Below the pieces are notes generated by a model that was not told the origin of the DNA, ran no database searches, and was given only the letters and a program-made list of their open reading frames with translations. The position numbers were made by a program, and so were the translations under genes. From positions 186,001-250,000 of the forward strand of contig NZ_JAUPED010000002.1 in assembly GCF_030552475.1 (NCBI RefSeq): a stretch of DNA of 64,000 bases, written 5' to 3'. This stretch comes from Mariniflexile sp. AS56. GTDB lineage: Bacteria; Bacteroidota; Bacteroidia; Flavobacteriales; Flavobacteriaceae. Shown here one piece after another: positions 1-64,000 of this stretch. Each line of letters starts with the position of its first letter. Position 1 is the stretch's first letter.

Positions 1-2
1 AT

Positions 3-737
3 GAACGAGATTTATACATACCGTATAAGGACTATTATAAAGAAATAACGAAACTCTTGCAAGAAGAAAATTTATTGATTTTACATCCTGATTCCACAAG
101 TATTTACCCAAGACTTAAATTAGTTAAGCAATTTAATAATCGTATAAAGTTAATTGAATCAATAGATGATAAAGACTTTTATAAAATAGCAAAAACAGCT
201 GATGAAATTACAAATGAAAATATATTTTCTAAGTTAAAAGAGTTAAGCTATAAACTTTTTAATAAAACTGAGCTTGATAAGTGGTTTAATGAAAAAGGAT
301 TTAAAAAGAAAAGAGAAGAAAAAGATCGTACATCTGTTAAGCATCTTGAGTCACTGATAAAAGAATTAAAAAATGATATTTCTTATAGTAAAATTTCTTG
401 TTTTTTAATTGGAGTAAAAGAACTTCAAGGTATAAAATCCCACAGGAGAGAATTGTTTAGTTCATTTGTTAAATCTTTAAGAGAAGCAGATGAGAATAAA
501 ATTTTAGTGTCATCTGCTATGTCAAATAATCGTAATTTAATCCGTAGAACTGGTCGTAAAGTATTTGGCAGATGTATCGGAACAACCTTATTAACAAAAG
601 GGTTAGAGTTTGATACTGTTGCTATAATAAATGCCCATAAATTTAAGTGTCCTAAACATCTTTATGTTGCTTTAACAAGAGCGTCAAAAAAACTTTTAAT
701 ATTCACGAATAAAATTGAGTTATTACCCTATAAATAA
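3..737 (+). CDS. UvrD-like helicase, C-terminal part (5' truncated by window edge)
   Basis: The frame is open from the first bases of the window, so the N-terminal part (Walker A, DExx box) lies outside; the TTG at 57 is only the first in-window start codon. Near the C-terminus it has a helicase motif V-like stretch (TTLLTKGLEFDTVAII) and a motif VI-like stretch (LYVALTRASKKL), both characteristic of superfamily 1 UvrD/Rep helicases, where motif VI carries the arginine finger. The middle is Lys/Glu-rich and unassigned. The short C-terminus ending soon after motif VI resembles stand-alone UvrD-like helicases often found beside OLD-family nucleases in defence loci (for example GajB of Gabija), but no partner is visible because upstream sequence is missing. 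The genuine housekeeping UvrD is a separate gene at 54903. Helicase family is fairly sure; the defence role is only a possibility. Confidence 0.7.
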   Translation, partial: ERDLYIPYKDYYKEITKLLQEENLLILHPDSTSIYPRLKLVKQFNNRIKLIESIDDKDFYKIAKTADEITNENIFSKLKELSYKLFNKTELDKWFNEKGFKKKREEKDRTSVKHLESLIKELKNDISYSKISCFLIGVKELQGIKSHRRELFSSFVKSLREADENKILVSSAMSNNRNLIRRTGRKVFGRCIGTTLLTKGLEFDTVAIINAHKFKCPKHLYVALTRASKKLLIFTNKIELLPYK

Positions 738-902
738 AGCAAGCAAGTAACTATGTATAAAAAATATAGGGTGTTTGGAGCTAAATTCAAAGCCTGTGCA
801 TATTAACAAAGTCTGCTAAATATAGATAATTCGTTTTTAATCGTGACGCTTTTCTTACATTGATCATAATCCATTAAAGAAACTATAAGTCAACATCATA
901 AT
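738..902. other. intergenic, no gene seen
   Basis: No open frame of interest. The stretch 751-776 (TATGTATAAAAAATATAGGG core) faintly resembles the left edge of the palindromic element at 1354-1505 (shared TATAAAAAAT), so it may be a worn copy of a similar intergenic element, but the similarity is short and could be chance in AT-rich DNA. Confidence 0.3.
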
Positions 903-1348
903 ATAAATCTTAAAATTATAATCATAAAATCTTTAATAACCATTCTATTTACAATCCTTTTATCTCTTCTTTATACATGTTGTGATAACAAAAAATCAAA
1001 AAAAAATAGTGAAAGAAATTTTATGAGTAATGAATTAATAGGAAAGTGGAATTAAGTGAGTACGGACAAATCATTAAATGATAATGGCTCTAAAATTGAA
1101 TCGATATAATTTGTTAACGCTTCAATTGCAGAAATTCAACTAATCCATTCTATCGAGAAAAGAGTTGTGATTGGGAAATGGACTAACGGATTTAATAAAG
1201 AATTAGGAAGTTTAAATTTAGACTTTGAACCTAATATTAAAATAACTTATAATATAGACAAAAATAATAGGACCATTATACTGTTAGATATATCAGAAGA
1301 AAAAAAATAGTCATGAATGGAGGTGAATTAAGGTTTGAAAAAGAATAA
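903..1348 (+). pseudogene. decayed small lipoprotein gene (lipocalin-like type)
   Basis: One reading frame can be followed from about 903 to 1310. It encodes a hydrophobic signal segment with a lipobox (LLSLLYTC, Cys codon 978-980 or 981-983), a Lys/Asn-rich linker, then MSNELIGKWN, the usual opening of small lipocalin-like lipoproteins in Bacteroidota, and a beta-rich remainder. It is broken in several ways: no ATG precedes the signal segment, TAA stops interrupt the frame at 1053 and 1107, and a further stop at 1308 follows a run of A. Adding one A to that run restores the frame into NGGELRFEKE and a stop at 1346-1348. Three or four independent lesions argue for true decay, not sequencing error. 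The lipocalin-like assignment rests on GKW-type wording and length only. Confidence 0.6.
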
Positions 1349-1353
1349 AAAAA

Positions 1354-1505
1354 ACGGGCTATAATACAGTATATAAAAAATGACTAGTTTTATCTTAACA
1401 AATGTGAGTTACTTTGTTTGCTAGCATCTGATTTTCTTTAGGAAAATCCTCGCACATAAACACACAACTTGCCATATATAAACGTTGCAAAACATTATGC
1501 CCCGT
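1354..1505. repeat. imperfect palindromic intergenic element, about 150 bp
   Basis: The outer arms are inverted copies: ACGGGCTATAAT at 1354-1365 against ATTATGCCCCGT ending at 1504 (10 of 12 paired), followed inwards by partly paired TATATA-rich segments. The centre is a hairpin GATTTTC-tttag-GAAAATC at 1429-1447, and the regions between also pair imperfectly, so the whole element could fold into one long hairpin. It lies between the broken lipoprotein gene and the intact one at 1531. Large single-stranded-foldable elements of this kind flank small accessory genes in many Flavobacteriaceae and look cassette-like, but I see no canonical attC core sites, so I do not call it an integron site. 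Confidence 0.6.
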
Positions 1506-1530
1506 CCTAAAAATAAACAACAAAACAATC

Positions 1531-2208
1531 ATGAATAAAACCCTAAAGCAAGCTTGTATCCTCCTTATATTCTCCTGTGTTTTGGTCAGTTGCAATAGCA
1601 ATCAAAAAACCAATATTTTTGAATTAGAACAAGGGGATTTACTGTTTCAAAATACGGGAACAGGAGAAATAGATAATGCGATTAAAGATGTAACAGCTAC
1701 GTCTTTTTCTAAAAACTATTCGCATGTAGGGATGGCAATGCAAAAAGATGACAAATGGTTTGTCGTGGAGGCGATTCCAAAACAAGGCATTTGCCAAACG
1801 CCTTTAATAAAGTTTTTGAACAGGAATAAAAATAAATTCAATAAATCTCAAACCACGGTTGCAAGACTGGATAGCTATTACCAGCCCTATATTTCTAAAG
1901 CAATAGCGTATGGAATGGAAAGAATCAATACACCTTATGATGAGATTTTTCTATGGAATGACGATTCTTATTATTGCTCTGAATTAGTTTATAAAATGTT
2001 TTCTTCTCAAGATATCCCTACAGATTCTATTCCTTTTCTTACTCACCCCATGACGTTTAACGATAGCACAGGAAACCCCATGCCAAGTTGGGAAACTTAT
2101 TATAGAACACGCAACCATGCAATTCCTGAGGGAATGGAAGGAACAAATCCTAACCTGATGGCCAGCAGCTCTCACATTAAATTTGTGCATGATTATGAGA
2201 ATGAATAG
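1531..2208 (+). CDS. YiiX-like permuted papain-fold (NlpC/P60 superfamily) lipoprotein
   Basis: A 225-residue exported lipoprotein: signal peptide residues 1-20 ending in the lipobox LVSC, with the lipidated Cys at 21. The rest matches the YiiX/YebB family of circularly permuted NlpC/P60-like hydrolases: GDLLFQ at 35-40, YSHVGM with the putative catalytic His65, a Glu at 80 in VVEA, and YYCSEL with the catalytic Cys149. Family members are thought to hydrolyse amide or ester bonds in cell-envelope peptides or lipids; the substrate is unknown. ATG at 1531 is the only start giving the signal peptide. The next small gene begins inside its last codons (ATGAATAG), implying co-translation. Family assignment is good, substrate not known. 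Confidence 0.8.
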   Translation: MNKTLKQACILLIFSCVLVSCNSNQKTNIFELEQGDLLFQNTGTGEIDNAIKDVTATSFSKNYSHVGMAMQKDDKWFVVEAIPKQGICQTPLIKFLNRNKNKFNKSQTTVARLDSYYQPYISKAIAYGMERINTPYDEIFLWNDDSYYCSELVYKMFSSQDIPTDSIPFLTHPMTFNDSTGNPMPSWETYYRTRNHAIPEGMEGTNPNLMASSSHIKFVHDYENE

Positions 2209-2449
2209 AGAAGATTTATTAGAATTATCGGACGTTGAGCTTTTAAAGAAAGCTAAGAAATTAAAATATGATACCTTTATTAATGCGTTGTTAATTGGGT
2301 TTTGCATTGGAATTGTAGTTTGGAGTGTTGCTAAAAACACTTGGGGGTTTCTTACGCTAATTCCTTTATTTTTCATTTATAAAATGGTCAATAAATCGAA
2401 AAATGATGAAGAATTGAAAGCCGTTTTAAAAGAGCGAAATATTAAATAA
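2201..2449 (+). CDS. small membrane protein, two predicted helices
   Basis: An 82-residue protein starting MNREDLLELS at the ATG of 2201, overlapping the stop of the YiiX-like gene by 8 nt. An in-frame ATG at 2183 exists but lies deep in the upstream gene, so 2201 is preferred. It has an acidic and Lys-rich N-terminal helix (residues 1-22), two adjacent hydrophobic segments (about 27-44 and 49-63) joined by a short KNTWG turn, and a charged C-terminus. The arrangement suggests a hairpin in the inner membrane with both ends cytoplasmic. I do not recognise a family. The overlap suggests a joint role with the upstream lipoprotein, but that is inference. Confidence 0.65.
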   Translation: MNREDLLELSDVELLKKAKKLKYDTFINALLIGFCIGIVVWSVAKNTWGFLTLIPLFFIYKMVNKSKNDEELKAVLKERNIK

Positions 2450-2494
2450 ATGATGGGAGCACTGTGTGAAAATGATAAACCACTCAATTATTCA

Positions 2495-2510
2495 TAAGCG
2501 AGCGCGCTTA
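2495..2510. other. short GC-rich perfect hairpin ahead of the P1-peptidase gene
   Basis: TAAGCG-agcg-CGCTTA forms a perfect 6-bp inverted repeat in otherwise AT-rich intergenic DNA, 21 bp before the ATG at 2532. No T-run follows, so it is not a standard terminator; it may be an operator or a 5'-UTR hairpin. Function is unknown. Confidence 0.3.
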
Positions 2511-2531
2511 CCACATTAAAAACCAACCAAC

Positions 2532-3728
2532 ATGAAAAGAACATTTTTAGTTTTTATAGTAATGGGCATGTGTTTCCATTTGTACGCACAAAAACCGAGA
2601 GCAAGAGATTTAGGAGTTCCGTTTGTTGGTAAAACCGGTGAGTTTAATGCCATTACAGATGTTAAAGGCGTGGAAGTGGGGTATAGCACTATAATTTCGG
2701 GAGACGGCGAAAATAATATAGGCAAAGGCCCCATAAGAACTGGAGTTACGGCCATATTCCCGAGAGGAAAAGCCAAGAAATTTAGTCCGGTTTATGCCAA
2801 TTGGTACAGCCTAAATGGAAATGGAGAAATGACAGGTACAACTTGGGTTACAGAATCTGGGTTTTTAGAAACCCCTATCATGATAACCAATACCAATAGT
2901 GTTGGTGTTGTTCGCGACGCTGTATTGAAGTGGTATGTAGACACCGATTGGTATAGTGGAGAAGATTGGTGGTACACCTACCCGGTAGTTGCAGAAACTT
3001 ACGACGGTTTTCTTAATGATATCTATGGGTTTCACGTAAAAGAAGAAAATGTATTGGAAGCCATAAATAACACCACAAGCGGAAAGATTGCAGAAGGTAA
3101 TGTTGGTGGCGGCACGGGAATGATGTGTTTGGGCTTTAAAGGAGGCACTGGCACGTCTTCAAGAGTTTTTAGAATAAAAGATTCAACGTATACGGTTGGC
3201 GTCATAGTTCAATCTAATTTTGGAGCAAAAAGAAACTTATCTATTGCAGGTGTACCTGTTGGAATTGAATTAAAAGATACCTTAAACTACAAATTTAATG
3301 CACCACCAACATCAAGGAGACAAGAAGGAGATGGTTCCATTATAGTGATTATTGCAACGGACGTTCCTCTTTTGCCCCATCAATTAAAAAGAATTGCTCA
3401 AAGAATTCCATTAGGTGTTGGAATTGTAGGTGGACGGGGAAGCAATGGCTCTGGTGATATCTTTTTAGCCTTCTCTACGGCAAATGAAACGGCATTTAAT
3501 CGCGATGAAAGCACCACGGTGGTATCTATGTCTAATGACCAACTAATGCCCGTTTTTGAGGCAACGGTTCAAGTCGTTGAAGAAGCAATTATCAATGCCA
3601 TGGTAGCAGCCGAAACTATGGAAGGAATTAATGGAAATACGGCGTATGCTTTACCGCACGATTTACTCATTAAAACACTTAAAAAATATAATAGAATAAA
3701 CAAAAACGTAACTATAAAAAATGAATAG
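2532..3728 (+). CDS. P1/S58 family peptidase (DmpA/BapA-type aminopeptidase), exported
   Basis: A 398-residue protein with a signal peptide (about residues 1-19, ending LYAQ). It is an N-terminal-nucleophile peptidase of the DmpA/BapA family, which self-cleaves and uses the new N-terminal Ser to hydrolyse N-terminal D-, L- or beta-amino acid amides. Visible signatures are GNVGGGTGMMCLGFKGGTG (189-207), typical of the alpha chain, and QEGDGSIIVIIATDVPLL, where Ser269 is the expected nucleophile just after the autoprocessing site, then RIPLGVGIVGGRGSNGSGD, the conserved beta-chain stretch. Length is normal for the family. It stands alone between the small membrane protein and an uncharacterised lipoprotein. 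Likely acts in the periplasm in peptide scavenging; substrate preference cannot be read from sequence. Confidence 0.88.
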   Translation: MKRTFLVFIVMGMCFHLYAQKPRARDLGVPFVGKTGEFNAITDVKGVEVGYSTIISGDGENNIGKGPIRTGVTAIFPRGKAKKFSPVYANWYSLNGNGEMTGTTWVTESGFLETPIMITNTNSVGVVRDAVLKWYVDTDWYSGEDWWYTYPVVAETYDGFLNDIYGFHVKEENVLEAINNTTSGKIAEGNVGGGTGMMCLGFKGGTGTSSRVFRIKDSTYTVGVIVQSNFGAKRNLSIAGVPVGIELKDTLNYKFNAPPTSRRQEGDGSIIVIIATDVPLLPHQLKRIAQRIPLGVGIVGGRGSNGSGDIFLAFSTANETAFNRDESTTVVSMSNDQLMPVFEATVQVVEEAIINAMVAAETMEGINGNTAYALPHDLLIKTLKKYNRINKNVTIKNE

Positions 3729-3829
3729 TTTAGTATTGAAAAGGGATATTAGGGAAGGTTATTCTTGTTCATTATTTCGTTATAGTTGTAATCTTAAAAT
3801 GAGTCTGTTATTAAACATTTACAAAAAAC

Positions 3830-5746
3830 ATGAAAGTACCACTCCAAAAAATTAATAAGCTTTTATTAATTTTTACCACACTAATTAGTTTATCAAATTG
3901 TGCTTATGAATTTTCAGAAGATTCATTTGTAGAAGTCATCCAAAAAAATCCAACAGCATCTATTAGTTTGAAGGACATCAGTGATAATCAAACTTTTTAC
4001 GTTCCTACAAAAATCCATTTTAATTATAATGGAAATAACAAGCATCTCCTATATGAAATAATAATTCAAATTGATAATGTTGTAATCAAAACGAGCACAA
4101 CCAATACAGGTGATTTTATTGTCGATACAGAATCGTTAGACGAGGGAAATCATGTTTTAAAAGTTGAATATATTTTTTCTTCAGGTTCTGGTAGTTTAGC
4201 CGATGTAAGTGGTGTTGAGGCTTATATAAAAACGGAAGAATACCATTTTACAGTTGATAAATCTATTCCAGAAACGGTAGTAATGACAAGTGTTGAAATT
4301 ATTGATGGTACTATTTATCTTTCTTGGGAGCCTATTACTAAGGTTAATTTTGATGTATCGGCCATTGTAGTTTCAAATAATGGCTATATCGATTCTCAAG
4401 CACTAACAAAACAAGAATTGTTAAAATTGAAATATAATGACAAGAATGTTTATGCATTCACACTAGCGGGGCAGGATCCAATAGGCCATGATTTACAATT
4501 TTATATATACCTTGAAAATTCTAGAGGAAGTACAAGAAGTAACAATGTGAGTTTGTTTATAGAGCCACTTGAAGTAGAAAAGCGCATTTTAAATGAAAAT
4601 CAATATAAATTAATTATACCCAAGCACACTTTGTATCGTAATTTTGACTATTACGTTTTTAAAAATCCTTCTAACAATTCAAACCATAAAATTAGTCCGT
4701 ATGGAGGTGAAATTATAGTAAATGAACCTATTAAGTTTCCTAGTTATGATTTTAATGTTAACCTTGATTTATTTAAAGTATCTGGGACTTCGGAGATCTA
4801 TAAAGGGACTATATCTTCCTTTATATCCTATAATAAACAATTTCAATCGGACTATGGTCCAGGCGGATACTATGAGTTTATTTACAGTCAATTAAATAAT
4901 GCAGTATATACTTTGCGGGTATATCGTAGTTGTGCTGGTTGTGAAAGAAGATATACAATAGAACAAAGGAATGTTAATGATTTATCCGTAATTAATTCAA
5001 AGCAAATTGCCATAGTTGAAGATGGCAGTGAAGGTGAACTAACAATAGATCCAACAACGGGGAATTTAATACTTAATGTAGGTAACATTTCTTTTTTAGT
5101 AGATAAAAATAGTTTGTCAATAATTAAGCAATGGTCACCTTCGGATTTTGGAGAACAAAGCGGACAAATAATTTACAGAAACAATATGGTGGTTATTGAA
5201 GATACAGATAAGATAACTTTTTATAATTCAAACACGAAATCACAATTTTACACTTTAGATAAAACGGGGTATTTTAAAATTTCGGCAAGTGGTCAATATT
5301 TTTTTGCAAATAATTCTATTTTTGAAATCACCAATAACTCTGTAAATATTATTTCGACAGCAGACACCAATTACTCTGTAAATCTGGTAGAATTTATTGA
5401 AGACGAAAACAAATGTGTTTACAACACCTATGATGGAAACCCAATTGTCTTTGATTTTATGACCAGAACAAAAACAACTTTAAGTGATTTTACTAGAATT
5501 AATATTATGGACTATAACACCGGCACAAAGAAGTTGTTACTTGTACGAAGTGAATTTGGAATAAGCAATACTCAAGCCTCTTACGTCTATATATATGATT
5601 TTACAACTACAAACGTTAAAAGAATTGAAGTGCAAAATGTTGTTTCAATATGGAGTCCAGACGTAACTCCTAGCGGCTATTGGTTTACAAAGAACAAGTT
5701 AATATCTAGTTATGGATACTATTTAGATCATTATTTAAATGAATAG
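3830..5746 (+). CDS. large uncharacterised lipoprotein with Ig-like and propeller-like regions
   Basis: A 638-residue protein with signal peptide and lipobox (LISLSNC, lipidated Cys25). Residues about 40-140 look like an Ig/FN3-type beta-sandwich (alternating hydrophobic strands, ending in ESLDEGNHVLKVEY, a phrase common in big-Ig domains). Residues about 150-245 read as a second FN3-like domain (TVVMTSVEIIDGTIYLSWEP). The C-terminal half has repeated short beta segments (for example GELTIDPTTGNLIL, KITFYNSNTKSQFYTL, IVFDFMTRTKTTL) suggesting a beta-propeller. No catalytic motif is seen. Codon and base use match the neighbours. The following beta-barrel gene overlaps its last 8 bases, so the two probably form a cell-surface pair. 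Function unknown. Confidence 0.75.
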   Translation: MKVPLQKINKLLLIFTTLISLSNCAYEFSEDSFVEVIQKNPTASISLKDISDNQTFYVPTKIHFNYNGNNKHLLYEIIIQIDNVVIKTSTTNTGDFIVDTESLDEGNHVLKVEYIFSSGSGSLADVSGVEAYIKTEEYHFTVDKSIPETVVMTSVEIIDGTIYLSWEPITKVNFDVSAIVVSNNGYIDSQALTKQELLKLKYNDKNVYAFTLAGQDPIGHDLQFYIYLENSRGSTRSNNVSLFIEPLEVEKRILNENQYKLIIPKHTLYRNFDYYVFKNPSNNSNHKISPYGGEIIVNEPIKFPSYDFNVNLDLFKVSGTSEIYKGTISSFISYNKQFQSDYGPGGYYEFIYSQLNNAVYTLRVYRSCAGCERRYTIEQRNVNDLSVINSKQIAIVEDGSEGELTIDPTTGNLILNVGNISFLVDKNSLSIIKQWSPSDFGEQSGQIIYRNNMVVIEDTDKITFYNSNTKSQFYTLDKTGYFKISASGQYFFANNSIFEITNNSVNIISTADTNYSVNLVEFIEDENKCVYNTYDGNPIVFDFMTRTKTTLSDFTRINIMDYNTGTKKLLLVRSEFGISNTQASYVYIYDFTTTNVKRIEVQNVVSIWSPDVTPSGYWFTKNKLISSYGYYLDHYLNE

Positions 5747-6434
5747 AAAAATGAAAAAACAAACAGCCTTATTTTTGTTTATCTGTTTCTCTTTCATATG
5801 TCACAGTCAAAATGGTCATATTATTGTAGAACTTAATTACAATACGTATTCACATGCTTCTTTAAAGTCTTTTCAGCAAGAATTTATAGAAGACATTCCA
5901 GAAATCCCTATTGAGGTTAATGATAATTTCCCCGCGAATATTGGTTTTACATTGGGCTATAAGATAAACGAAATTAATACGTCCTTTTTTCTTAGTTATA
6001 ACTCAACAGGAGGGAAAATATCATATTCAGACTATTCAGGAGTTATTAGAATTACCCAACCTTTAAATGCGTACACATTTGGAGGCGAGTACCAAATAGA
6101 ACTATTTAAAGATTCCGGCTTTAGTTTAGGATTGAGAGGTTTTAGTATGTTATCAAATATGAAGTTAGAGAATTACACGCAAATTTCAGATAATGTTACT
6201 TATGAGAACATAAAATTTGAAACTATTAACTATGGTGCTGGAGGAAAATTAATTTATGAATATCCTATATCTTTCTGTATTATTAGGGTGTCATTTGGTT
6301 ATGATATAACCTTCGGAGGTACCTTGAAATTTAAAGAAAATAATGACTTTCATTTAGAAAATAACAATGGCGACACAGTAAAAACGAATTGGTCTGGTTT
6401 AAGAACTGGTTTAGGCATTGAAATTCCAATTTAA
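5739..6434 (+). CDS. outer-membrane beta-barrel protein, partner of the preceding lipoprotein
   Basis: A 231-residue protein with a signal peptide ending near CHSQ. The mature part consists of amphipathic beta strands typical of small 8-10 stranded barrels (for example GFTLGYKINEINTSFFLSY, TFGGEYQIELF, GLRTGLGIEIPI as the last strand). No OmpA-type peptidoglycan domain is present. Two starts are possible: ATG 5739, overlapping the upstream stop by 8 nt, or ATG 5751 (MKKQTALF), giving a more classical signal peptide; either supports translational linkage to the 638-residue lipoprotein. The pair could be a surface anchor or adhesin with its barrel, but nothing in the sequence identifies a ligand. 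Confidence 0.7.
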   Translation: MNRKMKKQTALFLFICFSFICHSQNGHIIVELNYNTYSHASLKSFQQEFIEDIPEIPIEVNDNFPANIGFTLGYKINEINTSFFLSYNSTGGKISYSDYSGVIRITQPLNAYTFGGEYQIELFKDSGFSLGLRGFSMLSNMKLENYTQISDNVTYENIKFETINYGAGGKLIYEYPISFCIIRVSFGYDITFGGTLKFKENNDFHLENNNGDTVKTNWSGLRTGLGIEIPI

Positions 6435-6439
6435 TTTTT

Positions 6440-6550
6440 TTGGCAGGTTTACAACCGACTGAAAGAATAAAAGGTATTGATAATGTTAAAGGTACTGTAA
6501 ACCTCATTTCTCTATGGGAAATCTTTACACATAATGCAGCACTATTCTAA
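6440..6550 (+). other. possible coding remnant with inverted repeat
   Basis: Just after the barrel gene, 36 codons in one frame (LAGLQPTERIKGIDN...) read like ordinary protein and end at TAA 6548, without any usable start or rest of gene. An inverted repeat AGGTTTACA (6445-6453) / TGTAAACCT (6496-6504) lies within it. It may be the tail of a lost gene or a chance frame; no homologue is recognised. Confidence 0.2.
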
Positions 6551-6679
6551 TAATAAATTGTGGGTATTCATAAAAGTGAATGGAATTAGAATGGTAAAAC
6601 TTAATACATAGCGAATAATCTAGTCGACTTTAAATGATACGAATCAACCACAAAACCGCTAGCAACAAATTATATCAAA

Positions 6680-7456
6680 ATGAATAACATAATTATACAA
6701 GGCATAAAATTTGACGATAAATCTTCTTACCAGAAAGGGCCTAAATTGGCGCCTCCGTTAATAAGAGAAGCCTTGAATTGTGGTTCTGCAAACATGTATA
6801 CAGAAAACTTAAGGTCTATAGAAAATTCACGCATTGATGATAGAGGTGATTTTGAAATATCTGAATATTTTGATATTGAGGAAATAACTAAAAACCATAT
6901 TAATACAGGGGCTAAAGTTTTTACTTTAGGAGGCGACCATTCCATAACCTTTCCCATAATTAAAGCACATAGTGAGAAATACCCCAAATTAGACATTCTT
7001 CATATTGATGCACATTGCGATTTATATGATAATTACGAAGGTGACAAGTATTCTCATGCCTGCCCCTTCGCAAGAATTATGGAAAACGGATTTGCCGTTA
7101 AGTTGGTTCAAGTTGGTATTAGAACATTAAATCCGCATCAAGCGGAACAAGCAAAAAAGTTTCATGTTGAAATTCACCAAATGAAAGATTTAGATTTAAA
7201 ACGGATTCCAAAATTTGAGAATCCTTTATATATTTCTTTAGATATGGATGGGTTCGACCCAGCATTTGCACCCGGAGTGTCACATCACGAACCTGGTGGC
7301 TTAACTTCTAAAGAAGTTATAAATTTAATTCAAAACATCGATGCTGAAATTATAGGAGCTGATATTGTGGAGTATAACCCGAATAGAGATTTTCAAAATA
7401 TGACCGCTTTTTTAGCAGCAAAAATGATGAAAGAGATTTTGGGTAAAATACTGTAA
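6680..7456 (+). CDS. agmatinase/arginase (ureohydrolase) family enzyme
   Basis: A 258-residue cytoplasmic enzyme with all binuclear manganese ligands of the ureohydrolase fold: His87 in GGDHS, Asp110-Ala-His112-Cys-Asp114 in HIDAHCDLYD, and Asp188/Asp190 in SLDMDGFDP. The wording DAHCDLYD with GFDPAFAPGV and GLT is closest to agmatinases, which split agmatine into putrescine and urea, though some Bacteroidota relatives act on other guanidino compounds. It is somewhat short compared with E. coli SpeB (about 306), lacking N-terminal extension. No arginine decarboxylase or other polyamine gene is adjacent. Start ATG 6680 fits the family N-terminus (GxxFDDxSSYxxG). Confidence 0.8.
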   Translation: MNNIIIQGIKFDDKSSYQKGPKLAPPLIREALNCGSANMYTENLRSIENSRIDDRGDFEISEYFDIEEITKNHINTGAKVFTLGGDHSITFPIIKAHSEKYPKLDILHIDAHCDLYDNYEGDKYSHACPFARIMENGFAVKLVQVGIRTLNPHQAEQAKKFHVEIHQMKDLDLKRIPKFENPLYISLDMDGFDPAFAPGVSHHEPGGLTSKEVINLIQNIDAEIIGADIVEYNPNRDFQNMTAFLAAKMMKEILGKIL

Positions 7457-7754
7457 GACAGAAGCTTGTTCTAATTCAGTGAATCGGTTTACAAGGGTGT
7501 TAAAATTCTAGCATGTGATTAAAATTTACATTCAGGGACACTCTTGCATTTTTTTATTGCTTCATATTTATATATCAAATTCTGAATTTTCAGTATCTTT
7601 AAGAAGTGTTTGTAAAACAAACTAATGATGTCCCTTTTACTGTTAGAATTAATACTGTTGAATGTTATATTGAATATTGATAGAAAAATAGAAAATAAAT
7701 AAGGGGAAGCCGAAAACCGGTTAGAGTAGGCGTTATAAACTAAAATCAGCTAAA

Positions 7755-8210
7755 ATGAATTCATTTTACAAAGTTCTCATAGCGGTGTTTTGTATTACCA
7801 CGGCTTCAACCATTTCAGTATTTGGACAAGTTACTGATAAACAAAAACTTTTATACAAGTCAGGAAATCCTGTTGATTGGCCTCAAGATCAAGATGCAGT
7901 AGTTTCTGCACCAAATAATCATAAAATTTTATTAGAAAATGATAAAGTAAGAGTATTAGAAGTAACGCTTGCGCCAAATGAATTAGAACCAGTGCATCAT
8001 CATCAATGGCCAAGTGTCCTTTATATTATGGAGGCAGGAGATTTTATAGATCGTGATGCGGATGGGCATGTGATTATGGATTCTCGAAAAATACCAGAAC
8101 CTCTTGTTTTTCCTTTAACCATGTATAAGAATCCAGAAGCACCTCATTCAGTTGAAAACTTGAGTAATACGAAAACAATTCGATTGATTAGAGTTGAAAT
8201 GAAACCATAA
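7755..8210 (+). CDS. exported single-domain cupin
   Basis: A 151-residue protein with a cleavable signal peptide (residues 1-24, ending SVFGQ) and one cupin fold. The first cupin motif carries a His triplet (EPVHHHQWPSVLY) and the second has PEAPHSVENL, giving three probable metal-binding His. Domain start at KILLENDKVRVLEVTLAPNE is typical of secreted DUF-type cupins. No enzymatic partner is adjacent; the gene has its own roughly 300-bp upstream region with no clear promoter and is followed by a serine hydrolase on the same strand 65-80 nt later. Substrate unknown. Confidence 0.7.
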   Translation: MNSFYKVLIAVFCITTASTISVFGQVTDKQKLLYKSGNPVDWPQDQDAVVSAPNNHKILLENDKVRVLEVTLAPNELEPVHHHQWPSVLYIMEAGDFIDRDADGHVIMDSRKIPEPLVFPLTMYKNPEAPHSVENLSNTKTIRLIRVEMKP

Positions 8211-8290
8211 AGTGTTTCCATAGGAAACTTATAAGTGAAGTCTAAATATAAAGGAGAGCTATTCGAATTAAATCAGTGGTCCAAAAAAGT

Positions 8291-9331
8291 ATGGCAAAGA
8301 ATCCCGTAAAACAACTATTCAGAATCCTATTTATCACGGCGAGTATAGGTTCTTTGTGGTTTGTGCCATGGATTTTGGTAAAGGCTTGGATTTTACCGCT
8401 ACCTGATACCGTTCAAGAACAACTCAACCAAAGCCTAGATCATGGGTTTGATGGCATAATTGTGTACGTGGACCAAGCAGGGAAACCGCCCGAGTTTTAT
8501 GCAGCTGGTTGGCATGATCGAAAAAACAAGATAAAGGCTTACCCGCAAGCCTTATTCAAAATAGCGAGTATAACCAAGCTTTATGTGGCGGTTGCCACTG
8601 CAAAATTGGTCAAAAACCAACAGTTGTCTTTGGATAAAACCGTCGCTGATTACTTTCCAGAACTAAAGGGTAGCATTGAAAATGCCGAACGCATCACCTT
8701 AAAAATGATGCTGCAACACCGGAGTGGTATCCCTAATTTTATAGAACATCCTGATTATTGGACTAAGCCACCTAAAAACAGTCAAGACATGCTTGATTAT
8801 GCACTAGATTTACCTGCGGACTTTGAGCCCGATGCCGATTATAAGTATTCAAACACCAATTATCTGTTGATTTCTAATCTTATTGATAAAGTGCTGGGGT
8901 ATAGCCATAAGCAATATATTAAAGAAGAAATTTTAATACCGCTTGGGCTAAAAAATACTTTCGGTTCCCTTCAAGATGTCGATATAAACCGTGTAATGAG
9001 TGGGTATTATGTTGGTTATGAGGAAGATTTTAAGACTGAAGATATGGGGTTAATGCTTGCGACCGTTGAAGATGTAGGCATGTTTTTGAGAGCATTAAAT
9101 GATGGTTCTGTTTTTAATGAAGGGGAACAGGAAATTTATAGCGCCATTTATGTGTACGAACATACAGGGCTAATTGTGGGCTATCAAAGCATTGCAAAAT
9201 ACCATGAAGACCTAGATACGGTTGTCATTCAATTTAATAATACCACCAATTTTGATGGCTATGATTGGAATTTAGCTGAAATTATGTATAACCGAGTTTT
9301 GAAAATAGTACGAAAACAAAGAAGTAAGTAA
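8291..9331 (+). CDS. serine hydrolase, beta-lactamase class C/PBP4* type
   Basis: A membrane-anchored or exported hydrolase of about 346 residues. Motifs are Ser-Ile-Thr-Lys (KIASITKLYVA; Ser nucleophile and Lys base), Tyr-Ser-Asn (YKYSNTNYLL) and a C-terminal HTG (YEHTGLIVGYQS), the three active-site elements of class C beta-lactamases, DD-peptidases and related esterases. An N-terminal hydrophobic segment (LFRILFITASIGSLWFVPWILV) should act as signal anchor. I prefer the ATG at 8291 to a GTG at 8276 in the same frame. The C-terminal part is shorter than in AmpC. Convergent with the transglutaminase operon. Substrate could be a D-amino-acid peptide or ester; real beta-lactamase activity is not implied. 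Confidence 0.78.
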   Translation: MAKNPVKQLFRILFITASIGSLWFVPWILVKAWILPLPDTVQEQLNQSLDHGFDGIIVYVDQAGKPPEFYAAGWHDRKNKIKAYPQALFKIASITKLYVAVATAKLVKNQQLSLDKTVADYFPELKGSIENAERITLKMMLQHRSGIPNFIEHPDYWTKPPKNSQDMLDYALDLPADFEPDADYKYSNTNYLLISNLIDKVLGYSHKQYIKEEILIPLGLKNTFGSLQDVDINRVMSGYYVGYEEDFKTEDMGLMLATVEDVGMFLRALNDGSVFNEGEQEIYSAIYVYEHTGLIVGYQSIAKYHEDLDTVVIQFNNTTNFDGYDWNLAEIMYNRVLKIVRKQRSK

Positions 9332-9348
9332 CCCACTAAAAAAAGTAT

Positions 9349-10239
9349 TTAAACAGCTGGACGAATATCAACCGCAACACTCATCTTATTTTTACCAGTG
9401 CTGTAAATAACGCCTTTTAGTGGCGGCACATCATAATAATCACGTCCCCACGACACCGTAATGTGTTGGTTTTTTGGTATTTGATTGTTTGTAGGGTCAA
9501 AATCTACCCAACCGAATGTTGGGATGTAAACGGAAAACCACGCATGCGAGGCATCTGTACCCACCAATTTTATTTTTCCAGGAGGAGGTAATGTTTCAAT
9601 ATAACCACTTACATAGCGTGCCGGTAAGCCAATAGATCGCACACAAGCAATGGCTATTTGCGCAAAATCTTGACACACCCCTTTTTTCTCTGTCATAACC
9701 TCTTGTAATGGGGTTGCAATGGTACTAAAGCTAGAATCGAAGTCAAATTCGGTAAAAATACGTTCCATTAACTCATAAGCAGCTTCAAAAATAGGTCTGT
9801 CAGGTTTAAAGGACACTTCGGCATAGGCTTTTATTTCTGGTGAAATTTTAGCTATAAAAATGGATTCCAATATAAATTGCTTGGCATCAATATGCTCGGG
9901 TGTATTTGCTTTTAAGGTGCTTAACGCTGTTTCCAAAGTGATGGTTTTACCTATTTCCGAATCTTCAATATCGGGTTGTAAGGCGTAATCTCTTAGTATT
10001 TTGCTTTTAGCAGTTACTTTTAGTTCGGTATGATGTGTTTGAATGGAAAACCGTGTAATGGTATTTCCAAAAAAGTCTAATCGTTCAGAAATTTCAGCAG
10101 GCTCCGGACTAATTTCAAGCTCATATTCTAATAAGGTTTGACCTAAAATAGATTTAGGCTTTAATGTGGCAATGTTATGGCAAAAAGTAACGCCACTTTC
10201 ATAGTCATAACTGGTGGTATGTGAAACTTGAAATTCCAT
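9349..10239 (-). CDS. transglutaminase-like cysteine peptidase (operon gene 3)
   Basis: A 296-residue protein with the bacterial transglutaminase-like N-terminal domain (residues about 1-85, starting FQVSHTTSYDYE) followed by a papain-like transglutaminase core. The catalytic triad is visible: Cys189 in KKGVCQDFAQ, His232 in DASHAWFSVY and the Asp in WVDFDPTNN (246 or 248). No signal peptide, so cytoplasmic. Family members act as peptidases or amide-forming enzymes. It starts 2 nt after the ATP-grasp/alpha-E gene and ends the minus-strand operon, convergent with the serine hydrolase. Comparative genomics of ATP-grasp/alpha-E clusters predicts such proteases process a peptide made by the ligase. 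Confidence 0.85.
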   Translation of the reverse strand: MEFQVSHTTSYDYESGVTFCHNIATLKPKSILGQTLLEYELEISPEPAEISERLDFFGNTITRFSIQTHHTELKVTAKSKILRDYALQPDIEDSEIGKTITLETALSTLKANTPEHIDAKQFILESIFIAKISPEIKAYAEVSFKPDRPIFEAAYELMERIFTEFDFDSSFSTIATPLQEVMTEKKGVCQDFAQIAIACVRSIGLPARYVSGYIETLPPPGKIKLVGTDASHAWFSVYIPTFGWVDFDPTNNQIPKNQHITVSWGRDYYDVPPLKGVIYSTGKNKMSVAVDIRPAV

Positions 10240-10241
10240 AA

Positions 10242-12803
10242 TTAAAGGGGGAAATTTTGATTAACCAATTGTTTTTGTTGGTACACATGATTGAAATAGG
10301 TGTTTGAAACAGACAAAGACATTTCATGCAATAAATCGCTTAATTCAGCCAAAGCATCATCTAGTTCTTGTCTAATAATCCCATCAGTATCTAATTCTAA
10401 AAGAGAATCCATCTTCAAACTTCTAATTTTAAAATTGGCTTCTGAAATGAATTTTTGACATTCGGTAGCTTTCCCTGTAACTTCAGAATGTGGTAATCTG
10501 TCAATATCTTTTTGAATGCGCCTTAGTTGATAGGTGAGTGATTTTGGGTATTCTTTATCTAATAAAATAAGATTTATTACATTTTCAATACTTAAATACG
10601 ACCTGTAACTGTAGCGGTAAATATTTAAGCTTTCATGACTGTTTAATACAGCTTCCAAAATCTCGTATTGTGTGTGCTCTTTATGATTCATCACTAAAAG
10701 AGAACGACATTTGGCTATATTCATGGTCGCTTGTTCGGTTTGTAAACCTATAAAATATAGCAGTAAGCCTTGTTCAACCAAAATGCTTTCTTCGATAAGG
10801 CCCATAAAAGCAATAAGTCTGGTAATAATACGGTCTAATAATTTGATAAGGGCAGCGGTAGACTTTTTGTCGTCTGCTTCCTCAAACTGTTTCCAAATTT
10901 TTTGAATACCATCAAAAACACGCCACATGTCTTTAGACCATAAGTTTCGCAGTGAGAAGTATGAATTATTAAAACTGGAAAGTGTCTGCGCAAAGCTTCC
11001 CATGCGATTCCCATCAATAATAAGCGAGCGAATTTCTTTTAAAGGATTTTTTAAGGCTGCTTCGCCTTCTTCACCTATAAAACCAGGAAAAGTGGACGTA
11101 ATATTTGTAACCGATTGAAACAAATTAAGCAAACTCTCAGACTGTGTTTTTTGTTTATTATACTGCTCGTTACTCATTTTATTGAGCACGGTACGTAAAA
11201 ATCGAGCGGTCACTAGGGCTCTGCCTAAATACCTTCCAGACCAATATAGGTTTTCGGCGGTATTACTAGGTAAATCGTTAATGCCTGAAATGGAAATTCT
11301 ACAGGTACTGTCCCATGAATAATTTTGAATATGGGTTTGTGGATTGTCTGTAACAATCCAGAAATCCTTACTCACACCACCACGTTGGTTGGATACAAAT
11401 AAGTTTTCACGTTCTGCAGCAACGCGTACTAAACCTCCAGGCATGACCGAATAGCCATCTTTGTGTGCAATAGAAAAGGTTCTGCACATCACTTTACGGG
11501 GTTCTAGCTTGCCATTTACAAAATCGGGGGCTGTAGAAAATGATATTTTTTCTTGCGCTACAAAAACAAAAGGGTTAGAAAGAATTTCCTTTTTTAAGGA
11601 TTCTAACTCACTTGGTTTTAAAAATTCACAGAAAAAGATGCTTTCTCTATTTGATCGGTCTATTCGTTTTACAACCAAATTAGTTAGGTTGTTTAAAACA
11701 TAGGCGCGTTCTTTTTTTTGTCCGCACCACCAGGATGCAATTTGTGGCAAGATTAAATCTTCCTTAAAAAAGTATTTACAAATAACGTTCATAAACGGGA
11801 TAAGCCCAGAATTTTCTAAAACGCCACTACCTATTGGGTTTACAATGGCTACTTTCTGTTCTCTTACAACGTCCAATAAACCAGCAACACCTAAGTAGGA
11901 GTCTTCACGAAGCTCTAAAGGATCCATAAACACATCATCCACTCGTCTTAAAATCACATCGACTTGTTTCAGTTCTTTTAAAGATTTCATCCAAACTTTA
12001 CCGCTTCTAACCACCAAATCGTTCCCTGTAACTAATGGATACCCCAAAAATGAAGACATGTAAGCGTGTTCAAAATAGGTTTCATTTAAAGGACCTGGTG
12101 TTAATATTACAATGGTGGGGTTGTCTTTATTTTGAGGTGCCGACTCAATAAGCATTTGATTAAATTCATAAAAGAAATGCGTAGGCTGTTTAACATGGAT
12201 ATCTTTAAAAACATCTGGTAAAACACGGCTCGTCGAAAACCTATTTTCTAAAGCATAGCCCATGCCCGAAGGCGCTTGGGTTCTATCATTCACCACCCAC
12301 ATGCGTCCATCAGGACCACGTGCTAAATCGGCTGAATAAATTAATAGATTTTTTGCTGTTTTATATTGAATTTGGTCACATTGTCTTAAAAAACCACGGT
12401 GTGCATAAATAACTTCAGGCGGAATGATGCCGTTTTTTATAAGCTCGCGCTCTCCATAAATATCTTTCAATATCAGATTTAATAATTCTGAACGTTGTTT
12501 GATACCTTTTTCAATCGTTTCCCATTCTTTTTGATGAACAAGAAAAGGCACAATGTTTAGATCCCAGGTGCGATGCATGCCTTTGGGGTCGTTATAAACA
12601 TTGTACGTGACACCGTTTTCATCCATTAACCAATCAATCTCATTTTGCTTTGAGATTAAGGTTTCGGCTCCTATTTCGGTTAAATTACTTAGTAATTTGT
12701 CCCAATTAGGATTTACAGACATATTAGATTTCAATACTTCATCATAATTACTTTCAGCAGAAAAGTAGTTTTTAAAAAGGGTGTTTTTATCGATCAGCAT
12801 CAA
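10242..12803 (-). CDS. circularly permuted ATP-grasp ligase fused to alpha-E domain (operon gene 2)
   Basis: An 853-residue fusion. Residues about 70-490 form a circularly permuted ATP-grasp of the COG2308 type, with VLTPGPLNETYFEHAYMSSF, then GNDLVVRSGKVWMK, a VILRRVDDVFMDPLEL stretch and NPIGSGVLENSGLIPF, all conserved in the family. Residues about 515-835 are a mostly helical alpha-E domain (opening ENLYWSGRYLGRA). In many proteobacteria these are two adjacent genes; here they are one polypeptide. ATP-grasp enzymes join a carboxylate to an amine through an acyl-phosphate; alpha-E is a helical partner of unknown action. Cytoplasmic, no signal peptide. Spaced 4 nt from gene 1 and 2 nt from gene 3. 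Substrates and product are unknown. Confidence 0.88.
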   Translation of the reverse strand: MMLIDKNTLFKNYFSAESNYDEVLKSNMSVNPNWDKLLSNLTEIGAETLISKQNEIDWLMDENGVTYNVYNDPKGMHRTWDLNIVPFLVHQKEWETIEKGIKQRSELLNLILKDIYGERELIKNGIIPPEVIYAHRGFLRQCDQIQYKTAKNLLIYSADLARGPDGRMWVVNDRTQAPSGMGYALENRFSTSRVLPDVFKDIHVKQPTHFFYEFNQMLIESAPQNKDNPTIVILTPGPLNETYFEHAYMSSFLGYPLVTGNDLVVRSGKVWMKSLKELKQVDVILRRVDDVFMDPLELREDSYLGVAGLLDVVREQKVAIVNPIGSGVLENSGLIPFMNVICKYFFKEDLILPQIASWWCGQKKERAYVLNNLTNLVVKRIDRSNRESIFFCEFLKPSELESLKKEILSNPFVFVAQEKISFSTAPDFVNGKLEPRKVMCRTFSIAHKDGYSVMPGGLVRVAAERENLFVSNQRGGVSKDFWIVTDNPQTHIQNYSWDSTCRISISGINDLPSNTAENLYWSGRYLGRALVTARFLRTVLNKMSNEQYNKQKTQSESLLNLFQSVTNITSTFPGFIGEEGEAALKNPLKEIRSLIIDGNRMGSFAQTLSSFNNSYFSLRNLWSKDMWRVFDGIQKIWKQFEEADDKKSTAALIKLLDRIITRLIAFMGLIEESILVEQGLLLYFIGLQTEQATMNIAKCRSLLVMNHKEHTQYEILEAVLNSHESLNIYRYSYRSYLSIENVINLILLDKEYPKSLTYQLRRIQKDIDRLPHSEVTGKATECQKFISEANFKIRSLKMDSLLELDTDGIIRQELDDALAELSDLLHEMSLSVSNTYFNHVYQQKQLVNQNFPL

Positions 12804-12807
12804 TCAT

Positions 12808-15800
12808 TTATTTTTTTCTGAGATCTAAGGTATAAGGAAATTCGAAATTAATTGGTAATTCTTTGTATTTAAATTTTTTGGTGCTATCAAGTTTTTGAAC
12901 ATTCTTGCTAGAGTTGTTATCATCTTGTGATATTTGTTCGACATCGAACACGTCACCTTGAGTGTGACCTTGCTCCCAAAAACGGTTAATTCGTCTTGAT
13001 TCGGCTTCATAACTATTCACAGGATAGGTTTCGTACGAACGACCACCAGGATGCGCCACAAAATAGGTGCAGCCACCAATGGAGTGTTTGTTCCAGGTAT
13101 CAATAATATCAAAAACTAAAGGCGTATCAACATCAATAGTAGGGTGAAGGGAGGAATGCGGGTTCCAAGCTTTATAACGGATACTCGCCACATATTCACC
13201 CTTAACACCGGTATTATTAAGGTGTACTTTAACGCCATTACACGCAAGCACATAACGTTCTTCAGTAAAATGTGAGACTTTCACTTGAACACGTTCTACG
13301 GAAGAATCGACATATCGGGCAGTTCCACCACCAGTCATTTCTTCACCCAAAACATTCCAAGGTTCAATAGCCGCACGCAATTCTAAATGGATATTGTTTA
13401 TTTCAACCATTCCATGAAGTGGAAACCTAAATTCGAAAAACGGGTTAAACCAATCTTCTTTAAATGGATAGCCAGCCTTGTTAAGTTGCGTTACAATGTC
13501 CTTAATATCTTCTCGAACATAATGTTCTGTTAGAAATTTATCATGTAATTCGGTGCCCCAACGTACTAAATTATGCTCGTAAGGTTTTTTCCAGAACCAA
13601 GAAACCAAGGTTCTAACCAACAAGTTTTGCATTAAGCTCATTTGCGGGTGTGGTGGCATATCAAAAGCACGTAATTCTAAAATACCTAATCGTCCAGAAG
13701 AAGAATCTGGTGAATATAGTTTATCTATACAGAATTCTGAACGGTGCGTATTTCCTGTTAAATCGGTTAATAAATGGCGGAATAATCTATCAGTTAACCA
13801 AAAAGGGACTTCACCGTTTTTCGGTATTTGACTGAAAGCAATTTCCAACTCGTATAAATTTTCCATGCGCGCTTCATCTATACGAGGCGCCTGACTGGTA
13901 GCACCAATAAAGGCACCAGAAAATAAATAGGAAAGTCCAGGATGGTGTTGCCAAAAGGTTAATAAACTACGCAATAAACTAGGTTTACGTAACAAGGGAC
14001 TATCAGCAGGGGTAACGCCACCTAAGGTAACGTGGTTACCGCCACCAGTACCTGTATGTTTACCATCAAGCATGAATTTTTCAGTACCCAATCGCGATTC
14101 TTTCGCAAGTCTATATAAGGTTAAAGTATTGTTTGTTAGTTCTTCCCAGTTTTTAGCAGGTTGTACATTCACTTCTATGACACCTGGGTCTGGCGTTACT
14201 TTAAGCGATTCTAAACGGTTGTCTTTAGGTGGGTCGTAACCCTCTAAAATAACAGGGATGTTCAGTTCTTTTGCAGTAGCTTCAATGGATGCTATTAAAT
14301 CTAAAAATATTTCTGCCGTATCTAAAGGTGGTAAAAATAAGTGTAGTTTACCCTCTCTAATTTCGGCGCATAACCCAGTGCGAATAAAATAATTAATATT
14401 ATTTTCATAAATACCTTGCTCACTAACCTCTTTAAAACGTCGTGACACTCTATTTTTAAAACTAGGAAGCTTTTTCTTTTTAGAGAAATTATCGGGTTCA
14501 TGTCGAGGGAATTCACCGTGTTCTGGCTTTCTTATAAGGGAGTCTAGCGGTAAACGTAGTCCAATAGGCGAGTTACCTGGAATTAAAAACAGATGGTTAC
14601 GTCTAAAACTCCAATCAGAGGTATACCAGATGTTTTGTGAATTATTTAAAGGTAGAACATAACCAACAGCTTTCGATTTTCCGTCGTTTAGAAGTTGTTT
14701 TAATTTGTTTTTCACCAATAAAGCACCATCATCCTTGGTAGGATCGATGTCTACAGGCAATTTTCCTTCTTCCCAAATAAAGTAAAAAGCATCTTCATAG
14801 GTTGGGATGATATGTCTATTCGTGACACCTAAATAGGTAGTTAAGGTGTTTAAAAAGAGCTTGTCGGCATCTTCAGGTAGTGGCGGATTGTCTGAAAATA
14901 AAGAAAGTAACTCTTTATTGTGCCAAATTTTTTTTCCATCCTTTCGCCAGCATATTTCAATAGACCAACGCGGAAGTGGTTCCCCAGGGTACCATTTCCC
15001 TTGGGCTTGATGCAAAATACCACCGTTACTAAATTCATCATATAATTTAGCAGATAGGTTTTTTGCCAATTCGCGTTTGTGTGGACCATCGGCATCGGTA
15101 TTCCATTCGGGCGATTCCATATCATCTATAGAAACAAAAGTGGGTTCACCCCCCATGGTTAACCTCACATCGCGTTTTTCTAGTTCTTTTTCTACTTTAA
15201 AACCGAGGTTATAAATTTCATCCCACTGCTCTTCAGTATATGGCTTGGTAACACGAGGCGATTCGAAAATACGTTTTACTGAGTTCTCAAAAAAGAATTC
15301 GGTTTCGCAAACATCACTCATACCCGAAACAGGTGCAGCACTTTCAAAAGAAGGTGTACAGGCTAATGGAATATGCCCTTCGCCAGCTAATAAACCGGAA
15401 GTTGCATCAAAACCGATCCAACCAGCTCCCGGAAGATAAACTTCCGCCCAAGCATGTAAATCCGTAAAATCTTCTTCAGGACCAGAAGGACCATCCAAGG
15501 ATTTTTCATCGGATTTTAATTGCACTAAATATCCAGACACAAAACGGGCTCCAAAGCCTAAATGGCGTAACGCCTGTACAAATAACCAAGCGTAATCACG
15601 ACACGAGCCACTTTTAAGCTTTAAGGTTTCTTCACACTTTTGAACGCCTGGGTCTAAGCGTATATTGTACTTTAAATATTCATATATTTTTTTATTAATG
15701 TCTATTAGAAAATAGATGGTTTTTCGAGGTGTTTTATCAATAGACCTTACGAAATCTTGTAATAATTCACCGTTTTCAGTGATTTCTAAATAAGGTAGAA

Positions 15801-16140
15801 GTTCCTTTTTTGTAGTAACATCGTACTTAAAAGGAATTTCTTCAGCATACTCTTCAACAAAAAAATCGAAGGGATTTATGGTTTTTAAATCGGCTATAAT
15901 TTCAACTTCAATAGATAATTCCTTTGTTTTCTCCGGAAAAATTAAACGCGCCATATAGTTTCCAAATGGGTCTTGTTGCCAATTAAAAAACTGATTTTCG
16001 GGTTTTATTTTTATGGAATACGCTTCTATAGGGGTTCTGCTATGTGGAGCAGGGCGTAATCTGAAAATGTGTGGAGATAATGATACTGAACGATCGTATT
16101 TGTATTGTGTTTTGTGTGAAATTACAATTTTTAAAGCCAT
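12808..16140 (-). CDS. transglutaminase-DUF2126 (putative amidoligase) fusion (operon gene 1)
   Basis: A 1110-residue two-part protein. Residues 1-290 are a transglutaminase-like domain with its own N-terminal beta domain (KIVISHKTQYKYD) and a full triad: Cys180 (SGSCRDYAW), His229 (DLHAWAEVY) and Asp245 (GWIGFDATSG). From about residue 315 comes DUF2126, opening RDVRLTMGGEPTFVSIDD and containing EPLPRWSIEICWRKDG, GTGGGNHVTLGG and RAFDMPPHPQMSL. From memory, DUF2126 is described as a putative amidoligase with glutamine-synthetase-like fold found almost always with such transglutaminases. The length is normal for this fusion. It is first in a tightly packed operon and follows a 318-bp region with a TAnnTTTG-type promoter element. 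Confidence 0.88.
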   Translation of the reverse strand: MALKIVISHKTQYKYDRSVSLSPHIFRLRPAPHSRTPIEAYSIKIKPENQFFNWQQDPFGNYMARLIFPEKTKELSIEVEIIADLKTINPFDFFVEEYAEEIPFKYDVTTKKELLPYLEITENGELLQDFVRSIDKTPRKTIYFLIDINKKIYEYLKYNIRLDPGVQKCEETLKLKSGSCRDYAWLFVQALRHLGFGARFVSGYLVQLKSDEKSLDGPSGPEEDFTDLHAWAEVYLPGAGWIGFDATSGLLAGEGHIPLACTPSFESAAPVSGMSDVCETEFFFENSVKRIFESPRVTKPYTEEQWDEIYNLGFKVEKELEKRDVRLTMGGEPTFVSIDDMESPEWNTDADGPHKRELAKNLSAKLYDEFSNGGILHQAQGKWYPGEPLPRWSIEICWRKDGKKIWHNKELLSLFSDNPPLPEDADKLFLNTLTTYLGVTNRHIIPTYEDAFYFIWEEGKLPVDIDPTKDDGALLVKNKLKQLLNDGKSKAVGYVLPLNNSQNIWYTSDWSFRRNHLFLIPGNSPIGLRLPLDSLIRKPEHGEFPRHEPDNFSKKKKLPSFKNRVSRRFKEVSEQGIYENNINYFIRTGLCAEIREGKLHLFLPPLDTAEIFLDLIASIEATAKELNIPVILEGYDPPKDNRLESLKVTPDPGVIEVNVQPAKNWEELTNNTLTLYRLAKESRLGTEKFMLDGKHTGTGGGNHVTLGGVTPADSPLLRKPSLLRSLLTFWQHHPGLSYLFSGAFIGATSQAPRIDEARMENLYELEIAFSQIPKNGEVPFWLTDRLFRHLLTDLTGNTHRSEFCIDKLYSPDSSSGRLGILELRAFDMPPHPQMSLMQNLLVRTLVSWFWKKPYEHNLVRWGTELHDKFLTEHYVREDIKDIVTQLNKAGYPFKEDWFNPFFEFRFPLHGMVEINNIHLELRAAIEPWNVLGEEMTGGGTARYVDSSVERVQVKVSHFTEERYVLACNGVKVHLNNTGVKGEYVASIRYKAWNPHSSLHPTIDVDTPLVFDIIDTWNKHSIGGCTYFVAHPGGRSYETYPVNSYEAESRRINRFWEQGHTQGDVFDVEQISQDDNNSSKNVQKLDSTKKFKYKELPINFEFPYTLDLRKK

Positions 16141-16458
16141 TTAAAAGTAGTGTTAGAAACAGTGTAAGTTAATATTTAAATTGAAATGAAAATGCTTTTT
16201 GTGAACTGTAATTTACAAATATATAAGCAGTAAGTCTTAAAAAAAGCATAAGTAATCTCAATTTTATAAAAATAATAGAATTCCAACAGGAAACTACTAT
16301 AATCTCATAAATTGTAGTTAAAAAAGCACATATTATTAATAGTGTTTTTGTTAAAATAAGGGTTTATTAATAGTGATTATTTTAAGAAAGTAGGAATCAT
16401 ATGAATTTACACATATTTATATGTATTTTTAGACAGTTAATTTAAACGAAATGGTCCT
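16141..16458. other. AT-rich divergent intergenic region
   Basis: Separates the minus-strand transglutaminase operon from the plus-strand SMP-30 gene. Apart from one minus-strand -7 element at 16216-16223 I see no open frame, repeat or hairpin in it. A TATTTTTA near 16425 could be a weak -7 box for the plus-strand gene. Confidence 0.4.
16216..16223 (-). promoter_or_regulatory. putative Bacteroidota -7 element (TATATTTG) for the transglutaminase operon
   Basis: Reading the minus strand this is TA-TA-TTTG, matching TAnnTTTG. It would start transcription about 70 nt before the ATG at 16140. No TTG -33 box at the usual 17-23 bp spacing is seen, so support is partial. Confidence 0.35.
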
Positions 16459-17355
16459 GTGAAAATCTTAAAATTTGTACCCTTATTGATTACAATAGTC
16501 TTTTTTATAGACGCTATGTCTAGTCAAACCAAGATAAAATTAATTAAGAAAAACGCACAAGTTGAAATGATAGAAACGGGGTTTCTTTTTACCGAAGGGC
16601 CTGCGGTGGCAAAAAATGGAACTGTTTATTTCACAGACCAACCTAATGATAAAATTCATATGTGGGATGAAAAGAAAGGGGTTTCATTGTATTTGGAAGG
16701 AACAGGAAGATCAAACGGTTTGTATTTTAATTACAAAGGACAGTTAGTTGCTTGTGCAGATGAAAAAAATCAATTGGTTTACTTTGATGAAAACAAGAAA
16801 ATGCATGTTATTTTTCAAGATTTTGAAGGGAAACATTTAAATGCGCCCAACGATTTGTGGATTGCTCCAAATGGAATAATTTATTTTACCGATCCGTATT
16901 ATCATAGATCTTGGTGGCAAGAAGGGCATAAGGAAATTCAAGAGGTTCCTGGAGTATATGTGTTAAATACTGAAGGGCATATAAAACGTGTGATTTCTGA
17001 TTTCGTAAAACCCAACGGTATTATAGGAACACCAGATGGAAAAACACTTTATGTGGCAGATATTGGAGGTTCCAAAATATGGAAGTATGCGATAAATAAA
17101 GACGGCACTTTAAGTGATAAAACCTTTTTCGCACCGCATGGTAGTGATGGAATGACTATCGATACCAAAGGGAATGTATATCTAACCTCCGGAAAAGTAT
17201 GGGTATACAATCCCGAAGGTCAATTAATTAAAGAAATTGAGACACCAGAAAAACCTTCGAATGTTTGTTTTGGTGGTAAAAAAAGAAATGTACTTTTTAT
17301 TACGGCTCGAAAATCTGTTTACTCATTAAAGATGCGGGTTAAAAATGTCTATTAA
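16459..17355 (+). CDS. exported SMP-30/gluconolactonase-like protein
   Basis: A 298-residue six-bladed beta-propeller of the SMP-30/gluconolactonase/LRE family: FTEGPAVAKNGTVYFTDQPND, GRSNGLYFNYKGQLVACAD, LNAPNDLWIAPNGIIYFTDP, PNGIIGTPDGKTLYVAD and GSDGMTIDTKGNVYLT are the repeated metal-site blade signatures (Glu, Asn, Asp ligands). A signal peptide spans about residues 1-22, so it acts in the periplasm on sugar lactones or similar esters. The start is GTG at 16459; no ATG fits the signal peptide. It ends 6 nt from the convergent KDG kinase gene. Both could belong to sugar-acid catabolism, though they are not co-transcribed. Confidence 0.82.
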   Translation: MKILKFVPLLITIVFFIDAMSSQTKIKLIKKNAQVEMIETGFLFTEGPAVAKNGTVYFTDQPNDKIHMWDEKKGVSLYLEGTGRSNGLYFNYKGQLVACADEKNQLVYFDENKKMHVIFQDFEGKHLNAPNDLWIAPNGIIYFTDPYYHRSWWQEGHKEIQEVPGVYVLNTEGHIKRVISDFVKPNGIIGTPDGKTLYVADIGGSKIWKYAINKDGTLSDKTFFAPHGSDGMTIDTKGNVYLTSGKVWVYNPEGQLIKEIETPEKPSNVCFGGKKRNVLFITARKSVYSLKMRVKNVY

Positions 17356-17361
17356 ATGGTT

Positions 17362-18366
17362 TTATCTATTAAATCGACCAGACACATTACCATCTAAAAT
17401 ACCCATAACTTCATTGACATTGGCGTAATTCACATCACCTTCATAAGTGTGTTTTAAGGCGCAGGCAGCACTTGCAAATTCCATGGATTTATAATCGTCG
17501 AATTTCTGTAAACCATATATTAAACCAGCAGCAAAGGCGTCACCTGTTCCTATACGGTCTATAATATGTGTGATATCGAAATCGCTTGTTTCTCTAAATT
17601 CCTTACCATTCCACATTCTAGCTCGTATTTTATGCCATGATGCATTGATAGGCGTTCTTATTTTATCAAAAACCTTTTCAATAGATGGAAATTTTTCTAT
17701 AAGAGCTTTACTGGCTGTAATGAAATCTTCGTTTGAAAACCCGTAGTTTGTATCTAAGGCTTCATTAATTTCATTAATACCACCGATGAAAATGGTGGAA
17801 TATGACAGTAAATCTATTAAAACATCTTGTGCGTTTTCTCCATATTTCCACAGCCCTTTTCGGTAGGTAGGGTCGGCACTTACAGCGATTCCTTTTTGTT
17901 TCGCAATTACAAGTCCAGCTTTAAGGGTTTGGTAAGCTTCTTTACTTAGGGCAGGAGTAATGCCTGTCCAGTGAATCCATTTTGCTTTTTTCAAAATGCT
18001 TTCCCAATCAACCATTTCTGGTTTAATATCAGAAAAAGAAGAATGCGAGCGGTTATACGAAATCGCACTTGGTCGCATAACGGCACCTACTTCAAGAAAA
18101 TAAACACCTAAGGGTCTGTCTGAACGCACAATGGCCGATGTGCTTACACCAAATTTTTGTATATATGAAATGGCCGTATCACCAACAAAATCGTTGGAAA
18201 CACAGCTGATATGTTTTACCTTTTCACCAAAATTAGCAATAGAAATACCTACATTTACTTCGGTGCCACCAAAATAAAATTCCAACAAATTAGCTTGAAT
18301 AAATTTTTTGTTTCCTTCTGGAGATAATCGCATTAAAACTTCTCCGAATGTGATAATTTGTTTCAT
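17362..18366 (-). CDS. kdgK: 2-keto-3-deoxygluconate kinase (PfkB/ribokinase family)
   Basis: A 334-residue ribokinase-fold sugar kinase. The N-terminus ITFGEVLMRLSPEGNKKFIQ and FGGTEVNVGISIANFG is the substrate-lid wording typical of KDG kinases; the C-terminal PfkB signature is DRIGTGDAFAAGLIYGL with the catalytic Asp in GTGDAF and its anion hole. It phosphorylates 2-keto-3-deoxygluconate to KDPG, feeding the Entner-Doudoroff aldolase, a step used for pectin, alginate and uronate catabolism. It stands alone on the minus strand; KDPG aldolase is not in the window. A PL7 alginate lyase gene occurs 25 kb away. Assignment to KDG and not fructose or another keto sugar is by motif wording only. 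Confidence 0.8.
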   Translation of the reverse strand: MKQIITFGEVLMRLSPEGNKKFIQANLLEFYFGGTEVNVGISIANFGEKVKHISCVSNDFVGDTAISYIQKFGVSTSAIVRSDRPLGVYFLEVGAVMRPSAISYNRSHSSFSDIKPEMVDWESILKKAKWIHWTGITPALSKEAYQTLKAGLVIAKQKGIAVSADPTYRKGLWKYGENAQDVLIDLLSYSTIFIGGINEINEALDTNYGFSNEDFITASKALIEKFPSIEKVFDKIRTPINASWHKIRARMWNGKEFRETSDFDITHIIDRIGTGDAFAAGLIYGLQKFDDYKSMEFASAACALKHTYEGDVNYANVNEVMGILDGNVSGRFNR

Positions 18367-18668
18367 ATAGTGATGGTTGTTGGTTTATTGTTATTTTGAA
18401 AACTCTGGTATGTTCAAAATTTAACTAATTACTAATTATATATAGCGTATTGAAATTTTGGAATACACTATGCAAGCTATTTTTAAGTCGATTTTCATAA
18501 TTTACTGTGCCTGCATTTTTATTTGAACTTAACCTCGATTTAAAAATACATTTTTATCATGTTATAAAGTTAAAAAAAACAAAATAATATATATAGGCTA
18601 ATTACCCGTATTACTTTTGTAAATTAAGAGAAATATTAATTAAGTTTGTTAAAAAGTGTACTAATTAT
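18367..18668. other. AT-rich divergent intergenic region between kdgK and the hybrid kinase
   Basis: No open frame or repeat seen. It holds a plus-strand -7 element at 18612-18619. No convincing minus-strand promoter for kdgK was found. Confidence 0.4.
18612..18619 (+). promoter_or_regulatory. putative -7 element (TACTTTTG) of the hybrid kinase gene
   Basis: A full match to TAnnTTTG, about 50 nt before the ATG at 18669. No TTG at -33 is visible at standard spacing. Confidence 0.4.
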
Positions 18669-20078
18669 ATGGGAATCCCTCTACAATTTCTTAAATCTAT
18701 TCGAGTAAAGAGAATACTGTCTATCATTATTTTTGCTTCTATAGTGGTTATTCTCTTATTGGCATACTTTTTTCTGGAACAGAAAATTAGTACAGATAGT
18801 CTTGTTTTAATTTTATTTGGGTTTGGAATCGTTCAGGTTTTTGTTCTTCAATATTTTTTTAAAAACCAATTAAAGAATGAAGTTAGGCATTCAAACTTAA
18901 AAAATAGACTTAGAGAGTTACAAGCGAGTAATGAAGATATTGTAAAGCGTGCAGATTTTAGATCGGTTTATTTAGCGAATATGAGTTATGAAATTCGCAC
19001 ACCACTAAGTACGGTATTGGGTATGTTGAATATGCTAAAGCAAACGGAGTTAGACTCTGATCAAAATGCGCAAGTGGAGATTGCGGAGTATTCTTCCAAC
19101 CATTTATTGCAATTAGTTAAAATGGTAACAGACAATGCTGATGTAGATCGAGGTGATGTTGAATTGAATAACCATGTTATTGATTTAAAAACAGATTTAT
19201 TGCATTTATTTAAAGTTTTTGAATACCAAGCTTGGGAAAAAGGTCTGGAATTTGAATATAAATTTTTAATTGAAGGCAAACGTAAATTTTCAGTTATAGG
19301 AGACTCAGTACGCATACAACAGGTTTTAATAAACTTGATTAACAATGCTATTAAGTTCACTAATTCGGGGAAAATATCGGTAATTGTAGATCAAACCGTT
19401 AATATTGACGACGACCAAATTGTTACCTTCTATATTAAAGATACAGGAATAGGCTTGCGTTTAGATGAAATTAAACAAATATTTAATGAATCGAAAACCT
19501 TTAATATACCTGCGGGCAAAGATTATAGAGGTGGTGGTATTGGCTTATCTATTTCGCATCAACTTGTAAAAATAATGGGTGGTGAACTGAAATTGGAAAG
19601 TAAGGAAAATGAAGGGTCTACCTTTTATTTTAGCTTGTCTTTAAAGAAAACGCTTAATGTTAAAGCAGAAGCCGAATTTCAAGAGCCTATTTTACAAGAG
19701 AAATTTAATGTTTTGGTGGCAGAAGATAATAGAATGAACCAAAAAGTAATTAAGTTCTTATTAGAGCAACAAGGTGCCGATTGTACCTTTGCGAAAAATG
19801 GTTTAGAAGCTGTGGAGTTATATAAAATTCTAGATTTCGATATGATTTTCATGGATATCTATATGCCCGATATGGATGGTTATCAAGCAACACAAGCCAT
19901 AAAAGAAACAGAGAAATACTTAGAAAATAACACACCTATTATCGCTGTGTCAGCAAGTGCTTTTGAAGCAGATATTGCAAAGGCAAAATTAGCAGGTATA
20001 GACGATTTTTTAGCCAAACCGTTAGAAGCTAGTATACTCAAAGAATTATTGTCGAAATACTCAAATAAGGAAGCTTAA
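18669..20078 (+). CDS. hybrid sensor histidine kinase-response regulator with degenerate H-box (His to Tyr)
   Basis: A 469-residue membrane protein: two transmembrane helices (about 16-36 and 44-63) with almost no periplasmic loop, a coiled linker (65-95), a DHp domain, an HATPase domain and a C-terminal receiver. The H-box reads NMSYEIRTPLS (104-114): the phosphoacceptor His is Tyr107 (codon TAT at 18987-18989). The ATPase keeps its N box (LINLINNAIKF, 220-230), G1 box (DTGIG, 258-262) and G2 box (GGGIGLS, 288-294). The receiver keeps Glu352/Asp353, phosphoacceptor Asp396 (MDIYMPDMDG) and Lys450. So ATP binding and receiver look functional while autophosphorylation on His cannot occur in the usual way. 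Its signal and partners are unknown; no response-regulator gene is adjacent. Confidence 0.88.
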   Translation: MGIPLQFLKSIRVKRILSIIIFASIVVILLLAYFFLEQKISTDSLVLILFGFGIVQVFVLQYFFKNQLKNEVRHSNLKNRLRELQASNEDIVKRADFRSVYLANMSYEIRTPLSTVLGMLNMLKQTELDSDQNAQVEIAEYSSNHLLQLVKMVTDNADVDRGDVELNNHVIDLKTDLLHLFKVFEYQAWEKGLEFEYKFLIEGKRKFSVIGDSVRIQQVLINLINNAIKFTNSGKISVIVDQTVNIDDDQIVTFYIKDTGIGLRLDEIKQIFNESKTFNIPAGKDYRGGGIGLSISHQLVKIMGGELKLESKENEGSTFYFSLSLKKTLNVKAEAEFQEPILQEKFNVLVAEDNRMNQKVIKFLLEQQGADCTFAKNGLEAVELYKILDFDMIFMDIYMPDMDGYQATQAIKETEKYLENNTPIIAVSASAFEADIAKAKLAGIDDFLAKPLEASILKELLSKYSNKEA

Positions 20079-20093
20079 GAAGTATGTTGTGTA

Positions 20094-20474
20094 CTACTTA
20101 ATGGCTATCACGCTAATTTCAACGTTTACATTTTTTGGTAAACGGGCTACTTGTACTGTTTCTCGTGCAGGAGCCGTAGCTTCATCAAAATAACTTCCAT
20201 AAACAGAATTTATCAGTGCAAAGTCATCCATATTACTAATGAAGATGGACGATTTAATCACGTTCTCAAAAGTCATGTCTGCAGCTTCTAAAACAGCTTT
20301 TAAATTAGCCATTACTTGCTGCGTTTCCGTTTCGATATCATCTAAAACAAGCGCTCCAGTTGCTGGATTGATAGCAATTTGACCAGAAGTATATAAGGTG
20401 TTTCCGCTTAAAATAGCTTGGTTGTAAGGACCAATAGGAGCAGGAGCGTTTGGTGTCGTGATAATTTTTTTCAT
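20094..20474 (-). CDS. ridA: RidA family enamine/imine deaminase
   Basis: A 126-residue protein of the YjgF/YER057c/RidA family, which hydrolyses reactive 2-aminoacrylate and related enamines released by PLP enzymes such as threonine dehydratase. It shows IGPYNQAILSGNTLYTSGQI near the N-terminus, the family's substrate-site region, and the signature ARETVQVARLPKNVNVEISV with the conserved Arg that binds the carboxylate. The start at 20474 (MKKIITTPNAPAPIGPY) matches family length; an ATG 24 nt upstream gives an extra MLTKHNTV with no family support. It is followed 3' by the convergent hybrid kinase and lies 35 nt after lptD on the same strand. Confidence 0.9.
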   Translation of the reverse strand: MKKIITTPNAPAPIGPYNQAILSGNTLYTSGQIAINPATGALVLDDIETETQQVMANLKAVLEAADMTFENVIKSSIFISNMDDFALINSVYGSYFDEATAPARETVQVARLPKNVNVEISVIAIK

Positions 20475-20509
20475 AACGGTGTTGTGTTTAGTTAACAATT
20501 AACAAATCG

Positions 20510-23215
20510 CTAAAGTTGTAAATCGGCTTGATTTCGTTTTTCGTATTTTAAATCTTTTAACATATTCGATTTAATACCAATAAAGAAATTCCATGAACTT
20601 CTGGTACTAAAAGGAACCCAGCTAAAATTCATACGCCAACTCATTAAATCGCGTTCAAAACGCAATTGTGTATAGGTGAACCCCGCATCCTTTAAATCGT
20701 AACCAGATGATGCTCCAATAGACCATTTATCTGATAATTTAATATCACCTGAAAACATAAGTGAATGGGATGATATTTCATTTTGTCGTGTGGAGTTGGA
20801 GTAATTAACGGCATAGGCAATACGTAAATTCCAAGGGATGCTAAAGTGATAAAACTCACTTGGTTTTTCTTCTTTATCGTCTTCTTCCTCGTTATTTATT
20901 TGCTGGTTTGCAAAATCTTCCGAGATACCAAACAAGTCATCGTCTCGTCCACCACTTCGTTTATTCTCTTCAATCCCTCGTTTATTATCGTTTGCTTTCC
21001 CAGATTTGCTAGATAACGACCAGCTAGTGGTTAGGTTAGCACTTGTTAGCCTGAAAAGACTTCCTCCGTTATCAACATTGAAGGTGTTAATTCGTTTATT
21101 GTTATTATCTAAAGCATACGGGTCTAAAGTAGCTCCAAAGTTAACACTCATCTTATTATTGAAAAGTTGTGTACCACCACTCATTCTAACAGGACTCCAC
21201 TGTAACGAATCGCCAGCAACATTATAAGAGGTTGAAAAGTTTAAATTGTTTAATAAAATGATTTTTTTAGCTTCGGTAGCCGTACTATCTCTGTCACGTA
21301 CTTTGGCTTCAAGATTATTAGAAACCGAAATGCCTACAGAACTAGAATAATTATTTCCTGGCGACCCAAAGATACCTTCTTCAAAACGGGTATATTCTAC
21401 GTCACTTGTTGTCAATCCGTCGGCACTAACAACTTCGTAACTGTCGTAATATTTATCGAATGCAGGGTTGATATTGTAGCTTAAAGACGGACGTATAACA
21501 TGGCGAATGGCTTTTAGTTTGGCATCCTTACCTTCTTTTTCAAAATTAAACATACCATAAATAGTCGTTCCTAAACTGGTGCTAAAATTGTAAGTTCTGT
21601 AAGAGTCAAAACCATTTACATCTTCCGTTATTACCTCTCTTTCTACAGGGTCAAACGATTTTTCAATAGTTTTAAAAGTCCAAACTTCACTAAAGTTACT
21701 ACTAGCGCTTAAACTAAAGTATTTAAATAATTTAAAGTTGGTAGTAAGTGGGATGGTATGTTGAAAACCTGCTTTCGCATCTTCAAACATTTCTTTTTTA
21801 AAGAAAAGTGAATCGGTGGTACTAATTCTGTTTTCTCCTCTTACACTGTACTGCAAGTTAATATTTTGAATGATGCCCTTTTTAGTTCCTGTTTTTGATG
21901 CAAAAGGATATATTCTACCAATGCTTCCTTGAAAGGTAGGCAAGGTCATATTAATTTGTTGCGTATTGGTGTTTTGTGAATGGGTCGCTGTTAAACTGAA
22001 ACTAGGTTGTAACTCACCTTGAAACGTTTTGGAATAAGATACGGAAGAGGATAGCGTGTTATTTAAAAACGCCCCCGTATTTATTTGATTTACCGATGTT
22101 TGATAATACGAACTACTACCTAAGTTAACAGATGCTGAAAATCGCGAATTAGGGTTTGCTTTAGTGTCTTGGCTGTGTGACCAACGTAAATTGTATACCG
22201 TAGATTTTGAGTAATCAGGAAAACCTAGTTCACTACTAATTAAACTTTCGTACCTAAAACCTAAGTTACCTCTAAACTTATAACGCTTCGCATAGGTGCT
22301 TTCTAGGTTCATACCATAACTTCCGTTGGTATAATAATCACCTAAAACGGCTAAATCAACATAATCATTAATAGCTAAATAATACCCACCATTTTGTAAA
22401 AAGTAACCACGTTCGTTTTGTTCACCAAAACTAGGAATTATAATACCCGATGTTTGCTTATCCGATTGCGGGAAAAAGCTAAAGGGCAACCAAACGGGGG
22501 TTGGAATATCATAAATATACAATCCAGCAGCGCCTGTTACTATTTTCTTTCCTGGTACAATTTTGGCTTTTAATAAACGGATGTAATATTCAGGATCTTC
22601 TAAATCTTCTGCAGTTGTGTATTTCGCATTCTTTAAAAAGTAAACGGAATCGTTTTCTTTTTTAGTAAGTTGTGCCACAATAGTTCCATCACCTTGTTCG
22701 GTTTTAGAGTTGTATATAAGTGCTTTTTTAGTTTGTGTATTAAAAAGAATGGAATCGGGTTCTACCACATTGGAACCTTGTGTGAAAACAGGTTTTTGTG
22801 AATACGTACCAAGAGAATCGGTAATGCCTTTAGCATACACGGTGTTTTTTGTGTAATCGATGGTGATGTTACCAGCAGCAATATTCATGTCGCCATATTC
22901 TATTGTGGCTTCATTACGAAGGTATAATTTATGTTCTTTTTGGTTGAACGTCGTATAATCTGTCGCGTGGTATTTTACTGTATTTTCTAAAAGTTCTTTT
23001 TTGCGTTTCGGCTTGATGGAATCTTTTAAAATCGAATCTTGTGCCTTTTCAGAAGTCTTAGAAATGAGTAAACTATCGGTACTAACAACAAGACTGTCAC
23101 TAACAGATCTGTCAATAGAAATACCGCTTTTCGGGGTGTCTTGTGCATAGCTTAACATGTTAATAAACATTGTAAAACTTAGTGCAAAAAGTATTTTAAA
23201 GTTGTTTGTGTGCAA
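20510..23215 (-). CDS. lptD: LPS-assembly outer-membrane protein LptD
   Basis: An approximately 900-residue outer-membrane protein. After the signal peptide (FKILFALSFTMFINMLSYAQ) and a Ser/Asp-rich linker come the OstA-like periplasmic beta-jellyroll (TVKYHATDYTTFNQKEHKLY, NITIDYTKNTVYAKG), which forms the end of the Lpt bridge, then the long LptD barrel with conserved LPFSFFPQSDKQTSGIIIPSFG. It inserts LPS into the outer leaflet, normally with LptE. The open frame extends to a TTG at 23266, but a -7 promoter element (23264-23271) sits on that codon, so I place the start at the TTG of 23213-23215, which yields a proper signal peptide; ATG at 23170 is another option. Confidence 0.88.
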   Translation of the reverse strand: MHTNNFKILFALSFTMFINMLSYAQDTPKSGISIDRSVSDSLVVSTDSLLISKTSEKAQDSILKDSIKPKRKKELLENTVKYHATDYTTFNQKEHKLYLRNEATIEYGDMNIAAGNITIDYTKNTVYAKGITDSLGTYSQKPVFTQGSNVVEPDSILFNTQTKKALIYNSKTEQGDGTIVAQLTKKENDSVYFLKNAKYTTAEDLEDPEYYIRLLKAKIVPGKKIVTGAAGLYIYDIPTPVWLPFSFFPQSDKQTSGIIIPSFGEQNERGYFLQNGGYYLAINDYVDLAVLGDYYTNGSYGMNLESTYAKRYKFRGNLGFRYESLISSELGFPDYSKSTVYNLRWSHSQDTKANPNSRFSASVNLGSSSYYQTSVNQINTGAFLNNTLSSSVSYSKTFQGELQPSFSLTATHSQNTNTQQINMTLPTFQGSIGRIYPFASKTGTKKGIIQNINLQYSVRGENRISTTDSLFFKKEMFEDAKAGFQHTIPLTTNFKLFKYFSLSASSNFSEVWTFKTIEKSFDPVEREVITEDVNGFDSYRTYNFSTSLGTTIYGMFNFEKEGKDAKLKAIRHVIRPSLSYNINPAFDKYYDSYEVVSADGLTTSDVEYTRFEEGIFGSPGNNYSSSVGISVSNNLEAKVRDRDSTATEAKKIILLNNLNFSTSYNVAGDSLQWSPVRMSGGTQLFNNKMSVNFGATLDPYALDNNNKRINTFNVDNGGSLFRLTSANLTTSWSLSSKSGKANDNKRGIEENKRSGGRDDDLFGISEDFANQQINNEEEDDKEEKPSEFYHFSIPWNLRIAYAVNYSNSTRQNEISSHSLMFSGDIKLSDKWSIGASSGYDLKDAGFTYTQLRFERDLMSWRMNFSWVPFSTRSSWNFFIGIKSNMLKDLKYEKRNQADLQL

Positions 23216-23263
23216 CGCTTTTAAATGTATTTTTGTAAAAGTATGGCTCGATTTTTGAAAAGC

Positions 23264-23271
23264 CAAAATTA
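23264..23271 (-). promoter_or_regulatory. putative -7 element (TAATTTTG) for lptD
   Basis: The minus strand reads TA-AT-TTTG, a full consensus match. It overlaps the most upstream possible lptD start codon, which argues for a start further downstream. A -33 box at normal spacing is not seen. Confidence 0.4.
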
Positions 23272-23466
23272 CATATATTTTTCTGTGATTAATTTATTAT
23301 TCAATTAAAATTTTAAATTAAACTTGTACTCGCTTAAAATGAGTAAAAATTCAAGTTTTTTAATCGTTAAAATGTTTGTGAACTAGGGTTGTCAAAATAA
23401 AATAATAATTGATAATTATAGTTAATGTTTATGAAGTTCCGATTTAAGCCAAAAATGATTTATTCC

Positions 23467-24609
23467 ATGAAAACGTCCAAAATATTACTTTTCGTATTAT
23501 TTATAACAGTATTAACATTTGCCTCCTTTAATAAAATTGAGAAAAAGGAAGCTGTAGAAAAATTTATAGTGGTTTTAGATGCTGGTCACGGGGGTAAAGA
23601 TCCCGGTAAGCATTCCAAGTATGGTTATAAAGAAAAAGATATTGCTTTGAAAATTGCATTGAAAGTAGGAAGCATGCTTGAGAAAAACCCAAACATCAAG
23701 GTTATTTATACCCGAACGACCGATGTGTTTATTGAACTTAAAGACCGCCCAAAAATAGCCAATAATGCAAAGGCCGATTTATTTGTGTCTATTCATTGCA
23801 ACGCGCACCATACAGAAGCTTCGGGAACAGAAACCTATGTATTGGCGGTTGGAAATACAAATCAGAACTTTGAAGTTGCGAAAGCAGAAAACGAAGTAAT
23901 CTTTTTAGAGGATGATTACGAGAAACATTATAAAGGTTTCAACCCAAATTCGCCAGAATCGTTTATGAGTATTTTATTTAGTCAAGAGGAATATACAGAC
24001 CAAAGTATCCTACTAGCTAGTTTAATAGAAAAGAACTTCACGACCAAATTTCAAAGAAAAAGTAGAGGTGTTAAGCAAGCTAGTTTGTGGGTTATTCACC
24101 AAACCGCCATGCCAAGTGTTTTAATTGAAACGGGGTTTGTTACTAATAGAGAAGAAGGGGCTTATTTAAATTCTGAAACTGGCCAAAATGAAATTTCTAC
24201 AGCAATTACCAATGCTATTTTAGAGTATAAACATAGTTTGGATGGTAATGTTGAGAATTTTGTTTTAAAAGATGATACACCCAAGGTCAAGCCAACAGAC
24301 GTCGCCGTGATTAAGGTTAATGAAGTTATTAATAAAGTAGATACAGATATTACTTTTAAAGTTCAAATCGCAGCAACCTCGCGTGCCATAGAGCCCAAAC
24401 CTAATAATTTTAAGGGTTTGAAAAATGTTACTAGAGAAAAAGAAGGTGGCTTGTTTAAGTACTTTTACGGCAACACATCCAACTATAACAGTGTGAAAAC
24501 ACTTGAAGAAGAGGCTATTAAAAAAGGTTATAAATCGTGTTTTATAGTGGCTTTTAAAGATTCTAAAAAAATTAGCTTATCCGAAGCTTTAAAAACAACC
24601 GCTAATTAA
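23467..24609 (+). CDS. N-acetylmuramoyl-L-alanine amidase (Amidase_3) with C-terminal SPOR-like domain
   Basis: A 380-residue exported peptidoglycan hydrolase. After a signal peptide (MKTSKILLFVLFITVLTFAS) the Amidase_3 zinc domain shows LDAGHGGKDPG (first His), KEKDIALK (Glu ligand), SIHCNAHHTEASGTETYVL (second His) and SVLIETGFVTNREEG (catalytic Glu). It cuts the lactyl-amide bond between MurNAc and L-Ala, as AmiC does in cell separation. The C-terminal 90 residues (FKVQIAATSRAIEPKPNNFKG ... YFYGNTSNYNSVK) resemble a SPOR-like septal glycan-binding domain. An in-frame ATG at 23425 adds 14 residues that would weaken the signal peptide, so 23467 is preferred. It heads the conserved amidase-MCE-Fe-S block. 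Confidence 0.86.
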   Translation: MKTSKILLFVLFITVLTFASFNKIEKKEAVEKFIVVLDAGHGGKDPGKHSKYGYKEKDIALKIALKVGSMLEKNPNIKVIYTRTTDVFIELKDRPKIANNAKADLFVSIHCNAHHTEASGTETYVLAVGNTNQNFEVAKAENEVIFLEDDYEKHYKGFNPNSPESFMSILFSQEEYTDQSILLASLIEKNFTTKFQRKSRGVKQASLWVIHQTAMPSVLIETGFVTNREEGAYLNSETGQNEISTAITNAILEYKHSLDGNVENFVLKDDTPKVKPTDVAVIKVNEVINKVDTDITFKVQIAATSRAIEPKPNNFKGLKNVTREKEGGLFKYFYGNTSNYNSVKTLEEEAIKKGYKSCFIVAFKDSKKISLSEALKTTAN

Positions 24610-24666
24610 AGAGGTTCTTTTTAAATTTATTTTAAATTTGTACAACTAACACTTACTTTATTTACT

Positions 24667-25599
24667 TTGAAGATATCAAAAGAAGTTAAAACAGGCATAT
24701 TAGTAATATCTGGCATCGTCCTTTTCATTTTAGGGTTTAACTACCTGAAAGGAAGAAATCTATTCGAAGCTACCGATGTGTATTATACAGAGTTTGATTA
24801 TAATGCCCTTAATAAATCGTCTCCTATCACCGTAAATGGTAATGTTGTTGGTAAAATTCAGGACATTGTTTACGACTATAATACCGGTAAAACTAAAGTG
24901 TCTTTTTCAGTAAATGCAGCTTTGAAATTTTCTAATAATTCTGTAATCAAAATGTATGAAACAGGATTAATGGGTGGTAACGGACTTGCCATATTGATAA
25001 GCAACGAAGGACCACAAGCAAAACCAGGTGATGTGTTAGCATCTCAAGTGGAGTTAGGTTTAGTTACTAGTTTATCTCAAAATTTCTCAGGACTAAGCGA
25101 TAATTTAGATTCTACTTTAAAATCGACCGATACGCTTATGTTAAGTATTAACAGGTTGGTTAGTGATAATTCGGAAGTTGGTTTAAAACGTACTATTGAA
25201 GAGCTAAATCACACATTGAAATCCTTCAAAACAACATCAAATTCAGTAAATGCGGTTATTGCTAATAATGATAAAAATATTGCGGCAATATTAGATAGAT
25301 TCAAAACAATTAGTGAAGATATCGCTGTACTTACAACCGACTTAAAAAATGCGAACGTAGGTGAAACCGTAGAAAATTTAAATAGTACTTTAAGTAAATT
25401 AAACACTATTTTAGCTTCTATGGATAAAGGCGAGGGGTCTTTAGGGAAATTACTTAAGGATGATGACTTGTACAACAACCTTGAAGGAGCTACAAAAGAA
25501 ATGGAAGAATTACTTCGTGATATAAAACTGCATCCAAAACGTTATTTTAGGGTGTTGTCTAAAAAGGAGATTCCGTATCAAAAAGAAGAAACTAAATAA
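24667..25599 (+). CDS. MCE (MlaD-type) family protein
   Basis: A 310-residue inner-membrane-anchored periplasmic protein: an N-terminal helix (ISKEVKTGILVISGIVLFILGFNYLKG) followed by an MCE domain (about 36-115; ALNKSSPITVNGNVVGKIQDIVYD, VSFSVNAALKFSNNSVIKMYETGLMGGNGLAI) and a coiled-coil C-terminal region (about 135-250). MCE proteins form hexameric rings that carry phospholipids between membranes, normally with an MlaE/MlaF ABC transporter; none is adjacent here. The start is TTG at 24667, consistent with the conserved KISKEVKTG opening. A 6-nt gap to the next gene indicates an operon. Confidence 0.88.
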   Translation: MKISKEVKTGILVISGIVLFILGFNYLKGRNLFEATDVYYTEFDYNALNKSSPITVNGNVVGKIQDIVYDYNTGKTKVSFSVNAALKFSNNSVIKMYETGLMGGNGLAILISNEGPQAKPGDVLASQVELGLVTSLSQNFSGLSDNLDSTLKSTDTLMLSINRLVSDNSEVGLKRTIEELNHTLKSFKTTSNSVNAVIANNDKNIAAILDRFKTISEDIAVLTTDLKNANVGETVENLNSTLSKLNTILASMDKGEGSLGKLLKDDDLYNNLEGATKEMEELLRDIKLHPKRYFRVLSKKEIPYQKEETK

Positions 25600-25605
25600 A
25601 TACTC

Positions 25606-26919
25606 ATGGAATATTTACCAAATATACTTTTTATAATATTACTTGGTATTGGTATTGGTTTTTTTGCTGTTAACGTAAAAAAACTAGTTCGAAATATCAA
25701 TTTAGGTCAAGATGTTGATGTGAGTGATAATAAATCACAGCGTTGGAAAAACATGGCGATGATTGCTTTAGGGCAAAGTAAAATGGTACGTCGTCCAATC
25801 GCAGGGTTTTTACATATAGTAGTTTATTTAGGTTTCGTTATTATTAATATTGAGGTTTTAGAAATTATTATAGACGGTATTTTTGGTACGCATAGAATAG
25901 GTTTATCTGTACTACCTGAATCTGTTTATGGCTTTTTAATTGGTTCTTTTGAAGTTTTAGCCCTTTTAGTTTTTGTGGCTGTTACAATTTTTTGGATTCG
26001 CCGTAACGTTATAAAATTAGCACGTTTCTGGAAAAGTGAAATGACAAGCTGGCCTAAAAATGATGGTAATTTCATTCTTTATTTTGAAATGGTTTTAATG
26101 ACGCTGTTTTTGGTAATGAATGCTACCGATATGCATTTTCAAGACATTCAAACAGGAAATGTGATCAGTCAATATATAACATCTCTTTTTAGCGGACTTT
26201 CAGAAACCACACTTCATGTAATAGAAAGAACTACATGGTGGTTTCATATTATCGGTATTTTGGTGTTTTTAAATTATTTATACTTTTCTAAACATCTTCA
26301 TATTTTATTAGCTTTTCCAAATACGTTCTTCGGAAAATTAACGCCTAAAGGACAGTTTAATAATTTAGAAGCGGTTACTAAAGAAGTAAAAATGATGATG
26401 GACCCGAATGTGGATCCATTTGCAGCACCTGCTGAAGGCGCAGAAGAAGCTATCCCAGCTAAGTTTGGTGCTAGCGATGTGCAAGATTTAAATTGGGTAC
26501 AATTACTAAACGCTTATACATGTACTGAATGCGGACGCTGTACGAGTGAATGTCCTGCCAACCAAACTGGTAAAAAACTATCCCCACGAAAAATCATGAT
26601 GGATACCCGAGACCGTTTGGAGGAAGTTGGTAAAAACATCGATGCGAATAAAGGTGAGTTTAAGGAAGATGGCAAACAACTTCTAGATGATTATATTACT
26701 AGAGAGGAATTGTGGGCATGTACATCATGTAATGCCTGTGTAGAAGCCTGCCCGGTAAGTATCGACCCGCTTTCTATTATTATGGAAATGCGTCGCTATT
26801 TGGTGATGGAGCAGTCTGCGGCACCAATTGAACTAAATAATATGATGACGAATATTGAGAATAACGGTGCTCCTTGGCCATACAATCAAATGGACCGATT
26901 AAACTGGAAAAACGAATAA
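25606..26919 (+). CDS. membrane (Fe-S) oxidoreductase with heme-b-like membrane domain
   Basis: A 437-residue protein. The N-terminal 245 residues have five hydrophobic helices with NarI/DsrM-like His residues (AGFLHIVVYLGF; WWFHIIGILVFLNYLYFSKHLHILL) suited to bind b-type heme and quinone. A soluble C-terminal part carries two [4Fe-4S] motifs: CTECGRCTSECP followed by a downstream CxxCxxC set CTSCNACVEACPVSIDP. This combines HdrE-like and HdrD-like features and predicts electron transfer between the quinone pool and cytoplasmic Fe-S clusters. The paired gene at 26982 supplies the CCG domains usually found in HdrD/GlpC. Widely conserved in Flavobacteriaceae next to the MCE gene; the electron donor is unknown. 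Confidence 0.85.
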   Translation: MEYLPNILFIILLGIGIGFFAVNVKKLVRNINLGQDVDVSDNKSQRWKNMAMIALGQSKMVRRPIAGFLHIVVYLGFVIINIEVLEIIIDGIFGTHRIGLSVLPESVYGFLIGSFEVLALLVFVAVTIFWIRRNVIKLARFWKSEMTSWPKNDGNFILYFEMVLMTLFLVMNATDMHFQDIQTGNVISQYITSLFSGLSETTLHVIERTTWWFHIIGILVFLNYLYFSKHLHILLAFPNTFFGKLTPKGQFNNLEAVTKEVKMMMDPNVDPFAAPAEGAEEAIPAKFGASDVQDLNWVQLLNAYTCTECGRCTSECPANQTGKKLSPRKIMMDTRDRLEEVGKNIDANKGEFKEDGKQLLDDYITREELWACTSCNACVEACPVSIDPLSIIMEMRRYLVMEQSAAPIELNNMMTNIENNGAPWPYNQMDRLNWKNE

Positions 26920-26981
26920 TTTATAATAACGAAAACACTTCAAGCTTTTTTAAATTTGAAGGTTTGGTTAAACAAAAATAA

Positions 26982-27776
26982 GTGATGAGCGAATTACTAA
27001 AAGTACCAACAATGGCCGAATTTATGGCTCAAGGTAAACAACCTGAAGTATTATTTTGGGTTGGTTGTGCCGGGAGTTTTGACGATAGAGCAAAAAAAAT
27101 CACCAAAGCCTTTGTTAAAATATTAAACAAAGCTAAAGTGGAATTTGCTGTATTAGGTACGGAAGAAAGCTGTACAGGTGATCCTGCAAAACGTGCTGGA
27201 AACGAGTTTTTGTTCCAAATGCAAGCTGTTACGAATATAGAAGTATTAAATGCTTACGAGGTTAAGAAAATAGTAACTGCATGCCCGCATTGTTTCAATA
27301 CCATAAAAAATGAGTATCCTGAATTAGGCGGAAATTATGAGGTTATGCACCATACACAGTTTCTAAAAACCCTATTAGATGATGGGCGTTTAACTATTGA
27401 AGGAGGCGAATTTAAAGGAAAACGTATCACCTTTCACGATCCTTGTTATTTAGGTCGTGCCAATAATGTGTATGAAGCACCACGTGAATTAATTCGGAAA
27501 TTAGAGGCCGAATTGGTTGAAATGAAAAACTGCAAACGCACCGGTTTATGTTGTGGAGCAGGAGGAGCTCAAATGTTTAAAGAGCCAGAGAAAGGAAATA
27601 AGGACGTTAACGTAGAACGTACTGAGCAAGCTTTAGAAACCCAACCAGAAATTATTGCAGCGGGATGCCCGTTTTGTAATACCATGATGACTGATGGGGT
27701 TAAAGCTAAAGAAAAAGAAGCCGATGTTCCTGTTATGGATATTGCAGAATTAATTGCAAATGCACAAGATTTGTAA
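26982..27776 (+). CDS. CCG-domain (HdrB/GlpC-like) Fe-S protein
   Basis: A 264-residue soluble protein with two CCG domains: the first with WVGCAGSFDDRA, EESCTGDPAKRAGNE and TACPHCFNTIKNEYPEL; the second with TFHDPCYLGRANNVYEAPR, RTGLCCGAGGAQMF and AAGCPFCNTMMTDGV. In heterodisulfide reductase HdrB such CCG motifs bind a noncubane [4Fe-4S] cluster that does disulfide chemistry; in GlpC and lactate-utilisation proteins they carry electrons. It sits 62 nt after the membrane Fe-S gene, so the two probably form one complex. Start ATG 26982 is followed directly by another ATG codon; either works. Substrate unknown. Confidence 0.86.
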   Translation: MMSELLKVPTMAEFMAQGKQPEVLFWVGCAGSFDDRAKKITKAFVKILNKAKVEFAVLGTEESCTGDPAKRAGNEFLFQMQAVTNIEVLNAYEVKKIVTACPHCFNTIKNEYPELGGNYEVMHHTQFLKTLLDDGRLTIEGGEFKGKRITFHDPCYLGRANNVYEAPRELIRKLEAELVEMKNCKRTGLCCGAGGAQMFKEPEKGNKDVNVERTEQALETQPEIIAAGCPFCNTMMTDGVKAKEKEADVPVMDIAELIANAQDL

Positions 27777-27829
27777 ATAATACATGGACTTAAACAGTTC
27801 CATGTTAAAAGAAAACAGTCAATTACAAC

Positions 27830-28315
27830 ATGTTAGTAGATTTTAATACATTACCAGAAGAGTCACGTGTTTGGATATACCAAGCAAACCGTTCATTTTC
27901 AGAACAAGAGCTTGAAGAAATTCAGGCTAAACTTAATGTTTTTATAGAAAATTGGACAGCACATGGCAGCGATTTACAATCGGGCTATCTTATTAAATAT
28001 AATAGATTCATCATTTTTGGTTTAAATCAAAAAATGAATGCAGCTACAGGCTGCTCTATAGATGCTTCTGTTCATTTTATTCAGCAATTAGAAAAAGACT
28101 ATAATGTCGATTTAATGGATAAAATGAATGTGTCTTACAAACAAGGTGAATTTGTTGCATACAAAACACTTCTAGATTTTAAGCAAATGGCAAAAGACAA
28201 AGCAGTCTCTAAAAACACCATTGTTTTTAATAATTTAGTCACCAATATTGCCGAGTTTAACGAAAACTGGGAAGTGCCAGCAAGCGAAAGTTGGCACAGT
28301 CGATTTGTGAAATAA
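27830..28315 (+). CDS. conserved Flavobacteriaceae protein of unknown function
   Basis: A 161-residue soluble protein opening MLVDFNTLPEESRVWIYQANR. Close relatives are often labelled ABC transporter ATPase in databases, but there is no Walker A, signature motif or Walker B here, so that name is not supported. Visible features are a central stretch with FIENWTAHGSDLQSGYLIKYNRFIIFGL and a Cys in AATGCSIDASVHFIQQLEK. No signal peptide or membrane helix. It lies 53 nt after the CCG protein and 83 nt before serB on the same strand, a conserved arrangement in the family, suggesting a shared operon. A link to the Fe-S pair is inference from position only. Confidence 0.72.
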   Translation: MLVDFNTLPEESRVWIYQANRSFSEQELEEIQAKLNVFIENWTAHGSDLQSGYLIKYNRFIIFGLNQKMNAATGCSIDASVHFIQQLEKDYNVDLMDKMNVSYKQGEFVAYKTLLDFKQMAKDKAVSKNTIVFNNLVTNIAEFNENWEVPASESWHSRFVK

Positions 28316-28398
28316 GTGCTTGTAGTTCGAGCATTAAATCGAAAATAACTTTCATATTTCAAATACAATAATCAATTTTACAGCTTAAATAGTAAATT

Positions 28399-29622
28399 AT
28401 GGCTAAGGAGATTTTCCTATTAAATATTTCTGGACAAGATAAACCAGGATTAACATCTAGTTTAACAAGTGTTTTAGCATCGTATAACGCAAAAGTACTA
28501 GACATTGGTCAAGCTAATATTCACGATACACTATCCTTAGGTATTTTATTTGAAATTCATTCTGGAGCAAAATCTGCTGCAGTATTAAAAGATTTACTTT
28601 TTAAGTCCTATGAACTTGGTATAAAAGCAAAGTTTACCCCAATTACGCTTGAAAATTACGAGAAATGGGTTGGACTTCAAGGGAAAGACCGTTACATAGT
28701 TACCATTCTAGGTGAAAGATTAACTGCTGAGCAAATATCTCAAGTTACCGAAATTATTTCGGAGAAAAACCTAAATATCGATTCTATAAAAAGGCTTACA
28801 GGACGTACGTCGCTCGTTAAAAAGGAAGAATATCCGAGAGCTTGTATCCAATTGTCAATTAGAGGTCATATTGATGATAAACGCGAGTTTACGGCTAAAT
28901 TCATGCAAATTTCTAGAGATTTAGATGTAGATATTGCATTTCAAGAAGATAATATTTATAGAAGAAACCGGCGATTGGTGTGTTTCGATATGGATTCAAC
29001 ACTTATACAAGCGGAAGTTATTGATAAATTGGCTGAATTAGCAGGTGTTGGTGATGAAGTAAAAGCCATTACAGAATCTGCCATGCAAGGTGAAATAGAT
29101 TTCAACGAAAGTTTTATTAGACGCATGAAACTGTTAAAAGGCTTAAGTGAAGATGTGTTACATGATGTGGCCATCAATCTGCCTATTACCAAAGGTGCCA
29201 GAAGACTTATTGATACTTTAAGAAGCTATGGCTTTAAAACAGCGATTCTATCTGGAGGGTTTACCTATTTCGGTCACTATTTACAAAAAGAATTGGGTAT
29301 GGATTATGTGTATGCCAACCAATTAGAAATTAAAGATGGTGTGTTAACAGGTGGGTATCTTGGAGAGATTGTAGACGGTAATAAAAAAGCAGAATATCTT
29401 AAAGAAATTGCTCTTAAAGAAGGGATTGATATTAGCCAAACTATCGCTGTTGGTGATGGTGCGAACGATTTGCCTATGCTTAATTTAGCAGGTTTAGGTA
29501 TTGCGTTTCATGCAAAACCGAAGGTTAAAGATAACGCCCAAAGCTCTATTTCAAGTATTGGTTTAGACGGTGTACTGTATTTATTAGGTTACCACGATAG
29601 GCATATTGATTTAATCGAATAG
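28399..29622 (+). CDS. serB: phosphoserine phosphatase with ACT domains
   Basis: A 407-residue HAD-superfamily enzyme. Residues 1-180 form two ACT-like regulatory domains (EIFLLNISGQDKPGLTSSL; RYIVTILGERLTAEQISQV), as in mycobacterial and many Bacteroidota SerB. The HAD core has motif I CFDMDSTLIQAEVID (nucleophile Asp and acid-base Asp), motif II AILSGGFTYFG, the Lys of NKKAEYL, and motif III AVGDGANDLPML. It makes L-serine from phosphoserine, the last step of serine synthesis, probably feedback-controlled by serine through ACT. The ATG at 28399 fits the ACT start. Confidence 0.92.
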   Translation: MAKEIFLLNISGQDKPGLTSSLTSVLASYNAKVLDIGQANIHDTLSLGILFEIHSGAKSAAVLKDLLFKSYELGIKAKFTPITLENYEKWVGLQGKDRYIVTILGERLTAEQISQVTEIISEKNLNIDSIKRLTGRTSLVKKEEYPRACIQLSIRGHIDDKREFTAKFMQISRDLDVDIAFQEDNIYRRNRRLVCFDMDSTLIQAEVIDKLAELAGVGDEVKAITESAMQGEIDFNESFIRRMKLLKGLSEDVLHDVAINLPITKGARRLIDTLRSYGFKTAILSGGFTYFGHYLQKELGMDYVYANQLEIKDGVLTGGYLGEIVDGNKKAEYLKEIALKEGIDISQTIAVGDGANDLPMLNLAGLGIAFHAKPKVKDNAQSSISSIGLDGVLYLLGYHDRHIDLIE

Positions 29623-29881
29623 TAGTCTCATAACTTTTTTTATATCTTAATTTTTCACGCTGTTGTGTGCGTTCTAGTGGTTTCGATTTTTTTCTTCGGA
29701 ATAGTCGTTGGTACGTCTAAATTATTCAAAATGTTTCTAAGGATGCGGTAACTATTTAATAGTTCGTTATTTTCTTATAAATCTATCTTAAAGTCTTTTC
29801 AACTTCTTTTTAAAAGTAGTATTTTGGCATGATTATTTATGTAGTCATTAATACTATATACTTACTAAATTAATCCTCAAT

Positions 29882-32797
29882 ATGCGTCAAATTTTATTAA
29901 CAGTAGTTTCTCTATATATATCACTTTCAGCCTTTGCTCAAACACAAGGAAATCCTTTGGCTTCCAAAGATGTTAAAGCGCAGCAAAAATGGGTTGATAG
30001 TGTATATAATTCCATGTCTTTGGCCGAAAAAGTAGGGCAGTTGTACATGGTACAGGTAATGTCTAATCAAGACCAAACAAAAAAAGAGAAGGTAATCGAT
30101 TTGATAAGAACCCATCATATAGGTGGTATTATTTATTCACTTGGTGGTCCAAACAGGCAGGCTAAATTAAATAACGAGTTGCAAGCACTTTCAAAAGTCC
30201 CAATGTTAATTGGTATGGATGCTGAATGGGGATTAAGCATGCGCTTAGATTCAACCTACGCATTTCCGTGGAATATGACACTGGGCGCTATAAAAGACAA
30301 CATGTTGATAGAGCAGACAGGAAGGCAAATTGGTGAACACTGTAAAAGATTAGGGGTTCATTTTAATTTTGCGCCCGTGGTTGATATTAATACCAACCCA
30401 TTAAACCCAATTATAGGAAACCGCTCATTTGGAGAAGATAGAGACAATGTTACAGATAAAGCCTTGGCTTTTATGAAAGGCATGCAAGGTGCAGGTGTAT
30501 TGGCAAGTGCGAAGCATTTCCCTGGCCACGGTGATACCGATCAAGATTCCCATAAAACCTTACCAACTATTACTTTTAACGAGAAACGCATCGATTCTAT
30601 TGAGTTGTATCCATATAGAAAGTTAATTAATGAAGGTCTTTCCAGCGTTATGGTTGCCCATTTAAAGGTACCAAGTTTAGAACCATCTGGTTACCCGTCG
30701 TCATTGTCCAAACATATCGTAACAGATATCCTGAAGGAAAGACTAGGTTTTAAAGGCCTTATTTTTACCGATGCTTTAACTATGAAAGGGGCAGCCGATT
30801 TTAAAGAAGTTGGTGCCATCGATTTAGCTGCTTTTCAAGCTGGAAACGATGTAATGTTAATGTCTGAAGATGTATCTGTTGGTATTTCAAAAATTATAGA
30901 AGCTTACAACAACGGTGAAATAACAGAAAAACGTTTAGCGCTTTCAGTTAAAAAAATTCTACAAGCGAAATATAAAGTAGGATTGAATGCATACAAACCT
31001 ATTGGTTTGAATAACTTATCGAAAGATTTAAATAGGTTGAAAGATGATATTCTGTATGAAGAACTTCTAGAGAATGCCATTACCATTGTTAAGAATGAAC
31101 AGGATTTGTTACCACTTCGTAAATTGGAAGACAGAACAATTGCTTATGTTAAAATGGGTGATGATAATGGTTCCGTTTTTCTTGATGAACTTAAAAAGTA
31201 CACCAAAGTACACCAAATTGAAGCTGATTTTTTAGATGAACTATTAGCAAAACTTCAAGATTATAATACGGTGGTGATTGGTTTACATCGTTCAAATGAA
31301 AACCCTTGGAAATCGAATCAATTTACAGAAACCGAATTAACTTGGTTATATGAAATAACACGTACACATAAAGTTGTTTTAGATGTGTTTGTAAAACCGT
31401 ATGCACTTTCAGATTTAGCAAGCATTGAAAATATTGAAAGTATTGTAGTTAGTTATCAAAATAGTGAAATTGCTCAAGAAAAATCGGCACAACTTATTTT
31501 TGGAGCTATTGAATCTAAAGGAAGTTTGCCTGTTTCTATTGGAAACCATTTTAAAGTAGGAGATGGTATTCAAAATAATGCCATTAAACGTTTAAGCTAT
31601 ACCGTACCAGAACGTGTTGGTATGGATTCAGAAAAATTGAACAAAATTGATGCCATTGCTCAAAATGCGGTAGACCGCAAAATGACGCCAGGTATTCAAT
31701 TATTAGTAGCTAGAAAGGGGAAAGTTATTTATAGCAAGAATTTTGGTCAGCATCGATATACAGGTAATTCTAAAGTGTTATCTGATGATATTTATGATGT
31801 AGCATCACTTACTAAAATTCTGGCAACCTTACCATTGCTTATGGAATTGGAAGAGCAAGGTGTGGTGAATTTAGAGACACCATTATCTAAAATGATACAG
31901 GGCTATAAAACCTCCAACAAGAAAAATATCACTTTAAAAGCAATGTTATCGCATTATGCGCGACTTAGGCCTTGGGAACCTTTTTATGCACATACGTTAG
32001 ATAGTGATACGAAGCGCCCAAGTGAAAAATATTATAGAAAAGAACGCAGTGACAAGTTTAATATTGAAGTCGCCAATAATTTGTATTTACGTTCTGATTA
32101 TCAGGATTCTATTCAGAAAATAATTAAAGATTCTGATCTGTTAGATCGATTGAGATATAGATACAGTGATTTTCCATATTATATTTTAAAGAAATATATT
32201 GAAGAGTATTACGACCAAACATTGGATGCGTTGGTTCAAGATCGTTTTTATAAATCGTTAGGAGCGAACCATACCATGTATAACCCGTATCATAAAATAA
32301 GTAGTAAGAAAATTGTGCCAACTGAAATTGACGATTATTACAGGTTTCAAGAGGTACACGGTTATGTACACGATATGGGAGCCGCAATGCAAGATGGTGT
32401 TGGTGGGCATGCCGGTATATTTAGTAATGCCAACGATGTTGCTAAAATCATGCAAATGTATTTGCAAAAAGGGTTTTACGGTGGTAAGCGTTATTTAAAA
32501 CCAGAAACCTTAGATAAGTTTAATACCTGTTATTTCTGTGATAAAGATAATAGACGAGGTATAGGTTTCGATAAACCGCAATTAAGCGGGGAAGGCCCCA
32601 CTTGTGGATGCATATCTCTTAATAGTTTTGGGCACTCCGGTTTTACTGGAACCTATGCTTGGGCAGACCCCGATGAAGAGATTGTTTATATATTTTTAGC
32701 AAATAGAACCTACCCAAATGCGGGTCAAAATTTGTTGTTAAAAGAAAATGTTAGAACGGATATACAACGCTTAATTTACGAAGCGATAATTAAATAA
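29882..32797 (+). CDS. GH3 beta-N-acetylglucosaminidase fused to serine hydrolase (beta-lactamase-like) domain
   Basis: A 971-residue exported two-enzyme protein. After a signal peptide (1-19) the GH3 domain shows GMDAEWGLSMRLD, FAPVVDINTNPLNPIIGNRSFG, KHFPGHGDTDQDSHKTLP (211-228, with the His-Asp acid-base dyad typical of NagZ-like enzymes) and the nucleophile Asp297 in IFTDALTMKG. A GH3 C-terminal sandwich-like linker follows (about 390-575). The last 400 residues are a serine hydrolase with SLTK (Ser near 641), YSD (YRYSDFPYY) and HSG (FGHSGFTG), resembling class C beta-lactamase/esterase folds. The fusion is widespread in Bacteroidota and suggests removal of GlcNAc plus another acyl or peptide group from peptidoglycan fragments in the periplasm. 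TTG/ATG choice is clear: ATG 29882. Confidence 0.9.
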   Translation: MRQILLTVVSLYISLSAFAQTQGNPLASKDVKAQQKWVDSVYNSMSLAEKVGQLYMVQVMSNQDQTKKEKVIDLIRTHHIGGIIYSLGGPNRQAKLNNELQALSKVPMLIGMDAEWGLSMRLDSTYAFPWNMTLGAIKDNMLIEQTGRQIGEHCKRLGVHFNFAPVVDINTNPLNPIIGNRSFGEDRDNVTDKALAFMKGMQGAGVLASAKHFPGHGDTDQDSHKTLPTITFNEKRIDSIELYPYRKLINEGLSSVMVAHLKVPSLEPSGYPSSLSKHIVTDILKERLGFKGLIFTDALTMKGAADFKEVGAIDLAAFQAGNDVMLMSEDVSVGISKIIEAYNNGEITEKRLALSVKKILQAKYKVGLNAYKPIGLNNLSKDLNRLKDDILYEELLENAITIVKNEQDLLPLRKLEDRTIAYVKMGDDNGSVFLDELKKYTKVHQIEADFLDELLAKLQDYNTVVIGLHRSNENPWKSNQFTETELTWLYEITRTHKVVLDVFVKPYALSDLASIENIESIVVSYQNSEIAQEKSAQLIFGAIESKGSLPVSIGNHFKVGDGIQNNAIKRLSYTVPERVGMDSEKLNKIDAIAQNAVDRKMTPGIQLLVARKGKVIYSKNFGQHRYTGNSKVLSDDIYDVASLTKILATLPLLMELEEQGVVNLETPLSKMIQGYKTSNKKNITLKAMLSHYARLRPWEPFYAHTLDSDTKRPSEKYYRKERSDKFNIEVANNLYLRSDYQDSIQKIIKDSDLLDRLRYRYSDFPYYILKKYIEEYYDQTLDALVQDRFYKSLGANHTMYNPYHKISSKKIVPTEIDDYYRFQEVHGYVHDMGAAMQDGVGGHAGIFSNANDVAKIMQMYLQKGFYGGKRYLKPETLDKFNTCYFCDKDNRRGIGFDKPQLSGEGPTCGCISLNSFGHSGFTGTYAWADPDEEIVYIFLANRTYPNAGQNLLLKENVRTDIQRLIYEAIIK

Positions 32798-32877
32798 AAG
32801 TACTATAAATCAATTGTTTAAGGTTGTTAATTTAAAAACTTTAAGCAATTGAAATTTAGTCACTTAAAACTTATAAT

Positions 32878-34011
32878 ATGAAAATAGGCATAGTATGTTA
32901 CCCAACTTTTGGGGGTAGTGGAGTGGTTGCAACAGAGTTAGGATTAGAACTCTCTAAACGTGGTCATGAAATTCATTTTATTACTTATAACCAACCTGTA
33001 CGCTTAGAATTACTGAGTAATAATGTGCATTACCATGAGGTGAATGTGCCTGAATATCCATTATTTCATTACCAGCCATACGAGTTGGCGCTATCGAGCA
33101 AGTTAGTGGATATGGTAAAACTTCATAAAATTGAAATTTTACACGTGCACTATGCCATTCCGCACGCCTATGCAGCGTATATGGCAAAGAAGATGTTGGA
33201 AGAAGAAGGTATTTTGGTACCTATTGTTACCACTTTGCACGGAACAGATATCACACTTGTGGGGAGTCACCCATTTTATAAACCAGCGGTGACCTTTAGT
33301 ATCAATAAATCGGATGCTGTTACGGCGGTATCTCAGAGTTTGAAAGATGATACGTTGCGTTTGTTTGATATCAAGAACGATATCCATGTGGTGTCTAATT
33401 TTATCGATTTAGAAAAATACAATCATAATTTTACCGATTGTCAACGTGGAATGATGGCGAGCGATGATGAAAAAATTATCACGCATATTAGTAATTTAAG
33501 ACCCGTAAAGCGTTCCCAAGATGTTATTAGTATCTTTTATAACATTCAAAAAGAAATGCCAGCAAAACTGATGCTAATTGGCGAGGGACCCGAACGTGAG
33601 AAAATCGAGTACCGCTGCCAAGAATTGGGTATTTTAGATAAAGTGATTTTCTTCGGAAAAAGTAATGAAATAGATAAAATTCTATGTTTCAGTGATTTGT
33701 TTTTATTGCCATCACAAACCGAAAGTTTCGGATTGGCCGCTTTAGAAGCTATGGCTTCCGGTGTACCGGTTATTTCGAGTAATACAGGAGGTATTCCAGA
33801 AGTGAACATTCATGGTGTCTCTGGATTTTTAAGTAATGTTGGTGATATAGAAGACATGACTAAAAATGCATTGTATATTTTAAGTGATGCTGAACGTCTT
33901 TTAACCTTTAAGAAAAATGCGAGATTAACGGCTGAAAAATATGATTTAACGTCCATTGTCCCACAATATGAAGCTATTTATGAAGATACCTTAGCCAAAT
34001 GTTTGGTGTAG
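32878..34011 (+). CDS. bshA: N-acetyl-alpha-D-glucosaminyl L-malate synthase (bacillithiol, BshA)
   Basis: A 377-residue GT4 glycosyltransferase that joins GlcNAc from UDP-GlcNAc to L-malate in bacillithiol synthesis. The opening MKIGIVCYPTFGGSGVVATE with LGLELSKRGHEIHFITYNQPVRL, then HVHYAIPHAYAAYMAK and TLHGTDITLVGSHPFYKPAV, is the BshA signature. The GT-B donor site is at PSQTESFGLAALEAMASGVPVISSNTGGIPE with the E-x7-E pair. Length equals the B. subtilis enzyme (377). BshB and BshC are not in the window. It ends before a strong bidirectional terminator at 34026-34058. Confidence 0.93.
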   Translation: MKIGIVCYPTFGGSGVVATELGLELSKRGHEIHFITYNQPVRLELLSNNVHYHEVNVPEYPLFHYQPYELALSSKLVDMVKLHKIEILHVHYAIPHAYAAYMAKKMLEEEGILVPIVTTLHGTDITLVGSHPFYKPAVTFSINKSDAVTAVSQSLKDDTLRLFDIKNDIHVVSNFIDLEKYNHNFTDCQRGMMASDDEKIITHISNLRPVKRSQDVISIFYNIQKEMPAKLMLIGEGPEREKIEYRCQELGILDKVIFFGKSNEIDKILCFSDLFLLPSQTESFGLAALEAMASGVPVISSNTGGIPEVNIHGVSGFLSNVGDIEDMTKNALYILSDAERLLTFKKNARLTAEKYDLTSIVPQYEAIYEDTLAKCLV

Positions 34012-34025
34012 TAATATAAAAGCAT

Positions 34026-34058
34026 AAAAAAAGCGCCTTAATCAAGGCGCTTTTTTTT
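34026..34058. terminator. bidirectional intrinsic terminator between bshA and the beta-barrel gene
   Basis: AAGCGCCTT-aatc-AAGGCGCTT is a perfect GC-containing stem flanked by an A-run on the left and a T-run of eight on the right, so it can end transcripts from both convergent genes. Confidence 0.9.
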
Positions 34059-34074
34059 ATAACTACTATTTTAA

Positions 34075-34566
34075 TTAGAATTGATATCTAATACCTAAAG
34101 CGATGTCAAAACCTAAATCGTTATTGTTATGGTGTCTATCTCCAAAACCAAGTTCTGGTCTAAAATCTAAAGAGATTAATAACGGAATATCAAAATTGTA
34201 CTCAATACCAATATCACCTGCAGCAAATATAAAAGTATCGTTATCATCATAATGGTCTTTTTCGTTATGATCAAACGATCCTAAACCACCACCAACACCT
34301 GCGTACCAGTTAAAACCACCATCTAAGTTCCATACCCATTGGTATAAACCAGCAATTTTAAAACCGTCATAGTCTTTTCCGTCTCTCCATCCTAAATCTA
34401 CTTCTAAACGGTTATTGCCTCCTAAGGCATGTTGATACGATATTTCAGCGCCAACCCCGTTACTGTCTCCTAAACGTAAACCTAAAGCGTTTTTTGAAAT
34501 GTCTTGTGCGGTCGATGCAAAGGTAAAACCTAATAACGCCACTGATAATAATAGTAATTTCTTCAT
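34075..34566 (-). CDS. small outer-membrane beta-barrel protein
   Basis: A 163-residue protein with signal peptide (MKKLLLLSVALLGFTFASTAQ) and about eight amphipathic strands: ALGLRLGDSNGVGAEISYQ, NRLEVDLGWRDG, FKIAGLYQWVW, GFNWYAGVGGGLGSF, TFIFAAGDIGIEYNFDIP, LLISLDFRPELGFG, and the C-terminal strand FDIALGIRYQF ending in Phe, the outer-membrane insertion signal. It resembles small OmpX-like barrels. Function unknown; transcribed alone from a minus-strand promoter near 34650. Confidence 0.75.
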   Translation of the reverse strand: MKKLLLLSVALLGFTFASTAQDISKNALGLRLGDSNGVGAEISYQHALGGNNRLEVDLGWRDGKDYDGFKIAGLYQWVWNLDGGFNWYAGVGGGLGSFDHNEKDHYDDNDTFIFAAGDIGIEYNFDIPLLISLDFRPELGFGDRHHNNNDLGFDIALGIRYQF

Positions 34567-34646
34567 AAATTGTAATTTTTTATTTGTGATTAATATACGT
34601 GCAATTAATGCATTCAGATCATTGTTAATAATCCTGATTGATTTTG

Positions 34647-34654
34647 CAAAAATA
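34647..34654 (-). promoter_or_regulatory. putative -7 element (TATTTTTG) for the small barrel gene
   Basis: Minus strand TA-TT-TTTG, full consensus match, about 80 nt before the start at 34566. No -33 TTG at normal spacing. AT-rich context makes chance matches possible. Confidence 0.3.
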
Positions 34655-34714
34655 ACGCCAAAATTGTATTTATATTTAACTTCTTTTTAGATTTATAATT
34701 ATTTTTTAATAAGC

Positions 34715-37636
34715 ATGACCTTAACATCACATTTACAGACATTAAGCGAAAAAATTTCGGGCGAATTATTCCACGACGATTTAATAAAATCAATCTACGC
34801 CACCGATGCTTCTGTATTTAGAATGTTGCCTTTGGCGGTGGGGTATCCTAAAAATAATGAAGATATTAAGTTGCTCATTCAATTTGCAAAGACGCATAAT
34901 ACCTCGTTAATACCAAGAACGGCAGGCACTTCGCTTGCTGGTCAATGTGTTGGGGAAGGTATTGTGGTAGATGTTTCAAAATATTTCACGAAAATTTTAG
35001 ATGTTAATGAAAAAGAACAGACAGTTACGGTACAACCGGGTGTGGTTCGCGATGCATTAAACAATTATTTAAAACCTTTTGGCCTGTGGTTTGGCCCGAA
35101 TACATCCACTTCTAATAGATGTATGATAGGAGGTATGGTAGGCAATAACTCATCAGGCACCACATCCATTCAATTTGGGGTAACGCGTGATAAGGTGATT
35201 GAAATGCATACCATATTAAGTGATGGAAGCAGCGTTGTTTTTAATGACTTGTCTTCTGAAGCGTTTCATGAGAAAACGAAGTTAGATACCTTGGAAGGAC
35301 GTATTTACGAAAATATTTACACAGAATTGGCTTCGGAAATTGTTCAAAATCAAATTATTGAAAATTTCCCAAAACCAGAGATACATAGAAGAAATACGGG
35401 TTATGCTATTGATGAATTGATAAAATCGGAGGTGTTTTCAAATACAACTGAAAAATTCAATATGTGTAAACTGCTTTCAGGAAGTGAAGGCACGTTGGCA
35501 TTTACAACGCAAATCACATTAAAATTAGATAAACTGCCACCACAAGAAGCTATTTTGGTAGCGGCGCATTTCACGAGTATAGAAAGTTGTTTAAATGCTG
35601 TTGAAATGGTGATGAATCATAATTTGTACACTTGTGAAATGATGGATAAAACCATTTTAGATTGTACAAAACACAACAAAACACAACAAGAAAACAGGAG
35701 TTTTATTGAAGGCGACCCCAAAGCCATTTTAATGTGCGAAGTCAGGGCGTTTACAAAAGAAGAAGTCTCTGTTTTGGCGGCAAATTTAGTAAAAGCGATA
35801 GAGGTTTCAGGTTTAAGTTACGCGGTTCCCACACTTGAAGGAGACGAAATAAACAAAGCAAACAATTTACGTAGTGCCGGTTTAGGCTTATTGGGTAATA
35901 TTATTGGCGATAAAAAATCGGCACCCTGTATTGAAGATACTGCTGTAACGGTACCTGATTTAGCTAATTATATAGCAGAGTTTTCAGCATTAATGAAAGC
36001 GTATAACCAGGAAGCAATTTATTACGCACATGCAGGTGCTGGCGAGCTGCATTTACGACCGATACTAAACCTTAAAAAGTCTGAAGACGTCGTGTTATTT
36101 AGAAAAATAACTACCGATGTCGCCCATTTAGTGAAAAAATATGGCGGTTCTATGAGTGGGGAACATGGCGATGGCATTGTACGTGCAGAATTTATTCCGT
36201 TAATGATTGGTGATGCGAATTATCAAATATTAAAGCGAATCAAATCGGCTTTTGATGCAGAGAATATTTTCAATCCTGGTAAAATTGTAGAGGCATTTCC
36301 TATGGATAAATCCTTGCGTTATGAGCAAGATAGGGAGGAACCAGAAATTGAAACCATACTCGATTTTTCGCATTCACAGGGTATTTTACGTGAGGCTGAA
36401 AAATGCAACGGCTCGGGTGATTGTAGAAAGCTTCCAGAATTTGGTGGTACAATGTGCCCAAGTTATAGAGCGACGAGAAACGAAAAAGATACCACACGGG
36501 CTAGAGCGAATGCGTTGCGTGAGTTTTTAACGAATTCTGATAAAACCAATAAGTTCGACCATGAAGAATTAAAAGTAGTCTTCGATTTGTGTTTAAGCTG
36601 TAAAGCCTGTGCTAGTGAATGTCCAAGTAGTGTGGATGTGGCGAGTTTGAAAGCGGAGTTTCTATACCAATATCAAAAGGAAAACGGGGTCTCATTACGT
36701 ACCAAATTATTCGCTTATAACAACAACTTAAACCGTTACGGAAGCGTGTTTCCAGGGTTTGCTAACTTGGTGTTTTCTAATGGCATTACATCCGCTATTC
36801 TTAAAAAAACGTTCGGAATCGCTAAAAAAAGGAGTTTACCTTTAATTTCAAACAAAAGTTTAAGTAGTGTGTTTCAAAATATTAAAAGACAAGAGGTTAG
36901 AGGGAAGTATATAAAAACGATTTACTTGTTTAATGATGAGTTTTCAAACTACTTAGACACGGCTATAGGTATAGATGCTATTCAGCTTTTAACAGCCTTG
37001 AATTACGAGGTTAAAATGGTTGAACATGCAGAATCTGGTCGCAGTTTTATATCCAAAGGTTTGTTAGAACAGGCTAAAGATTTGGCGAATAAAAACGTGC
37101 GTATTTTTAAAGATTTAGTTTCAAAAGAAACGCCTTTAATTGGTATTGAACCTTCTGCTATTTTAACCTTTAAGGATGAATATTTACGATTGGCTGATGA
37201 TAGAGCTTCCGCTGAAAGCATCGCCAAAAACACCTTTTTAATTGAAGAATTCATTCAGCAAGAAATAAAATTAGGCAACATTACTTCAGATCAATTTACT
37301 TCTGAAGCAAAAACCATTAAGTTTCATGGACATTGTCATCAAAAATCATTTAGTAATCAACTGTCTAGTTTCGATGTTTTGAATTTACCAAAAAACTATA
37401 AAGTCACTATCATTCCAAGTGGTTGTTGTGGTATGGCAGGAAGTTTTGGTTACGAAAAAGAGCATTATGAAGTGAGTATGCAAGTGGGGGAACAAACGCT
37501 GTTTCCGGCGGTTAGAAAAGCATCCATGGATGTGCAAATTTCTGCGAATGGAACCAGTTGTAGGCATCAAATTAAAGACGGTACACAGCGCGAAGCGAAG
37601 CACCCTATTACTATTTTACGAGAAGCTTTGGTTTAG
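34715..37636 (+). CDS. FAD- and Fe-S-containing 2-hydroxyacid dehydrogenase (YdiJ/D-lactate dehydrogenase type)
   Basis: A 973-residue three-part enzyme. Residues about 30-270 are a PCMH-type FAD-binding domain (SLIPRTAGTSLAGQCVGEG, GPNTSTSNRCMIGGMVGNNSSG); residues about 270-530 the FAD-oxidase C-terminal domain (YAHAGAGELHLRP, SMSGEHGDGIVRAEF). Then follow Fe-S parts: CNGSGDCR with GTMCPSY and LCLSCKACASECPSSVDV for [4Fe-4S] clusters, and CCG-type HGHCHQKSF and IPSGCCGMAGSFGYE. This layout is that of YdiJ and related D-2-hydroxyglutarate or D-lactate dehydrogenases, which pass electrons to a carrier. Cytoplasmic or membrane-peripheral. The exact hydroxyacid cannot be told. Normal length for the family. 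Confidence 0.88.
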   Translation: MTLTSHLQTLSEKISGELFHDDLIKSIYATDASVFRMLPLAVGYPKNNEDIKLLIQFAKTHNTSLIPRTAGTSLAGQCVGEGIVVDVSKYFTKILDVNEKEQTVTVQPGVVRDALNNYLKPFGLWFGPNTSTSNRCMIGGMVGNNSSGTTSIQFGVTRDKVIEMHTILSDGSSVVFNDLSSEAFHEKTKLDTLEGRIYENIYTELASEIVQNQIIENFPKPEIHRRNTGYAIDELIKSEVFSNTTEKFNMCKLLSGSEGTLAFTTQITLKLDKLPPQEAILVAAHFTSIESCLNAVEMVMNHNLYTCEMMDKTILDCTKHNKTQQENRSFIEGDPKAILMCEVRAFTKEEVSVLAANLVKAIEVSGLSYAVPTLEGDEINKANNLRSAGLGLLGNIIGDKKSAPCIEDTAVTVPDLANYIAEFSALMKAYNQEAIYYAHAGAGELHLRPILNLKKSEDVVLFRKITTDVAHLVKKYGGSMSGEHGDGIVRAEFIPLMIGDANYQILKRIKSAFDAENIFNPGKIVEAFPMDKSLRYEQDREEPEIETILDFSHSQGILREAEKCNGSGDCRKLPEFGGTMCPSYRATRNEKDTTRARANALREFLTNSDKTNKFDHEELKVVFDLCLSCKACASECPSSVDVASLKAEFLYQYQKENGVSLRTKLFAYNNNLNRYGSVFPGFANLVFSNGITSAILKKTFGIAKKRSLPLISNKSLSSVFQNIKRQEVRGKYIKTIYLFNDEFSNYLDTAIGIDAIQLLTALNYEVKMVEHAESGRSFISKGLLEQAKDLANKNVRIFKDLVSKETPLIGIEPSAILTFKDEYLRLADDRASAESIAKNTFLIEEFIQQEIKLGNITSDQFTSEAKTIKFHGHCHQKSFSNQLSSFDVLNLPKNYKVTIIPSGCCGMAGSFGYEKEHYEVSMQVGEQTLFPAVRKASMDVQISANGTSCRHQIKDGTQREAKHPITILREALV

Positions 37637-37642
37637 TTTGCG

Positions 37643-37660
37643 GTCTCAGTCTCAGTCTCA
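37643..37660. repeat. three tandem copies of TCTCAG
   Basis: TCTCAG is repeated three times just after the YdiJ-type gene. Too short for any defined function; may vary by slippage. Confidence 0.5.
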
Positions 37661-37709
37661 GAAATAGGTCTGTAATCAACAAAACTCACAAACAATTCAA
37701 CTTAAAAAC

Positions 37710-38549
37710 CTATTTAGATGTCTGGTCTATAATGGTTATAGCTGCAATTAAACGGTTGTTATCTTTAGCTTTCAATTCGTTATCAATAAAAAAAGGGGAG
37801 CGTTTATCTTTTTTGTAGTGATACACTTTCCAACGTTTAAACTGGTATTCTAAAGCGGTGAAATTTTCAACCCAATCGCCTGAATTCAGATAGATGGTTT
37901 TACCATGGTTAGTTTCAATATATGCCATTTTTGGTTGGTGAATATGGCCGCAAATCACATAATCATAACCGTTTTCAATGGCTAAGTTAGAAATCACTTT
38001 TTCGTATATACGGCTATATTTTGCTGCACTTTTTTTATTGTTTTTTAGTTTTTTTGAGAAGGAATAGCGCTCTTTACCACGATTTACCAAATACCAGTTC
38101 ACAAGTTGGTTTAGCCTGTTTAAAGCATGGTATCCATAGCTTCCAAATTCCGCAAGCCATTTGGCGTTTTGCAACGAAACATCAAACACATCACCATGAA
38201 AAAACCAAGCATGTTTACCGTGTAGTTCTAAAACCAACTTATCTACAATGCGTATATTTCCAATGGTGGTTCCTGTAAACTTCCTAATCATTTCGTCATG
38301 ATTGCCCGTAATGTAAACAACATCAACACCATCAGTAGTCATAGTCATGATTTTTTTTATCACTTTTAGGTGCGATTTCGGGAAGTAGCGCTTGCTAAAT
38401 TGAGAGATATCGAGAATATCACCGTTTAAAATAAGCTTTTTAGGTTCTATACTGTTCAGGTAATTCAATAAGTGTTTAGCATGACACTGTGTAGAACCCA
38501 GGTGCACATCTGATATCACTACAATTTCTATTTTTCGTTTAATTTTCAA
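37710..38549 (-). CDS. LpxH-like calcineurin-type metallophosphoesterase
   Basis: A 279-residue cytoplasmic phosphoesterase with the full dimetal site: ISDVHLGS (Asp, His), LNGDILDI (Asp), ITGNHDEM (Asn-His), WFFHGDVFD and ICGHIHQPK (His-x-His). Spacing matches the UDP-2,3-diacylglucosamine pyrophosphatase (LpxH/YbbF) group, which makes lipid X in lipid A synthesis; Bacteroidota often carry several paralogues, so this copy may do that step or another pyrophosphate cleavage. Neither lpxB nor lpxK is adjacent. Transcribed alone from the minus strand. Confidence 0.8.
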   Translation of the reverse strand: MKIKRKIEIVVISDVHLGSTQCHAKHLLNYLNSIEPKKLILNGDILDISQFSKRYFPKSHLKVIKKIMTMTTDGVDVVYITGNHDEMIRKFTGTTIGNIRIVDKLVLELHGKHAWFFHGDVFDVSLQNAKWLAEFGSYGYHALNRLNQLVNWYLVNRGKERYSFSKKLKNNKKSAAKYSRIYEKVISNLAIENGYDYVICGHIHQPKMAYIETNHGKTIYLNSGDWVENFTALEYQFKRWKVYHYKKDKRSPFFIDNELKAKDNNRLIAAITIIDQTSK

Positions 38550-38732
38550 ACTAATAATTTGCTTTTAGTAAAATACTCGATTTTATATGACTTAAACATT
38601 ACCTCATAATTATCTAAACATGAGTATATTGTTAATCAAATGTTACGTGTTTCTGCTTCGTTTGGGGTCTCTTTATGCTATTTCATTTCCATATCTCTAA
38701 GAATAGATTTACTTTAGCAAAAAATTATCGAT

Positions 38733-39794
38733 ATGGCTGGAAATTCTTTTGGAAAACTGTTTACTCTAACAACTTATGGCGAATCTCACGGACCTGCATT
38801 AGGCGGTGTTATTGATGGTTGTCCATCTGGAATTGAATTAGATTTAGAGGCTATTCAGCAAGAATTAGACCGTAGAAAGCCAGGGCAATCTGCCATCGTT
38901 ACGCAACGTAAAGAGCCAGATACAGTGAAATTTCATTCCGGAATTTTTGAAGGTGTTACCACAGGAACTTCTATTGGTTTCGTTATTGAAAACACCAATC
39001 AGAAATCTCACGATTATTCGCATATAAAAGATAGTTACAGGCCAAGTCACGCCGATTATACCTATGATAAAAAATACGGTGTACGCGATTACCGTGGTGG
39101 TGGGCGCAGTTCTGCCCGCGAAACCGCATGTCGTGTTGTTGCTGGTGCCATTGCAAAACAAATGCTAAAAGGCATTGAAGTTACGGCTTACGTATCAGGT
39201 GTTGGTACCATGAAACTTAATAAACCATATAACGAGTTAGATTTAACGCAAGTAGAATCAAACATTGTGCGCTGTCCAGATGCTAAAATGGCGGCAGATA
39301 TGGAAACCTATATTAAAGAAGTTCGCGGAAAAGGCGATACCGTAGGTGGTATTGTAAGTTGTGTTATTAAAAATGTACCCGTAGGTTTGGGCGAACCTGT
39401 TTTCGATAAACTACATGCCGAACTTGGTAAAGCCATGTTATCCATCAACGCTGTAAAAGGTTTTGAATACGGTAGCGGTTTTGAAGGTTGTACCATGTTA
39501 GGTAGCGAACATAACGATGCGTTTAACAACGACGGAACTACAAAAACTAACTATTCAGGTGGTATTCAAGGCGGTATAAGCAATGGTATGGATATTTACT
39601 TTAATGTAGCATTTAAGCCAGTAGCGACCTTAATTCAAAAATACCAAACCATCGATAAAGACGGAAATAGCGTCGAAATGCAAGGTAAAGGACGTCACGA
39701 CCCATGTGTGGTGCCAAGAGCTGTACCTATTGTAGAAGCTATGGCGGCTTTGGTAATAGCCGATTTTTACCTGCAAAATAAAATGTATAGTTAG
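38733..39794 (+). CDS. aroC: chorismate synthase
   Basis: A 353-residue enzyme converting EPSP to chorismate with reduced FMN, the last common step of aromatic amino-acid synthesis. Signatures are [27 protein letters not shown] at the N-terminus, [30 protein letters not shown] containing the active-site His, and [19 protein letters not shown] near the end. Length and order of motifs are normal. Single gene with its own upstream region and no aro neighbours. Start ATG 38733 is unambiguous. Confidence 0.96.
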
Positions 39795-39831
39795 TAGCTA
39801 TTTCCCGCTTTCAGCTTCATCTTTTTAAAAG

Positions 39832-39866
39832 GTCATTGCGAGGAAGCACGACGAAGCAATCTGTCA
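39832..39866 (+). repeat. dispersed intergenic repeat, copy A (GTCATTGCGAGG type)
   Basis: GTCATTGCGAGGAAGCACGA followed by CGAAGCAATCTGTC. This kind of sequence recurs between genes in many Flavobacteriaceae. A degenerate copy in inverse orientation lies at 42601-42639, so the two flank the symporter and sulfurtransferase genes. It contains the pseudo-palindromic GATTGCTTCG/CGAAGCAATC portion. Confidence 0.65.
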
Positions 39867-39874
39867 ACCTTTAG

Positions 39875-39933
39875 TTAGCCATAAGTTTTGGCGCACCATA
39901 TTTTAAAAAGGATGCCGCTTCAATCGGGGCTAA
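39875..39933 (-). ncRNA. small copy of a recurrent structured intergenic element (GAAGCGG core)
   Basis: On the minus strand the core GATTGAAGCGGCATCCTTTT (39906-39925) matches the core of the larger element at 59785-59940 in 18 of 20 bases. TTAGCC at 39933-39928 pairs with GGCTAA at 39880-39875, closing the structure. The long inner stem of the large copy is missing and only a short A/T-rich turn remains. Orientation is opposite to aroC and to the symporter, so if transcribed it would be antisense to neither gene body. Could be a worn repeat and not an RNA. Confidence 0.45.
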
Positions 39934-40251
39934 ATTATCAGTGGTGGTTATTGTATATCTGAAAACCCGGAATCTTTACTTGGATAAATGCTCACTTTAA
40001 GTTTTCTGTAATTATTGACTGGATTTTCTTGTTTTGGTATAACTGTAAACCTTAATTCAAAATAAACAGAAGTCTAAAGTGATTATTTTTTCAGCTATTA
40101 TAGTGTCGTGACTTATTTAATTTGACTATGAGTTCAGTTATCTATATTATAAAAAACCAACCCCACTAAAACAGAAACCACGCTTCAAATTCTGCAATCA
40201 AGCTATTAAATTCTTATATTGCTTGCACAATAAAAGAAACGTATTCAATTT

Positions 40252-41697
40252 ATGAAAAAACTAGCACTACACTGGAAAATCTTAATAGGCATGACGCTCG
40301 GTATTATTTGGGCATTACTTTCAAGTTCCTTAGGTTGGAGTGCGTTTACCATCAATTGGATAGACCCGTTTGGTACTATTTTTATCAATTTATTAAAATT
40401 GATAGCCGTACCATTAGTGTTATTCTCCATTATAGGAGGAGTTGCTAATATAGGGGACCCTAAAAGTTTAGGAAGAATGGGGGGAAAAACCTTATTCATT
40501 TATTTGCTAACCACGATTATGGCCATTTCTTTAGGCTTGGGCTTGGTAAATGTTATAAAACCAGGTAAACTAATAGATGAACAAAGTAGAATAGATAACA
40601 GAATTAGCTACGAAATTTGGGCAGCTTCTCAAGGACATGAGGTTAAAGACGGGATTAATTACTTAAAAGATCCTGAGTTTTTTGAGCGTGCGCAAGAGAT
40701 TTCAAAATTAACAAAATCAGAATTAAAAGAAGCGTCCGTTTCAGATAAGCTGGATAAAGCAAACGAGCAAAAACAAGTATCACCATTGCAACCTTTAATC
40801 GATATTGTGCCGCAGAATTTTTTCGCGTCCCTTTCTAATAATGGTTTGATGCTTCAAATTATCTTTTTCGCCCTGTTTTTTGGGGTGTGTTTGTTATTTA
40901 TACCTAACGAAAAATCGCAACCTGTTTTAACCTTGGTTGATGGCATAAACGAAGTGTTTTTAAAAATGGTAGACTTGGTTATGCAAGCGGCTCCGTTTTT
41001 TGTATTCGCTTTATTGGCAGGTGTTGTAAGTAAAATGGCAGGTGATGATATTGGAAAAGTAATTGAGATTTTTAAAGGCTTAAGTTGGTATTCATTAACC
41101 GTTTTACTAGGCCTTTTATTAATGATTTTTGTGGCGTACCCAGCTATTTTAAAACTTTTCGTAAAGAAAATACCGTATTTAGGCTTTTTCAAATCGATGG
41201 GGCCCGCACAAACGTTGGCGTTCTCAACATCAAGTAGTGCAGCTACGCTACCTGTTACTATGGAGTGTGTTGAGCAAAACTTAGGTGCCGATAAAAAAGT
41301 AAGCAGTTTTGTTTTACCAATTGGTGCCACTGTAAATATGGATGGAACTAGTTTGTATCAAGCTGTAGCAGTTATCTTTTTAGCACAAATGCACATGATC
41401 GATTTAACTATTGGTCAGCAATTAACCGTAGTTTTAACGACTACTTTGGCCTCTATTGGTTCGGCAGCAGTACCAAGTGCTGGTTTAGTAATGCTTATTG
41501 TTGTATTGAATTCAGTAGGTTTAAACCCTGTTTGGATTGCTATTATTTTTCCTGTAGATAGAATTTTAGATATGTTTAGAACGGTTGTTAATGTTACGGG
41601 AGATGCTACGGTGTGTTCTATTATTGCCGATGGCGAAAACATGCTAAACTATAAAGAGACTAAAAGTCCAACAGAAACTTTCGATTTAGATTCTTAA
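40252..41697 (+). CDS. dicarboxylate/amino-acid:cation symporter (DAACS family)
   Basis: A 481-residue polytopic inner-membrane transporter of the GltP/DctA family. The conserved core is visible: SSSAATLPVTMECVEQNLG (Ser-rich hairpin loop HP1), LPIGATVNMDGTSLYQAVAVIFLAQ (TM7 with the NMDGT sodium/substrate motif), STTTLASIG-type HP2 region (LTTTLASIGSAAVPSAGLVML), and PVDRILDMFRTVVNVTGDA (TM8, with the Asp and Asn that bind substrate and sodium). A hydrophilic insert at residues about 115-180 between early helices is longer than in GltPh and common in Bacteroidota. Substrate (glutamate, aspartate or C4 acid) is not determined. Confidence 0.92.
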   Translation: MKKLALHWKILIGMTLGIIWALLSSSLGWSAFTINWIDPFGTIFINLLKLIAVPLVLFSIIGGVANIGDPKSLGRMGGKTLFIYLLTTIMAISLGLGLVNVIKPGKLIDEQSRIDNRISYEIWAASQGHEVKDGINYLKDPEFFERAQEISKLTKSELKEASVSDKLDKANEQKQVSPLQPLIDIVPQNFFASLSNNGLMLQIIFFALFFGVCLLFIPNEKSQPVLTLVDGINEVFLKMVDLVMQAAPFFVFALLAGVVSKMAGDDIGKVIEIFKGLSWYSLTVLLGLLLMIFVAYPAILKLFVKKIPYLGFFKSMGPAQTLAFSTSSSAATLPVTMECVEQNLGADKKVSSFVLPIGATVNMDGTSLYQAVAVIFLAQMHMIDLTIGQQLTVVLTTTLASIGSAAVPSAGLVMLIVVLNSVGLNPVWIAIIFPVDRILDMFRTVVNVTGDATVCSIIADGENMLNYKETKSPTETFDLDS

Positions 41698-41712
41698 TTA
41701 TACCAGTTCGTT

Positions 41713-42531
41713 ATGGCTAAAATTAATATAACACATCCTGTTGTTTCGGTATCATGGCTTCATGATCATTTAGAAACTGAAAATTTAGTGGTGTTAGATG
41801 GCACTATTAATAAGGTGTTTGATGCATCACAATCTCAAATTCCGCATACACGATTATTTGATATAAAAAATAAATTCAGCGATACGTCAGCACCGTTTCC
41901 TTCTACGTTTCCTTCCGAAGCGCAATTTCAAGAATCGGCACGCGCATTGGGTATCAATAAAGATAGTGCTATTGTGGTGTATGATGATAAAGGTATTTAC
42001 TCTAGCGCTCGTGTTTGGTGGCTGTTTAAAGCCTTTGGGTACAATAATGTGGCTGTTTTAAATGGCGGTTTCCCGGAATGGAATAAAGCCGGTTATTCTA
42101 CTGAATCCATGAAACCATATGTTGGTGCATCAGGTAATTTTGAAGCATCACATAAGCCTGAATTAATGAGGTTTTTTAATGATATGAAACTGGTTTCAGA
42201 AACGAAGAGTCATACCATTATTGATGCGCGTTCTGAAGGACGTTTTAAAAGTTTGGAAGCAGAACCTCGTGAAGGTTTGCGTATGGGAACCATTCCAAAT
42301 TCGGTAAACTTACCTTTTGAAGATTTGCTAGTTGATAAACAATTGATAGCAAATGAAGCAATAGCGTCTAAGTTTAAAAACCTAGCGGATAAAGAAACGC
42401 CTATTGTTTTTTCTTGCGGTTCTGGAATTACAGCCTGTGTGTTAGCGCTTGGTGCAACCATTTCAGGGTATGAAAATATTGCTGTGTATGATGGTTCTTG
42501 GACCGAGTGGGGGAGTTTGGTACTTGAATAA
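41713..42531 (+). CDS. two-domain rhodanese (3-mercaptopyruvate sulfurtransferase type)
   Basis: A 272-residue protein with two rhodanese domains. The N-terminal, inactive domain runs about 1-135 (VVSVSWLHDHLETENLVVLDG). The C-terminal domain carries the active-site loop FSCGSGITACVLALG with catalytic Cys; CGSG[IV]TA is the pattern of mercaptopyruvate sulfurtransferases, as opposed to CRKGVT of thiosulfate rhodaneses. It moves sulfur from 3-mercaptopyruvate to thiols or cyanide, in the cytoplasm. It lies 15 nt after the symporter and is probably co-transcribed with it. Confidence 0.9.
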   Translation: MAKINITHPVVSVSWLHDHLETENLVVLDGTINKVFDASQSQIPHTRLFDIKNKFSDTSAPFPSTFPSEAQFQESARALGINKDSAIVVYDDKGIYSSARVWWLFKAFGYNNVAVLNGGFPEWNKAGYSTESMKPYVGASGNFEASHKPELMRFFNDMKLVSETKSHTIIDARSEGRFKSLEAEPREGLRMGTIPNSVNLPFEDLLVDKQLIANEAIASKFKNLADKETPIVFSCGSGITACVLALGATISGYENIAVYDGSWTEWGSLVLE

Positions 42532-42600
42532 CCCGTAATTACGAGAGAATTATGACCAGCGTAATCTCATGATTGAAACTAAATAAAAAACATAAAAAAG

Positions 42601-42639
42601 ATTCACAGATGGCTTTGTGCTTCGTTCTTACAATGACGT
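42601..42639 (-). repeat. dispersed intergenic repeat, copy B, degenerate and inverted
   Basis: On the minus strand GTCATTGTAAGAACGAAGCA then CAAAGCCATCTGTGAATC, an eroded relative of copy A at 39832-39866 (GTCATTG...GAAGCA...ATCTGT). The opposite orientation suggests independent insertions or a palindromic parent element. Confidence 0.5.
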
Positions 42640-42685
42640 GAATAATATGCATTTTGCATCACCCCGTTCGTAAAGACCTAGAGTA

Positions 42686-43105
42686 TTATCCTAAAAACTT
42701 ACTTCTCAATTCTGGAGTTGGTATCCAGCAAGATTCTTTTTTGCCATACCATTTATAGCGATTTTTAGCTATATAATCATACACCTTATTCCGAATAACA
42801 GCAGGGATTATAAAAAATACAGTCATTAAATTTTGAGGAAATCCTAATTGACTCGCTATTTTTAAAGCAGCGGTCGATTTGTAATCAATTCCTGCATCAG
42901 GAGTATACAATAAAATAGAATCTATTTTTGAGACGTCTATTTTATTGTGTTTAATAATTTGTTCACCAATATCACTTTGTAAAGCTGCAAACAGAAATAC
43001 ATCATGCGAATCATGTTTAATAACATATTGGACAGATGCATTGCACAGGTTACAAACACCGTCGAATAATATAAGTTTTTTGTTATTTGGGAGTTTTATT
43101 TTCAC
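42686..43105 (-). CDS. DCC-family (DUF393) thiol-disulfide oxidoreductase-like protein
   Basis: A 139-residue protein of the DCC family: LILFDGVCNLCNASVQYVI holds the DxxCxxC pair (DGVCNLC) that gives the name, followed by FAALQSDIGEQII, IDSILLYTP and YKSTAALKIASQLG. Members are predicted thioredoxin-fold redox proteins of unknown partners. A -7 element (TACTTTTG) ends only 4 bases before the ATG, so the transcript may be leaderless. It lies 34 nt downstream of nothing on its strand except the alginate lyase gene, whose stop precedes the promoter. Function is not established. Confidence 0.82.
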   Translation of the reverse strand: MKIKLPNNKKLILFDGVCNLCNASVQYVIKHDSHDVFLFAALQSDIGEQIIKHNKIDVSKIDSILLYTPDAGIDYKSTAALKIASQLGFPQNLMTVFFIIPAVIRNKVYDYIAKNRYKWYGKKESCWIPTPELRSKFLG

Positions 43106-43109
43106 ATTA

Positions 43110-43117
43110 CAAAAGTA
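43110..43117 (-). promoter_or_regulatory. putative -7 element (TACTTTTG) of the DCC gene, very close to its start
   Basis: Minus strand TA-CT-TTTG, full match, 4 nt before the ATG (43103-43105). If real, transcription begins at or inside the start codon and the mRNA is leaderless. No in-frame later start fits the family N-terminus. Confidence 0.35.
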
Positions 43118-43139
43118 CGATAAGCGTTTTAAAAGCTAT

Positions 43140-44024
43140 TTAAAAATGCTGAGTTTTTACAGCATGTAAAGTCACTTGTGCTCTTTTCTCGTAGTCTGCA
43201 TTCCAGCCATAGTAATTACCCGTTTTAAAATAGTTGTTGTGCGCATAGTTGTTAGCAACATAATCGTAAACAAAGGTGTAGTCGGTATTAATACCCTTTG
43301 CCTCACAAACTAAAGCATAGTAAAATTTTCCGTTTTCAATTTTTATCTTGAAAGTAAATAGTTCATTATCTACTTTACCAACGTTCGTTTTATTGTCGTA
43401 GGCGCTTGTCCATGGGTCTCCATTATTTGGCTTGGTATAATAATCAAGTTGAATTTCGCCGCTATTCCAACGTATTTTAACCGTAGCTGGAGCTCCAACA
43501 GAGCCTGTTGTTTCAATACCATGAATTTGTGCCACAATGGTTCTTCCGTTTCCTTCAACAAAATCAACTTTTAAAGTGGTTTCCATAATATGTGTACCCG
43601 TACTCATAGACCAGTTATCGCTGGTTGTTTGGTTACCTTTCCAAAATTCACGGAGCTCGGTACGGCAGTATTTACCACCATTTAATGCAGATTCTCCAGA
43701 GGTTGTAAAGCCTGTAAATTTAGTAAACATAGTATAGCTGCCATCTGTGTTGTTTTTGAAGTATTCAGATTGGGCTGCGGTTAGTGTATTGCTTTCTATG
43801 GCTTGGTAGTAAATAGAAGTCGCATTACCGTCACCACGATTTATGGGAACAGACAAATACCAGTTTTTCCAAATAAATTTGGGGTCTTCAGCTGGTGGTT
43901 CGTTCGGTTCTTCTACAATTTCTTCGTTAATGATTTCTTTTTCTTCCTCAGCATCGGAAGTGCTACAAGCATATATCAAAGGCAGAACACTCAATACAAA
44001 AAATAAGGCTATCGCTTTTTTCAT
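43140..44024 (-). CDS. polysaccharide lyase family 7 (alginate lyase) lipoprotein
   Basis: A 294-residue surface or periplasmic lipoprotein (lipobox LIYAC, Cys20) with an acidic linker (24-48). The PL7 jelly-roll carries the three family motifs: CRTELREF (120-127; the R-E-R catalytic region), AQIHG (165-169; the Gln-His pair) and YFKTGNYY (265-272). The last is usually YFKAGxYxQ; here the final Gln is replaced within YYGWN, which may shift specificity. Enzymes of the family cut alginate by beta-elimination, producing oligosaccharides that end as DEH and then KDG, the substrate of the KDG kinase at 17362. No SusC/SusD pair is next to it, so it is a stand-alone lyase. Confidence 0.88.
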   Translation of the reverse strand: MKKAIALFFVLSVLPLIYACSTSDAEEEKEIINEEIVEEPNEPPAEDPKFIWKNWYLSVPINRGDGNATSIYYQAIESNTLTAAQSEYFKNNTDGSYTMFTKFTGFTTSGESALNGGKYCRTELREFWKGNQTTSDNWSMSTGTHIMETTLKVDFVEGNGRTIVAQIHGIETTGSVGAPATVKIRWNSGEIQLDYYTKPNNGDPWTSAYDNKTNVGKVDNELFTFKIKIENGKFYYALVCEAKGINTDYTFVYDYVANNYAHNNYFKTGNYYGWNADYEKRAQVTLHAVKTQHF

Positions 44025-44065
44025 ATCTATTTTTTTTTGATAAAGATAAGCGAAAAATGTTTTGA

Positions 44066-46234
44066 TTATTTTTTAAAAGCTTCAACTAAATCCAATTCAT
44101 CTATACTGACATTGGTTGTGAATATACCATAGTTGACGACTGCTTTGTTTTTTTCGATTTTATCGATACTACCAACCGCGCGTCCGTCTCGCATGCGTAC
44201 ACGATCGCCTATTTTTAAACTGACTTTTGGTTTAGGGGCTTGAATCGCTTTTTTCTTAGCTTCCTTTTTCTTTTCGCGAATCACAGTCACTACTTTTTCA
44301 GCCTCTTGTTTTACCTTTTGTTCTTTGGCTTTAATGACTTTTTTCTCTTTAACAGTGACCTTTTTTCGCTTGGAATTTTCAATTTGAACGATTTTATAAA
44401 GTTCGCCCATCAGCTCTTTTTTCTGCTTATTTTCAAAATATTTTTCGGCAATATCGTTTACTTTTTGCCCTAAATACACCAGACGCTGGTTGCTGTCATA
44501 TAATTCTTGATAACTTTCGAGTTTCTTCTGAATTTTCGCATTGGTTTCTTCAAGCTTATCAGCTTCTTGAAGCTTTTTCTTTTCGTTCAGTTTTAAAGAT
44601 TCTCCCGTTTTTTCGAGTTTTGAACGCTCTTTTTGAAGTTTAGCAATGGTAGCATCGAAACGCACTTTACTGCGTTCAATTTTCTTTTTAGCCCGATTAA
44701 TTAATCCGAATGGGATGCCGTTTTTCTGTGCTACTTCAAAAGTAAAACTACTTCCTGCTTGTCCAATAACCAATTTATATAGAGGTTCTAAGGTTTTTTC
44801 ATCGAACAACATATTGGCGTTAAGCATAAAAGGCAACTCATTAGCTAATATTTTTAAATTGGCATAATGTGTTGTGATGATGCCAAAAGCTTCTCTGTGG
44901 TAAAACTCTTCTAAAAAGGTTTCAGCTAAAGCGCCACCAAGTTCGGGGTCACTACCTGTTCCAAATTCATCTATTAAAAAGAGGGTGTTTTTGTTACACT
45001 TCTTTAAGAAATAATTCATTTGCTTTAAACGGTAGCTGTAAGTGCTTAAGTGATTTTCAATGGATTGATTATCGCCAATATCACTTAAAATACGGTCAAA
45101 CAAACAGACTTTACTGCGTTCGTGCACAGGAATAAGCATTCCGCATTGTAACATAACTTGAAGTAAACCTACCGTTTTTAAGGTGATGCTTTTTCCTCCT
45201 GCATTGGGGCCAGAAATCACAATAATGCGGCTATCTTTCTGTAATTCTATGGTTTGCGGAAATGTTTTTGCTTTCTTTTCAACATTATTCAAATAGAGAA
45301 GTGGGTGGTAGGCATCTCGTAAATACATCGCTTTTTCTTCTGATATTTCAGGAAGAATGGCATTCATAGAATGTGCGTATTTAGCTTTCGCCGAAATAAC
45401 ATCGATTGCGACTAAAAAATCTTGGTAATTTTCTAAAAGGGGTAAAAACGGACGAATAAAATTGGTGAGTGCTTTTAAAATACGAACAACTTCTTCATTT
45501 TCTTCAAACTCTAAATTATTGAGTTCTCGTGAATATTTCAGTGTGGTTTCGGGTTCCATGTATACAATACTTCCTGTTTTGCTGTTACCCATTATAGAAC
45601 CTCGTACTTTACGGCGGTACATGGCTTTGACAGCTAAAACACGTCTATTCTCTACAACACTTTCACGAATATCGTCCAAGTATTCAAGTCCGTGATACAT
45701 ATTTAAAGCCGAAGCAAAGCTCTGGTTAATTTGACCTTTTACTTTATTTATATTCTGCCTTAAATCAAAAAGCAATGTAGATGCGTTGTCTTTAATGTCT
45801 CCAAAACGATCTACAATGCCGTCTACCTTTTCAATAATGGCTTTAGTTACTTCTATATGCTCTGCAAACTCGTTTAAGTTTGGGTAATAGACCGCAAACT
45901 TTTTTAAGAAGGTCACCAATTCATTACAAGTTAATGATATAGCAACTATTTTTTTTAGACTATGAACTTCTAAATATGTATTCTCAATACGCAGAAGCTT
46001 GATTTCTTTAGTAATAGTATCAAAACCATGATTAGGAATGCGGTTGTCGTTGTAAAATGACGACAGATACTCATTGGTTAATTGCAGGTTATTAAGTAGT
46101 GATTCCTGAGTGCTAAAAGGTGTTATTTGTAACGCTTGTTCGTTTCCCAACGGGGTAACACAATGTTCGCTTACTTGTCTTAAAACTGTAGAAAACTCTA
46201 AATCTTGTAATGTCTTTTCGTGAATGTGAATCAT
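44066..46234 (-). CDS. mutS2: MutS2-family ATPase lacking the Smr nuclease domain
   Basis: A 722-residue protein: MutS domain III helices (residues about 1-310), then an ABC-type ATPase with Walker A SGPNAGGKSITLKTVG, signature region DNQSIENHLSTYSYR and Walker B TLFLIDEFGTGSDPELGGAL with the switch His in TTHYANL. A long Lys/Glu-rich coiled coil (about 510-660) follows, ending in a KOW-like beta domain (IGDRVRMRDGRAVGSIDKIE). B. subtilis MutS2 (785 aa) has an extra C-terminal Smr endonuclease domain with LDLRG and HGxGTG motifs; neither is present here. Roles reported for the family include anti-recombination and rescue of collided ribosomes. The Smr-less form is common in Flavobacteriia. 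Confidence 0.9.
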   Translation of the reverse strand: MIHIHEKTLQDLEFSTVLRQVSEHCVTPLGNEQALQITPFSTQESLLNNLQLTNEYLSSFYNDNRIPNHGFDTITKEIKLLRIENTYLEVHSLKKIVAISLTCNELVTFLKKFAVYYPNLNEFAEHIEVTKAIIEKVDGIVDRFGDIKDNASTLLFDLRQNINKVKGQINQSFASALNMYHGLEYLDDIRESVVENRRVLAVKAMYRRKVRGSIMGNSKTGSIVYMEPETTLKYSRELNNLEFEENEEVVRILKALTNFIRPFLPLLENYQDFLVAIDVISAKAKYAHSMNAILPEISEEKAMYLRDAYHPLLYLNNVEKKAKTFPQTIELQKDSRIIVISGPNAGGKSITLKTVGLLQVMLQCGMLIPVHERSKVCLFDRILSDIGDNQSIENHLSTYSYRLKQMNYFLKKCNKNTLFLIDEFGTGSDPELGGALAETFLEEFYHREAFGIITTHYANLKILANELPFMLNANMLFDEKTLEPLYKLVIGQAGSSFTFEVAQKNGIPFGLINRAKKKIERSKVRFDATIAKLQKERSKLEKTGESLKLNEKKKLQEADKLEETNAKIQKKLESYQELYDSNQRLVYLGQKVNDIAEKYFENKQKKELMGELYKIVQIENSKRKKVTVKEKKVIKAKEQKVKQEAEKVVTVIREKKKEAKKKAIQAPKPKVSLKIGDRVRMRDGRAVGSIDKIEKNKAVVNYGIFTTNVSIDELDLVEAFKK

Positions 46235-46435
46235 TCTTGTTTTTTGATGCTTTTAAATGAAAGCAAAGTTAAACATAATGTTTTATTGAAAGGTGGTTTT
46301 ATTGGAAGAGTAACTCGGGCCTTCATGAAAATGTTAATTATTAATGAATCAAATTAATTTAACACCACAATCATAATTTTAATTGATTTTCTAACTATCT
46401 TGTTATCAGTATTAATCAGACAGCGAACAGTATGG

Positions 46436-46464
46436 AACTCAACTAGAAATGGTTGAGTTTTTTG
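46436..46464 (+). terminator. plus-strand intrinsic terminator with no plus-strand gene before it
   Basis: AACTCAAC-tagaaatg-GTTGAGTT followed by a T-run. It faces the plus strand, whereas both neighbours (mutS2 and recG) are on the minus strand. The gap 46235-46533 holds no defendable gene; a 10-codon frame (MKMLIINESN) from 46324 is all I see. It may end a small plus-strand RNA or antisense transcript. Confidence 0.55.
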
Positions 46465-46533
46465 TTTAATTGTAATCATACTAAACACTAGAAAAGGACT
46501 AACTAAGTTGTTGTGATTGGTGTTATTATGTAT

Positions 46534-48636
46534 TTATGAGATATAATTCCAAATATTTTTATACTTACTTAAATCTCTGTACGTATCTAAAACAACTTTG
46601 TTTTCTGGCTTAGACAGCTTAGAATCTTCTTTAAGTAACTTTTTTGCGTGAAAGCGGGCGCTTTGTAAAATGTCTTTATCCTTTATAATATCGGCGATTT
46701 TAAGGTTTAAAACACCGCTTTGTTGCGTGCCCATGAGGTCTCCTGGTCCGCGTAAACGTAAATCAACTTCAGCAATTTCAAAACCATCACTGGTTCTTAC
46801 CATGGTTGCTAATCGGGTTTTACTATCATCACTTAATTTATGGCCAGTCATTAAAATACAATAGCTCTGTTCGGCACCACGCCCTACACGACCTCGCAAT
46901 TGGTGAAGTTGAGATAAACCAAAGCGTTCTGCACTTTCAATAATCATTACCGACGCATTGGGAACATTAACGCCTACTTCAATAACTGTAGTGGCCACCA
47001 TAATTTGAGTTTCACCTTTAATGAAACGTTGCATTTCAAAATCTTTATCGGCAGGTTTCATTTTTCCGTGAACAATAGAGATTTGATATTTAGGCATGGG
47101 AAAGTCTCGTGAAATACTTTCGTAACCATCCATTAAATCTTTATAATCGAGTGCTTCACTTTCTTGAATAAGTGGGTAGACAATATAAATTTGTCGGCCT
47201 TTTGTTATTTCGTCTCTAATAAATTTAAAGACATTCAAGCGGTTTTTATCATACCTGTGTACTGTTTTTATAGGCTTTCTTCCGGCAGGTAATTCATCAA
47301 TAACCGAGATGTCTAAATCACCATAAACAGACATCGCTAGAGTACGCGGAATAGGGGTTGCTGTCATTACTAAAACATGTGGAGGCGACGTATTTTTATG
47401 CCATAATTTACTACGCTGTGCGACGCCAAAACGGTGTTGCTCGTCTATGATGGCAAGCCCTAAATTCTTAAATTTCACCTTGTCTTCTAACAGCGCGTGG
47501 GTACCAATAAGCACCTGTAATTCGCCAGATTCTAACGCGGCATGGATTTTTTTTCTTTCTGAAGTTTTACTTGAACCTGTTAGTATTTGAACGCTGATAT
47601 TCAATTTATTACAAAACTCAAGTAAACCGTTATAGTGCTGAACTGACAAAATTTCAGTCGGTGCCATTAAGCAGGCTTGAAAACCGTTGTCAAGTGCCAT
47701 TAACATTGACATGAAGGCTACTATGGTCTTCCCAGAACCTACATCTCCTTGCAAAAGTCGATTCATCTGGGCATTACTACCTAAATCGGCTCGAATTTCT
47801 TTTAAAACACGTTTCTGTGCATTGGTTAATTCGAAGGGTAAATGGTTGCTGAAAAAGTTGGTAAAGTAACTACCAACATGGTCAAAAGGAAAGCCTTTTA
47901 TTTTTGCTTTATGAACTAAATTTTTAATGATAAGTTGAAACTGAATATAAAAAAGTTCTTCAAATTTCAATCGAAATTGGGCCTTCGCTAATAGCTCTTG
48001 GCTCTTGGGGAAATGCACATTAAACAAGGCGTCACTTTTGCCTATTAATTTTAATTCGGAACGTAAGGGGTCAGATAACGTTTCGGAAAATCGACCTCCC
48101 GTTTCAAGAAATAACTCTTGGATGATTTTAATAATAATACGGTTGGTAATCCCTCTGTTTGAAAGTTTTTCGGTTGAAGGATAAACGGGTTGCATGGCAG
48201 AACGTAAATTGTTTTCATGCTCTTCCTGCAGTTCTACTTCGGGGTGAGGCATGTTAAATTTGCCGCTAAACCAATTTGTTTTACCAAAAACTACATAAGT
48301 AGTGTTTAACTTTAAGTTATCACGTATCCATTTTTGACCACGAAACCAGACCAATTCCATAACGCCTGTATCATCTTGAAAGGTGGCGACCAAGCGTTTG
48401 CCTCTTTTTTGCTCAACTTCTTTAAATGCCGTTATTTTACCAATAACCTGAACATCAGCATTGCTTTGTTGCAACTGGTTTATTTTGTAATAACGCGTTC
48501 GGTCTATATATCTGTTGGGAAATAAATTTAATAAGTCTTGATAGGTATGAATGCCTAACTCCTTGCGTAGTAAATCGGCCCTATTGGGGCCTACGCCTTT
48601 TAAATAATCGATAGGAGTTTGTAACTTGCTGGTCAT
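46534..48636 (-). CDS. recG: ATP-dependent DNA helicase RecG
   Basis: A 700-residue superfamily-2 helicase that remodels stalled forks and Holliday junctions. The N-terminal wedge domain has an OB fold (about 60-150: VQVIGKITAFKEVEQKRGKRLVATFQDD). Helicase motifs are LLQGDVGSGKTIVA (I), TEILSVQHY (Ia), AIIDEQHRFGVAQR (II, DEQH form), VMTATPIPRTLAM (III), ATTVIEVGVNVPNASVMII (V) and LSQLHQLRGRVGRG (VI). Length equals E. coli RecG (693) closely. Minus strand, about 300 bp before mutS2, with which it is not tightly linked. Confidence 0.95.
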   Translation of the reverse strand: MTSKLQTPIDYLKGVGPNRADLLRKELGIHTYQDLLNLFPNRYIDRTRYYKINQLQQSNADVQVIGKITAFKEVEQKRGKRLVATFQDDTGVMELVWFRGQKWIRDNLKLNTTYVVFGKTNWFSGKFNMPHPEVELQEEHENNLRSAMQPVYPSTEKLSNRGITNRIIIKIIQELFLETGGRFSETLSDPLRSELKLIGKSDALFNVHFPKSQELLAKAQFRLKFEELFYIQFQLIIKNLVHKAKIKGFPFDHVGSYFTNFFSNHLPFELTNAQKRVLKEIRADLGSNAQMNRLLQGDVGSGKTIVAFMSMLMALDNGFQACLMAPTEILSVQHYNGLLEFCNKLNISVQILTGSSKTSERKKIHAALESGELQVLIGTHALLEDKVKFKNLGLAIIDEQHRFGVAQRSKLWHKNTSPPHVLVMTATPIPRTLAMSVYGDLDISVIDELPAGRKPIKTVHRYDKNRLNVFKFIRDEITKGRQIYIVYPLIQESEALDYKDLMDGYESISRDFPMPKYQISIVHGKMKPADKDFEMQRFIKGETQIMVATTVIEVGVNVPNASVMIIESAERFGLSQLHQLRGRVGRGAEQSYCILMTGHKLSDDSKTRLATMVRTSDGFEIAEVDLRLRGPGDLMGTQQSGVLNLKIADIIKDKDILQSARFHAKKLLKEDSKLSKPENKVVLDTYRDLSKYKNIWNYIS

Positions 48637-48719
48637 AGAAGACGAATTTAAGGCATTTCAAGCAATTCAAAAAATAGAAAATTTATGTATTTTGGCTTAA
48701 TGCTTGATATCTTTAATGT

Positions 48720-50690
48720 ATGAATCGCTTTCTGTTTTTTTTATGGTTTTTTATGACTGCCTTTGTTTTTGGACAACAGGTTGATTATGTTGATTTTAAA
48801 AAGGCAAAAGCAAACATCGGTTTTGGTGATTTAATACAAAAGGAGGTTTTTGGAGCTATTACTTTTGAATTTGAAATATTAAAAGATATTGATTCAGTCT
48901 ATTTAGATGCTCGTAATTTTGAAAAGATCCATTGTGTTTTAAATGGAAAAGAATTAAAAACGGTGTATGATGGAGAACATATTATTGTAAAGCATCCGTT
49001 TCAATCGCAAACGCAACATACAATAAGTATTACTTGGGAAGTGAAACCAAAAAAAGCGATGTATTTTATAGATTGGGGTTCTGAAGCGGGTAATAAGCAA
49101 ATATGGACTCAAGGTCAAGGGAAATATACCAGTAATTGGTTGCCAAGTATCGACGATATGAATGATAAAATTGAATTCGATTTAAGTATTGAGTTTGATA
49201 AAAATTATCAGGTGATTTCGAACGGAACATTAACAGCTATACAAATAAAGGAATCGACCATTGTGTGGCATTATGATATGGACCAGCCCATGAGTAGCTA
49301 TTTAGTAGCACTGGCAATTGGTAGGTATAGTAAGCAAGCCGTGCATTCTAAAAGTGGTATTCCTTTGGAAATGTATTATTATCCAGAAGATTCGTTGAAA
49401 TTTGAGCCAACCTACCGCTACACCAAACAAATGTTCGATTTTCTTGAAGAAGAAATTGGGATCCCATATCCCTGGAAAAACTACAAACAAGTGCCTGTGA
49501 AAGATTTTTTGTATGCAGGCATGGAGAACACGAGTACAACTATTTTTACTGATAGTTTTGTGATTGATTCCATCGCTTTTGTGGACAAAAATTATGTGAA
49601 TGTGAATGCGCACGAACTTGCTCACCAATGGTTTGGCGATTTGGTTACGGAAACATCTGGTACGCACCACTGGCTTCAAGAGGGTTTTGCCACATATTAC
49701 GCGTTGTTAGCTGAAAAAGAAGTTTTCGGGGCGAATTATTACCATTGGAAACTGTATGAATACGCTCAAGAACTATTAGCACAAGATAAGCTAGGGCAAA
49801 GTACGTCACTTTTAGATCCAAACTCAAGTAGTACCACATTTTATAAAAAAGGAGCCTGGGTGTTACATATGCTACGGGAACAGGTAGGTGATAAAATTTT
49901 TAAAACTGCCGTAAAAAATTATTTGCAAAAGCATCAGTTTAAAAATGTGGAGACGGATGATTTTATAAAAGAAGTTGAAAATGCTAGTGGACGGGATTTG
50001 AGTGAATTTGTCAAAATTTGGTTGAAAAGTGAGTTGTTTCAAAATGATAAGGCTTTAAAGAGTTTAAACAAATCGAAGTTTATAAAGGCCTATTTATTGG
50101 TGAATTGTGATGAGAACGATTCTAAATGTAGCACAATTTTGTCTTCAAACATTTCAGATGAATCTAAAATTAAAGTGATTTCACAAAACCCTAGACTTGT
50201 TGAAAAAGGGGATTTCAAGAATAGTTTAAAAGTTCGACAAGCCATTGCTCTAAATTTAACCGAAATTCCTTCAGAATTAAAAATCCCTTATGAATCCTTA
50301 TTAGAAGATCCATCTTATAGTACAATTGAAAAAGCATTATTCAATTTATGGCTAAACTTTCCGCAAGAGCGAAATAAATATCTTAATAAAATAAAAGAAA
50401 TTCAAGGTCATAATGATAAAAACGTTCGGATTCTGTGGTTAACATTGGCGCTGATTACTGAAGAGTTTCAACCAGAAAATAAGCCTATCTATTTTCAGGA
50501 GTTAATAAATTACACAAATCCAAGTTACGCCTTTGAAATTCGTCAGAATGCTTTTCTATATTTACAACAAATAAACGCGTGTAATGATGCTTGTTTGACT
50601 AATTTAGAACAAGCGACGAAGCACCATAGTTGGCAATTTTCGAAGTTTGCTAAAACCATGTTAGAGTTAATTAAAACCAATCAAAAATGA
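48720..50690 (+). CDS. exported M1-family aminopeptidase
   Basis: A 656-residue metallopeptidase with signal peptide (1-19, ending VFGQQ). The zinc site is HELAHQW with downstream Glu in WLQEGFATYYA (the HExxH-18-E pattern), and the exopeptidase motif GMEN occurs in LYAGMENTSTTIF in place of GAMEN. N-terminal beta-saddle domain about 20-200; helical C-terminal domain with HEAT-like repeats after 440. It trims N-terminal residues from peptides in the periplasm. The stop overlaps the ATG of the next gene by 4 nt (ATGA), so the peptidase and the following lipase are translationally coupled, an odd pairing. Confidence 0.9.
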   Translation: MNRFLFFLWFFMTAFVFGQQVDYVDFKKAKANIGFGDLIQKEVFGAITFEFEILKDIDSVYLDARNFEKIHCVLNGKELKTVYDGEHIIVKHPFQSQTQHTISITWEVKPKKAMYFIDWGSEAGNKQIWTQGQGKYTSNWLPSIDDMNDKIEFDLSIEFDKNYQVISNGTLTAIQIKESTIVWHYDMDQPMSSYLVALAIGRYSKQAVHSKSGIPLEMYYYPEDSLKFEPTYRYTKQMFDFLEEEIGIPYPWKNYKQVPVKDFLYAGMENTSTTIFTDSFVIDSIAFVDKNYVNVNAHELAHQWFGDLVTETSGTHHWLQEGFATYYALLAEKEVFGANYYHWKLYEYAQELLAQDKLGQSTSLLDPNSSSTTFYKKGAWVLHMLREQVGDKIFKTAVKNYLQKHQFKNVETDDFIKEVENASGRDLSEFVKIWLKSELFQNDKALKSLNKSKFIKAYLLVNCDENDSKCSTILSSNISDESKIKVISQNPRLVEKGDFKNSLKVRQAIALNLTEIPSELKIPYESLLEDPSYSTIEKALFNLWLNFPQERNKYLNKIKEIQGHNDKNVRILWLTLALITEEFQPENKPIYFQELINYTNPSYAFEIRQNAFLYLQQINACNDACLTNLEQATKHHSWQFSKFAKTMLELIKTNQK

Positions 50691-51589
50691 GAGCATTAGT
50701 AATTTCTGGCGGTGGTAGTAAAGGGGCTTTTGCAGGTGGTGTGGCACAATATCTCATTGAAGAACTTAAACGCGATTACAAACTGTATTTAGGGACATCT
50801 ACCGGAAGTTTATTAACGTCGCATTTGGCATTGCAAGAAATTGAAAAGATAAAAGGTATTTATACCAACGTTACAAACGGTAGTATTTTCGATGTGTGCC
50901 CGTTTGTGGTAAAGCAGAAACATGGGAGTCAAAATATAGCCATTAATCATTTTAATGTTCTCATGAACATTTTAAGGGGCAGTAAAACCTTTGGTGAAAG
51001 CCATAATTTAAGAGCTTTAATTAAAAGTACTTTAACAGAAGAAGAGTTTTTAATCTTAAAACACTCTACTAAAGATGTAGTGGTAACGGTTTCGAACCTG
51101 TCACTCAATCAAGTGGAATATAAATGTTTGAAGGATTTTGAATATGAGGAATTTGTAGATTGGATTTGGATTTCGTGCAACTATACACCATTTATGACCT
51201 TAGTAAAAAAGAATGGCTGTGAGTATGCTGATGGTGGGCTAGGGAATATGGTGCCCATTGAGGAAGCTATAAGCAGAGGGGCTACCGAGGTTGATGCTAT
51301 TATTTTGCAAACGGAAGTTAATCAATTTAACAGAATGCCATCCAAGAATCCTTTTTCATTACTAACGAATATGTTTTCTTTTATGTTGGATAGAATTGAA
51401 TCTCAAAACATACGTATCGGGAAGTTCACAGCAACACACAATAAGGCTATTATAAATTTTTATTACGCACCCACTGTTTTAACAACTAATTCGCTTATTT
51501 TTAATAAAGCAAAAATGACGGAGTGGTGGCAAAGTGGGTATGATTTTGCTAAATTCAAAAACCAAGAAATAAGTCAATTAGAAAATTAA
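50687..51589 (+). CDS. patatin-like phospholipase, first of a tandem pair
   Basis: A 300-residue cytoplasmic lipid acyl hydrolase of the patatin/RssA type with the Ser-Asp dyad: oxyanion loop SGGGSKGAFAGG (7-18), nucleophile elbow GTSTGSL and DGG-type Asp in YADGGLGNMVP. There is no signal peptide. It begins inside the last codon and stop of the M1 aminopeptidase (ATGA overlap) and ends 2 nt before its paralogue. The two proteins align along their full length (shared MRALVISGGGSKGA, TVSNLS, WIWISCNY, LIFNK), so they come from a local duplication. Confidence 0.9.
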   Translation: MRALVISGGGSKGAFAGGVAQYLIEELKRDYKLYLGTSTGSLLTSHLALQEIEKIKGIYTNVTNGSIFDVCPFVVKQKHGSQNIAINHFNVLMNILRGSKTFGESHNLRALIKSTLTEEEFLILKHSTKDVVVTVSNLSLNQVEYKCLKDFEYEEFVDWIWISCNYTPFMTLVKKNGCEYADGGLGNMVPIEEAISRGATEVDAIILQTEVNQFNRMPSKNPFSLLTNMFSFMLDRIESQNIRIGKFTATHNKAIINFYYAPTVLTTNSLIFNKAKMTEWWQSGYDFAKFKNQEISQLEN

Positions 51590-51591
51590 TT

Positions 51592-52503
51592 ATGAGGGCA
51601 TTAGTAATTTCAGGAGGAGGAAGTAAAGGGGCGTATGCAGGTGGTGTCGCTCAATATTTAATTAAAGAAAAAGGACACGAATACGATATATTTGTTGGTA
51701 CTTCTACCGGGAGTTTGTTAGTGCCACACATTGCCGCAGGGAAAATTGATAAGGTTTATGATGTGTTTACAAACGTGAAGCAAAGCAATATATTTAGTGT
51801 AAACCCATTTCGAACACGCAAAAAAGGAGATAGAGAATACGTGTCTATCAATTTCATGAACTCCATTTGGCAGTTTATGAAAAGTAAACGGACTTTTGGA
51901 GAGAGTAAAGCCTTGAAACGTTACTTAAAAAAACATTTCACCATTGAAGAATTTAATTTAATTAGAGCAACGAAGGAAGATGTTGTTGTGACAGTCTCTA
52001 ATTTATCTCAAAATAGAGTAGAGTATAAGTCTATAAAAGATTTTTCATATGAAGAATTTTGTGAATGGATTTGGATTTCATGTAACTATATTCCCTTTAT
52101 GTCTCTGGCTAAAGTGAATGGTTTTGAATATGCTGATGGTGCTTTTGGCTGCGTTGTGCCTATACGAGAGGCTATTCAGCGTGGAGCTACAGTAATTGAT
52201 GCCGTAGTTTTAGAGTCTGAAAACATGGAGTACATGAAAGTATTGGGGAAAAACCCGTTTTCACTGATGCTTAATTTATTCGGACATTTATTAGACCAAG
52301 TAGAGCGAAGTGATATTCTTATAGGGAAGTTGGCCGCAAAAAATAGAGGTGTGGAACTTAATCTGTATTATACACCCTCAAAACTTACCGAAAATTCGTT
52401 GATATTTAATAAGAAACTCATGGTGTCTTGGTGGAAACAAGGGTATGATTATGCGGAAAATAAGCATAAAGAAGCATTGTCAAATGAGTTGCGTATTAGT
52501 TAA
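51592..52503 (+). CDS. patatin-like phospholipase, second of a tandem pair
   Basis: A 303-residue paralogue of the preceding gene: SGGGSKGAYAGG, nucleophile GTSTGSLLV, and catalytic Asp in EYADGAFGCVVP, where the usual DGG/DGA motif is DGA. The N-terminal 25 residues are nearly identical to the first copy, while the middle (RTRKKGDREYVSINFMNS) and C-terminus differ, so the copies have diverged and probably kept different substrates. Cytoplasmic; starts 2 nt after the first copy, in the same operon with the M1 peptidase. Confidence 0.9.
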   Translation: MRALVISGGGSKGAYAGGVAQYLIKEKGHEYDIFVGTSTGSLLVPHIAAGKIDKVYDVFTNVKQSNIFSVNPFRTRKKGDREYVSINFMNSIWQFMKSKRTFGESKALKRYLKKHFTIEEFNLIRATKEDVVVTVSNLSQNRVEYKSIKDFSYEEFCEWIWISCNYIPFMSLAKVNGFEYADGAFGCVVPIREAIQRGATVIDAVVLESENMEYMKVLGKNPFSLMLNLFGHLLDQVERSDILIGKLAAKNRGVELNLYYTPSKLTENSLIFNKKLMVSWWKQGYDYAENKHKEALSNELRIS

Positions 52504-52611
52504 TACACATGATTTCAATAATTTTTCTGTTGAAATTAGCATACCCTGAAATCTGAGATGTAAATAGAAAATTTTACTTTCTGCAAAGTGTCATATCCTA
52601 AATTTTGTGTT

Positions 52612-53133
52612 TTACCAAAGGTCAGATACTTCTTCTTTTAAAAATGAAAGAGCGGCATCACTTGGTGAACGGCGGTCCATCATTTCGGTTAAAACGACCT
52701 CACGAAGCTTGTTGGCAGTGTCTGTTTTTTCAAGTGAATTAGCCTTTCTTATCAATTGAATGGTGGCATTTTTAGAGGCGTTAATAATGCTCCAGCATTT
52801 CTCACTTATATAGACTTGTTGTGTTAAATTGTGCTCGTATTCCTGTTCAATACTTTGTATAATTAAGGACTCATAAGCATCTTTATCTGAAGATATTGGC
52901 GGTATTCTAATAAGCAAACTAGACGGCGCCATACGTTCTAAAAATAAAACCATGCGCTCGTAAGCTTGGAGGCGCATAGGTAAGGCATTTACTTGTAATT
53001 CTTTCTTTAATAAAAAACGTCTTTTACCATCTTCATTTTTGATGTGTTCCTTAAAAAAATGGTAGGCAATTATTCCTGTAATAATTGAAGGAATGGCGAA
53101 TAAAAATAGATCAATTAATCTGTTGGTTTCCAT
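52612..53133 (-). CDS. uncharacterised membrane-anchored protein
   Basis: A 173-residue protein with one N-terminal transmembrane helix (LIDLFLFAIPSIITGIIAYHFF) and a soluble, mostly helical rest. NALPMRLQAYERMVLFLERM and the later EYEHNLTQQVYISEKCWSIINASKNATIQLI are conserved-looking. It belongs to a family restricted to Bacteroidota as far as I know; I recognise no function. It lies on the minus strand, 72 nt after the glutamate-synthase-like gene, and converges with the patatin pair. Confidence 0.7.
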   Translation of the reverse strand: METNRLIDLFLFAIPSIITGIIAYHFFKEHIKNEDGKRRFLLKKELQVNALPMRLQAYERMVLFLERMAPSSLLIRIPPISSDKDAYESLIIQSIEQEYEHNLTQQVYISEKCWSIINASKNATIQLIRKANSLEKTDTANKLREVVLTEMMDRRSPSDAALSFLKEEVSDLW

Positions 53134-53205
53134 AAAAAAAATATCGTTTCGTTAAGTAGGTTCTTCAGAACTATAAAATAAGTGTGTACTAAATTGGGTA
53201 ATTGG

Positions 53206-54756
53206 TTACTTGTTTTTTCCTCCCAAATATAAACAATCTTTTAAATCTTGCATCGATGTAAATGGTACAGGTGTTTTGTCATAAGCGTAGGTTTTGCTTA
53301 ATTCTTTTGAAAGGTTATGGTCATCTACATTTATTTCAACATCCGTCATTTTAAACTGGCATGGATGCTCGTAACCTGCTGCATGAGTAATTTCAATTAG
53401 TTCTTTTCTGAAGGTTTTAAAATATTGTGCCAATCGCTCCGATTTCAATGTAGGATCGATGCCGTTTTGCAGCCATTTACTCTGCGTAGCGACACCACTA
53501 GGGCAGCGGTTGGTATGACATACTTGTGCTTGTATACAACCAATACTCATCATCGCTTCTCGTGCTACATTAATACAATCGGCTCCCATTGCAAATGCCA
53601 TGGCTGCTTTTGCTGGAAACCCGAGTCTACCACTTCCAATAAATACGAGGTGTTCACTCAATCCTTTTCTCAGGAATAGTTTGTATAAATCGCTAAACCC
53701 GTATACCCAAGGTAGTGACACGTGGTCTGCAAAACTTGGCGGTGCAGCTCCTGTACCACCTTCGCCACCATCAACGGTAATAAAATCGGGCCCCTTTCCA
53801 GTTTTTACCATAATATCTGCTAATTCTTCCCACTGCTCTAATTTCCCTATAGCGGCTTTAATTCCAACGGGTAAGCCTGTCGCTTGTGCAATTTTTTCAA
53901 TAAAACCGACCATTTCGGGTACGTTAGAGAATGCTTTATGGTTTGGTGGTGACAATACATCTTTCCCAACTTCAACACCTCTTATAAATGCGATTTCTTT
54001 GGTGATTTTTGCTCCCGGAAGTACGCCACCCTTTCCTGGTTTTGCTCCTTGAGATAGCTTTATTTCAATAGCTCTAATAAACGGATTGCCTTCAACGAGT
54101 GCTATCATTTTTTCCATGGAAAACCCTCCGTCGGCAGACCTAACACCAAAATATCCTGATCCGAAGTGAAAAACAACATCACCACCATGACTGTGGTAGG
54201 GCGATAAGCCTCCTTCACCTGTATTATGATATGCACCAGCAATTTTAACGCCTTTGTTTAGAGATTCGACAGCTTTAGCAGAAAGAGAACCAAAACTCAT
54301 TGCCGACACATTGATAATGGACCCTGGTCTAAATGGTTTTTTACGGTTATGGTAAGCCCCCATTACTTTTGCACAGGGCAAAAATGTTTTATCTACGACA
54401 TTGGGATGCTTTTCATCAATTTGATAAGGCATCATGGCGTTATTTATAAAAATATGATGGTGCGCATAAATATCTCTATCTGTCCCAAAACCTTCGTAAT
54501 TATTTTCTTTTTTCGCTGAAGCGTAAATCCAACCTCGTTCAATTCTGTTAAAAGGAAGTTCTTCTCTATTATTAGCTACCAAATATTGCCTTAATTCGGG
54601 TCCTATTTTCTCTAACATATAGCGTATATGTCCAACAACAGGGAAGTTGTGGCTTATAGTATGTGCTTTTTGAATGAAAATATCTCTAAGAGCAACTAAA
54701 GCTAAGGCGATTAATACCCAGCCCCACCAAGTGATATTTGATACAAATGTTATCAT
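53206..54756 (-). CDS. glutamate-synthase-like FMN protein (GltB2 domain, membrane-anchored)
   Basis: A 516-residue protein made of one N-terminal helix (WWGWVLIALALVALRDIFI) and the FMN/Fe-S synthase domain of glutamate synthase alone: SAMSFGSLSAKAVESLNKG, NTGEGGLSPYH, KLSQGAKPGKGGVLPG, ITVDGGEGGTGAAPPSF, and the Cys set CHTNRCPSGVATQ for the [3Fe-4S] cluster. The amidotransferase and beta subunits are missing, as in archaeal-type stand-alone forms and in bacterial FMN-binding glutamate synthase family proteins. It may accept ammonia or another donor; function in Bacteroidota is unproven. A -7 element (TATTTTTG) lies at 54792-54799 on the minus strand. Confidence 0.88.
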   Translation of the reverse strand: MITFVSNITWWGWVLIALALVALRDIFIQKAHTISHNFPVVGHIRYMLEKIGPELRQYLVANNREELPFNRIERGWIYASAKKENNYEGFGTDRDIYAHHHIFINNAMMPYQIDEKHPNVVDKTFLPCAKVMGAYHNRKKPFRPGSIINVSAMSFGSLSAKAVESLNKGVKIAGAYHNTGEGGLSPYHSHGGDVVFHFGSGYFGVRSADGGFSMEKMIALVEGNPFIRAIEIKLSQGAKPGKGGVLPGAKITKEIAFIRGVEVGKDVLSPPNHKAFSNVPEMVGFIEKIAQATGLPVGIKAAIGKLEQWEELADIMVKTGKGPDFITVDGGEGGTGAAPPSFADHVSLPWVYGFSDLYKLFLRKGLSEHLVFIGSGRLGFPAKAAMAFAMGADCINVAREAMMSIGCIQAQVCHTNRCPSGVATQSKWLQNGIDPTLKSERLAQYFKTFRKELIEITHAAGYEHPCQFKMTDVEINVDDHNLSKELSKTYAYDKTPVPFTSMQDLKDCLYLGGKNK

Positions 54757-54902
54757 TATAATAAGAAGTTTTAATTGAGTATAAATATATCCAAAAATAA
54801 ATAACTGCGATGCTAAGTACTAATTGTTTATAATTATTAATAAAACGCTCCCATAAACAGCGCAACAATGGTTAATTTCACGGCGTAAAATTTTATAGAG
54901 TT

Positions 54903-57263
54903 TTGGAAAAATATTTAAGTCAATTAAACGAGGCACAGTTAGCACCCACTATACAGAAAGATGGGCCAATGATTATTATTGCAGGTGCAGGTTCTGGTAA
55001 AACACGTGTGCTTACCTTTCGTATCGCGTATTTAATGAGCGAAGGTGTTGATTCATTTAATATCTTATCGCTCACATTTACCAACAAAGCAGCACGTGAA
55101 ATGAAAGAACGTATCGCTACGATTGTAGGTACTAGTGAGGCAAAAAATTTATGGATGGGAACTTTTCACTCCGTTTTTGCTAAAATTTTACGTATTGAAG
55201 CAGATAAGTTGGGGTACCCGAGTAACTTCACTATTTATGATACACAGGATTCTGATAGATTGATTTCGTCCATTATCAAAGAAATGAATCTGGATAAAGA
55301 TCTTTACAAGTATAAACAAGTACGTTCCAGAATTTCTTCATATAAAAATAGTTTAATTACGGTACGTGCTTATTTTCAAAACCCTGAATTAATTGAGGCC
55401 GATACCATGGCTAGACGTCCGCGTTTGGGTGATATTTATAAAGAATATGTAGAGCGTTGTTTTAAAGCAGGCGCAATGGATTTTGATGACTTGTTGTTGA
55501 AAACGAACGAATTACTAACGCGTTTCCCAGAGGTATTGATGAAATACCAAAACCGATTTAGATACATAATGGTTGATGAGTATCAAGATACGAATCATTC
55601 GCAATATTTAATTGTGAGGGCTTTATCTGATAAATTTCAGAACATTTGTGTGGTAGGAGATGATGCTCAGAGTATTTATGCCTTCCGTGGTGCAAATATT
55701 GACAATATCTTAAATTTTCAGAAAGATTATGATGATGTGAAGGAGTTTCGTTTGGAACAGAATTACCGTTCTACGAAAAATATTGTGAACGCAGCAAACT
55801 CGATTATTGAAAAAAATCAAACGAAATTAGATAAAGTTGTTTGGACAGCTAATGATGAAGGTGAGAAAATAGTAGTAAACCGTTCTTTAACAGATGGTGA
55901 TGAGGGGCGTTTTGTAGCCAGTACCGTTTGGGAAAATAAAATAAAACATCATGTCCCTAATAGTGATTTTGCTGTTTTATATAGAACGAATGCACAATCA
56001 CGTGCGATTGAAGATGGTTTGAGAAAACGCGATATTCCATATAGAATTTATGGCGGTTTGTCGTTCTATCAACGAAAAGAGATTAAAGATGTCTTGTCGT
56101 ATTTACGGTTGATTATAAACCCAGCCGATGAAGAAGCCTTAAAGCGTGTTATTAACTTTCCGCCAAGAGGTATTGGAGGAACAACGATTGATAAGTTAGT
56201 TGTGGCTGCAAACGGGTATAAGCGTTCTATTTTTGAGGTGATGAAAAACATCGACAAAACAGATGTGAAAATAAACTCGGGAACAAAAGGAAAGTTGCAA
56301 GATTTTGTAACGATGATTGAAAGTTACCAAGTAATGAATCAATCTGCCGATGTTTTTGAATTGGCAGAACACGTTACGAGAACCACAGGTTTAATAACCG
56401 AGTTTAAAAAGGATGGTACGCCAGAAGGAGTTGCCAAAATGGAAAATATTGAGGAACTTTTAAACGGTATGAAAGATTTCGTGGAAGGGCAGAAAGAATT
56501 GGCCGATACCACAGGAAATTTAGCCGAATTTTTGGAAGATGTGGCCTTGGCAACCGATTTAGATGCCGATAAAGGAGACACAGACCACGTGGCATTAATG
56601 ACTATACACTTAGCTAAAGGTTTGGAGTTTCCGTACGTATTTGTGGTAGGTTTGGAAGAAGATTTATTCCCAAGTGCCATGAGTATGGGTACGCGTAGTG
56701 AGTTGGAAGAAGAGCGTAGACTCTTTTATGTGGCCTTAACACGAGCCGAGAAGCAAGCTTATTTAACTTATGCCTTATCGCGTTACCGTTGGGGGAAATT
56801 GGTAGATTCTGAACCAAGTCGTTTTATAGAAGAAATAGATGAGCAGTATTTAGACATTACAACACCTATTGAAGAGCGCCGTTTTAACCCGATGCTTGAT
56901 GCGGATATTTTTGGAGATGCAACCAGTCCTGAACGAACTAGGAAATTAGACCCTAATAAAGTACGATTTAAACCAGCTAAACAACCGGAATTTAAAAAAG
57001 GGAATGGATCTAAAGACACGCCTTTAAAAGTGCAGATATCAACACCTAAAAACTTAAAACCAGTTGCAGCAACAGGTAATGCAACTAATTTATTTGATGA
57101 TAAATTAGCTGTAGGAAACCTTGTGAAGCATCTACGTTTTGGTACTGGAGAAGTTTTAAAAATAGAAGGTGCCGGTGGCGATGTGAAAGCGGAAATTAAA
57201 TTTCAGCACGGTGGTGTTAAAAAATTACTTCTTCGTTTTGCTAAGTTGGAAGTGATAGGCTAA
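54903..57263 (+). CDS. uvrD: UvrD/PcrA-type ATP-dependent DNA helicase
   Basis: A 786-residue superfamily-1 3'-5' helicase used in nucleotide-excision and mismatch repair. Motifs are IIAGAGSGKTRVLTFR (I), LTFTNKAAREMKER (Ia), MVDEYQDTNHSQY (II), VVGDDAQSIYAFRGA (III), RLEQNYRSTKNI (IV), MTIHLAKGLEFPYVFV (V) and FYVALTRAEKQAYLTY (VI). The C-terminus VGNLVKHLRFGTGEVLKIEG is the Tudor-like RNA-polymerase-binding domain known from PcrA/UvrD. The start is TTG 54903 with conserved YLSQLNEAQL; no ATG fits. Followed by a strong terminator at 57289. Confidence 0.95.
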   Translation: MEKYLSQLNEAQLAPTIQKDGPMIIIAGAGSGKTRVLTFRIAYLMSEGVDSFNILSLTFTNKAAREMKERIATIVGTSEAKNLWMGTFHSVFAKILRIEADKLGYPSNFTIYDTQDSDRLISSIIKEMNLDKDLYKYKQVRSRISSYKNSLITVRAYFQNPELIEADTMARRPRLGDIYKEYVERCFKAGAMDFDDLLLKTNELLTRFPEVLMKYQNRFRYIMVDEYQDTNHSQYLIVRALSDKFQNICVVGDDAQSIYAFRGANIDNILNFQKDYDDVKEFRLEQNYRSTKNIVNAANSIIEKNQTKLDKVVWTANDEGEKIVVNRSLTDGDEGRFVASTVWENKIKHHVPNSDFAVLYRTNAQSRAIEDGLRKRDIPYRIYGGLSFYQRKEIKDVLSYLRLIINPADEEALKRVINFPPRGIGGTTIDKLVVAANGYKRSIFEVMKNIDKTDVKINSGTKGKLQDFVTMIESYQVMNQSADVFELAEHVTRTTGLITEFKKDGTPEGVAKMENIEELLNGMKDFVEGQKELADTTGNLAEFLEDVALATDLDADKGDTDHVALMTIHLAKGLEFPYVFVVGLEEDLFPSAMSMGTRSELEEERRLFYVALTRAEKQAYLTYALSRYRWGKLVDSEPSRFIEEIDEQYLDITTPIEERRFNPMLDADIFGDATSPERTRKLDPNKVRFKPAKQPEFKKGNGSKDTPLKVQISTPKNLKPVAATGNATNLFDDKLAVGNLVKHLRFGTGEVLKIEGAGGDVKAEIKFQHGGVKKLLLRFAKLEVIG

Positions 57264-57288
57264 TATTTATAAAATAGTAAATTATATT

Positions 57289-57321
57289 AACCCACAAAGT
57301 TTCGGACTTTGTGGGTTTTTT
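57289..57321 (+). terminator. intrinsic terminator after uvrD
   Basis: AACCCACAAAGT-ttcgg-ACTTTGTGGGTT is a perfect 12-bp stem followed by TTTT. Confidence 0.93.
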
Positions 57322-57477
57322 GCATTTAAAAACATCTAAAAGGACTTGTATTATGGTGTTTATGTGTCTATACGTTGATTAGTTGAAATATTTTATAGAA
57401 AAAAAGGACCTATACACCGAGAGTTTTTTTTCAAATAGTCATCTAAATATTAAATAATTATAAAGAGCATTAATTTT

Positions 57478-58134
57478 ATGAAAAAGTTTTTATTAGTAGT
57501 ATGCGTTTTAAGTTTCGGATTTAGTTATGCGCAACCTGGAGGTGGCGGTGGTATGGGTGGATCTCAATCTGGTAGAGGCCAAAGTAACCAGCAACGAGAA
57601 AAACCTGAAATGAAAACCTTTGAAGCTTCTAAATTAGCCGGTATTTTCAATTATGATGATGATGCAGCCATTAAAAAAATTAAGATAAAAAAGAACCCTG
57701 AGTTAATTTTAAGTGTTCGAAAATCAATTATAAATTATAACAATAGGATTAATGAAATAGCCTTATTAAATAAAGATAATTTCGACACACTAAACGTATA
57801 CATGAATGCCATTATAAAAACCTCTAAACGTAGTTCTGGTAATCAAGATCAGAGAGATATGAGTCATAGTGATGATAACCCGATGCGTGTAGCACAAAAT
57901 AAAGCGAAGGCAAAAATTGACCCTGTAAAAAATGCAGTAAAGAAAGAGGAAGAAAAATTAAATAAGCAATTGAAAGCATTGTTAAGTGAAAAGAAGTACA
58001 GCAAATGGTTAAAATACCAAGCACAAGTTAAAGCCGATTTAAATCCAAAAGAAACATCTAGTGAAAGTAGTGACTCGAGTGATTCAAGAAGTGGAGGAGC
58101 ACCAAATGGCGGGGGTCGTGGAGGTATGCGTTAA
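57478..58134 (+). CDS. exported Gly/Ser-rich helical protein of unknown function
   Basis: A 218-residue protein with a signal peptide (1-19, ending SYAQ). The mature N-terminus is Gly-rich (PGGGGGMGGSQSGRGQ), the central part (about 45-185) is charged and helical with a probable coiled coil (IDPVKNAVKKEEEKLNKQLKALLSEKKYSKWL), and the tail is Ser/Gly-rich ending GGGRGGMR. The helical core resembles Spy/CpxP-like or LTXXQ-type periplasmic proteins only in general character; no motif confirms this. Its stop codon overlaps by 3 nt the stop of the opposite-strand esterase. Function unknown. Confidence 0.72.
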   Translation: MKKFLLVVCVLSFGFSYAQPGGGGGMGGSQSGRGQSNQQREKPEMKTFEASKLAGIFNYDDDAAIKKIKIKKNPELILSVRKSIINYNNRINEIALLNKDNFDTLNVYMNAIIKTSKRSSGNQDQRDMSHSDDNPMRVAQNKAKAKIDPVKNAVKKEEEKLNKQLKALLSEKKYSKWLKYQAQVKADLNPKETSSESSDSSDSRSGGAPNGGGRGGMR

Positions 58135-58997
58135 TTTAAATGCACCTTAATAAACGATTCAAGTTTTAGCCAAGTGTCTAACAACTCTAAACCTACCCAA
58201 CCATGACCCGCGAATTGATATAAGGTGAACTCGTGGGTTACATTTAGGCGTTCTAGTGCATCGCGCAAATCGGTTCCTTGTGTAATGGGTATTAATGGGT
58301 CTCGACCACCATAGAATAAAATACTAGGAGGCGCATTGGCCGTTAATCGATGTAGCGGGCTTGCTTCTTCTAAAAAAGCTGTAGAAGCATTGGCTCCATA
58401 CAAGTCTAAAAGAGCTTTTAAATCGGGCGATGTATTGTTTAAATAAGCAGGATCGGTTAAATTGGTAGGACCAACAATACTACAAACCATTTTTATATTT
58501 TTATTCGTATCGAAGGCATAACTATATAATAAGGCCAAGTGGCCTCCAGCACTAGTGCCTATAAAACCAAAACTGTCTGAGATGCTATACTTGGTTTTAT
58601 TGGTTTTTAAGTAGTTTATAATAGACGTGATATCGTCTATTTGCATAGGGTACGGATTGTTGTTTTCATCTGCTAAACGATAATTAATGTTTACAACCGC
58701 TAGGTTTGGTAAATCTTGACGGATTAAATCTTTCATTGGGTTCATATCTGCTTTATCGCCTGAAGACCAACCGCCTCCATGTACTAATATAATTGTTTTA
58801 GTATTTGAAGTTCTATTTGGAGGAAGGTATAAATCGAATTTCTGATTGGTATCACTACCATAAGATACATTGAGGGCTTCGTAATATTTTGAAGGATTTA
58901 AATCGGTGTTGGTTACGTTGTTTGCTGATTCATTTTCACATTGGTAAAATGAAATAGAAACAACTAAACAGAAGAAAATAAGATTAAGACACTTCAT
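58131..58997 (-). CDS. lipoprotein alpha/beta-hydrolase (esterase/carboxylesterase type)
   Basis: A 288-residue secreted esterase with lipobox ISFYQC (Cys20). Catalytic features: oxyanion loop VHGGGWSSGDKADM, nucleophile elbow GTSAGGHLAL, Asp in GGRDPLIPITQG and catalytic His in AGHGWVG. This is the BD-FAE/hormone-sensitive-lipase-like type used for small acyl or feruloyl esters in polysaccharide side chains. Outer-membrane or periplasmic location is inferred from the lipobox. It stands alone and is convergent with the Gly-rich protein, ending in the same TTAA. Confidence 0.84.
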   Translation of the reverse strand: MKCLNLIFFCLVVSISFYQCENESANNVTNTDLNPSKYYEALNVSYGSDTNQKFDLYLPPNRTSNTKTIILVHGGGWSSGDKADMNPMKDLIRQDLPNLAVVNINYRLADENNNPYPMQIDDITSIINYLKTNKTKYSISDSFGFIGTSAGGHLALLYSYAFDTNKNIKMVCSIVGPTNLTDPAYLNNTSPDLKALLDLYGANASTAFLEEASPLHRLTANAPPSILFYGGRDPLIPITQGTDLRDALERLNVTHEFTLYQFAGHGWVGLELLDTWLKLESFIKVHLN

Positions 58998-59042
58998 AAC
59001 AAAAATAATATTTACTTTTAACGGTGATACAAGATAATTATT

Positions 59043-59663
59043 ATGGCTGATTTTGTTAGAATATACGAAGAAAATCCTAATTCGAAAGAAATTGATAGGG
59101 TAGTGGCTGTTTTAAAACGAGGCGGTTTAATTATATATCCAACCGATACCGTGTACGGTTTGGGATGTGATATAAATAATATTAAAGCTCTTGAGCGTGT
59201 GGCTCAAATAAAAGGTGTTAAGCTAGAAAAATCTAATTTTTCGTTTGTTTGTCATGATTTAAGCAATTTAAGCGATTACGTGAAGCAAATTGATACCGCT
59301 ACTTTTAAAATTCTAAAACGCGCGCTTCCTGGACCTTATACCTTTATTCTTCCTGGATCTAAGAATTTACCAAATCCGTTTAAGAAGAAAAAAACGGTAG
59401 GTATTCGTATTCCTGCTAATAATATAGCTTTAGAAATTGTGAAAAAACTGGGAAATCCTATTATATCGACTTCCATACGCGATGAAGATGAGGTGATTGA
59501 GTATACTACCGACCCCGAACTTATATTAGAAAAATGGGATAACCTAGTTGATTTGGTTATTGATGGAGGTTATGGTGATAATCTAGCTTCTACGGTGATT
59601 GATTTATCTGAAGAAGAACCTATTGTTATTAGAGAAGGAAAAGGTGGTTTGGAGATTTTCTAA
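59043..59663 (+). CDS. L-threonylcarbamoyladenylate synthase (Sua5/YciO/YrdC)
   Basis: A 206-residue enzyme with the YrdC fold, which joins threonine, bicarbonate and ATP for the tRNA modification t6A at position 37. Signatures: GGLIIYPTDTVYGLGCDINN, RVAQIKGVKLEKSNFSFV in place of KxRxxxKP, ALPGPYTFILPGSKNLPN, TVGIRIPANNIALEIVKKLGNPIISTS. The wording resembles the YciO branch as much as TsaC/Sua5, and the C-terminal Sua5 domain is absent. Thus it is either the TsaC enzyme or the less understood YciO paralogue. Start ATG 59043. Confidence 0.86.
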   Translation: MADFVRIYEENPNSKEIDRVVAVLKRGGLIIYPTDTVYGLGCDINNIKALERVAQIKGVKLEKSNFSFVCHDLSNLSDYVKQIDTATFKILKRALPGPYTFILPGSKNLPNPFKKKKTVGIRIPANNIALEIVKKLGNPIISTSIRDEDEVIEYTTDPELILEKWDNLVDLVIDGGYGDNLASTVIDLSEEEPIVIREGKGGLEIF

Positions 59664-59784
59664 TTAAGAATTTAAAGTGAAAAGCCTTAAAAGCGTAGTA
59701 CTCAGTATTATTTAGTTTCCTGTTATAAAATTACGATCTCCACCAATTTACATTAATTTATATTAGTTGAACTTACCTTACGGA
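59664..59784. other. short AT-rich leader between the YrdC-like gene and the structured element
   Basis: No gene or hairpin, except that CCTTAC at 59776-59781 could pair with GTAAGG at 59830-59835 inside the element, giving a possible pseudoknot. Confidence 0.3.
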
Positions 59785-59940
59785 AAGCCCGCGTTAAGGA
59801 TAGAAGCGGTATCCTTTTAGTTTTCTTCGGTAAGGACAAGACTTTGTATTAAACCTTAATATTGATTGAAGCCTACTGCCACAACAAGACGTGTAAAACT
59901 AAAAGATTTAGCGCATAGCCTGACCCGATAGGGGAACGCC
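59785..59940 (+). ncRNA. structured intergenic RNA-like element (GATAGAAGCGG core)
   Basis: Two nested helices are clear. P1 pairs GCGTTAAG (59791-59798) with TTTAGCGC (59907-59914) using two G-U pairs. P2 pairs CTTTTAGTTTT (59814-59824) with AAAACTAAAAG (59895-59905) perfectly over 11 bp. Between them lies an asymmetric internal loop, GATAGAAGCGGTATC (59799-59813) facing a single A. A further small hairpin CCC-gata-GGG lies at 59924-59933. A shorter element with the same core occurs on the other strand at 39875-39933. From memory this core followed by CCTTTT and AAAAGA recurs in intergenic regions of many Flavobacteriaceae; I cannot attach an Rfam name with confidence. It sits downstream of the YrdC-like gene and ends before a terminator hairpin. 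Confidence 0.6.
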
Positions 59941-59966
59941 TTTATTTACTCTTAAATTTTGAGCAT

Positions 59967-59997
59967 AAAAAAAGCCCAACTTTACAGTTGAGCTTTC
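59967..59997 (-). terminator. intrinsic terminator after ompA-like gene
   Basis: On the minus strand AAAGCTCAAC-tgtaaa-GTTGGGCTTT followed by a T-run; one mismatched pair. Also usable, more weakly, by plus-strand transcripts from the structured element. Confidence 0.8.
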
Positions 59998-60017
59998 TTA
60001 AGTATTTTGAATTCTAA

Positions 60018-60857
60018 TTAATTTTGAACAGAAAGATTTTTCATTTCTTTTTCAACCATATCATAGAATTGGTCAATTTTAGGAAGTACTACAATACGAG
60101 TACGTCTGTTTTTTGCTCTGTTTTCAGAAGAATTGTTTTCTACTAACGGCACATAATCAGCACGTCCAGCAGCAATTAACTGTGCAGGGTTTACACCAAG
60201 TGTTTGTAATACTCTAATGATAGAAGTAGAACGTTTAACACTTAAATCCCAGTTGTCTAATAATACACCACTACCATTGTAAGGTACGTTATCTGTGTGA
60301 CCTTCAACCATACATTCGAAGTCTGGTTTGCTTTTCACCACTTTAGCAACTTTAGCAAGCACTTCTTTTGCTCTTGAAGTTACATTGTAGCTACCACTTT
60401 GGAATAATAATTTATCTGCAATAGAGATAAATACAACTCCTTTTTCTACATTGATTTCGATATCTGGATCGTTAATACCTACTTCACGTTTTAAGCTAGT
60501 AACTACAGCAAGTGTAAGACTATCTTTTTTAGTAATAGCATCTTGTAGACGTGTAATTTTCATGTCCTTCTCTCTAATGCTTTCTAAAGTTTTTTCTACG
60601 TTGCTAGCTCCTTTTGCAGATAACACTTGTAAGTTGTCATTGTATTTTCTTAAATCGGCTACTTGCTCTTCTAAAGCTTTAGCTCTTGCAGTTGATGAAG
60701 CTCTATCTTCTAAACATGAATTTAATTTCACGGTTGCAGAGTTCAATAAATCTTGAGAGTCTTTGTATTTAGCTTCAAGGTCTGTAAATTGTTTTTTAGA
60801 GACACACGAGCTTAACACAAGCATTGCAGTTACACTAAGTAAAAAAATTTTTTTCAT
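60018..60857 (-). CDS. OmpA-family peptidoglycan-associated lipoprotein
   Basis: A 279-residue envelope protein with lipobox (LVLSSC, Cys17). Residues 20-130 form a coiled coil (FTDLEAKYKDSQDLLNSATVKL and LEEQVADLRKYNDNLQ), then an OmpA-like domain (about 140-265): LLFQSGSYNVTSRAKEVLAKVA, CMVEGHTDNVPYNGS, LSVKRSTSIIRVLQTLGVNPAQL and NRAKNRRTRIVVLP. Asp in GHTDN and Arg in NRRTRI bind diaminopimelate. It links the outer membrane to the peptidoglycan. The layout resembles MotB-like/YiaD proteins, but there is no transmembrane helix beyond the lipobox. Transcribed alone from a promoter near 60895. Confidence 0.88.
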   Translation of the reverse strand: MKKIFLLSVTAMLVLSSCVSKKQFTDLEAKYKDSQDLLNSATVKLNSCLEDRASSTARAKALEEQVADLRKYNDNLQVLSAKGASNVEKTLESIREKDMKITRLQDAITKKDSLTLAVVTSLKREVGINDPDIEINVEKGVVFISIADKLLFQSGSYNVTSRAKEVLAKVAKVVKSKPDFECMVEGHTDNVPYNGSGVLLDNWDLSVKRSTSIIRVLQTLGVNPAQLIAAGRADYVPLVENNSSENRAKNRRTRIVVLPKIDQFYDMVEKEMKNLSVQN

Positions 60858-60894
60858 AATTATTAAAGGGATTAATTTTTCTTATTTGTTATAG

Positions 60895-60902
60895 CAAAAG
60901 TA
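60895..60902 (-). promoter_or_regulatory. putative -7 element (TACTTTTG) of the ompA-like gene
   Basis: Minus strand TA-CT-TTTG, about 37 nt before the ATG at 60857. No -33 TTG at normal spacing. Confidence 0.4.
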
Positions 60903-60951
60903 TGTAAAAATAAATTGCTTGTTAAATTTTAACAAAACTTTTACTAAAAAC

Positions 60952-61965
60952 TTATAAACTTTCAAAAAAGTGCTTTTTATAAAGGAAATAATCTAAAACA
61001 ATGGCGTTTATGTTGTGATATCTTATTTTATGTTTGGTTGCTTTTCGTTGTTTTAGTAGTTGTTTTAAATGGCCATAATATGAAAAGTGGGCTTTTAAAA
61101 TAGCCAAAGAATGTTGTGGCTTTAGTTCTACTAAAAATTTAACGGCCGCAATACCGTCTAAAATTAGGCGAGCTAGAATTATAAGGAAAATGGCTCCCTT
61201 GGCATTCTTTGTTAAGGTGTATAGGCTATTTCTAAAATTTAGGAATGTTTTTTTAGGACTTGTATTACTAAGAGTTGCACCACCCACATGATAAATGGTA
61301 GATTGCCCAACATATTTTACCGTGTAGCCTAAGTTTTGTGCACGCCAGCATAAATCTATTTCTTCCATGTGTGCAAAAAAAGCTTCGTCTAAACCGTTTA
61401 ATTCATTAAACACATGCTTTCTAATAAATAAACAAGCACCCGATGCCCAAAATATTGGGGTCGCATCATTGTACTGTCCGTTATCCTTTTCAATGGTATT
61501 GAAAATACGACCTCTGCAATATGGATATCCGAATTTATCGATAAATCCACCAGCAGCACCCGCATATTCAAAATAATCACGCTTATTGAAATCTAATAAT
61601 TTTGGTTGAATGATGGCTGTTCTAGATTCTTTTATAAAGGTTTCTATAATAGGCGAAAGCCAGTTTGGGGTGACTTCAACATCGCTATTAAGCAAGCAAA
61701 AAATATCGGCTTCAATATGCTTTAAGGCATCATTATAACCTTTTGCATAGCCTCCATTTTCTGTGTTTTGAATTATTTTTACTAGTGGAAACGCTGTTTT
61801 AACAAATTCAACAGAAGTATCAGTAGAAGCATTATCTGCAACATAAACGGTCGCTTCTCTTGAATGTTCAATAACTGAAGGTAAAAATTGTTCTAATAGT
61901 TTTTCACCATTCCAGTTTAGTATAACGATGGCTATTTTCAACTCCGTAGTAATGTCATTTCTCAT
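60952..61965 (-). CDS. family 2 glycosyltransferase
   Basis: A glycosyltransferase of about 337 residues, GT-A fold, rhamnosyltransferase/WcaA-like: AIVILNWNGEKLLEQFLPSV, VADNASTDTS, GGYAKGYNDALKHIEADIFCLLNSDVEV (the DxD-type metal site), and WRAQNLGYTVKYVGQSTIYHVGG. The C-terminal part has a hydrophobic stretch (GAIFLIILARLILDGIAAV) that may associate with the membrane. I start it at ATG 61965 (MRNDITTELK); an ATG 21 nt upstream overlaps the stop of the HsdR-N gene. Probably adds a sugar to a cell-surface glycan; donor and acceptor unknown. Confidence 0.86.
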   Translation of the reverse strand: MRNDITTELKIAIVILNWNGEKLLEQFLPSVIEHSREATVYVADNASTDTSVEFVKTAFPLVKIIQNTENGGYAKGYNDALKHIEADIFCLLNSDVEVTPNWLSPIIETFIKESRTAIIQPKLLDFNKRDYFEYAGAAGGFIDKFGYPYCRGRIFNTIEKDNGQYNDATPIFWASGACLFIRKHVFNELNGLDEAFFAHMEEIDLCWRAQNLGYTVKYVGQSTIYHVGGATLSNTSPKKTFLNFRNSLYTLTKNAKGAIFLIILARLILDGIAAVKFLVELKPQHSLAILKAHFSYYGHLKQLLKQRKATKHKIRYHNINAIVLDYFLYKKHFFESL

Positions 61966-61975
61966 TATTAACTTT

Positions 61976-62461
61976 TCATTTTTCATTATAATTCGGAATG
62001 TCTTTTAAAAAATCATAGCGTTCCGTTTCGAAGTCCATTTGGCAATAATAATGATTTAATCCGTTTGTAACCATTAAATAAGTAGCGTTTAATACGCGGT
62101 TATATTGTGCAATTTGGTCGAAAGTTTGCTGATTAATTGTGATTGAAGGCGCTTTACATTCTACAATTAAATGAATGCCACCGTTGGTGTTAAAAACAAC
62201 AATGTCGTAGCGTTTTTTTAAATCGTTAACTATCAGTTCTTTTTCAATATTTATTAAGGATTTTGGGTATCCTTTTTCTTCCATTAAATATAGAATACAA
62301 TGTTGGCGTACCCATTCTTCGGGTTGTAAAATCACAAACTTTTTGCGTATACAATCGAAAATAGAAATTTTATTTTCGCTATTTTTGAATCGAAACGGAA
62401 ACTTTGGAAAATTAAGCTCTTGCAACATTGGTGTATTTGTGTTTTCAAAGTTAAGATTCAA
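61976..62461 (-). CDS. stand-alone HsdR N-terminal (PD-(D/E)XK) domain protein
   Basis: A 161-residue protein consisting almost only of the type I restriction HsdR_N nuclease-like domain: KKRYDIVVFNTNGGIHLIVECKAPSIT contains the Asp (YDIVVF) and Glu-x-Lys (VECKA) of the PD-(D/E)XK fold, followed by QIAQYNRVLNATYLMVTNG, the usual last strand. No helicase or specificity domain and no HsdM/HsdS genes are nearby, so it is not a restriction system. Commonly found beside holA in Flavobacteriaceae; a role in DNA metabolism is inference. It lies divergent from holA (88 nt apart) and its end overlaps the glycosyltransferase start region. Confidence 0.82.
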   Translation of the reverse strand: MNLNFENTNTPMLQELNFPKFPFRFKNSENKISIFDCIRKKFVILQPEEWVRQHCILYLMEEKGYPKSLINIEKELIVNDLKKRYDIVVFNTNGGIHLIVECKAPSITINQQTFDQIAQYNRVLNATYLMVTNGLNHYYCQMDFETERYDFLKDIPNYNEK

Positions 62462-62549
62462 AAATTAAAACTCACAATATTCAAATACCAAATGCCATTT
62501 TTTTTAAGATTGTAATTTGGTGCTTGTCTTTTTTGAAAATTTATAGAAT

Positions 62550-63554
62550 TTGGACGAAGTAAAACAATTAGTTACCGACATAAAAAACGGCAAATTGAAT
62601 CCCATTTATTTTTTAATGGGTGAAGAATCTTATTATATAGATAAAATATCTGATTTTATTGAAGATACTGTACTATCTGAAGAAGAGCGTGGGTTTAACC
62701 AAATGGTATTGTATGGACGCGATGTTACGGTTGAAGATGTGATTAGTAATGCCAAACGCTACCCAATGATGGCGGAGCATCAGGTTATTATTGTAAAGGA
62801 AGCACAAGATTTATCGCGTACTATCGAGAAGTTGGTAGATTATGCTAAACAGCCGCAACCAACCACTATTTTAGTGTTTAATTATAAATATAAAACGCTT
62901 GATAAGCGTAAAGCACTTTATAAAACGCTTAAAAAAACAGGTGTTGTTTACGAAAGTAAAAAGCTGTATGAAAACCAGGTAGCCGATTGGATTCGACGTG
63001 TTCTTTCCTCTAAAAACTATACTATAGCACCAAAAGCAGCACAAATGCTGGTGGAGTTTTTAGGAACCGATTTAAGTAAGATTAATAATGAGTTAGATAA
63101 ACTTCAAATAATTTTACCCAAAGGCACTCAAATTACGCCAGAGCATATCGAGGAAAATATAGGGATTAGTAAAGATTTTAATAATTTTGAATTACGCCAT
63201 GCTATTGGAGAACGTAATGCCCTCAAGGCTTTCAGAATTGTTAATTATTTTGCTGAAAACCCTAAAGATAATCCCATGGTTGTTACGGTGTCTTTATTGT
63301 TTAGTTTCTTTTCACAACTACTTCATTTTCATGGTTTGAGTGATAAATCACCGCGAAATGTGGCTTCAGCATTAAAGGTGAATCCATATTTTGTAAACGA
63401 CTATATTACAGCTGCTAGAAATTTCCCGATGCGGAAGGTGAGTGGTGTAATATCAACGCTTCGAGAGTTTGATGTTAAAAGTAAAGGTGTTGGTTCTAAT
63501 TCAGTTCCTCAGGGTGATTTATTAAAAGAGTTATTAGTAAAAATATTATCTTAG
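62550..63554 (+). CDS. holA: DNA polymerase III delta subunit
   Basis: A 334-residue clamp-loader subunit that opens the beta sliding clamp. N-terminal clamp-binding and AAA+-like domain begins VKQLVTDIKNGKLNPIYFLMGEESYYIDKI, continues with MVLYGRDVTVEDVISNAKRYPMM and VIIVKEAQDL; the middle LVEFLGTDLSKINNELDKLQII and the helical C-terminal collar (HAIGERNALKAFRIVNYFAENPKDNPM) complete the family. Start is TTG at 62550. No Walker motif, as is usual for delta. It is the first of two plus-strand genes at the right end. Confidence 0.93.
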   Translation: MDEVKQLVTDIKNGKLNPIYFLMGEESYYIDKISDFIEDTVLSEEERGFNQMVLYGRDVTVEDVISNAKRYPMMAEHQVIIVKEAQDLSRTIEKLVDYAKQPQPTTILVFNYKYKTLDKRKALYKTLKKTGVVYESKKLYENQVADWIRRVLSSKNYTIAPKAAQMLVEFLGTDLSKINNELDKLQIILPKGTQITPEHIEENIGISKDFNNFELRHAIGERNALKAFRIVNYFAENPKDNPMVVTVSLLFSFFSQLLHFHGLSDKSPRNVASALKVNPYFVNDYITAARNFPMRKVSGVISTLREFDVKSKGVGSNSVPQGDLLKELLVKILS

Positions 63555-63585
63555 TAGTTATTTAATTCATTATTAGTAATTTAAA

Positions 63586-64000
63586 ATGAAATACGCTACA
63601 CTTTTACTAGTAATTAGTTTCGTTGTACTTTCAGCTTGTAAACAAAACAAGAAGGAAGTTATAGCCCAAGCACCTATAAAAACAGAAATTGTTTTAACTA
63701 AATTATGGGAAACAGACACGTTGTTAAAAACCTGTGAGGCTGTTAGATATGATAAAGCCAAAGGCGTTATTTATGTATCTAATATTGGTGGAGTGCCTCC
63801 AACGGAAAAAGATGGAGACGGCAGTATGTCAATTATTAGTACTGAAGGGGAAATTCTGAATCAAAATTGGACTTCAGGTTTAAACGCTCCAAAAGGAGCT
63901 CAGTTCTATAATACTAAACTTTATGTAGCAGATATTGATGATATTATTAAAATTGATATGACTTCAGGTGCAGTAGAGAAGCGCATTCATGTTGAAAATT
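63586..64000 (+). CDS. lipoprotein beta-propeller protein, 3' truncated by window edge
   Basis: Runs from ATG 63586 off the right end, 138 codons seen. The signal peptide ends in the lipobox VLSAC (Cys18). Then come beta-propeller blades: CEAVRYDKAKGVIYVSNIGGVPP, GSMSIISTEGEILNQNW and LNAPKGAQFYNTKLYVADIDDIIKI, the SMP-30/NHL-like blade wording with LNAPKG and LYVADI. No catalytic claim can be made from this part. It begins 32 nt after holA on the same strand. Confidence 0.72.
   Translation, partial: MKYATLLLVISFVVLSACKQNKKEVIAQAPIKTEIVLTKLWETDTLLKTCEAVRYDKAKGVIYVSNIGGVPPTEKDGDGSMSIISTEGEILNQNWTSGLNAPKGAQFYNTKLYVADIDDIIKIDMTSGAVEKRIHVEN

Follow-up and report, generated by a model that had tools for sequence, protein, structure and literature searches.

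Pseudo-histidine kinases are already known: 0.9% of HisKA domains are devoid of the phosphoacceptor His, which phosphotransfer cannot bypass (PMC12632262). The Tyr substitution is also known from DivL, which carries Tyr550, retains the histidine kinase boxes, shows neither kinase nor phosphatase activity, and binds and senses DivK~P; it was called unique in carrying a phosphorylation-site Tyr (PMC4211667). A hybrid kinase may also act on another kinase, as does RetS, which takes phosphoryl groups from that kinase, dephosphorylates the latter's receiver and blocks its autophosphorylation (PMC5992135). In HisKA domains, the acidic residue following His is required for kinase activity and T/N at position H+4 for phosphatase activity, while His itself is dispensable for the phosphatase activity of CrdS but not of PleC (PMC3510030). 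No Tyr-type kinase of Bacteroidota was found in the open-access literature. Within the literature searched, the receiver-bearing, Tyr-fixed and repeatedly converted family described here is new in this phylum, and surveys beyond open access could already list it.

The gene studied here is located in the window, i.e. the whole stretch of 64,000 nt from Mariniflexile sp. AS56 that was analyzed (positions below refer to the window). Its features and downstream neighbors are as follows.

18669..20078, + strand: gene for a hybrid pseudo-histidine kinase of 469 aa, with orthologous, syntenic copies elsewhere
18705..18863, + strand: two transmembrane helices, spanning residues ~13-36 and ~43-65 and joined by ~6 residues, from hydropathy and the model
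18960..19148, + strand: DHp (HisKA) domain, residues 98-160, from Pfam PF00512 and the model helices
18987..18989, + strand: codon TAT of Tyr107, replacing the phosphoacceptor His
18990..19001, + strand: E108, I109, R110 and T111, with E invariant and T in 62/65 Tyr forms
19281..19658, + strand: CA (HATPase) domain, residues 205-330, with N222, N226, K229, D258, G260, G262 and G292 invariant in Tyr forms
19458..19532, + strand: ATP lid/F-box segment, residues 264-288, which evolves fast and is degenerate in orthologs of both types, while paralogs have the canonical form
19701..20066, + strand: receiver domain, residues 345-466, with D396 (19854-19856), K450 (20016-20018), E352, D353 and S428
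20094-20498, - strand: ridA, conserved downstream neighbor marking the orthologous locus
20510-23266, - strand: lptD-like gene, conserved downstream neighbor marking the orthologous locus

The 469-aa protein has the domain set of an active hybrid histidine kinase, as HisKA (residues 101-155), HATPase_c (211-326) and Response_reg (348-460) each scored above the Pfam cut-off; the receiver is at the C-terminus, and no PAS domain was matched in Pfam. In the AlphaFold2 model (mean pLDDT 78), two transmembrane helices joined by a very short loop are followed by a long pair of DHp helices, a CA domain with its fold intact and its lid disordered at 275-288 (pLDDT <50), and the receiver. The top Foldseek matches were the hybrid and classical kinases ShkA, GacS, RetS and HK853, and DivL (4q20) was also listed. 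An earlier inspection of the DNA, hereafter the sequence-only reading, had noted Tyr in place of His in the H-box, intact N, G1 and G2 boxes with Glu352/Asp353, Asp396 and Lys450, and nearly no periplasmic loop. All of these were borne out: the H-box is NMSYEIRTPLS with TAT at 18987-18989, the listed residues are present, and hydropathy and the model agree on ~6 residues between the transmembrane segments. A periplasmic region is kept in one Tyr-type genus (L132 and L134) and in paralogs, and is absent from the other orthologs of both the His and Tyr types. Judging from this distribution, the loss of the sensor and the loss of His in orthologs look like separate events.

The other HisKA domains read in the same genome all have His (29/29). 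In each of the genus's five other genomes, position 107 is Tyr; the orthologs from two of these genus mates are identical to the ones in named M. fucanivorans and M. gromovii records, in line with placing the window genome in Mariniflexile. Across 84,980 species genomes and 397 family genomes, 84 distinct orthologs were found, 19 of which have the His expected of an active hybrid kinase; the remaining 65, the window protein among them, have Tyr, the residue that defines the acceptor position of the DivL family. The sequence-only reading had raised the question of whether the codon recurs in relatives and Tyr is fixed, and the 65 Tyr orthologs answer it in the affirmative: Tyr is encoded by TAT in 44 and by TAC in 21, and Phe was never seen. 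One genus contributed five more genomes, each of them with Tyr. Across the 62 rows of the main clade (tree length 15.5), Tyr is unchanged against ~15 TAT/TAC switches by parsimony, and 82 of the 392 alignment columns are as constant as residue 107. If the loss of His were neutral, residue 107 would be expected to drift; as no drift was seen, the loss does not appear to be neutral. Tyr H-boxes in other genes were searched for with a strict, degenerate DNA motif that misses variants: 28 of 397 family genomes matched, all within this gene, as did 2 of 395 phylum genomes, again only in this gene.

The gene order ridA-lptD-amidase is found 3′ of nearly all copies in His and Tyr lineages alike, which indicates that they are true orthologs. 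On the ortholog tree, which was built without residue 107 and has a His-bearing outgroup, at least three changes at this residue are needed: in the main clade of 62, which includes Mariniflexile, Flavivirga, Algibacter, Tamlana, Seonamhaeicola and others; in a single ortholog, L114, nested inside the His-type Wocania group (support 100/96); and in one deep-branching genus, in which 7/7 genomes have Tyr and the periplasmic region is still longer. A single origin of Tyr was rejected by the AU test, with groups defined once the residue had been seen (p=1e-4), as was the union of the main clade with L114, again with groups picked by the trait (p=1.4e-6). The union of the main clade with the deep genus, whose placement is weakly supported, was rejected more weakly (p=0.02). 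Since the outgroup has His, three His-to-Tyr changes would be the simplest reading, with groups chosen by trait and a direction that parsimony counts alone do not give. No clear sign of gene conversion of Tyr into L114 was found, residues 98-120 being too short to exclude it.

The gene is under strong purifying selection in both types, as whole-gene pairwise dN/dS was 0.02-0.10 in Tyr and His pairs alike. The rate ratio of the CA core to the receiver was 0.89 in the Tyr clade versus 0.90 in the larger His clade, and the bootstrap ranges of the Tyr versus His rate differences in CA, DHp and lid include zero. This rate comparison gave no sign that constraint on the kinase core is relaxed once His is gone, and by this measure His is lost without measurable relaxation of DHp or the CA core. 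N222, N226, K229, D258, G260, G262 and G292 of the ATP site are invariant in the Tyr rows, together with E108 and R110, and the receiver residues of an active hybrid kinase, E352, D353, D396, S428 and K450, are invariant in 84/84 orthologs. The residues of the N, G1 and G2 boxes are conserved; the F-box/lid (about 264-288) is degenerate in His and Tyr orthologs and canonical in paralogs, a point absent from the sequence-only reading. As this degeneracy is shared by both types, the weakening of catalysis seemingly preceded the loss of His, an indication that autokinase activity was by then weak or no longer needed.

The H+4 position is occupied by T111, a residue of HisKA phosphatases, in the window protein and most Tyr rows; the exceptions are three Tyr-type orthologs with Ile. 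Among the His orthologs, T111 is found in 7/19 and Ile (HEIRIPL) in 12/19 (L059, L060, L062, L064-L068, L070, L127, L128 and L130). These 12 have kept the acceptor and lost the phosphatase residue, a mirror image of most Tyr forms. The two types also differ at residues 144 and 158 in the second DHp helix (about 19098-19142): E144/K158 is found in 15/19 His forms, and K144 with E or D158 in 35/65 Tyr forms, E144/K158 being retained by L114 and the deep Tyr genus. This charge swap may mark an altered dimer or receiver interface.

When the genome was searched with this protein, no second kinase or receiver turned up within the window, so that the Tyr107 kinase gene looks like an orphan. Elsewhere in the genome (C10:25974-26312, L183), a stand-alone HPt-like protein of 113 aa with an AHKMKPT motif scored just under the Pfam cut-off. 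It is a candidate for a shared phosphotransfer hub serving orphan receivers. HPt-like proteins were found in 89 of the 120 sampled family genomes, including 15/15 that carry the locus; being common in the family anyway, this co-occurrence is a lead and not evidence. The window also contains, at 10242-16140 on the - strand, a circularly permuted ATP-grasp/Alpha-E protein adjoining a transglutaminase-DUF2126 protein (putative amidoligase), a pair that is likely a peptide-ligase-type cluster.

The ortholog comparison shows Tyr in place of the acceptor His across a large clade, at least three changes at one syntenic locus, and purifying selection on DHp, the CA core and the receiver. The fixation of Tyr, the repeated changes and the strong selection elsewhere in the gene make it very likely that the gene encodes a functional pseudokinase and is neither defective nor the product of a sequencing error. 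We assign a probability of roughly 0.6 to a selectively maintained pseudo-histidine kinase with a DivL-like H-box, whose receiver is charged in trans and whose core serves as a docking scaffold. By two-component chemistry, the absence of the acceptor His leaves no autophosphorylation for His-Asp transfer, so that any phosphorylation of the receiver must have an external source. The dimeric DHp-CA core would act as a docking or regulatory scaffold, probably nucleotide-bound, as in DivL. Phosphate would reach the receiver from an HPt protein or a different hybrid kinase and might be removed again by the DHp domain of the same protein via T111. Instead of initiating a relay, the protein would sense the relay's phosphorylation state or buffer it. 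A point against this reading is that the invariant ATP-site residues and E108 appear to exceed the obvious needs of a pure docking scaffold.

Several alternatives were weighed against this reading. A dedicated phosphatase or phosphate sink would be an enzymatic sub-case of the pseudokinase, in which the DHp domain uses T111 to dephosphorylate its own, and perhaps a partner's, receiver and so drains the relay. The prevalence of T111 in Tyr forms (62/65 versus 7/19 in His forms) and the intact receiver are consistent with this role, as is CrdS: its H371A variant is still a phosphatase, giving CrdA~P a half-life of 2.6 min compared with 0.7 min for the wild type and 53.5 min alone, and its phosphatase residue N375 occupies the T/N position (PMC3510030). 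However, three Tyr-type orthologs have I111, His helps the HisKA phosphatase reaction (PMC7005713), PleC H610A lacks both activities (PMC3510030), DivL is no phosphatase (PMC4211667), and phosphatase activity was argued not to be what His-less HisKA domains generally provide (PMC12632262). We consider a dedicated phosphatase unlikely, though it keeps some weight. Among the options offered by the sequence-only reading, the pseudokinase and the receiver fed in trans, which are mutually compatible, fit best because His is not bypassable and the catalytic residues of the receiver are invariant in 65/65 Tyr rows; its phosphatase-only form is possible but not universal, given the three orthologs with Ile111.

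The invariant ATP-site residues and the unrelaxed CA core would also suit a donor in a mixed dimer, in which a partner kinase would receive phosphate on its His from the ATP-bound CA domain, and kinase/pseudokinase heterodimers are known from ChrS-HrrS (PMC9491836). This is improbable in view of the degenerate ATP lid and the lack of a close His-bearing paralog in the genome, the next-best histidine kinase being only 35% identical. Slightly less probable still is tyrosine autophosphorylation, in which the hydroxyl group of Tyr107 takes the phosphate with a signalling role of its own. To our knowledge, there is no established chemistry by which phospho-Tyr passes its phosphate to a receiver Asp. 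The Tyr-modifying form in the sequence-only reading is compatible with the strict use of Tyr, never Phe, and with the retention of E108 and the ATP site, but DivL, the precedent with the same substitution, has no autophosphorylation (PMC4211667). A sequencing error, a recent CAT-to-TAT mutation or a decaying pseudogene has practically no likelihood left. All that speaks for it is that one transition suffices for the change, and close relatives that all have His would have pointed to it; the reverse was found, as they all have Tyr. It is ruled out by Tyr in many species with synonymous turnover and by the strong purifying selection, and no premature stop was present in the orthologs examined, the single apparent internal stop, in the M. 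gromovii ortholog, being its natural C-terminal stop. The DivL-like core with a receiver fed in trans is the best reading of these data, with the phosphatase or sink as its sub-case, because His is indispensable for phosphotransfer and DivL is devoid of both activities.

A second Tyr lineage, from a phylum other than that of DivL and with three or more His/Tyr changes and syntenic His orthologs, constitutes a natural replicate series, which lets one ask why Tyr is chosen, what an acceptor-less kinase core does and how the attached receiver is fed. We tentatively propose, at somewhat less than even odds, that members of one hybrid kinase family were repeatedly turned, by the same His-to-Tyr change at a single locus, into receiver-bearing pseudokinases, a second and independent solution of the DivL type that would use its trans-charged receiver to read a relay or buffer it. 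If this repeated conversion is true, the His-type sister proteins are natural before/after pairs; the Wocania His form and the Tyr form nested within that group are an example, open to direct single-residue swap tests.

DivL of Caulobacter and other alphaproteobacteria resembles the window protein in having Tyr at the acceptor position of an otherwise complete HisKA-HATPase core, in Arg at Y+3 and in keeping Tyr in nearly all homologs, and 4q20 was among the sequence matches as well as the fold matches. The two differ in phylum and layout: DivL has multiple N-terminal PAS domains and ends with its CA domain, whereas the window protein has a transmembrane hairpin, no PAS domain and a C-terminal receiver. 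DivL has CckA and DivK as partners and is a weak ATP binder. The kinase core of RetS, which in the RetS/GacS system of Pseudomonas modulates the other kinase instead of starting its own pathway, was also among the top sequence and fold matches; unlike the window protein, RetS is grouped with HisKA structures whose His can be phosphorylated. ShkA (6qrj) was the best fold match across the DHp-CA-receiver layout, with a high sequence match, but its H-box, LATLSHEFRTP, has His where the window protein has Tyr. The His-type orthologs of Hyunsoonleella, Jejuia and Wocania share the downstream gene order, the domains and the intact receiver with the window protein at 53-65% identity, and differ from it in His at position 107 and, in 12/19, in Ile at the position of the phosphatase Thr.
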